A stretch of 32,998 nucleotides of DNA from Deltaproteobacteria bacterium (lineage in GTDB: Bacteria > Desulfobacterota > Desulfobulbia > Desulfobulbales > VMSU01). Location of the stretch: assembly GCA_024275235.1 (NCBI GenBank), contig JAJRZN010000035.1, forward strand, positions 1-32,998. The letters are read 5' to 3'. Within the stretch, counting starts at the first letter, position 1. The number at the start of each line of letters is the position of its first letter. This document shows positions 1 to 32,998 of the stretch, in pieces. The position numbers and the translations under genes were made by a program. The notes below the pieces were generated by a model. The model worked only from the letters and a program-made list of their open reading frames with translations, had not been told where the DNA came from and did no database searches.

Positions 1-57
1 AGTTACGAAAATCATAAAAATCCCCATGTGGGTGCCCAAAATAGAACGGAGCGTCAA

Positions 58-414
58 TCAATCATTAAAACCAACCTGATTAATCATAATCATAAAAATC
101 CGTCTGATATTTTGATCCAGCTCCGGGGCGCTGAAGCCGGTGGCGTAAAAATCCGGATTCACGTCCCCGGCACACCACATACTGTGGGCCTCAAAAATCA
201 CCTGACGCTCGGGGCAATACTCCTCGGGCATCATCATCCGCAGCCTGAAATCTTTATCCGCCGGGATCTTTTCTTTACTGATTAGTTTAAGACCGTTCAC
301 TGTTAAATCCACGAGATAACCAAGGAGGGTGCCGGTTTTATCATCAAAAACCTCAAGATAATAAATAAGGTGCCGTCGTTTAAATTTACGCATCTCTTCG
401 TTCTGGTCTGCCAT
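58..414 (-). CDS. PilZ-domain-like protein
   Basis: 118 aa; N-terminal FKRRHLIYYLEV and DLTVNGLKL resemble the PilZ RxxxR and D/NxSxxG motifs, though diverged. Confidence 0.65.
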   Translation of the reverse strand: MADQNEEMRKFKRRHLIYYLEVFDDKTGTLLGYLVDLTVNGLKLISKEKIPADKDFRLRMMMPEEYCPERQVIFEAHSMWCAGDVNPDFYATGFSAPELDQNIRRIFMIMINQVGFND

Positions 415-444
415 CTTTACCCCTCCAGTAAAATAAGTGGATCT

Positions 445-1122
445 TCAACCCGCCGCCGCGGAAACCCTGCTCAGCATCAAGTTCAGCACAGCGGGGATAT
501 CCATCTTCGTGCAGTCAATAAGCAGGGCGTCTGCCGCCGGCTGTAACGGGGCCAGCTTCCGGCCGCTGTCATCCGCGTCACGTTTTTTGATCTGGGCCAG
601 AATATCATCATAGTCGGCACTCATGCCCTGTTGCCGCAGCTGCTCCGTCCGCCGCCGGGCCCGCTCCTCAGCCGCGGCCTCAAGAAAAAATTTACAGCGG
701 GCCGTGGGAAAAACAACGGTGCCGGTATCCCGCCCTTCGGCTACCACCCGGCCCCTGGCTGCCATCTGACGCTGCAAAGCCGTGAGCCGCTCCCGCACCA
801 GGGACTTGCCGGAAACCCTGGAGGCCATCATTCCCATCTCCGCCGAGCGAATAGCACGCGAGACATCCCGGCCGTTCAGAATCACCACACTATCCCCGCC
901 GCCGGGCAACAGCTCCAGCTCTAAGCCGGTCAACAACTCGTTCAGACTCCTGTCATCCTTTAAGTCAATACGCCTGTTTTTGACCTGAAGCCCCACGGCC
1001 CGGTACATGGCACCGGTATCGAGATAGGTATAACCGAGTTCAGCCGCCAACAGACGGCTCAAGGTACTTTTTCCTGAACCGGAAGGCCCGTCAATAGTAA
1101 TAATATCAGACCGTTGGCTCAC
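445..1122 (-). CDS. cmk: cytidylate kinase
   Basis: ITIDGPSGSGKSTLSRLLAAELGYTYLDTGAMYRA and GRDTGTVVFP motifs; length 225 aa. Confidence 0.95.
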   Translation of the reverse strand: MSQRSDIITIDGPSGSGKSTLSRLLAAELGYTYLDTGAMYRAVGLQVKNRRIDLKDDRSLNELLTGLELELLPGGGDSVVILNGRDVSRAIRSAEMGMMASRVSGKSLVRERLTALQRQMAARGRVVAEGRDTGTVVFPTARCKFFLEAAAEERARRRTEQLRQQGMSADYDDILAQIKKRDADDSGRKLAPLQPAADALLIDCTKMDIPAVLNLMLSRVSAAAG

Positions 1123-2222
1123 TTCCGCATCTCCAGTAACACCTTATCCACCGCCCTTATCAGGCGCTCGTTTTCGGCCGCGGTTCCCACCGTTATCCGG
1201 ATATAATCCGGATAACCATAGGCCGTCATCGGGCGGATAATCACTCCCCGGCGCAGCATGGCATCGTAAAATTTTCGCCCATCCAAATCGCCAAGGTGAA
1301 CCAGAAAGAAATTGGTCTCAGTAGGCAGGGGCCGCAGATCAAGCGCTCGCAATCCTTCACTGAGCCAGGCAATGCCATCCCTGGTCATGGTCAGGGTACG
1401 CTGGTAATGGTCATCATCCCCCAAAGCGGCCAAGGCCCCAATCTGGGCCAGCATATTGACGTTAAACGGCCCCCGCACCCGGTGCAGACAATCAGCGATC
1501 TCCTCCGGCATCAGCCCATAACCCACCCGCAGACCGGCCAGACCATAAGCCTTGGAAAAGGTACGCAGCCCCACCACTGCCTGAGGCCCGGCCAAATATT
1601 TTCGCACCTCAAGCTGTTTATCCGGACTGACAAAATCCCAATAGGCCTCATCAGCCACCACAATCACTCCTTCCGGCACCTCTGTTAAAAAGGCCTCAAA
1701 CTCTTGCGGAGTAAAGACCGTGCCGGTGGGATTATTGGGATTATCCAGAAAAATCAACCTGGTACGGGAAGTTACCGCTTGCAGAACAGCGTCTAAATCA
1801 TGGCGCATATCTCTCAGCGGCACAACACGGTTAATCCCGCCCTGGGCCTGAGTAACCTTGGTATAGACCAGAAAAGAGGGGGAACTGCTCACCGCCTCGT
1901 CACCAGGGGTTATAAAGGCCGCCGCGAGGAGGGCCAGAATTTCATCGGAACCGTTCCCAAAAACCAGCTGCCGCGGATTCACCCCGAGACGCTCTGCCAC
2001 AGCCTGGCTCAGATAATAGCTGCTGCCATCGGGATAACGGTGCAGATTGGTCAGGACCTTGCTGACGGCCGCCACCGCAAGGGGCGAGGGGCCGAGAGAA
2101 TTTTCGTTGGAGGCCATTTTGATGGAGCCCTTAACCCCATACTCCCGCTCCAGTTCCTCTATGGGCTTACCCGGCGGGTAAGGTACCAGGTTCTTTATAT
2201 AATCAGGAATAATCAGTTTCAT
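1119..2222 (-). CDS. hisC: histidinol-phosphate aminotransferase
   Basis: FSKAYGLAGLRVGYG PLP-Lys motif, DNPNNPTG, YIRITVGTAAEN C-terminus; overlaps cmk by 4 bp. Confidence 0.93.
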   Translation of the reverse strand: MKLIIPDYIKNLVPYPPGKPIEELEREYGVKGSIKMASNENSLGPSPLAVAAVSKVLTNLHRYPDGSSYYLSQAVAERLGVNPRQLVFGNGSDEILALLAAAFITPGDEAVSSSPSFLVYTKVTQAQGGINRVVPLRDMRHDLDAVLQAVTSRTRLIFLDNPNNPTGTVFTPQEFEAFLTEVPEGVIVVADEAYWDFVSPDKQLEVRKYLAGPQAVVGLRTFSKAYGLAGLRVGYGLMPEEIADCLHRVRGPFNVNMLAQIGALAALGDDDHYQRTLTMTRDGIAWLSEGLRALDLRPLPTETNFFLVHLGDLDGRKFYDAMLRRGVIIRPMTAYGYPDYIRITVGTAAENERLIRAVDKVLLEMRK

Positions 2223-2224
2223 TA

Positions 2225-3685
2225 TCAGGCGATCTCCGGCCGCCGTTCAACAATACCAGCCCGCTGCTCCAGGTTATAGGCCGCCCGAAACAGACGCTCT
2301 TCCTGAAAATGAGGGGCCTGGATCTGAAAACCGATGGGCAGACCGGCGGAACTGAAACCACAGGGCACCGAAATTCCGGGGAGTCCGGCCAGATTGGTGC
2401 AGATAGTCAGGACATCTGAAAGATACATACTGAGGGGATCATCCATTCGGGCTCCCAGTTCCCAGGCCGGAGCCGGGGTTACCGGCGAGACCAGGAGATC
2501 ACATTTTTCAAAGGCCTGACGATAATCATCCATAATCAGAGTACGAACCTGTGATGCCTTTTTGTAGTAAGCGTCATAATAGCCCGATGACAGGGCGTAG
2601 GTGCCGATTAATATGCGTCGTTTAACCTCCGGGCCAAAGCCCTGGGAGCGGCTGTTCATATACATCTCGGCCAGGCTCTCGGCATCCATATCCCGATAAC
2701 CGTATTTTACCCCGTCATAACGGGCCAGATTGGAGCTGGCCTCAGCCGGGGCGATAATATAATAGGCCGCCACCCCGTATTCGGTATGGGGCAGCGAGAC
2801 CTCTACCGCCTCAGCACCAGCCTCGGTGAGCAGTTTAATGCCGTTATTAACCGCCTCCTCAACTTCCGGCGCCAAACCACTGGCAAAATATTCACTCGGA
2901 ATACCAAGCTTCAGGCCTTGAAGACCATCCCGCAGGGCCAGAGTGTAATCGGGCACTACCTGACGTATCGAGGTAGAATCGCGGGGATCATAACCGGCAA
3001 TGACATTAAGCATCAGGGCGGAATCACGAACATCACGGGTTAAGGGCCCCACCTGATCGAGGGAGGAGGCAAAGGCCAGCAGACCGAAACGGGAAACCCG
3101 GCCGTAGGTTGGTTTCAGACCCACCACTCCGCAATGGGAGGCCGGCTGGCGCACTGAACCACCGGTATCGGAACCGAGAGAGGCAACCGCCTCACCCGCC
3201 GCCACAGCCGCGGCGGAACCGCCGCTGGAGCCGCCGCAGATATGGGCGGTATTCCAGGGATTGCGGGGCACGCAATAGGGGCAGGTCTCATTGGAATAGC
3301 CCATGGCAAACTCATCCATACTGACCTTGCCTAACAAAACCGCGCCCTCCGCCTTTATCCGGCTGATTACCGTGGCATCGTAAGGCGGTACAAAGGGCTC
3401 CAGAATTTTAGAGCCGCAGGTTGTCCGTACTCCCCTGGTGCAAAGAACATCCTTAATGGCCAGAGGAATACCGGTAAGGGCCGAGGCATCGCCCGCGGCT
3501 ATTATCTTATCGGCGCGCGCCGCCTGCGCCAGGGCCTCGTCTCTGGTCTCGGTTATATGGGCCGTAATCCGCCCCTCCACCGCGTCCATCCGGGCCAGAA
3601 TATTTTCAGTTAATTCAACCGCTGAAATCTCGCCCCGGTCGAGAAGCTCACGCAGTTGGTGAATTGTCTGTTCAAATAATTCCAT
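2225..3685 (-). CDS. gatA: Asp-tRNA(Asn)/Glu-tRNA(Gln) amidotransferase subunit A
   Basis: Amidase signature [45 protein letters not shown]. Confidence 0.96.
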
Positions 3686-3791
3686 TTTACATTTCCTTTA
3701 AAATCATAAGCGCTCGATAAACTACACTCTTGACTTTAAACATCTAACATCTCGAAGTGTAGCGGTACGACTAAGATCGTATGTAAACGTT

Positions 3792-4079
3792 TCAGCCGAC
3801 GACCTTAGGCACCACAAAGGCCTCGCCATTCTGAGCTGGAGCATTGGCCAGAGCCTCATCCTGCGCTAGCGAAGGCTGCACCTCATCCTCCCGCAGGGCG
3901 TTATGAATATCAATGGCATGATTGGCGGGCTTAACTCCGGTGGTATCCAATTCATTTAATTTGGCAATATAACCTAAAATCGGGTCTAACTGACCGGCCA
4001 TATCACTCACCTCATCATCGCTCATGGCCAGACGGGCCAAGGCGGCGGTCTTTCTTATTTCATCATGGCTTATCCGCAT
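3792..4079 (-). CDS. gatC: Asp-tRNA(Asn)/Glu-tRNA(Gln) amidotransferase subunit C
   Basis: 95 aa; KTAALARLAMSDDEV...LDPILGYIAKLNELDTTGVKP...LREDEV typical of GatC. Confidence 0.93.
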   Translation of the reverse strand: MRISHDEIRKTAALARLAMSDDEVSDMAGQLDPILGYIAKLNELDTTGVKPANHAIDIHNALREDEVQPSLAQDEALANAPAQNGEAFVVPKVVG

Positions 4080-5173
4080 TTTCTACCATTCTCCATACCA
4101 GGGAACACACCCATAGACGACTCGGTAACGGGATCTTGTTCCTTCAGAATCTTAACAAAAACATCGACTATTTCAGGATCAAACTGGGAGCCGGCACAGG
4201 CATACAGCTCAACAACAGCCTCCTCCATACTCTTATTCCTTTTATAACTGCGCATTGAAGTCATGGCGTCATAACTGTCCGCCACAATGAGAATCCTGGT
4301 TAAGGGATCAAGCTCATCACCTCGCAGCCCATCAGGATAGCCCTTGCCATCCAACCGTTCATGATGGTGCCGGACGATTAAACCCTCTCGCTTCAGAAAG
4401 GTCAAGGGCTTTAGAATGGTCTGACCTATGGTGGGATGTTTAGTGACCAGCTCCCATTCCGCCGTTGTCAAGGGGCCGGGTTTCTGAATACAGCTCACAT
4501 CAATGACCAGTTTGCCGATATCATGAACCTGGCTGGCCCAGGTCAGGGTATGGAGATCTGAACCGCTGATATTCAAGGCCTGACCGATGAGCCGTCCATA
4601 TTGGGTAACCCGCCTGGTATGACCCGCCGTGTATTGATCCTTCTCCTCCAAAGCCACCTGCAGGGTGGATATGGTATTTAAGGTGTTTTCTTCCAGCTGA
4701 CGGTTATAATTATCCAGCAGAATATTTTTTTCCTTCAGCTCCCTCGTTTTACTCTTGACCTCAAATTTCAGGTTTTCATTGTAGGCCTTACTTTTGAGGA
4801 CAAACATCCTCTTTTCCACCGCCCTTTTTATCTTAACGGCAAAAAGATCAAGATCGCTTATGGGCTTGGTCAGGAAATCGTAGGCCCCCAGATTAACCGC
4901 CTTGATAGCATAATCCATGGAACTGGCGCCGGTGAAAAAAAGTACCGGGATATCCAGCCGGGTTCGATTCAGGGCCTCCAGGGTAGCAAAACCATCCATT
5001 ATCGGCATATTGATGTCCAGAATAATAGTCGAAAAGGTTTCATCAACTACCGCCATTACCTCCTGGCCGTTAACGACGGGAACTACCTGATAACCAAAGA
5101 TTTCCAGAATCTTCTGAACCGCGTCCCGCACTAAGGGATCATCGTCCGCTATGAGAATTTTAGATTTAGCCAT
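4070..5173 (-). CDS. Response regulator with HD-GYP domain
   Basis: Receiver domain (ILIADDDPLVRDAV, ILDINMPIMDG, LTKPIS), coiled linker, then HD-GYP (YTAGHTRRV, VHDIGKL, HHERLDGKGYPDGLRG). Confidence 0.93.
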   Translation of the reverse strand: MAKSKILIADDDPLVRDAVQKILEIFGYQVVPVVNGQEVMAVVDETFSTIILDINMPIMDGFATLEALNRTRLDIPVLFFTGASSMDYAIKAVNLGAYDFLTKPISDLDLFAVKIKRAVEKRMFVLKSKAYNENLKFEVKSKTRELKEKNILLDNYNRQLEENTLNTISTLQVALEEKDQYTAGHTRRVTQYGRLIGQALNISGSDLHTLTWASQVHDIGKLVIDVSCIQKPGPLTTAEWELVTKHPTIGQTILKPLTFLKREGLIVRHHHERLDGKGYPDGLRGDELDPLTRILIVADSYDAMTSMRSYKRNKSMEEAVVELYACAGSQFDPEIVDVFVKILKEQDPVTESSMGVFPGMENGRKCG

Positions 5174-5182
5174 GGAAACAGT

Positions 5183-6223
5183 TTATAAATTCCAAATTCT
5201 TTTTGCAACATTTCTTACCTTTTCAATGGCCATTAAAGGCATAGAGACGGTGCTGAACTCCATTATCGTCTTATCGGCCATAATGGACTGACCCCGCATC
5301 TCAGCCAGAGTAGCCATAACCCCGTTCTTTAACCCCCCCAGATCATAACCGCCCTCAAGACAGGCAATTACAGGGCAGCCGCAAACCGCCGCCGCGTCTA
5401 ACAACACCTTGGTCATATAGGCAAAACCGGTCTCGGTGACCATCATGCCGCCCAGCGGATCATCCCGATGAATATCATAACCAGCCGAGATAATAATCAA
5501 TTCCGGCCGATATTGCAGGGCGATGGGCCCCGCCAGTTCATTATAGATGGAGGCAAAAGCTTCATCATTTAAACCCACGGGCAGGGGAACATTCACCGTA
5601 CAGCCCTTGCCAAGTTTAATACCGGTCTCCCCGAAATCACCGGTTCCGGGATAGCAGGGGAATTGATGGGTTGAAAAATAAAGGACGCGATCGGTTCCAT
5701 AAAAGCTGTGCTGGGTGCCGTTACCATGATGAAGATCCCAGTCAACAATCATCACCCGCCTTAAGCCCATTTTTTTAAGGGCGAAGCGGGCGGCCAGAGC
5801 GGCGTTATTAAGGAGGCAGAAGCCCATGGCCTTACCGGCCTCGGCGTGATGGCCGGGAGGCCGCACCAAGCAAAAGGCATTATCCGCCCCGCCGGTTAAG
5901 ACCAGTTCCACGGCCCCGACAGCGGCCCCGGCAGCGAGGCAGGCGGCCTCATAGGAACGGGCCGTGGTTTGAGTATCGGCATCAAGAAAGGCGCAGGGCT
6001 TACCCTTGGTGGCTGCCAGTCGTTTTATATAGGCAGTATCATGGTTAAGCCTTAAAACATCCTCCTCCGCGGCCTGGAAGTCTGGATTAATAAAGGCCCC
6101 TTCATACTCCGGACGATCAATTTCATCATATATCACCCGCAGACGTTCAGCCGATTCAGGGTGGTCAACATTCTTCATATGCTCCATAAAAAGATCAGAA
6201 CGAAATATGGCGGTTTTTTTCAT
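5183..6223 (-). CDS. Histone deacetylase / AcuC family deacetylase
   Basis: LVRPPGHHAEAGKAMGFCLLNNAALAA, VDWDLHHGNGTQ, SAGYDIHRDDPLGGM motifs. Confidence 0.93.
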   Translation of the reverse strand: MKKTAIFRSDLFMEHMKNVDHPESAERLRVIYDEIDRPEYEGAFINPDFQAAEEDVLRLNHDTAYIKRLAATKGKPCAFLDADTQTTARSYEAACLAAGAAVGAVELVLTGGADNAFCLVRPPGHHAEAGKAMGFCLLNNAALAARFALKKMGLRRVMIVDWDLHHGNGTQHSFYGTDRVLYFSTHQFPCYPGTGDFGETGIKLGKGCTVNVPLPVGLNDEAFASIYNELAGPIALQYRPELIIISAGYDIHRDDPLGGMMVTETGFAYMTKVLLDAAAVCGCPVIACLEGGYDLGGLKNGVMATLAEMRGQSIMADKTIMEFSTVSMPLMAIEKVRNVAKRIWNL

Positions 6224-6346
6224 CGTCTTGTCTCCGGTCTTTGGCGCTCTTTATAAATCGTAACTGAATAGTTACTATAAATCCAATTGAGGAGGCATTA
6301 TCCGCCCCACCCGCAATTGCCTTGGCTGACAATCAACCATCATCTG

Positions 6347-6928
6347 TTATTCATTACATTGCCGCGTTGCGGACTCCGACAACAAATATTGAAGCCGTAT
6401 GTCATGGGCCATGAGAGGCACCTCGTCAACTATCTGGAGATCAAAGGCCAGGCCGACCCGCAGGGCATGAGGGGCCTCCAGGGCCAGGAAGCGGTCATAA
6501 TAACCGCCGCCGTAACCCAAGCGGCCGCCTGATCTATCAAAGACTGAACCGGGCAGAACCACAATATCAATTTCCCGGGGGGCAATACACTCAGTCTTGG
6601 AGATATCCGGCTCCGGAATCTGACAATATCCCGGCCGCAATTCATCCTCAGGGTTCGTGAGCCGGCAGGCGGCAAGCCGCCGGCCGGCCGTTAAGGTCAC
6701 GGGGACACAGAGCCGTTTACCAAGTTGCAGGCATTTATCGGCCAGGCTCAGGGTCTCGACCTCACTGCGAAAATTAATATAGGTAAATATGGTTCCCGCC
6801 CGTTTAAATTCAGGCATAGCGAGGAAGCGCCCGGTGATCAAGATGCTCTTGGTCCGGCGCTCTTCGGCGGACATCTGGCCGCGGCGGGCCAGAATCCGGC
6901 GGCGCAATTCATTTCGTCTCTGATCCAC
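6347..6928 (-). CDS. 5-formyltetrahydrofolate cyclo-ligase
   Basis: VVLPGSVFDRSGGRLGYGGGYYDRFL motif; GTG start at 6928 (VDQRRNELRRRIL) chosen because the longer ORF (to 7108) runs into the upstream CDS. Confidence 0.87.
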   Translation of the reverse strand: MDQRRNELRRRILARRGQMSAEERRTKSILITGRFLAMPEFKRAGTIFTYINFRSEVETLSLADKCLQLGKRLCVPVTLTAGRRLAACRLTNPEDELRPGYCQIPEPDISKTECIAPREIDIVVLPGSVFDRSGGRLGYGGGYYDRFLALEAPHALRVGLAFDLQIVDEVPLMAHDIRLQYLLSESATRQCNE

Positions 6929-6941
6929 GGCCCGCCCCGGC

Positions 6942-7502
6942 TCAAGCCTTGCCAAAGGAGGCGGCAAAAAGGGCTTTGATGGCCTCCCGGCCGGCATCAG
7001 AGAGATTCCGGCTCCCGGAACAGGCGATGGTATCAAATTCCAGCCGTGGCTCGTCCTCCTGCCAGGCCCCATGCCGCCAGACAAACCACGCGTTCCGCTC
7101 CTGATCAAAGACGGACAACGGCCGGTTGAAGAGCTTGGCCAGTTCCACGGCCCAGCCGGTGCCGCCCTTTACGGTGTCATCAGCCATAATCGTTCCCACC
7201 ACCACTACCTGATGGCCGCGGTTAACAACATGAAAGATGCATTGCAGCACCTTACGAATCTTTTCGGCCTCATAATAACTGCGGTTCATCATTTTGGAAA
7301 CAATCTCCATGCTGATATTACCGCGTCCCAGCTCCTCATCACTGAGCTCCACCACCTTGGCCTTGCCATCCCGTGCCGTGGTGTGCCCCGCAAAGGTAAA
7401 AACCGTTTCCCTGATGCCGTAACCTTCCGCCTCCTCGCCAAAGGCGGCCTCAGCGCCACGCAGACCACTGCTGAAAACTTGACAATCTTCCTTTTTAAGC
7501 AT
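6942..7502 (-). CDS. Hypothetical protein, possible SLOG/Rossmann-like fold
   Basis: 186 aa; VVVVGTIMADDTVKGGTGWAVELAKLFNRPLSVFDQ...ACSGSRNLSDAGREAI suggests a Rossmann-type nucleotide-binding family; not firmly assignable. Confidence 0.55.
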   Translation of the reverse strand: MLKKEDCQVFSSGLRGAEAAFGEEAEGYGIRETVFTFAGHTTARDGKAKVVELSDEELGRGNISMEIVSKMMNRSYYEAEKIRKVLQCIFHVVNRGHQVVVVGTIMADDTVKGGTGWAVELAKLFNRPLSVFDQERNAWFVWRHGAWQEDEPRLEFDTIACSGSRNLSDAGREAIKALFAASFGKA

Positions 7503-7533
7503 AGCTCTCTCTCCTTTCTAACCTTAACAGCCC

Positions 7534-8469
7534 TTAAACATTCACCCTGAACTGCCAGTTCTTATATTGCAGAACCACCCCGGATGGAGTAATCCACACT
7601 AATTTCAAATCACCATCAATTATGTTACCCTCCCGGAATATTTTACCATCAATACTCACCATGCGCCGGGCCGCGTCAAAAAAATAGGCGTGGTATGATA
7701 TATGGATTTCCGGAATCCTGGCCCTTACTTCGGCCGGTAACTGCCGCAGAAAGGGGATTTTAGCAAGAGCCGCGGCCTTCTTCCGGCGCCGTTGTTCAAT
7801 TAAATGATCATCTTGCCCAAAGGCCGGAAGTGGAGTACCGCCAATCCGTTCCATGGCCGCGGGATGAGCTGCCGGACTCTTAACCGCTGGAACCGGCACC
7901 GTCGGTTGCGAAGCGGCTTTCCTTACCTCGGCAGGCTCAGGCTTCCGGGGGGCTGGAGCAGGATGATTCAACTGCCCGGCGTCTGCAATTCTAACTGTTT
8001 TTCTCCCCCCGGCCAGGGCCTGAGTCCCGGCCTTCGGCCCCGGTAACGACTGTTTCTCCGCCCGTCGTTGCACTATTCTGACGGCTGCCTCTTGAACAGC
8101 AACGGCTTTTGGCGTTGACGGCGAGACGGTCTTAAGCACTGTCCTCTTAACAGGACGGAGCGCGACAGCCACAGATTCCCGCTTAGTCGTTTTCTGCGCC
8201 GCAGGCGGCGTCAAAACGCCGGCTGCGGCAGCCGGTTTTTTAAGCGGCACCACCACGGTCACCGCCTTCTCTACCGCCGGGGCCTCCCAGGGATGCAGCC
8301 ACCAGGTAATGAGAGCAACATTAACAAACAGGCCAGCGGCCACGATATAAGGCCAAAACAACCTTCTTGCCGCCACGGGCGGCATTTCATGGATAGTATG
8401 CACATCCGGCACACTGCCCAGCTTGCGCTTCTGATCCGCCTTTTTTATCGCCTCAAGGATATATGACAT
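7534..8469 (-). CDS. gspB: General secretion pathway protein B-like (T2SS GspB/ExeB)
   Basis: MSYILEAIKKADQKRKLG N-terminus, single TM, A/P/K-rich linker, C-terminal T2SSB-like IPEIHISYHAYFFDAARRMVSIDGKIFREGNIIDGDLKLVWITPSGVVLQYKNWQFRVNV. Confidence 0.88.
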   Translation of the reverse strand: MSYILEAIKKADQKRKLGSVPDVHTIHEMPPVAARRLFWPYIVAAGLFVNVALITWWLHPWEAPAVEKAVTVVVPLKKPAAAAGVLTPPAAQKTTKRESVAVALRPVKRTVLKTVSPSTPKAVAVQEAAVRIVQRRAEKQSLPGPKAGTQALAGGRKTVRIADAGQLNHPAPAPRKPEPAEVRKAASQPTVPVPAVKSPAAHPAAMERIGGTPLPAFGQDDHLIEQRRRKKAAALAKIPFLRQLPAEVRARIPEIHISYHAYFFDAARRMVSIDGKIFREGNIIDGDLKLVWITPSGVVLQYKNWQFRVNV

Positions 8470-8473
8470 GAGC

Positions 8474-10189
8474 TTATGATTTCCCCATGATAAAGCCAGC
8501 AGATTCAGGACGCCGCAATTCCGGCCCCCCAGCCCCAGTCAGGGTATTAAGCAGAATAATAGTTTCTTTGCCGACGATACCGTCCGGGATTAGATTATAT
8601 CTAAACTGCAGCCGCCTGACCCGCCGCACAAGACCGGAATCATAAACCGCCCTCCCCGCCTGTTTATTGTACTCCTCTCCATCTGCGAGGGCAAGACGTT
8701 CAGCAAGCCATTTTACCATGGGGCCGCGATAACCGGGCCGGATGGAATCTCCATAGCCCGCTGGAGGCCGCCAGATAAGAATATAAGCCCCCTGCCAGTG
8801 TTGAGCCAGATCGGCGGGCGAAACCCGCCACTGCCGGCCGTCAAGACGCAGGTCAAGCCAACGACCATGATCAGCCGCCAGCACCACAAAGGACTTCCCG
8901 CCCTGACCCTCTCCCCGCATACGCAGCACAGCAGGACGATTAAGCCGCCTTAAAGCCGCCATGCCGCTGACAGCGCTCAGACAACGCAGACCATGCTTTT
9001 CGGCATATTGGCAGCCCCGGTCTTCAGCCGGAGAGAAACCCTTCACCCCCCACAAACGCAGCAACTCACCCATGGCCGCCCGTTTATCACGACCGGAGGC
9101 CGCCATATCCTGCCATTCAACGGCTGACAAAAAGGGCTCAGCCGCTTCATATTTGAGATTAAAAGACAGATGGCCCTTATCTTTATTATTTTTATTATTT
9201 TTATTCCCCTTCCCGCCCTTCGGCATCTCAAGGGCGGCAGAAGCCGCAGGCTTGGCAGAAGAGGCGCTCTGCCGCGGCCTGGAGCCCCGAAGCAAAAGCG
9301 CCAAAGCCGCGAGACAGACTACAAACACAATTACCGCCACCAGCCAGGGAGAAAAGGGCCGAAAGCCCCCTCGTCCCTTTTTCCGCAGGCCTAAAACCTC
9401 ACCCGCGGCCGCGGTTAGAAGCCTGGTGTCTACGAGGTGGATACCCTTAGTATAGGCGGCCAGCAAAGCCCGGTCACAAACCATATTAATCAGGCGGGGA
9501 ATACCGGCACTTAAAGAGAATAATTTTTTCAGGCTTCCGTCCGAGAAAACATCCGGACTCATCCCGGCCACGGTCAGACGGTGCCGGACATAGGCCGTGG
9601 TCTCCTCTCTGTTCAGCGGCCCGAGATGATGACGGGCCGATATCCGCTGCGCCAGCTGCTTGAGCTGGGGATCAGCCAGTTTTTCCTGCAATTCAGGCTG
9701 CCCCAGCATGATAATCTGTAATAATTTACGTTCATTGGTCTCCAGATTGGTCAGCAGCCTGATCTGCTCCAGCACCTCAAAATCCAGATTCTGGGCCTCA
9801 TCAATTATCAATACCGTACGTCCCCCCCCGGCATGAGCGGCAAGGAGATAGTCATTAACGGCATCAACCAGCTCCTTACCACCGGCATCCCGATGATACT
9901 CAATCTTCAGTTCATCGCAAATAGAGGCCAGAAGCTCAAGGGGCGTAAGTTTAGGATTGATGATAAAGGCGATATTGGTATCAGCCGGCACCTGCTCCAG
10001 GAGACAGCGGCAAACCGTGGTCTTACCCGCCCCCACCTCCCCGGTGAGCAGGACAAAACCACCGTCATTCTCCAGGCCGTAACGTAAATGAGCCAGGGCC
10101 TCACGATGACCGTCACTCATATAAAGAAAAGCCGGATCAGGGGTGATGGAGAACGGCTTTTGAGAAATATTGAAAAATTGCTGGTACAC
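8474..10189 (-). CDS. gspA: ExeA/GspA family AAA ATPase with C-terminal C39-like and peptidoglycan-binding domains
   Basis: GTG start at 10189 (VYQQFFNISQKPFSITPDPAFLYMSDGHREALAHL), Walker A GEVGAGKTT, Walker B LIIDEAQNL; C-terminal LQFRYNLIPDGIVGKETIILLN. ORF track extends to 10261. Confidence 0.9.
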   Translation of the reverse strand: MYQQFFNISQKPFSITPDPAFLYMSDGHREALAHLRYGLENDGGFVLLTGEVGAGKTTVCRCLLEQVPADTNIAFIINPKLTPLELLASICDELKIEYHRDAGGKELVDAVNDYLLAAHAGGGRTVLIIDEAQNLDFEVLEQIRLLTNLETNERKLLQIIMLGQPELQEKLADPQLKQLAQRISARHHLGPLNREETTAYVRHRLTVAGMSPDVFSDGSLKKLFSLSAGIPRLINMVCDRALLAAYTKGIHLVDTRLLTAAAGEVLGLRKKGRGGFRPFSPWLVAVIVFVVCLAALALLLRGSRPRQSASSAKPAASAALEMPKGGKGNKNNKNNKDKGHLSFNLKYEAAEPFLSAVEWQDMAASGRDKRAAMGELLRLWGVKGFSPAEDRGCQYAEKHGLRCLSAVSGMAALRRLNRPAVLRMRGEGQGGKSFVVLAADHGRWLDLRLDGRQWRVSPADLAQHWQGAYILIWRPPAGYGDSIRPGYRGPMVKWLAERLALADGEEYNKQAGRAVYDSGLVRRVRRLQFRYNLIPDGIVGKETIILLNTLTGAGGPELRRPESAGFIMGKS

Positions 10190-10276
10190 CAGTAGAATAT
10201 ATCTATTTAATTTAACGGCTAAAAGAGAAAGGGGACAAGCAGTATCACAAGCACTCAACAAACATAAGTGGTACGA

Positions 10277-10978
10277 CTACGATCCCATGGCCTCAAGATA
10301 AGGCCCGAATAAATCATCATAATCCTGACGCCCCTTCTTAAAAATAATCTCAAGATAGGCGGCCTCAGCATCATTTACCACCAGATTGGCGTTATTGACC
10401 AGGGCCTCAAGGTCATAAAGGGTATGAAACTCCGGCCCCATGAGAATATAATAAAGGCCCCGGCGCCGGGCCATGGGCATGCGGCTCAGATATTGATGAA
10501 ACTCAGACTCTGCCGGCGGCCCGGCAAAGCCGGTATGGAGAACCACATAGGTAAAATCCGTAAAACGCATGCGGGCAATGGCATCAGAGGCAGATTCAGG
10601 GAATTCCGTCTGGCAGCCCTGCTCGAGAAAGGCCTTACTCACCGCCTCACGGGCCGCGCCTTCCGGCATCATCACCAGGGCTTTGTCAACATCGGGAGCA
10701 ACCGCCATTTCCTCGTACATATCATTGGCCATCCAGCTTATATCCGGATAATGAGGCGGCTTGATCCCGCTCTTAACACCAGCCCCGGAATTCAGCCCCG
10801 ACTCCCGCGGAGTGTCGGCACAAGAGCCGTCCGCCCGCAGATGAATGGTCTTTTTACAATGCGGGCAACCCATTTTCAGGGTACCTTTTTTCAGCCCCGC
10901 CAGGGCTGTCCGGATCTTGGCCTGCTGAGCCTCATTAAAATTCAAGGCCTGCCGGCAATGCGGGCATTGACTTATCAT
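10277..10978 (-). CDS. Zinc-ribbon protein with degenerate receiver-like domain
   Basis: CPHCRQAL...CPHCKKTIHL zinc ribbon; C-terminal ALVMMPEGAAREAVSKAFLEQG...YVVLHTGF resembles a REC fold without the phospho-acceptor Asp. Confidence 0.6.
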   Translation of the reverse strand: MISQCPHCRQALNFNEAQQAKIRTALAGLKKGTLKMGCPHCKKTIHLRADGSCADTPRESGLNSGAGVKSGIKPPHYPDISWMANDMYEEMAVAPDVDKALVMMPEGAAREAVSKAFLEQGCQTEFPESASDAIARMRFTDFTYVVLHTGFAGPPAESEFHQYLSRMPMARRRGLYYILMGPEFHTLYDLEALVNNANLVVNDAEAAYLEIIFKKGRQDYDDLFGPYLEAMGS

Positions 10979-11005
10979 CTTCTATCTCCTTTTTAGCGGC
11001 ATTCT

Positions 11006-12184
11006 CTATCTGAAATTAGCAAAGGGGTCCTCTTCCTCAGCGTCCATGGCCAGCCCCGTAATACCGGTGGTAGATTCCCCCTTGGCCGCCTTGATCTGAT
11101 CCAGCCCCCGATTAACCGCGCTGCGGTGGGAACAATAGCCCAGGGCCGTCTGTTCTTCAATCAAGCCCTCTTTGTAAAGCTCCAGAATATGCTGATCAAA
11201 GGTCTGCATCCCCAGGGCGTGACCATCACTGATAATATCATAAAAGGTCTTACCCTCCGACTCCCCATGCAGAATGGCATCGGCAACCCGCAGGTTTTTA
11301 CGCATAACCTCCAGAGCCGCCACCCGGCCGCCGCCGACCTTGGGCAGCAGGCGTTGGCCCACCACCCAGCGAATGGTATCCACCAGCCGGTTCCTGATCT
11401 GCCCCTGCTCGCGGGCGTCAAACATGCCAAGGCAGCGGTTAATGGCCTGCCCGGCATCCACCGTATGCAGAGTGCTCATGACCAGATGGCCTGTTTCCGC
11501 CGCCGTCAGACCTATCTCCATGGTTTCCCGATCCCGCATCTCGCCCACCAGAATGACCCTGGGGGCCTGGCGGAGAGCGGCTCGCAAACCATTGGGAAAG
11601 GTATCAAAATCATTACCCAGCTCCCGTTGGTTAAAGGTGGCCTTAATCTGGGGATGTTCAAACTCAATGGGGTCTTCCAGGGTGACTACATGCACCTGAC
11701 GTTCCCGGTTTATCTGATGCAGGAGGGCGGCAAGGGTGGTTGATTTTCCGGAGCCGGTGGCACCGGTAACCAGAATAATACCGTTCAGTTCCTGAGGCAT
11801 CTTATGAAAAATCGGCGGCAGATTAAGGGAATCAATGGTGGGAATAGTTGTGGGTAAAATACGGAGAACGGTGGAGAGATGCCCCTTCTGCGAGAATATA
11901 TTTACCCGGAAGCGAGCCTTGTTCCCGAGAGAATAAGAGAGATCACAGGAGCCGTTTTCCACTAAATCCTTGAGCAGCCGTTTATTGCCGCCGATAATAT
12001 TCAAGGCAAAAACCTCAGCCTGAAAGGGGGTCAGCTGCTTAACCTCCGGTTCAACCCCCACCGGGATCAAAACCCCGGATGACTCCACCTGCAGCGGCTT
12101 ACCCACGGTTATATTAAGATCCGAGACATAACCCGGACTGGCCAGCATGCTGGCAATCCAATAATCTATTTCAGCGCGTTTCAT
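11006..12184 (-). CDS. pilT: Type IV pilus retraction ATPase (PilT/PilU family)
   Basis: GATGSGKSTTLAALL, TLEDPIEFEHP, RQAPRVILVGEMRDRETMEIGLTAAETGHLVMSTLHT; ATG at 12184 preceded by GGAGATATATT; PilT versus PilU not resolved. Confidence 0.88.
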   Translation of the reverse strand: MKRAEIDYWIASMLASPGYVSDLNITVGKPLQVESSGVLIPVGVEPEVKQLTPFQAEVFALNIIGGNKRLLKDLVENGSCDLSYSLGNKARFRVNIFSQKGHLSTVLRILPTTIPTIDSLNLPPIFHKMPQELNGIILVTGATGSGKSTTLAALLHQINRERQVHVVTLEDPIEFEHPQIKATFNQRELGNDFDTFPNGLRAALRQAPRVILVGEMRDRETMEIGLTAAETGHLVMSTLHTVDAGQAINRCLGMFDAREQGQIRNRLVDTIRWVVGQRLLPKVGGGRVAALEVMRKNLRVADAILHGESEGKTFYDIISDGHALGMQTFDQHILELYKEGLIEEQTALGYCSHRSAVNRGLDQIKAAKGESTTGITGLAMDAEEEDPFANFR

Positions 12185-12277
12185 AATATATCTCCAGGTT
12201 CGGCACAAAACCCTATAGCTCTATAGCTATAGCTTTTACTTCGACATTCAACATTCAATTAAACCCAAATAAACTCA

Positions 12278-13474
12278 TCACTGTCTTGTCTTACCCCCCT
12301 CAGGCATTAACAGATACAGACGACCGGCCTCCTTCATATGACCAGCCTCTGCGGCGGCTCCTGCCCCTGTCCCCATAAAAAGATACAGCCGACCGGAGCC
12401 CCTGATAGCCGCCCCGCTGTCCTGCTGAAAGACAAAACGCCGCAACGACCGCCGCCCGCGAAGCCGGCCATGAGCAAACTCCGGCACCGTGGTCTCAAGA
12501 TAATAAAGTCCGCCCATGGGGAAGCAGCGTGGATCAAGGGCCGCTGAGCGTCCGGCAACCAGGGCCTCACCCATGCTGCCCACCGGCCCGGCCGCCGGAT
12601 CATCATCAAGACGAAAAAATATATACCTGTCATTATAATGCAGGATTAGACGGCGCTCGTCAAGATGGGAGCTCAGATAGGCACGGATGGCCTCCATACT
12701 GACCGCTTTTAAAGACATTTTACCCTCATCCACCAGCAGGCGGCCAATACTTTTATAATCCCGGCCATTTGAACCGGCATAACGAACCCCCAGCAGACGG
12801 CCGTCCGGCAACCGGATGAGACCGGAGCCCTGTACCTGGAGAACAAATACATCCACCGGATCACGGAGATATAATAATTCATGGCCGGCCAGCAGCTGTT
12901 TATCCTCTATGACGGCCCGCCGCCAATAGGGCAGCAGACGATTATTCTCCAGACGGCCGATAAATGGCCGGCTGCTCCCGGCGGCCTCATAATGACGGGC
13001 CTTGACCAGATCAGAGGGCAGGCCATAGATGGGGTAAATAAAAGGGGGCTGCTTTATAAGACTGCCCTTAAAAACCGGCTGGTAATAACCGGTTACCAGA
13101 ATATCGTCCCCGCCCCTGCTGTTCAGAGCCTCGCAGACCTTAAAATTCGCCGCCACGGCATCCGGCAGAGCAATATCCGGCAAGGTTTTAAGCAGTTTCT
13201 GAAACTTTAATAAAGAGGCCAGAATATCCCCGGCCGTCTCGGATTCCGCCCCGCACATTTTTAACCTCACGGCACCATCCCGCCGCCGCCAATAGGCGAT
13301 ACTGTTTGTTAGAGCCGCCTCAAGAGAGAGCCTTGAGCCATCATCTACCATATCCGGTGCCGTCTTCAGCGCCCTCATCCGGCACCCTCCCGTAAGCCGC
13401 GGCAGCCGCGGACGACAGCCACTGACAAGAAGCAAAGCAAAAACAATAACCAGCAGCAGGAATTTATTCTTCAT
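12278..13474 (-). CDS. mltA: MltA-type membrane-bound lytic murein transglycosylase
   Basis: Lipoprotein-like N-terminus (LLLVSGC), VTGYYQPVFKGS, FVLQVQGSGLIRLPDG, YAGSNGRDYKSIGRLLVDEG, FQQDSGAAIRGSGRLYLFMGTG. Confidence 0.93.
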   Translation of the reverse strand: MKNKFLLLVIVFALLLVSGCRPRLPRLTGGCRMRALKTAPDMVDDGSRLSLEAALTNSIAYWRRRDGAVRLKMCGAESETAGDILASLLKFQKLLKTLPDIALPDAVAANFKVCEALNSRGGDDILVTGYYQPVFKGSLIKQPPFIYPIYGLPSDLVKARHYEAAGSSRPFIGRLENNRLLPYWRRAVIEDKQLLAGHELLYLRDPVDVFVLQVQGSGLIRLPDGRLLGVRYAGSNGRDYKSIGRLLVDEGKMSLKAVSMEAIRAYLSSHLDERRLILHYNDRYIFFRLDDDPAAGPVGSMGEALVAGRSAALDPRCFPMGGLYYLETTVPEFAHGRLRGRRSLRRFVFQQDSGAAIRGSGRLYLFMGTGAGAAAEAGHMKEAGRLYLLMPEGGKTRQ

Positions 13475-13659
13475 GTAATTTTCAGGTTCACGAAATACAA
13501 AAGATACAAAAAATAGTATTTTTACCTATTTTTCTTCTTGACCACTCTCTTTTCAAACTGTTTATATACACTAATAAATTGTTGGCCAAAAGTTTACCTT
13601 AATTTATGAGTCTGTTGATTTATAAAGATTTTCGTCCCTGTTCAGGCGAAAGGAGCATA

Positions 13660-13728
13660 ATGAGAGGGACTTTTATTAATCCGAACCTCAGTGCACGGTT
13701 CAAATTATTCTGTTCACCGCATGATTGA
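13660..13728 (+). CDS. Putative 22-codon leader ORF upstream of acs
   Basis: ATG AGA GGG ... CAT GAT TGA (MRGTFINPNLSARFKLFCSPHD); AGGAG at 13651-13655; stop lies directly before the acs Shine-Dalgarno. Confidence 0.35.
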   Translation: MRGTFINPNLSARFKLFCSPHD

Positions 13729-13740
13729 AAAGGAGACACA

Positions 13741-15729
13741 ATGAGCGAAGAAAAAATTGAGAGCATGTCAACCGAAAAAAGAGTCTTCAATCCCCCCACC
13801 GAAGGCCGGGACACGGCCTGTATCAAGAGCATGGAGGAATACGAAGCCCAATATAAACGTTCCATGGATGACCCCGAAGGCTACTGGGGAGAGCGAGCCG
13901 GGGAGCTTCTCACCTGGGACAAAAAATGGGATACCGTCCTTGATGCCGATATGTACAAGCCGGAGATCAAATGGTTTGTAAACGGGAAGTTAAATGTCTC
14001 CTACAACTGCCTTGACCGCCATCTCACCAACGGCCGCCGCAATAAGGCCGCTATCATCTGGCAGGGCGAACCGGAAGAGGATGTCAAGGTTTATACCTAC
14101 CAGATGCTCCACTCCGCGGTCTGCCGCTGTGCCAACGCCCTTAAAAATCTGGGAATCAAAAAAGGCGACCGGGTCGCCGTCTATCTGCCCATGATCCCGG
14201 AACTGGCCATTACCCTCCTGGCCTGCAGCCGGATAGGGGCCATTCATTCAGTAGTATTTGCCGGTTTCTCCGCCCCCAGCCTGCAGAGCCGGATTAAGGA
14301 CTGTGAGGCCAAGGTTCTTATTACCGCCGATGCCGTCATCCGGGCCGGCAAAACCATCCCCTTAAAGAGCAATGCCGATGCCGCCTTAGAGGGCTGCGAC
14401 AGCGTGACGAACACCATTGTCGTCAAAAGGGGCGGCAACGACATAAATTTTAAAGAGGGCTTTGACCTCTGGTGGCACGAAGTAATGGCCGCCGATGAGG
14501 TCAGCGGCCCCTGCGAGCCGGAGTCCATGGATGCCGAAGATCCGCTTTTCATCCTCTACACCTCCGGCAGTACCGGCAAGCCCAAGGGCGTGGTTCATAC
14601 CACCGGCGGTTATCTTACTTACGCCGCCCATACCTGTCAGACCGTATTCGACATAAAGGATGATGATGTCTACTGGTGTACCGCCGATATCGGCTGGATT
14701 ACCGGCCACAGTTATATCCTTTACGGGCCTCTGGCTCTCGGCGCCACCTCCCTGATGTTTGAAGGCGTACCAACCTATCCGGCCCCTAACCGATTCTGGC
14801 ATATTGTTGAAAAATTCAAGGTCAATATTTTCTATACCGCCCCCACCGCCGTCCGGGCCCTCATGAGATTCGGCGATGCTCACACCAAGAAGAACGATCT
14901 TTCCTCCCTGCGCGTTCTCGGTACCGTGGGCGAGCCCATCAATCCCGAGGCCTGGATGTGGTATTACGAGCATATCGGTGCCAGCCGGCTGCCCATTGTG
15001 GACACCTGGTGGCAGACCGAGACCGGCGGAATTCTCATCTCCGCCCTGCCCTACGCCACGCCTCTGAAACCCGGCTCCGCCACCCGGCCCCTGCCCGGTA
15101 TCGAGGCGGCAATCTATAACGAAGAAGGCAGGGAAGCGGGGGTCAACGAGGGCGGCCGCTTAGTCATCAAAAGGCCGTGGCCCGGCATGCTGCGCGGTAT
15201 TTACGGCGACCCGGAACGTTACAAAAAGACCTATTTCAGCCGTTTCCCCGGTATTTATGATCCTGAAGACGGGGCCAGGAAAGATGAAGACGGCTATTTC
15301 TGGATTATGGGCCGCTTAGACGATGTCATTAACGTCTCCGGCCACCGAATGGGTACGGCCGAGATTGAATCGGCCCTGGTATCTCATAAAGATGTGGCCG
15401 AGGCCGCGGTGGTGGGCGCCCCCCATGAAATCAAGGGCCAGAGCATCTATGCCTATGTTACTCTGAAGGCCGACATTGAGCCCAGCGAAGAACTGCGGGC
15501 CGCCCTGAGGGCCTGGGTAAGAACACAGATCGGCCCCATTGCCACCCCGGAACACATCCAGTTTGCCGATGGCCTGCCCAAAACCAGATCCGGTAAGATC
15601 ATGCGCCGAATCCTGCGCAAGATTGCCGCCGGCATGCACGAAGAACACGATTTTGGTGACACCTCCACTCTGGCCGACCCCGGGGTTGTTGACCTGCTGG
15701 TTAAAGGTAATCTCAAACTGATTGCCTGA
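13741..15729 (+). CDS. acs: acetyl-CoA synthetase (AMP-forming)
   Basis: [68 protein letters not shown] (acetylatable Lys motif); AAGGAG ribosome-binding site. Confidence 0.97.
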
Positions 15730-15751
15730 CATTACCGGCAAAATAATCAAA

Positions 15752-15792
15752 AAAGGGCGGCGGCAAATTTATTGCCGCCGCCCTTTTTTTTT
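15752..15792 (+). terminator. Rho-independent terminator of acs
   Basis: Perfect 15-bp stem AAAGGGCGGCGGCAA / TTGCCGCCGCCCTTT with 5-nt loop and T-tract. Confidence 0.95.
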
Positions 15793-15944
15793 GCTGAATT
15801 TTATCCCAAAAACGTTATTGACCAGTCCATGAAAAGGTACTAATACTTTCAGTTGCAGTTAAGTTCTTTCAATCTGCCGTCTCTAAAGCAATAAAGACCG
15901 GGACAGCCATCTGAGATCATAACAATTAAAGAGGAGGAGAGACA

Positions 15945-16202
15945 ATGAGCACTCAAAATCTGGTCACCATGGAAGTAGGCATAAAACTACCCGCGGAATT
16001 AGCTGAAGAATTGCAGGAGGTCGTCAAGGTTACGGGCAGATCGCAGGAGGACTTAATCAGCCAGTATGTTGCGGAAGGTATTTCTACCGCCATGCCGCAG
16101 GTAAAACGGAAACTCTTTTTCACCCACACCAAAAAAATTCTCCAGCAGCATAATATATCTGATGATGTTGTGAACGAGATTGTTGACAAATTCCTCTATT
16201 AA
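15945..16202 (+). CDS. Small ribbon-helix-helix-like protein
   Basis: 85 aa; GAGGAGGAGAGACA before ATG; VGIKLPAELAEELQEVVKVTGRSQEDLISQYVAEGIS resembles an RHH/CopG N-terminal domain. Confidence 0.65.
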   Translation: MSTQNLVTMEVGIKLPAELAEELQEVVKVTGRSQEDLISQYVAEGISTAMPQVKRKLFFTHTKKILQQHNISDDVVNEIVDKFLY

Positions 16203-16291
16203 TGGACTCATAAAAAGCGAAAAAGGCTATTGAGCACTTACAAAAATGACAAGGAAATGACAAATACTTAACGAAATAAAAGGGGTACGTT

Positions 16292-17314
16292 ATGGCAAAA
16301 GTAATTCTGTCCTTAGACGGCGGCGGCATCCGCGGTGCCGCTACCACTCAATTCCTGGCCAAAATCGAAGAACAATTACAGACAAAACATAACAAATCCA
16401 TTCGAGACTGCGTTGATTTTTACGCCGGTACAAGTACCGGCAGCATTATCGCTCTTTGCCTTGCCACCACTGACATGAGCATGGATAAAATTAACGAGCT
16501 GTATAATTACCAGAATGCCCGGAAAATTTTCTCCGAGCATAAAGGTTTGCTGGCATTTGACGGCATAAACGTCCCTAAATTCGAGGCCAGAGGTAAGACC
16601 GAGATTCTTAAAAAGAATCTCGGTAAAGCCAGAATCAAAGACGTTCCAGCCAACAAGCACGTTCTCGCCGTTACCTACGCAATTGAAAAGCGCAGACCGG
16701 TGGTCATCAAATCCACCAAAAAGGATTATCTTAATCTCTTTTCATACCAGGCGGCCGATGCTTCAAGCGCGGCCCCCACCTATTTCCCCACTAAAGAGAT
16801 ACAGCTTTCCCCCGGGCAGGATGAATCATGGCTGGTTGACGGCGGGGTCATTGCCAACAACCCCACCATGTGCGCCATAACTGAGGCCAAGCGGGTCTGG
16901 CGAGATGTACCGTTAAGTGAAATGCGCGTACTTTCCATAGGAACGGGCTTTATGACCAGAAAAATAAATGGCCCGGAATCACAGAGATGGGGAGGCATAC
17001 AGTGGATGACAGAGGGGCACATCATGGAAGTACTCTCCGATGAGCGTATCGTGGCCTATCAGGCCATGACTATCATTGATTCCGGCAATTATATCAGGGT
17101 CAATGCCAAACTCAAAGAACAGGCCGGACTGCCACAGCCCCCTGATGATGCCATGGATGACGTAAGTAAGGCCAACATCAAGCGCCTCAAAAGGCTGGGC
17201 AATTTCTGGTTCGAGAAATATGGTGAAGCCGCAGTCCAGCTACTCTTAGACACCTACGAAGGCCCCTCCTTAGACCGTATTGACTGGCAGTCCGGCAAAC
17301 CGATAACCAACTGA
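16292..17314 (+). CDS. Patatin-like phospholipase
   Basis: DGGGIRG oxyanion motif, GTSTG nucleophile elbow, catalytic DGG (LVDGGVIANNP); AAAGGGG ribosome-binding site. Confidence 0.93.
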   Translation: MAKVILSLDGGGIRGAATTQFLAKIEEQLQTKHNKSIRDCVDFYAGTSTGSIIALCLATTDMSMDKINELYNYQNARKIFSEHKGLLAFDGINVPKFEARGKTEILKKNLGKARIKDVPANKHVLAVTYAIEKRRPVVIKSTKKDYLNLFSYQAADASSAAPTYFPTKEIQLSPGQDESWLVDGGVIANNPTMCAITEAKRVWRDVPLSEMRVLSIGTGFMTRKINGPESQRWGGIQWMTEGHIMEVLSDERIVAYQAMTIIDSGNYIRVNAKLKEQAGLPQPPDDAMDDVSKANIKRLKRLGNFWFEKYGEAAVQLLLDTYEGPSLDRIDWQSGKPITN

Positions 17315-17373
17315 CAGCCAACCGGTAATCACCCCAAACTTCAGCGCCATCAGCAGCGATGGCCCAGGCATCT

Positions 17374-17414
17374 AAATGGCGGCACCAATAAATTTCTGGT
17401 GCCGTCATTTTTTT
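17374..17414 (+). terminator. Rho-independent terminator after patatin gene
   Basis: 14-bp stem AAATGGCGGCACCA / TGGTGCCGTCATTT (one G-U), 9-nt loop, T7. Confidence 0.9.
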
Positions 17415-17571
17415 ATGGCAAATTCTCCCAAAAACGAATAGTTGTTATTATCAAATAAGTTTCGGTTCTGCTTAGCGTTGAAGTCTTAACCGATCACGGG
17501 GGGGGATCCGCCGAAATTCAGCACCCCCTTAGAACTGTAAAACCAAAAGATAAAAAATAAGGAGGCGAAAG

Positions 17572-19233
17572 GTGAAAAACAGGCAGACAAGATTATTATC
17601 AAAGATTGAACTGGTGCTTTTACTCGTGACCGCCATGTTATGCCTCACACCGCGAGCCGGTGAGGCCCGGAATTACAACGGCCAGCCCCTCATCCGTTTT
17701 ACCAGCCCCTGGTTTACCGGTTCCGCGGACTGCGCCATATGCCATGACCTGCTGGTGGACGAGAAGGGCAGCAGCGTCTCCATTAAATCACATTGGCGCA
17801 GCACCATGATGGCCAATGCCGCCAACGATCCGCTCTGGATGACTAAGGTAATCTCCGAGATCCGCCGTAATCCGGCCCTCAAAAAGCTCATTGAAAAGAA
17901 ATGCGCCGCCTGCCATATGCCCATGGCCGAGTTAGAAGCCGAGAGAACCGAGGGGCCTATTGCCATAAAACCAGGCTTTGCCGACCCGGATAATAAACTG
18001 CATAAAGCGGCCATGGACGGGGTCTCCTGCAGTCTCTGCCATCAGATCAAGGCCGATAATTTAGGCCTACCGGCGAGCTTCAGCGGCCAATACGTCATTG
18101 ACAGAAAGAGTGCCAAACCCGAACGTAAAATATACGGCCCCCACCACAATCCTGCCCAGCAGATAATGCGTTCCAGCGTTGGTTATACCGTTGTCCAGGG
18201 CAAACAAATGACGGATTCCGGCCTCTGCGCCACCTGCCATACCCTTTATACCCCCTTTGTGGATGCTAAAGGTACAGTGGCTGGAACCTTCCCGGAGCAG
18301 ACGCCCTACCTTGAATGGCAGGCCAGTGTCTTCAGCCGGCAGGGAGACAAATCCACCTGCCAGGGCTGCCACATGCCCATGGCCCAGGGCCGGGTACAGG
18401 TAGCGGCCCCATCCGGCGCCCCGGCCAGAGCGAATTTTGCTCAGCATCATTTTGTGGGCGGTAATATCACCATGCTCCGTCTTATGCGCCAAAATATCCA
18501 GGCTCTCAAGCTCACCGCCTCCAGCGCTGATTTCAGCGCCACTATCAAGAGAACAATCAAACAGCTCCAGGATAAAACGGCCCAGGTTAAAATTATCAAA
18601 GTCAAGCGCGAGGGAACCATGTTGACCGCCGAGGTTGAGGTCAAAAACCTGGCAGGTCATAAATTCCCCACCGGCATTCCCGGCCGCCGGGCCTGGATTC
18701 ATTTCTCTGTGCGTGATAAGGCCGGGAATATACTCTTTGAATCCGGCCGGGCGCTTAAAGGTGACTTAATCGCCGGCAATGACAACGATGTGAATATAAA
18801 CACCTACGAGCCGCACTATGAGGTAATAACCAAACCGAAACAGGTGCAGATATATGAGACTATCATGGCCAACAGTGACGGCAAGGTGACCTATACCCTG
18901 TTACGGGCCGCAAGTTTTTTAAAGGATGACCGCCTGCTGCCACGGGGCTTTAACAAGGACAAGGTGACGGCTGACATCAAGGTCTACGGCCGGGCGGCGA
19001 CCGACAAAAACTTCACCGGCAAGGGAGATATAACCACCTATAAGGTGAGGCTGAAAACATCATCCCCAGGCCTTATCCAGGCGGAATTACTCTATAGTCC
19101 GGTTTCACCGGCCTTTGTCATGGATTTGGAAAAAGACGCGGCTGATCCCCAGGTGAAAAATTTTATTGAACGCTGGCAGGAGACTGACCGCTCACCGGTA
19201 CAGGTGGCAGTGGCAGAGCGTGAAATGCTTTAA
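17572..19233 (+). CDS. Secreted pentaheme c-type cytochrome (cytochrome c554-like)
   Basis: GTG start after AAGGAGGCGAAAG; signal peptide; five CXXCH motifs (CAICH, CAACH, CSLCH, CATCH, CQGCH). Confidence 0.9.
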   Translation: MKNRQTRLLSKIELVLLLVTAMLCLTPRAGEARNYNGQPLIRFTSPWFTGSADCAICHDLLVDEKGSSVSIKSHWRSTMMANAANDPLWMTKVISEIRRNPALKKLIEKKCAACHMPMAELEAERTEGPIAIKPGFADPDNKLHKAAMDGVSCSLCHQIKADNLGLPASFSGQYVIDRKSAKPERKIYGPHHNPAQQIMRSSVGYTVVQGKQMTDSGLCATCHTLYTPFVDAKGTVAGTFPEQTPYLEWQASVFSRQGDKSTCQGCHMPMAQGRVQVAAPSGAPARANFAQHHFVGGNITMLRLMRQNIQALKLTASSADFSATIKRTIKQLQDKTAQVKIIKVKREGTMLTAEVEVKNLAGHKFPTGIPGRRAWIHFSVRDKAGNILFESGRALKGDLIAGNDNDVNINTYEPHYEVITKPKQVQIYETIMANSDGKVTYTLLRAASFLKDDRLLPRGFNKDKVTADIKVYGRAATDKNFTGKGDITTYKVRLKTSSPGLIQAELLYSPVSPAFVMDLEKDAADPQVKNFIERWQETDRSPVQVAVAEREML

Positions 19234-19313
19234 TTGAAGCCAGGCTGGAGTCATAGCAACGCCCACTTCGGGATGGGAAACAAGCACAGCAGGATGTTCA
19301 TGGAGCGCTTACT

Positions 19314-19961
19314 TTAAAAACGCAATAATTGCCAGCCGTATATCACGGTGATGATCAAGGTGTACAGCATGAGAGCGTAATACCATCGACCGGCAAATTT
19401 GGGGGTTTTAATCGAGGCCACATTTAAAGCGGCCAGCAGCATAAGCAGGATATAGAGAAAGACAGAAAAAGCCGTTTGGCTGATTAGTCCATTAAACAGA
19501 AACGCAAAGACCAGAATGATAACGTTATTGTCCAGCGCCAGCCCCATGTAGGTCGATTTTTCAACCAGGCCGAAGACATTAAAGTAGCTGAGGCGGAGCA
19601 CTCCGGTCGCCACAATAATAAAGGCTCCAGGTAAGAACCAGGGGCTGAAATGGCCGTAACTTAACAGGATAATTGCCGGGCAGATACTGAAGCTGACAAT
19701 GTCGATCAGGGAATCAAGCTGCCCTCCGACCTCCCGCTGTTTATCGTTTCGCCCTTTCAGGTGCCGGGCAATAATGCCATCACTCCAATCAAAGAACACC
19801 GCCCAGATCAAGCCGATCATCGCGGCCGGAAAGAGGCCCAGGATTGCATAATAAATAGCAAGAACCGTGCAGAGAAGCCCGGTCAGGGAACAGATGTTGG
19901 GCAGGTCTCCGGCAAAAGAGAGTATGGAAACAGGTGAGTTCGCTGAATTGGGCCTTGCCAT
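19314..19961 (-). CDS. CDP-alcohol phosphatidyltransferase family membrane protein
   Basis: CAP-motif variant DWSDGIIARHLKGRNDKQREVGGQLDSLIDIV; multiple hydrophobic helices. Confidence 0.88.
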   Translation of the reverse strand: MARPNSANSPVSILSFAGDLPNICSLTGLLCTVLAIYYAILGLFPAAMIGLIWAVFFDWSDGIIARHLKGRNDKQREVGGQLDSLIDIVSFSICPAIILLSYGHFSPWFLPGAFIIVATGVLRLSYFNVFGLVEKSTYMGLALDNNVIILVFAFLFNGLISQTAFSVFLYILLMLLAALNVASIKTPKFAGRWYYALMLYTLIITVIYGWQLLRF

Positions 19962-21064
19962 TATTTTCCTTCCCGGCCAATAATGCCGTCCAGGGCCTCG
20001 ACCAATCGCTTGTTTTCTGCCTCGGTACGGCTGGCTATACGGAGATAACGGTCAGATTCCGGCATGGTCTTGCCCTGGCAGTGTTTAATATAGATATTGT
20101 GCTGAATAAACAGTGAACGGGTAACCTGCGGGCCGGATGCCGCGTGGTGAGGCAGGCGGCAGAAAATATAATTAGCCTCAGGCCGGTAGACGGTCATTCC
20201 TGGAATCGTCTGGAGTTGTTCATAAAAATAATCACGATCCGCCTTGACCTTATTACAGCTCGCACTAAACTCCTGGCGATACTGCGGAGCAAGACGCAGA
20301 AATTCTTCCGCGAAACCATTAATATTCCAAATATGGAGTCCTTGTCGAACCTTTGCCGCAAAATCAGCGTTCGCGGTAAGCATATAACCGATTCGAATAC
20401 CGCAGATACCATAGGCCTTGCTCATGCTTTTGAAAATTACCAAATTCGGATATCTGTCAAGCTCTGTTGCCAGGGTCTCCTGATCGCGGTTTCGCGCAAA
20501 ATCAATGAAAGATTCATCAACAATGAGCATACAGTCGTGGTCTGCCAGCCTCTTCAGCAGGCGGATAAGTTCAACCTTCGGGACAAGCAGTGAGGTGGGA
20601 TTATTCGGAGAGACCACCACGGCCAAACCGGCCTGACAGCGGATGGCCTCGTCTGCGAATTTGTCCACATCCAACTGAAATGAAGGGGCTTCAAGGGCAA
20701 ACTCAACTACACTGCCGGCGGGGGCGGCATTGACGTATTCATTGAATGACGGAACCGGGACAATCAATTTGCGGCCCATGCCGGAGATAATCTTGATAAG
20801 CTCTGCCGCCCCATTGCCAACGACAAGACGTTCCGGCGGCTGATTGATCAAATCGCCCACCAGACCTGCCAGATCCTGCTGGGCAACAGGGTAGTTTAAC
20901 ACCAACTGATGAATTTTCCTAATAAGATGGTTGAAAAACTCCTCCGGCGGGAAATAGAGGTTATAGAGGTAATTATGATCAATGAAATCATGACGCCAAT
21001 AACCGCCATGCTGGTTGGAAACAAAATCGTAGCGCTCTTGAATGGTAGAGTATTGATTGGTCAT
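19961..21064 (-). CDS. HisC/CobD-like PLP-dependent aminotransferase or decarboxylase
   Basis: FKSMSKAYGICGIRIGYM PLP-Lys motif, SPNNPTS, YLRIASRTEAENKRLVEAL; shares its boundary base with the CDP-alcohol transferase gene. Confidence 0.88.
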   Translation of the reverse strand: MTNQYSTIQERYDFVSNQHGGYWRHDFIDHNYLYNLYFPPEEFFNHLIRKIHQLVLNYPVAQQDLAGLVGDLINQPPERLVVGNGAAELIKIISGMGRKLIVPVPSFNEYVNAAPAGSVVEFALEAPSFQLDVDKFADEAIRCQAGLAVVVSPNNPTSLLVPKVELIRLLKRLADHDCMLIVDESFIDFARNRDQETLATELDRYPNLVIFKSMSKAYGICGIRIGYMLTANADFAAKVRQGLHIWNINGFAEEFLRLAPQYRQEFSASCNKVKADRDYFYEQLQTIPGMTVYRPEANYIFCRLPHHAASGPQVTRSLFIQHNIYIKHCQGKTMPESDRYLRIASRTEAENKRLVEALDGIIGREGK

Positions 21065-21145
21065 TTTTTTGATAACTAAATAGAGGATGATTCTAAGAGT
21101 AAAACCGGCATCATGGAAGCGGGCTCCCTGCTCCCGGGGTAAGGG

Positions 21146-22015
21146 TCAGGCCCACCTTTGGTTCGAGTAATGGCTGGTAACCGCTTGACGGTGTGGAGAA
21201 AGTCCAAGACGACCCGGCTGCGTGCCCTCGTGGACAACATGTACAGCCGGCAGGTGATGAAGGCTGCACATGAGGGCCGCGGCGTGCAGATCTGCAATAG
21301 TATCAATCTCATACCAACGATCGGCATCAAAGAGAACCGGCGTAAAAGAGAGACAACCCTCTGCGACCATATCCGCAAAAACCGTCTCATAATAACCATT
21401 TACCATATTATTTGAAATACGGCGGTCTAATCTTTTACAAACTAATTCCCAGGTTTGTAAGGAGAGGCTGTAAATATTGACAGTTTTATACTGTCTCTCA
21501 TCCGTTTTCTGGATGTCCTTATGAAATGCTTTAATCTTCTGGTGAGTGTTAATGGTTACCGTAGTGCCGTTCATCCAGGGCTGCAATGTGGAGACTGCGA
21601 TTCGATCTGGATGGAGCATATCCTTGAGCATTTCGGGCTTGAAAACCAGATCACTCTCAATCAGCAGAAAGGGTTCATCTATTTCCTGTCTTGCCAGCCA
21701 TAGCGAATAAATATTGTTGGTTGTTTTATATACCGGGCTGATAATATAAGTTATTTCCATACCCCCAGCCCGAGTTCCAAGAAAATCACGGATAGAGTCC
21801 GCCTGATGGCCGACAACTATAACCAGACGTTTAAAGTTATGTAAACGCAAGCTATCAACCAACCTCTCAAGAATAGATATTTTATCGACGAGAACACGGC
21901 ATTTGGCTGTTCTGTCGGTCAGCGGCGCCAAACGGCTGCCTGTACCCGCGGCCAGTAACAGGGCCGTTCGTACTTGTTCTTCCTCTAATCCTGGATGGGC
22001 CGGTAGATTCTTCAT
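21146..22015 (-). CDS. LicC/MobA-like nucleotidyltransferase (putative phospho-alcohol cytidylyltransferase)
   Basis: ALLLAAGTGSRLAPLTDRTAKCRVLVDKISILERLVDSL, LLIESDLVFKPEML, DADRWYEIDTIADLHAA. Confidence 0.85.
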   Translation of the reverse strand: MKNLPAHPGLEEEQVRTALLLAAGTGSRLAPLTDRTAKCRVLVDKISILERLVDSLRLHNFKRLVIVVGHQADSIRDFLGTRAGGMEITYIISPVYKTTNNIYSLWLARQEIDEPFLLIESDLVFKPEMLKDMLHPDRIAVSTLQPWMNGTTVTINTHQKIKAFHKDIQKTDERQYKTVNIYSLSLQTWELVCKRLDRRISNNMVNGYYETVFADMVAEGCLSFTPVLFDADRWYEIDTIADLHAAALMCSLHHLPAVHVVHEGTQPGRLGLSPHRQAVTSHYSNQRWA

Positions 22016-22512
22016 ATTCTACGTCCTTTGTATTTGTCTGATTGTAGCTGTTCAGCTGCACCTCATCTCGGAGCCTGGCCTTCCTGAACAGTTACGCTTA
22101 CGGGTTGAGGGCAATTTGCAGCCCTCGCGGAATAGCTGTTATCAAATAACGGTGATGGCGTTGTGCAAAGTCCGATCTTCTGCGTCATGGCGTTTCGACA
22201 GGCCTCGCTGTCTACGCTCAGCCGCTTAACCATCTTGTAGAGAGTGACGGACTTTTGTTGAGTTCATCAATGATAGAAAGACTACACCCGTAAAAACCAC
22301 AGGGGGTGCAAATGAACATGGAGTAGTTATTTTCCGGCCAGCTGTCTCAAATAAACAACTGAGGAGGGGAATAAACAGTAAGTGGGGAAATCTCGACGAG
22401 AAAAAAAAGGGGATTACCGTAGAGGATTAGGTACTATACAGAAATAGTACAATTAAGTCAAGGTACTGTTGATTTTTGTTGTATTTACCAGTAGTTGTTT
22501 CGGCCGTTCCTA

Positions 22513-22541
22513 TCAGGCAAGACCGACACCCTCTTGCCTGA
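22513..22541. other. Perfect stem-loop between the mltB-like gene and the cassette
   Basis: TCAGGCAAGA / TCTTGCCTGA, 10-bp arms with 9-nt loop; no T-tract. Confidence 0.7.
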
Positions 22542-22557
22542 CCCCCCATCAACCAAC

Positions 22558-23595
22558 TTATTCAGGGGCAATCAGACGCTGAGCTAATTCACTCACTGCC
22601 ATGGCGTAGCGGTTGGAATTATTCCACTTGGTAATGGCCTGAAAATTGGGGTAGCCGGCCAGGTAACGCATACCGTTGTCCGGCAGTTCCAGGCCGACAA
22701 TGGTTAACAGACCGTTATGGGGTGAAGGTGGGATATCCACCTGCTGGAGTTTTTGCACCTGCTGGCGGGACACCAGGCCCTTACGACCCTTTTTATAAGC
22801 CGCTATGAGGGCCGGGGCCTTTAATTCATGCCCTATATCGGCATAGACCGGGCCCTTTAAAGTCCAGTGGAAATGGTGCAGGTAATTGGCGATACTGGCC
22901 AGAACATCGGGTACTGAATTCCAGACATCACGACGACCGTCATGATCAAAATCAACGGCGTATTCCCGAAAACTTGAGGGAATAAACTGGGTCTGGCCAA
23001 AGGCCGCCCCGTAGGAGCCGTTGATGGACAGGGGATTCACCTTGTCTTCCCGACAGAGCAGGAGATAACTTATCAACTGTTGGCGATAAAAGGCCCGGCG
23101 GCGGGGGTAGGCGTCAAACATGGTATTTAAGGTCTGAAAGATCTTGAACCTGCCCTGATGACGGCCATAGCGGGATTCCATTCCCCAGACGGCCACCACA
23201 ATCTGCCGGTCAACCCCGATCTTCTTCTCGATCCGATTCAACAGGGTCCGGTGAAGAATTAACATCCGGCGCCCTTCGTCAATCATCCGCTGATTAACAA
23301 AAATGGGATAGTATTTATAATAGGGCAGGGCCTCATACTGCTTATCCATTAACTCCAGCACCCGGCGGCTGATCGTAACCCCGTAAAAGAGACGCAGCAG
23401 CTGGCGGTGAGTAAATTTATATTTAGTAACCAGCTCCTCAAAAAGAGCCGTGTAACGGGGGCTGGCCAGATTAATAGCCTGTCCGTCTTTTACCATGTCG
23501 GCGGCCTTTAAACCAGCGGCCGCGGCCCCCTTGAAACTGCCCGGCCCCAGAATGAGGCAGAGCGCCATGACAACCCCGGTTAATTTCATTTTCAT
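22558..23595 (-). CDS. mltB: MltB-type lytic murein transglycosylase
   Basis: VAVWGMESRYGRHQGRF (catalytic Glu), GSYGAAFGQTQFIPSSFREYAVDFDHDGRRDVWNSVPDVLASIANYLH. Confidence 0.9.
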   Translation of the reverse strand: MKMKLTGVVMALCLILGPGSFKGAAAAGLKAADMVKDGQAINLASPRYTALFEELVTKYKFTHRQLLRLFYGVTISRRVLELMDKQYEALPYYKYYPIFVNQRMIDEGRRMLILHRTLLNRIEKKIGVDRQIVVAVWGMESRYGRHQGRFKIFQTLNTMFDAYPRRRAFYRQQLISYLLLCREDKVNPLSINGSYGAAFGQTQFIPSSFREYAVDFDHDGRRDVWNSVPDVLASIANYLHHFHWTLKGPVYADIGHELKAPALIAAYKKGRKGLVSRQQVQKLQQVDIPPSPHNGLLTIVGLELPDNGMRYLAGYPNFQAITKWNNSNRYAMAVSELAQRLIAPE

Positions 23596-24560
23596 GACGC
23601 GAAGACCTCAATAAATTTCCTGGCAAAACGATGACTCTGCTCTTCGGGCAAGGCGTTAATCCCGGCCGCCGCCCGCCGCCCGCCGCCGGTGGGGAAGTTC
23701 AGGCAGAGGTCATCAGCCCCCTGACGATTGGTAAGCGGGGCACGGACACTGACCATCAAAGTATTATCACCGTTATCCACCAGCAGGGCATGGGCCAGAT
23801 CCTCACGTTCCCTGGCCCGTTCATTGATAAAGACCCCGGCAACCCGCTTACTCCAGGAAGCCGCCGGGAATTGATAGATCCGGCCGGCATCATTTTCCTC
23901 CAGGGGAGCGCGGGCCCTGGCCAGAGCCATATCACTCTCAAACCCCTGCCGCAGACGATCCAGAATCTCTGATTTTGTGATAAAATCGAAGGGATCAGTA
24001 AAGGGATGAAGAGCCTGATACAACTCATCGGGCCGAAAATGCAGATCATCCAGAGAGGCCCCGTAACCGTTGTAATTCAGCAGTTCCCCTAACTCACGCA
24101 GGGCGCCGAGGTCTGATTCAGAAAGATTCAGCCCGGCCGCGGTCTCGCGGGCGGCCTCATGGAGATTATCACCAAAGGCGGCCGCCACGGCCCAGGGCCG
24201 GTAACGGCCGTTTAACAGCCGGTCTACAATCATGGAGGTACAAACCTCCGGGGCCGGATCAATATGGGCACTGAGCAAAGGATTATCCGGAACATCACCG
24301 CTGAAATGATGATCAACATAAAACACCAGACAGCCACACTGCAGGAGCTCCAGCAGTGAAGCATGATTAGAGGACATGGAGACATCCAGCACCGTTATCT
24401 CATCACCGGCCACGGCCTCGAGCGGCACTCTCTCTAATAATTTAATATCCCGCTTAACCCCGGTAATCAAATGAGCCGTCGGGCGCGGCGCGGCCAGCCG
24501 CAGTTGATGCAGAGCGCAAATGCCATCCGCGTCGCCGTTAAAGACATCAAAATACTGCAT
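23592..24560 (-). CDS. DHH-family phosphoesterase-like protein
   Basis: FNGDADGICALHQLRL, VLDVSMSSN, FYVDHHFSG; C-terminal FPTGGGRRAAAGI resembling DHHA1. Confidence 0.85.
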   Translation of the reverse strand: MQYFDVFNGDADGICALHQLRLAAPRPTAHLITGVKRDIKLLERVPLEAVAGDEITVLDVSMSSNHASLLELLQCGCLVFYVDHHFSGDVPDNPLLSAHIDPAPEVCTSMIVDRLLNGRYRPWAVAAAFGDNLHEAARETAAGLNLSESDLGALRELGELLNYNGYGASLDDLHFRPDELYQALHPFTDPFDFITKSEILDRLRQGFESDMALARARAPLEENDAGRIYQFPAASWSKRVAGVFINERAREREDLAHALLVDNGDNTLMVSVRAPLTNRQGADDLCLNFPTGGGRRAAAGINALPEEQSHRFARKFIEVFAS

Positions 24561-24576
24561 ACTTTTTCCGCCTCCC

Positions 24577-26841
24577 CTACTTCATGGCTTTATTAAAGCC
24601 GATTATATTCCCCACCCCTTCAAGACTGAAGAGTACAGTAAAGCGGTAATCCTCATCAGTAGCGGTGGCGGCCAGGACTTCCATGGACCAGCAGGCCGGA
24701 TTATAAAAGAGACGCAATGAGGCATCCGAGGTCTCATCGGTACTCAACGAGTGATCAAATATCGCCTGAGCCGAGAGAACGTGGCTGAAATTCTTGATCA
24801 TATTGATATTAACCTGATTAATGGTCTGAGTCGGATAATAGCGGTAGCCGAAACCCACGCTATCCTTATTGGCATTACTGTAGTTAGAGGTCAGCTCGTA
24901 ATTTAATATCCCGCGGCCATAGACATTCCACTGGGTCTTGTAGATCATGCTCCAGGCCGGCAGGGGATAAAGCCCCAGCTCAATGGCAATATCAGACAGG
25001 GGACGATGATGATCGTCCGGGCCGCTCAAATCCCGGTGGGCCTCCCGGATATTATAGGACTGCGTGATCTTGCTGTAGGCCAGTCTCCGGCTCTGGCTGT
25101 CATCACCCTGCCGCCCCAGGTCAAAATCATTATCCAGACCATAGGTTATCAGATTTTTGGCGGCAATACGATCTATACCGTCCATACTCGGCAGATATCT
25201 CTGGTCTCTGTAGGGGATATAATCATATGAAACCCGCGGGCGGATTATATGAGTAAGACGCCGCTGGCCGGCGAGAGAAAAATCCCGCATGAAGATGGTG
25301 GAGGTGGCCAGATTAAAATCATAGAGATAACGGTTTAAGATGCCGCTGCCGTACTTTGACGGGCCGCCGCTCTTATCATCCACATCATAGAAAGTCTCCC
25401 GCACCCCCACAGTAGCGGTGGTCTCAAGATAGGGACTGATGGATAAAGGGGCGGTCAGCTGCGGATGGAGGTCAAGGCGCTGCCCCCCTACTCCGGCCTC
25501 CTGCCAGTAATATACAAAATCCGTATTCCAGAGAATATCCGTGGACTCCGCGAAGGAGCGCAGAGCCCCAACCCCGGCCTGATAGCGCAGCAGAGGGGTG
25601 CGGCCGTCAAAGGTAATATGAGGCAGACTCCAGAGATGATGGGTGGAGGGGGTTGAAGTAGTATCATCCACCGTTCGCAGTTCCCCGTTCAGGCTCATAT
25701 TAGACCAGGATTTGGAAAGCTGCAGGGTGTTGGAACGAACGAGGGTGGTTTTTGATTCAAAACCGCGTTTAAAAACCTTGTTAAAGCGTTGATCGCTCTT
25801 GGTAAAGCCCAGAAGCCCGTCACTGTACTCCTGAAGATAATCCCGGTCGGAGACCAGATCAATATCGGCCCGGCCCTGCCAGCCATCAGGAAAGGCGTGA
25901 TCTATCTTGCCGCGCAGCCAGTAACGGTTCTTGACGGTGCGGTAAATTCCATCCGATTTATAATCATCCGCCGCGGTATCTTTTAAACGGTCATGAAGAT
26001 AATTCAAGGCCACCATGCCTTTTGAGTTTTTATCATGGACATAGCGGTATTCCATGCCGCCCAAGACCCCTCTTTTACTTAAACCGCCGCCATAGAGAGT
26101 AATATCCTGGCTCGGTGAAAGATTTATAAAAAAGGGCACCAGAACCCCGCTGCCGTCACGGCTTCCCTGGGAAAACTCCGGCATCAGAAGACCGGTCTTA
26201 CGATGCTGGTTGGTGGAAAAGGCGAAATAGGGAGAATAGAGCACCGGTACATCCTTTACCCGCAGAGTGGCGTTAACGAAATGAGCAAAACCCTCCTCGG
26301 TAATATGAGCCCGGCTCCAGCCAAAGCGCCAGGGCGGAGACTTACCGGCCTCCGGGTCGCATTTGGTAATCCAGCCGTCACGCAGATAATAGGTCAACTC
26401 TCCGGTTTTAGTCACCTCTTCCCCGGCAAGATAAACATGACGTTTGGGGAAGTAGAGAGTGGCATGGCGCAGGGTGCCGGTATGGTTACGCAAGTTGAGA
26501 TCGGCCATTTCGGCGGTGATATGTTCAGCAGCGGAATCAAGCACCACATGGCCCCGTACCTTGATAAGATTCCCCTTTTCAAGACGCAGCCAGTCCCCAT
26601 GAATGGTAAGGGGCTTAGGGGCGGCGGCAGTCGGTGCCGGAGTTATGCCGCTCACCATCCCCTGTTTACGGGTCATAATCACATGCCCCTCGGCCACGAG
26701 ACATTCAGGATTGGTGAAACGGGACATTTTATCCGCCTTCACCTCCCATGGCGTATCAGCCATCCCGGCCCATAGCGGAACGGCTGACAAAACAAAATAT
26801 CCCAGGCCGATAAAGGCATATATGAAAGTAATCAGACGCAC
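24577..26841 (-). CDS. lptD: LPS-assembly outer membrane protein LptD
   Basis: 754 aa; OstA-like N-terminus (VKADKMSRFTNPECLVAEGHVIMTRKQG), VKDVPVLYSPYFAFSTNQHRKTGLLMPEFS, long beta-barrel-like C-terminus. Confidence 0.92.
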   Translation of the reverse strand: MRLITFIYAFIGLGYFVLSAVPLWAGMADTPWEVKADKMSRFTNPECLVAEGHVIMTRKQGMVSGITPAPTAAAPKPLTIHGDWLRLEKGNLIKVRGHVVLDSAAEHITAEMADLNLRNHTGTLRHATLYFPKRHVYLAGEEVTKTGELTYYLRDGWITKCDPEAGKSPPWRFGWSRAHITEEGFAHFVNATLRVKDVPVLYSPYFAFSTNQHRKTGLLMPEFSQGSRDGSGVLVPFFINLSPSQDITLYGGGLSKRGVLGGMEYRYVHDKNSKGMVALNYLHDRLKDTAADDYKSDGIYRTVKNRYWLRGKIDHAFPDGWQGRADIDLVSDRDYLQEYSDGLLGFTKSDQRFNKVFKRGFESKTTLVRSNTLQLSKSWSNMSLNGELRTVDDTTSTPSTHHLWSLPHITFDGRTPLLRYQAGVGALRSFAESTDILWNTDFVYYWQEAGVGGQRLDLHPQLTAPLSISPYLETTATVGVRETFYDVDDKSGGPSKYGSGILNRYLYDFNLATSTIFMRDFSLAGQRRLTHIIRPRVSYDYIPYRDQRYLPSMDGIDRIAAKNLITYGLDNDFDLGRQGDDSQSRRLAYSKITQSYNIREAHRDLSGPDDHHRPLSDIAIELGLYPLPAWSMIYKTQWNVYGRGILNYELTSNYSNANKDSVGFGYRYYPTQTINQVNINMIKNFSHVLSAQAIFDHSLSTDETSDASLRLFYNPACWSMEVLAATATDEDYRFTVLFSLEGVGNIIGFNKAMK

Positions 26842-26964
26842 GTCATATTTTTAAATAATTGTAACTTCAGGTACAAACGAAAAGCTGCTCTCAACAGTGA
26901 GCCGTTCAGGAAAGCGCAGACTCCAAACAAGCACAGGCCGCGGGCTGCGGCAAAGCTGCTGCTA

Positions 26965-28632
26965 TTACGAATCCTTTAACACCGCGCCGGTACTTCCGGA
27001 GGTTACCATTTTGGCATAACGGGCCGCGTATCCCGTCTTTATCCGGGGTTCCGGGGGCTGCCACTGCTGCCGGCGGCGGGCTAATTCATCCTCCGCCACC
27101 TCCATATCCAAGCTGTGCTCTTTGATGTTAATCTTAATTATATCCCCCTCACGCAACAGGGCGATGGGGCCGCCCAGGGCCGCCTCCGGCGAGACATGAC
27201 CGATACAGGCCCCCTGAGTGCCGCCGGAGAAACGACCATCGGTAATCAGGGCGACGGAATTCCCCAGACCCATGCCGATAATAGCCGAGGTGGGGGAGAG
27301 CATCTCCGGCATTCCGGGGCCGCCCCTGGGGCCGAGATAACGCAGCACCACCACGTCACCGGGCTGAATCTGACCGCCGAGAATAGCCTCCTGGGCCTCT
27401 TCCTCGGAGTCAAAAACCCGGGCCGGGCCGGAATGCACCAGCATCTCCGGGCTGACGGCGGACTGTTTAACCGCCCCGCCATCGGGGGCCAGAGAGCCAA
27501 AGAGAATGGCAATGCCGCCAATCTTGTGATAGGGGGCGGCGGCCGGTTTAATAATCTCACGATCCCGCACCGCCGCCGTCTTCAGATTCTCACCCATGGT
27601 TCTGCCGGTGGCAGTCATCACCTCAAGGTTAATGGTATCAGGCAGGGTGGCAAGTTCCGCCATTACCGCCTGCACCCCGCCGGCCTCATTTAACTGCTGC
27701 ATACTGTGACTGCCGCCGGGTATCAGACTGCAGACATGCGGTACCCTGGAGCTTACTTCATTAAAGGTTTCCAGGGGCAGATCGACCTCCGCCTCCCTGG
27801 CAATGGCCGGGATATGAAGGACGGTATTGGTGGAGCAGCCCAGGGCCATATCAACAGCCATGGCATTCTCAAAAGCCTGGCGAGTGGCAATGTCACGGGG
27901 TTTAATATCCTTGGCCAGCAGATCCATCACCGCCATGCCGGCCATCTTGGCCAGCCTGATACGGGCCGCGTCCACCGCCGGGATGGTGCCGTTACCCGGC
28001 AGACCCAGACCAAGGGCTTCGGTTAGGCAGTTCATGGAATTAGCGGTAAAAAGTCCGGCGCAGGAGCCGCAGCCCGGACAGGCCGCATTTTCCAGCTCAG
28101 TCAGCTCACTCTCATCCATCTGGCCGGATTTAACCTTGCCAATACCCTCAAAGACCGTAACGAGGTGAGTATCCTGCCCCCGGAAACGGCCGGTGAGCAT
28201 GGGGCCGCCGCTGACCATGAGGGCCGGAATATTCAAGCGCAGCATAGCCATGAGCATGCCGGGAACGATCTTATCACAATTAGGAATAAGAACCATGGCA
28301 TCAAAGGGATGAGCCATACCCATAATCTCCACCGAATCGGCAATAATCTCCCGGCTGGCCAGGGAATATTTCATGCCGGTATGACCCATGGCGATACCAT
28401 CACAGACGCCTATGGTGGCAAAGGCAATGGGAGTGCCGCCGGCCATACGGATACCGGTCTTCACCGCCTCCAGAATCTTATCGAGATGAATGTGGCCGGG
28501 AATAATCTCATTATGGGCATGGGCAACGCCGATGAGCGGCCGGGATATTTCCTCGTCGGTATACCCCATGGCCTTCATCAATGAACGATGCGGAGCCCGT
28601 TCCAACCCTTTTTTAATAATATCACTACGCAT
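26965..28632 (-). CDS. ilvD: dihydroxy-acid dehydratase
   Basis: [77 protein letters not shown]. Confidence 0.97.
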
Positions 28633-28923
28633 ATCTAACTTCTCCCTGTGATTATATGAATGATGGCCAAGACTCTAATGTTTCGTTATATCCGGGCAGC
28701 CAGGCATGATGATTAATCAAATCGTCTTAATTTACGTGCCATCCCGGTCAGTGTCAAGCGCTAAATCTTGACATCCCCAGGAAATAATGGTAGTTTCTTG
28801 ACTTTTAATTTTGAGTGAAAATTAATAATTGGCAGTTTATCGCCTGATGTTGATCAGCGGCATGCGGATTACCCTTTTTAGACTATATCCGGGTTCAAGG
28901 CCTTACTGCTTTATAGATAAATC

Positions 28924-29898
28924 ATGAATATATTCGGGCCAGTTAACTCACGCCGCCTCGGTCTCTCCTTAGGCATTGATCTCGTCCCCGGCTTCTGTAC
29001 CTTCAACTGTGTGTATTGTGAAATAAACCGCCAAAAGATAAGAACCTGCCAACGACGGGAATATATCCCCACCGTCGATATTATCACTGAATTAGACCAG
29101 CACCTGGCAGATGAGGACAAAGCGGAATTAGACATATATACGATTACGGCCAGCGGCGAGCCTACCCTGCATAACGGCATCGGCCGGATTATCCGCCATA
29201 TCAAAGATCACAGCTCCAAACCGGTGGCTGTACTCACCAATGGTTCACTGCTTCATATGCCGGAAGTCAGACGGGAACTCATGGCGGCCGATATAATCAT
29301 CCCCTCCCTTGACGCGGCCCGCCCGGCAGGCTTTCTGGCCCTGAATCGGCCGGCAGCGGGACTTGGTATAGATACTATTATCAAAGGGATTAAAAATTTT
29401 AAAGAAGAATATCCAGGGAAATTATGGCTGGAGATTCTTCTCTGTCAGGGAATAAATGACAGTGAAGATGATATTAAAGCCCTGGAACATGCCGTTGACA
29501 GCATCGTCCCGGATAAAATACAGCTTAACACCGTTGACCGTCCGCCCCTTGAGGCCAATGCCCGGCCTTTAAGCCGCCCGCGGTTAAAACAGATTGCGGC
29601 AAGATTACCTGGCGAAGTTGAAATTATCGCCAGGGGGCACTCCGACCCGGCGGCGCATAAGACCGTCAGGCCAAATGATCCACATGAAATAATTGAACTT
29701 TTAAAGCGTCGGCCCTGCACCAGCGAGGATATCTGTCTAACCCTGAATTATGAAAAGACATGGGTTTTGACCACCCTTGAAAAACTGGCCGAAGCTGAAC
29801 AAATTACCCCAACGAGACATCGTGACCTGAAATATTGGACGATGACAAAGGAAACCAATGAGCGAAGAAAAGGAAACAAAGAACAAAGAGCAGAATGA
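28924..29898 (+). CDS. Radical SAM protein with C-terminal winged-helix-like extension
   Basis: FGPVNSRRLGLSLGIDLVPGFCTFNCVYCE (CX3CX2C), TASGEPTLH, LTNGSLL. Confidence 0.9.
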   Translation: MNIFGPVNSRRLGLSLGIDLVPGFCTFNCVYCEINRQKIRTCQRREYIPTVDIITELDQHLADEDKAELDIYTITASGEPTLHNGIGRIIRHIKDHSSKPVAVLTNGSLLHMPEVRRELMAADIIIPSLDAARPAGFLALNRPAAGLGIDTIIKGIKNFKEEYPGKLWLEILLCQGINDSEDDIKALEHAVDSIVPDKIQLNTVDRPPLEANARPLSRPRLKQIAARLPGEVEIIARGHSDPAAHKTVRPNDPHEIIELLKRRPCTSEDICLTLNYEKTWVLTTLEKLAEAEQITPTRHRDLKYWTMTKETNERRKGNKEQRAE

Positions 29899-31723
29899 AG
29901 AACAACAGACTAAGCCGGTAAAAAACCAAAAGCGGCCAGCCGCTTCCGGGGCCCGCAAATCTTCCAGCAGCCGCGCTAAACCAAAGGGCCGGGCGACCAA
30001 CAAAAAGACCAGCAGACAGCCCGCCCCGGCCGAGCCCGTCCTTGAAGCGGACACAGACTCCAGCTCACCAGAGCCAACCACCAAAACCAAAGAAAAAACC
30101 AAAGCAAAACCAAAATCCCGGCCCAAAGCGGATAAAGCTCCCAAAGAGCCCAAATCCCGGCCGGCCAAAGAGGCAGCCAAGGGCAGAAACGCAGCCCCAA
30201 AGGCCTCCAAAACCACCTCCGCCAAGGCCAGGGAGGATGTATATAAACTACTGATCAACGCCGAGGAACCGGAAGAATGCCGCATCGCCATGCTGGAGAA
30301 TGGCCGTTTAGAGGCCTTCTATATTGAGACTGTCTCCCGTGAACGTACCAAGGGTAATATTTACAAGGGCCGGGTGGTCTCAGTGGAAACCAATCTGCAG
30401 GCCGCCTTTATTGATATCGGCACCGGCAAAAACGCCTTCCTGCCCTTCAGCGAAATCCACCCCGAATACTACAGCGCCGAGCTCCCCAACGACCGGCACT
30501 GGAAGGATATCAACTTCAAGGAATCTCTCAAGATCGGTCAGGAAATGCTGGTGGAGGTAATCAAAGAGACCACGGGTAATAAAGGGGCCAACATCACCAC
30601 CTTTTTATCCCTGCCGGGGCGTTATGTGGTGCTGATGCCGGGTAGCGACTCCCATGGTATCTCACGCCAGATTGAGTCCCAGGAACAACGCAAAAAGCTG
30701 CGGGAGATGCTGGAGAGCTGCAAGCTGCCGGAGGGCGTGGGTTATATAATCCGTACCGCCAGCAAGGGAATTACCAAGACCGCTCTCACCAAGGATGTCC
30801 GTTTTCTCATTAAACTATGGGACGACATCCGCAAGCGGGGACAAAGCGAAAAGGCCCCGGCCCTGGTCTATGGCGAACAGAATATCGTTACCCGTTTCTT
30901 AAGGGATCACTTCACCGCCGACATCAAGGAAATTCAGGTAGACAGTGAGGACTCCTACCGCCAGGTCAAGGATTTCATGGAATTACTACCGGCCGCCCAG
31001 CAGAAAAAGACCACGGTACATCTCCATAAGGGGCCGCGCCCCCTGTTGAACTCCCATAATATTGAGGAACAGATCGAGCAGATCTACCGGCCGACAGTCA
31101 AACTGCCATCGGGCGGTTCCATCGTTATTAACCCCACCGAGGCTCTGGTGGCCATTGATGTCAACTCAGGCAGTACCGGACGGGATAAAAAATTCGCCGA
31201 GACCATCTTTCTCGCCAATATGGAGGCTGCGGAGGAACTGGCCCGCCAGGTGCGGCTCCGGGATCTGGGCGGGCTGATTGTCATTGATTTCATTGATATG
31301 CGTTCTGCCGCCAATATCCGCGAGGTGGAGAAGAAGGTCAAGAGCAGCATGAAGCGGGATAAAGCCAAGATTGATTTCGCCCGCATCTCCAAATTCGGCC
31401 TGATGCAGATTTCCCGTCAGCGTATGGGCTCACCCATCGCCGCCCGCAATTACGTGACCTGCGAATGCTGTAAGGGACGGGGCATTATTCGTTCGGTGGA
31501 GACCCAGGCCTTAAGCTGCCTGCGCCAGATCCAAACCGGAATTTCCCGCAAAAACATCAAGACCGTTCAATGCCGTCTGCCCATGCACGTCAGTCAATAT
31601 CTCTTAAACCGCAAACGCACCGAGCTGGCAGAACTGGAAAAGCACTACGGAGCGGCCATCAATATTGAGATTGATCCGGCCATGCTGCCGGCTGACAGCG
31701 AGATAGACTTTCTGAAAAAGTAG
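29858..31723 (+). CDS. rng: Ribonuclease E/G family protein with basic low-complexity N-terminal extension
   Basis: YKGRVVSVETNLQAAFIDIGTGKNAFLPFSEI (S1), VAIDVNSGS, GLIVIDFIDMRSAANIREVEK, CECCKGRG zinc-link-like motif; about 125-residue K/P/A/S-rich N-terminus. Confidence 0.93.
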   Translation: MSEEKETKNKEQNEEQQTKPVKNQKRPAASGARKSSSSRAKPKGRATNKKTSRQPAPAEPVLEADTDSSSPEPTTKTKEKTKAKPKSRPKADKAPKEPKSRPAKEAAKGRNAAPKASKTTSAKAREDVYKLLINAEEPEECRIAMLENGRLEAFYIETVSRERTKGNIYKGRVVSVETNLQAAFIDIGTGKNAFLPFSEIHPEYYSAELPNDRHWKDINFKESLKIGQEMLVEVIKETTGNKGANITTFLSLPGRYVVLMPGSDSHGISRQIESQEQRKKLREMLESCKLPEGVGYIIRTASKGITKTALTKDVRFLIKLWDDIRKRGQSEKAPALVYGEQNIVTRFLRDHFTADIKEIQVDSEDSYRQVKDFMELLPAAQQKKTTVHLHKGPRPLLNSHNIEEQIEQIYRPTVKLPSGGSIVINPTEALVAIDVNSGSTGRDKKFAETIFLANMEAAEELARQVRLRDLGGLIVIDFIDMRSAANIREVEKKVKSSMKRDKAKIDFARISKFGLMQISRQRMGSPIAARNYVTCECCKGRGIIRSVETQALSCLRQIQTGISRKNIKTVQCRLPMHVSQYLLNRKRTELAELEKHYGAAINIEIDPAMLPADSEIDFLKK

Positions 31724-31740
31724 ATAAAAAGCTGTCCTTT

Positions 31741-31779
31741 TTATTATTGATGGACTTCTTACGAGTCCATCAATAATAA
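31741..31779. repeat. Perfect palindromic element downstream of RNase E/G gene
   Basis: TTATTATTGATGGACT-TCTTACG-AGTCCATCAATAATAA, 16-bp perfect arms. Confidence 0.85.
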
Positions 31780-31956
31780 TTGTCAATTTTTTCAATACCT
31801 ACTCTTGTGTATATTCCCTTGACATATCCACAGCGCACTTACGCCCCCACTCCTGCGGCCATAAAAACTGCCCACACTGCCAGAGTCACGAAAACCAGCG
31901 CCGGATTGAAAACCAATTGAAGAAACTTTCTATATGGTTTCAAGGACGTACTTGTC

Positions 31957-32002
31957 CAACAAACGGTTATATTGTGGTTCAACAAACGGTTATATTGTGG
32001 TT
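31957..32002. repeat. Two perfect tandem 23-bp repeats
   Basis: CAACAAACGGTTATATTGTGGTT at 31957-31979 and 31980-32002. Confidence 0.95.
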
Positions 32003-32143
32003 CGTTCCTCACACAATATAATCTTATTCGTTGTTTATATGATTTCAACAACTTATTGATTTGTGTTGCACAATATTCTAATCTTTAGAGCAACGAATTT
32101 GCTGTTTTAATTTCTTGTAGTTTGTTCATTGGAAACAGTGTGC

Positions 32144-32554
32144 TTAAGAAAAGATAATTTTAAATTTTCTTCTCCCTTTAATGCGGTAAATTGAGAAGTC
32201 GCGGTCTATTGTCGCAATGGTATTTAGATTCAGTTTTTCTGCAAGATAAACCAGGCAGGAATCTGCAAAATCCATTGGCAAATCACGGTATTTTTCTGTT
32301 AATTCTTTTAGTCTCCCGAAATCGTTGTTTTCAATGTTTTGGATTTCAACGGCTCCTCTATGTATCCACTCAATAAAATCGATTTGGGCATTTCGATTAA
32401 AATCTAACAGGTGCAGAGTTTCGGTGACCGACGAAATGGTTGTAACAAGTGGAAATTTATTTGTTTTTATAAAATTCACTGAATCAGAGTGGTATTTGTC
32501 TGATGCGTCAAATAAAGCTATTAATGGCCCAGAATCAAGTAAGATTTTTTTCAT
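32144..32554 (-). CDS. vapC: PIN-domain toxin (VapC-like)
   Basis: MKKILLDSGPLIALFDASDKYHS, SSVTETLHLL, DFADSCLVYLAE, IATIDRDFSIYR: PIN acidic residues retained. Confidence 0.88.
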   Translation of the reverse strand: MKKILLDSGPLIALFDASDKYHSDSVNFIKTNKFPLVTTISSVTETLHLLDFNRNAQIDFIEWIHRGAVEIQNIENNDFGRLKELTEKYRDLPMDFADSCLVYLAEKLNLNTIATIDRDFSIYRIKGRRKFKIIFS

Positions 32555-32793
32555 TTTCTCTTAGCTTTAATTTTGTGCTTTAACAATTCTTTTCTATTGG
32601 CTGATAAGTTCCCAAGACCACTCGAATATTTACCAAATAATGTTTCCCCTGTTTTCCATGCACTTGGTGATTCGAGTTTGCCAAGATATTCACTAATGCT
32701 TTTCCTGATTAGTTCGGATTTGGTCAAACCGAGATTTTTAGCTGTATTATTAATGGACTGCTCAAGTTTTGAATCTAATCTTAATGTGATCAT
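32551..32793 (-). CDS. RHH/CopG-type antitoxin
   Basis: MITLRLDSKLEQSINNTAKNLGLTKSELIRKSISEYLGKL; overlaps toxin by 4 bp; GGAGGTGGCAAAATG start context. Confidence 0.87.
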   Translation of the reverse strand: MITLRLDSKLEQSINNTAKNLGLTKSELIRKSISEYLGKLESPSAWKTGETLFGKYSSGLGNLSANRKELLKHKIKAKRK

Positions 32794-32835
32794 TTTGCCA
32801 CCTCCGTATTACATACTGTAGTGCAAAATAGTAAA

Positions 32836-32859
32836 AGTGTCAACTTTAGTGTCAACTTT
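32836..32859. promoter_or_regulatory. Tandem 12-bp direct repeat upstream of the TA operon (putative operator)
   Basis: AGTGTCAACTTT x2, about 43 bp upstream of the antitoxin start codon. Confidence 0.5.
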
Positions 32860-32869
32860 AATTTCTGAC

Positions 32870-32998
32870 ACACCGGGTAGGGCAGGAGCCTTGCGGCTCC
32901 CTTCCCCCCTAAGAACCGTGCGTGATAGTTTCCCATCACACGGCTCAAGCATTTCAAAGGCAACCCTGTGAGGTGGCCCGACTATGTTACTTCCTTAA
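32870..32998 (-). mobile_element. Group II intron 3' end (domain IV tail, domain V, domain VI), truncated by window edge
   Basis: Minus strand: GAGCCGTGTGATGGGAAACTATCACGCACGGTTC (32913-32946) is a canonical 34-nt domain V with AGC triad, GAAA tetraloop and 2-nt CG bulge; followed by a DVI-like hairpin GGGAGCCGCAAGGCTCC...CCCTACCC. Exact 3' splice junction uncertain. Confidence 0.85.

Follow-up and report, generated by a model that had tools for sequence, protein, structure and literature searches.

What could three consecutive genes encoding a nucleotidyltransferase, a PLP enzyme resembling HisC and CobD, and a CDP-alcohol phosphotransferase produce together? The question is raised by the window analysed here, a stretch of 32,998 nucleotides from a Deltaproteobacteria bacterium of the Desulfobulbales (contig JAJRZN010000035.1, assembly GCA_024275235.1). 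An earlier note on this DNA had proposed that the genes make an amino-alcohol phosphate, activate it with CTP and transfer it to a lipid. We lean, with modest confidence, towards a self-contained CDP-amino-alcohol pathway that would lead from phosphoserine to CDP-ethanolamine and end with the transfer of phosphoethanolamine. The layout given in the note agrees with the exact coordinates: the genes are three minus-strand ORFs, and the last two abut through the sequence TAATG, in which one base is common to the stop and the start. The genes and two motifs of the phosphotransferase are located as follows.

21146–22015, minus strand: nucleotidyltransferase, LicC/PntC-like, predicted cytidylyltransferase, 289 residues (PF00483/PF12804 over cut-off; LicC 1jyk, PntC 6pd1)
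19961–21064, minus strand: PLP enzyme, predicted to decarboxylate phosphoserine or its CMP conjugate, 367 residues (PF00155; 6oux)
19314–19961, minus strand: CDP-alcohol phosphotransferase with a phosphatidylserine (PS) synthase-like fold, distinct subfamily, 215 residues (PF01066 over cut-off; 7pow, 7b1k)
19701–19790, minus strand: phosphotransferase motif, residues 58–87, with the AR(x12)G spacer and an invariant Arg71 (74 of 74 members)
19581–19595, minus strand: RLSYF, residues 123–127, replacing the serine-binding motif RLARF (Tyr126 in 73 of 73 readable rows)

A short ORF on the same strand (21076–21399) was discarded as spurious, since it overlaps the conserved nucleotidyltransferase gene.

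Among 146 genomes of the window's order, 22 encode an orthologue of the PLP enzyme, 22 encode the phosphotransferase subfamily and 21 encode both (hypergeometric p ~4e-23, a statistic that ignores shared ancestry). This co-occurrence rules out a chance neighbourhood. The order nucleotidyltransferase, PLP enzyme, phosphotransferase is kept in all 22 neighbourhoods of the window's order, one of which reaches the end of its contig before the third gene. Cytidylyltransferase and CobD-like PLP genes are adjacent in 79 loci, and of 77 wider loci with readable downstream DNA, 74 have the trio in this same order. The wider loci, whose PLP enzymes are 63–89% identical, come from Desulfobacterota, Gammaproteobacteria, Bacteroidota, Kiritimatiellota and Methanosarcinales. 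Carriers that exist in culture include Carboxylicivirga marina, Flavivirga rizhaonensis and Pontiella sulfatireligans. Despite many matches in an unsampled scan, an even sample of Bacteroidota had the cassette in 1 of 297 genomes, the centre genome itself, and the cassette is therefore rare in this phylum. These comparisons support the trio as a conserved functional unit. The earlier note was prepared to give up its proposal if homologues showed no conserved neighbourhood; the order is in fact kept across phyla. It had also suggested a search of genomes for co-occurrence or fusions: co-occurrence is seen in the 21 genomes above, and a homologous cytidylyltransferase-PLP pair is fused into one protein in three loci (L119, L125 and L126).

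The nucleotidyltransferase scores over the cut-offs of Pfam NTP_transferase and NTP_transf_3, and the generic models that it matches are mostly of sugar enzymes. Over the whole domain, its best solved relatives are LicC (1jyk), which is the nearest, and PntC (6pd1); the tail beyond about residue 250 is not conserved. The description of this enzyme as LicC-like is thus upheld, with a pair of glutamates as in PntC. All 80 sequences compared have Glu120 and Glu210, at the places of PntC Glu104 and Glu196, which lie close to the primary amine; LicC has Asp105 and Asp192 there, which leave room for choline (PMC6697681). The pocket looks PntC-like, i.e. small and suited to a small primary amine. LicC also differs in that it takes choline phosphate and does not draw on an alcohol phosphate made from an amino acid. 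PntC, the 2-aminoethylphosphonate (AEP) cytidylyltransferase of T. denticola, shares the pairing with a PLP enzyme, to which it is fused, but the PLP part of PntC is a class V transaminase, and PntC acts on a phosphonate. Because the enzyme resembles LicC and PntC, a CDP-amino-alcohol is the best prediction for its product, in line with the CTP activation proposed earlier.

The PLP enzyme matches Pfam Aminotran_1_2 over the cut-off. It scores 147 bits against the NCBIfam HisC model TIGR01141 (cut-off 276.55) and, nearer, 182 bits against the CobD model TIGR01140 (cut-off 290.55). A genuine HisC is encoded elsewhere in the window (1119–2222, 327.5 bits, over cut-off), and the genome's own CobD is a CobD-CobQ fusion on another contig (C8; 320.6 bits, over cut-off). 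Hence the earlier description holds as a statement of relatedness, with CobD as the nearest NCBIfam family, while identity with either HisC or CobD is rejected, given the scores below cut-off and the separate enzymes in the genome. The nearest solved relative, by sequence and by fold, is the decarboxylase SMUL_1544 (6oux; about 29% identity), which we take to act on phosphoserine, and in a tree the enzyme groups with 6oux, not with CobD. Cj1436 is likewise a phosphoserine decarboxylase; SMUL_1544 and Cj1436 serve cobamide or capsule pathways. The PLP lysine (Lys216) and Phe186 are invariant in 81 of 81 sequences, and the enzyme has the combination that we associate with decarboxylases (PLP lysine kept, Phe for the aminotransferase Tyr, and DE(A/S)F), a Phe/Tyr rule that was checked on few structures: DEAF or DESF occurs in 1lc5, 3ftb and 6oux, DEAY in 3euc, and DQSY in 3fkd, which is annotated as CobD. 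A grouping with amino-acid-phosphate decarboxylases rather than with HisC is supported. At the place of CobD Arg323, however, the enzyme has an invariant Lys327 where both 6oux and CobD have Arg, and it may therefore act on another substrate than the known decarboxylases do. The structure model is of moderate quality (pLDDT 71).

The phosphotransferase belongs to the CDP-alcohol phosphotransferase superfamily: it matches Pfam CDP-OH_P_transf over the cut-off and has the catalytic Asp, Gly, Ala and Arg of DxxDGxxAR...GxxxDxxxD, with all four Asp kept by each of the 74 cassette members. The nearest NCBIfam models are archaetidylserine synthase and PssA, both below cut-off. A sequence search of the PDB found only the PS synthase structures 7pow and 7b1k, which are the best fold matches as well. 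PS synthases are defined by AR(x8)G and RLARF (PMC8633023, PMC8727905), and the Arg of the latter motif binds serine (PMC8727905). The cassette enzymes have instead AR(x12)G and an RLSYF-type motif with Tyr in the place of this Arg. Their spacer of 12 residues is found in 74 of 74 members, whereas other CDP-OH-P proteins with an intact motif in the same genomes have 7 or 8 residues. The PS synthases that adjoin psd in other cassette genomes carry RLARF, and no conserved psd neighbour was seen beside the cassette in the loci examined. The enzyme resembles PS synthases but forms a subfamily of its own. In one genome (G112), the orthologue adjoins a cytidylyltransferase that is unrelated to the LicC-like one and has ethanolamine-phosphate cytidylyltransferase as its best solved relative. 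This is a single case, and the protein shows resemblance to glycerol-3-phosphate cytidylyltransferase and to HldE domains as well.

How might the three enzymes work together? The LicC-like enzyme and the CobD/SMUL_1544-like decarboxylase would convert O-phospho-L-serine and CTP to CDP-ethanolamine. Phosphoserine may be decarboxylated to ethanolamine phosphate, which would then be cytidylylated, or it may be cytidylylated before the CMP conjugate is decarboxylated, as in FrbH. The membrane phosphotransferase would then use CDP-ethanolamine and an acceptor hydroxyl to form a phosphoethanolamine ester and CMP. The sequences themselves establish the genes, with their conservation and co-occurrence, the intact motifs and the placement in families; from these we infer the substrates, the CDP-ethanolamine product, the order of the steps and the role of CDP-ethanolamine as donor. 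In favour of this pathway are the order of the trio across phyla and its co-occurrence, the likeness to SMUL_1544 with Phe186, the likeness to LicC and PntC with the Glu pair, the fused homologues, which recall FrbH, the LicD genes that follow related pairs, the PEP mutase beside a related pair in Mesorhizobium and the cytidylyltransferase of G112. Against it are Lys327 in place of Arg, the pLDDT of the PLP model, the closeness of the phosphotransferase to enzymes with CDP-diacylglycerol as the donor and the fact that G112 stands alone, with a cytidylyltransferase that has other resemblances too.

A literature search returned no description of the three-gene combination; only PntC and FrbH were relevant. 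FrbH, a cytidylyltransferase-decarboxylase fusion of FR-900098 biosynthesis, makes a CMP-activated amine from a phosphonate-bearing amino acid (PMC8976061). By its description, it resembles the cassette in that a cytidylyltransferase and a CobD-like PLP domain are encoded together. It differs in acting on a phosphonate, and the cassette has two separate proteins plus a phosphotransferase. Searches for PEP mutase found nothing with PF13714 in the window's genome, which is 93% complete, and nothing above the TIGR02320 cut-off in 18 cassette genomes. A phosphonate reading, with CMP-AEP as the intermediate, is rejected for the window's genome, where PEP mutase was not found. In Mesorhizobium, a related pair is accompanied by a PEP mutase that scores over cut-off, as expected if its PLP enzyme decarboxylates phosphonoalanine, the phosphonate analogue of phosphoserine. 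LicD follows the nucleotidyltransferase-PLP pair in loci L066 and L119, and the LicD family includes phosphocholine transferases. A search of 395 Bacteroidota genomes for the LicD-linked fusion found the query genome alone.

The CDP-ethanolamine pathway leaves a choice of acceptor. The version in the earlier note, compatible with this pathway, specifies a lipid: phosphoethanolamine would be passed to diacylglycerol or archaeol, giving phosphatidylethanolamine (PE) as in the Kennedy pathway, or else another lipid alcohol would receive it and become an additional or unusual aminophospholipid. We regard a lipid as a minority possibility. The fold of the phosphotransferase is that of a lipid enzyme, PS synthase, and N-methylated head groups would fit the methyltransferase gene that comes fourth in about 10 loci. 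The Kennedy pathway follows the same logic, in that a CDP-OH-P phosphotransferase draws on CDP-ethanolamine, but the ethanolamine phosphate of the cassette would derive from phosphoserine, not ethanolamine, and the enzymes belong to other subfamilies. The note had asked whether psd is present in this genome: a Psd homologue is found there, as a fragment where a contig ends, and each of the 18 other cassette genomes tested has Psd too. As Psd is thus present in all 19 cassette genomes tested, PE made by the cassette would be redundant, and the suggestion that it stands in for ordinary synthesis (PSS/Psd), a route that such a replacement would require to be absent, is disfavoured. Other points against a lipid are the relatives in natural-product-like clusters, the loss of the serine-binding Arg and the conservation of the cassette in methanogens, whose core lipids differ; archaetidylethanolamine exists.

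Alternatively, the acceptor may be soluble. The product would then be a small phosphoethanolamine diester, be it a metabolite, a solute or a natural product, which an ATP-grasp ligase or a methyltransferase would modify in some lineages. This, too, we hold to be a minority possibility. On plasmids, distant versions of the trio share clusters with genes for ATP-grasp, monooxygenase-like, AAC(3)-like and opine-dehydrogenase-like proteins, with asnB and with transporter genes; these clusters look like natural-product or antibiotic pathways. In about 20 cassettes the fourth gene is ATP-grasp-like, with weak similarity to the amino-acid ligases LdmS and BesA, and CDP-OH-P enzymes with soluble acceptors exist (IPCT-DIPPS, 4mnd, is among the fold matches). 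However, most loci have no further biosynthetic gene adjoining the trio, and the distant plasmid phosphotransferases diverge at further conserved positions (GLALDNN versus GxPxxY).

It is less probable that the cassette transfers another amino alcohol, either serinol phosphate, made from dihydroxyacetone phosphate, or 1-amino-2-propanol phosphate, made from threonine phosphate. A single cluster encodes both Cj1436, which makes ethanolamine phosphate from phosphoserine, and Cj1437, which makes serinol phosphate (PMC11800397), and the top-scoring NCBIfam model of the PLP enzyme is that of CobD, a threonine-phosphate enzyme. Nevertheless, Phe186 speaks against transamination, within the limits of a rule drawn from few structures, the tree separates the enzyme from CobD, and the pocket of the nucleotidyltransferase looks small. 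We consider it distinctly improbable that the phosphotransferase is a CDP-diacylglycerol enzyme, a variant of PS synthase with the amino alcohol as acceptor, while the nucleotidyltransferase activates, for example, a sugar phosphate. PS synthases are the nearest family models and structures, and sugar enzymes dominate the generic nucleotidyltransferase matches; yet every member has Tyr for the serine-binding Arg, the spacer differs, no structures come closer to the whole nucleotidyltransferase domain than LicC and PntC, and some cytidylyltransferase is always adjacent, even if an unrelated one in G112. Finally, automatic annotation would yield the names of an ordinary neighbourhood (HisC/CobD, a sugar nucleotidyltransferase and a housekeeping PS synthase with no common pathway), a reading that has almost nothing left to it, being already contradicted by the near-perfect co-occurrence, the separate HisC and CobD, and the canonical PS synthase beside psd in other cassette genomes.

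Each step of the CDP-ethanolamine pathway has a precedent, and what would be new is a prokaryotic de novo route from phosphoserine to CDP-ethanolamine coupled to its own phosphotransferase. More tentatively, and with the balance slightly against so broad a claim, we propose that the cassette makes an undescribed phosphoethanolamine-bearing lipid or soluble phosphodiester, by means of phosphoserine-derived CDP-ethanolamine and a new CDP-OH-P subfamily, and that it is shared horizontally among marine or anaerobic bacteria and methanogenic archaea. If the CDP-ethanolamine pathway is right, it would explain a widely shared, unannotated gene set and add a bacterial and archaeal source of phosphoethanolamine that does not start from PE. 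It would also define a CDP-OH-P subfamily identifiable by motif and point to a lipid or metabolite so far undescribed in many marine anaerobes. The assignment would help, too, with the antibiotic-like plasmid clusters in which this enzyme pair recurs.

The earlier note had described three consecutive genes, a reading borne out exactly in order and coordinates:

21146-22015, minus strand, nucleotidyltransferase (Pfam match over cut-off)
19961-21064, minus strand, PLP enzyme (Pfam match over cut-off)
19314-19961, minus strand, CDP-alcohol phosphotransferase (Pfam match over cut-off)

The last two abut, the stop codon of the PLP enzyme overlapping the start codon of the phosphotransferase by one base (TAATG). 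None of the three scored above the cut-off of any NCBIfam model, and the set therefore has no curated name there. Elsewhere in the window, hisC and cmk share four bases (445-2222, minus strand), and a patatin-like phospholipase (16292-17314, plus strand) comes near the CBASS phospholipase model (172 bits vs a cut-off of 200), with no obvious cyclase seen beside it.

The trio is a unit. The conserved neighbourhood that the earlier note had proposed to look for was found, as were nucleotidyltransferase-PLP fusions in relatives (loci L119, L125 and L126). Among 146 genomes of the order, 22 encode an orthologue of the PLP enzyme (66-94% identity), followed by paralogues at about 33% with nothing intermediate. 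The nucleotidyltransferase lies upstream in 22/22 neighbourhoods and the phosphotransferase downstream in 21/22, the exception being a contig end. Searched separately, the two partners turned up in 22 genomes (phosphotransferase subfamily) and 24 genomes (close nucleotidyltransferase), including, respectively, 21 and 22 of those with the PLP orthologue (the p-value for this co-occurrence was computed without regard to shared ancestry). The two extra nucleotidyltransferases (genomes G002 and G133) begin 2 and 179 bases in from a contig end. A wider scan kept 80 loci (PLP enzyme 63-89% identical), many of them from metagenome bins, in Desulfobacterota, Gammaproteobacteria, Bacteroidota, Kiritimatiellota, Methanosarcinales and several further phyla, the latter represented by metagenome bins only, whose phylum labels may be wrong. 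The nucleotidyltransferase is upstream in 79 of the 80, the remaining locus beginning too near the PLP gene, and the phosphotransferase is downstream in 74 of the 77 with downstream sequence (exceptions L062, L066 and L083). No conserved flanks were found around these wider loci beyond optional fourth genes. Archaeal and bacterial PLP-enzyme sequences interleave in the tree, which suggests that the cassette spread by horizontal transfer. One Methanosarcina MAG carries two tandem copies of the three genes (L064:7055-13338). At L062 and L083 a class III aminotransferase takes the place of the phosphotransferase downstream of the PLP gene, followed in L083 by a gene resembling 2-hydroxyacid dehydrogenases.

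For the PLP enzyme, the NCBIfam CobD model ranks above the HisC model, both below cut-off. We rejected both identities, since the two functions are also covered by other genes of the genome: the HisC at 1119-2222 (327 bits vs a cut-off of 277) is its dedicated histidinol-phosphate transaminase, and a CobD-CobQ fusion lies on another contig, C8 (321 bits vs 291). By sequence, 6oux (165 bits) outscores the other solved structures (CobD 105, E. coli HisC 72), and it is also the best fold match to a predicted model of moderate quality. It is described as the SMUL_1544 decarboxylase of Sulfurospirillum multivorans, whose substrate we take to be L-serine O-phosphate. Cassette enzymes, distant plasmid relatives and 6oux group together in the tree, apart from CobD, 3ftb and HisC2 (support 100/98), although branches are long and the fine detail is unsure; the closest neighbour of the window's enzyme among the sequences included is from Desulfobulbus. 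The position of the aminotransferase Tyr (DEAY in 3euc) is Phe in 81/81 cassette enzymes, as in CobD 1lc5 and 6oux (DEAF, DESF); the rule is not absolute, as 3fkd, annotated as CobD, has Tyr. The PLP-binding Lys216 never varies, nor does Arg342 (CobD Arg337, by hand count along the alignment). Where CobD has Arg323, the cassette enzymes have an invariant Lys327, with a second invariant Lys at 332; speculatively, these lysines might serve to recognise a CMP conjugate instead of a phosphomonoester.

Across its whole domain, the nucleotidyltransferase has LicC (84 bits) and the Treponema denticola PntC-transaminase (66 bits) as closest solved relatives. PntC places Glu104 and Glu196 near the primary amine; at these positions LicC has Asp105 and Asp192, smaller residues that may make space for choline (PMC6697681). 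The corresponding residues in 80/80 cassette enzymes are Glu120 and Glu210 (automatic alignment shifts the LicC residue by Glu120 one place; we followed the equivalence of PMC6697681). This PntC-like pair predicts a small primary-amine substrate, e.g. ethanolamine phosphate, near the phosphonate AEP in size. PEP mutase was not found in the window's genome (an assembly 93% complete) and had no match over cut-off in 18 cassette genomes.

The phosphotransferase resembles phosphatidylserine (PS) synthases but lacks two of their features. Sequence search of solved structures found only the M. jannaschii PS synthase, also the only strong fold match (predicted model, pLDDT 79). The published CDP-OH-P motif is DxxDGxxAR(x8)GxxxDxxxD (PMC8633023). 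Its spacer has 12 residues, with an invariant Arg71, in 74/74 cassette proteins, and 7 or 8 in other CDP-OH-P proteins of the same genomes with a readable motif. PS synthases whose genes adjoin psd carry RLARF, in which the second Arg has been linked to the binding of serine (R189A in C. albicans Cho1 raises the Km for serine; PMC8727905); cassette proteins have Tyr in its place (RLSYF or a close variant). Hence, two defining features of PS synthases fail. Phosphotransferases of distant plasmid clusters likewise have the long spacer (12; 13 in L125 by hand count) and the Tyr.

Four natural variations, the plasmid versions described further below among them, are consistent with a CDP-amino-alcohol donor, and bear on the donor rather than on whether the acceptor is a lipid. 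LicD, of a family including phosphocholine transferases, follows the first two genes in L066 and is found downstream of the trio in L115 (Pfam matches over cut-off); it also follows the fusion in L119 (assigned by eye from the sequence). One genome, G112, has a phosphotransferase orthologue without PLP or LicC-like partner (L148:4686-5901); 61 bases away is an unrelated PF01467 cytidylyltransferase, whose best solved relative is ethanolamine-phosphate cytidylyltransferase, glycerol-3-phosphate cytidylyltransferase and HldE domains being also similar. A fourth gene follows the cassette in some loci. In about 20 (e.g. L042:5811-7148, L046:9792-11063) it is ATP-grasp-like, with weak similarity to LdmS and BesA, which are amino-acid ligases; about 10 others have a SAM methyltransferase there instead.

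The first two genes or all three also occur on plasmids, at roughly 35-45% identity. Mesorhizobium loti p_1 (L127:2567-7041) encodes a PEP mutase (over cut-off), a class I aminotransferase, a nucleotidyltransferase and a PLP enzyme of 44% identity, possibly a phosphonoalanine-to-AEP route. Priestia megaterium pBM700 (L125:802-8906) has the fused nucleotidyltransferase-PLP enzyme and a CDP-OH-P phosphotransferase (absent from the plasmid's gene table), together with an extra dxr, an ATP-grasp gene and genes resembling AAC(3) and lysine/ornithine monooxygenases. The related set of Erwinia rhapontici pERA53 (L126:3987-13086) shares the fusion, phosphotransferase, ATP-grasp and AAC(3)-like genes. 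By analogy, the gene content in Priestia brings to mind fosfoxacin, the naturally occurring phosphate congener of fosmidomycin, which inhibits DXR (PMC9782300); both sets could be fosfoxacin/fosfocytocin-type clusters, with dxr as self-resistance. Fusions in S. meliloti pSINME02 (L123:5341-7113) and S. fredii pNGR234a (L128:5284-7140) have a degenerate-looking nucleotidyltransferase half without the usual LAAGxGSR motif.

We did not class the cassette as PS synthase, LicC, CobD or HisC, because each failed a tested feature, and we infer the functions of all its enzymes from sequence. FrbH is described as fusing a cytidylyltransferase to a decarboxylase that works after cytidylylation (PMC8976061). 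Ethanolamine phosphate is formed from phosphoserine by the decarboxylase Cj1436, and serinol phosphate by Cj1437 (PMC11800397). Given these precedents, we propose that the nucleotidyltransferase and PLP enzyme, likened to FrbH by its description rather than its sequence, would work as a split FrbH on phosphoserine, followed by the transferase step. The suggestion that the cassette stands in for ordinary PE synthesis fared less well: phosphatidylserine decarboxylase is present in 18/18 other cassette genomes and, as a partial gene at the edge of a contig, in the window's genome, which argues against replacement.
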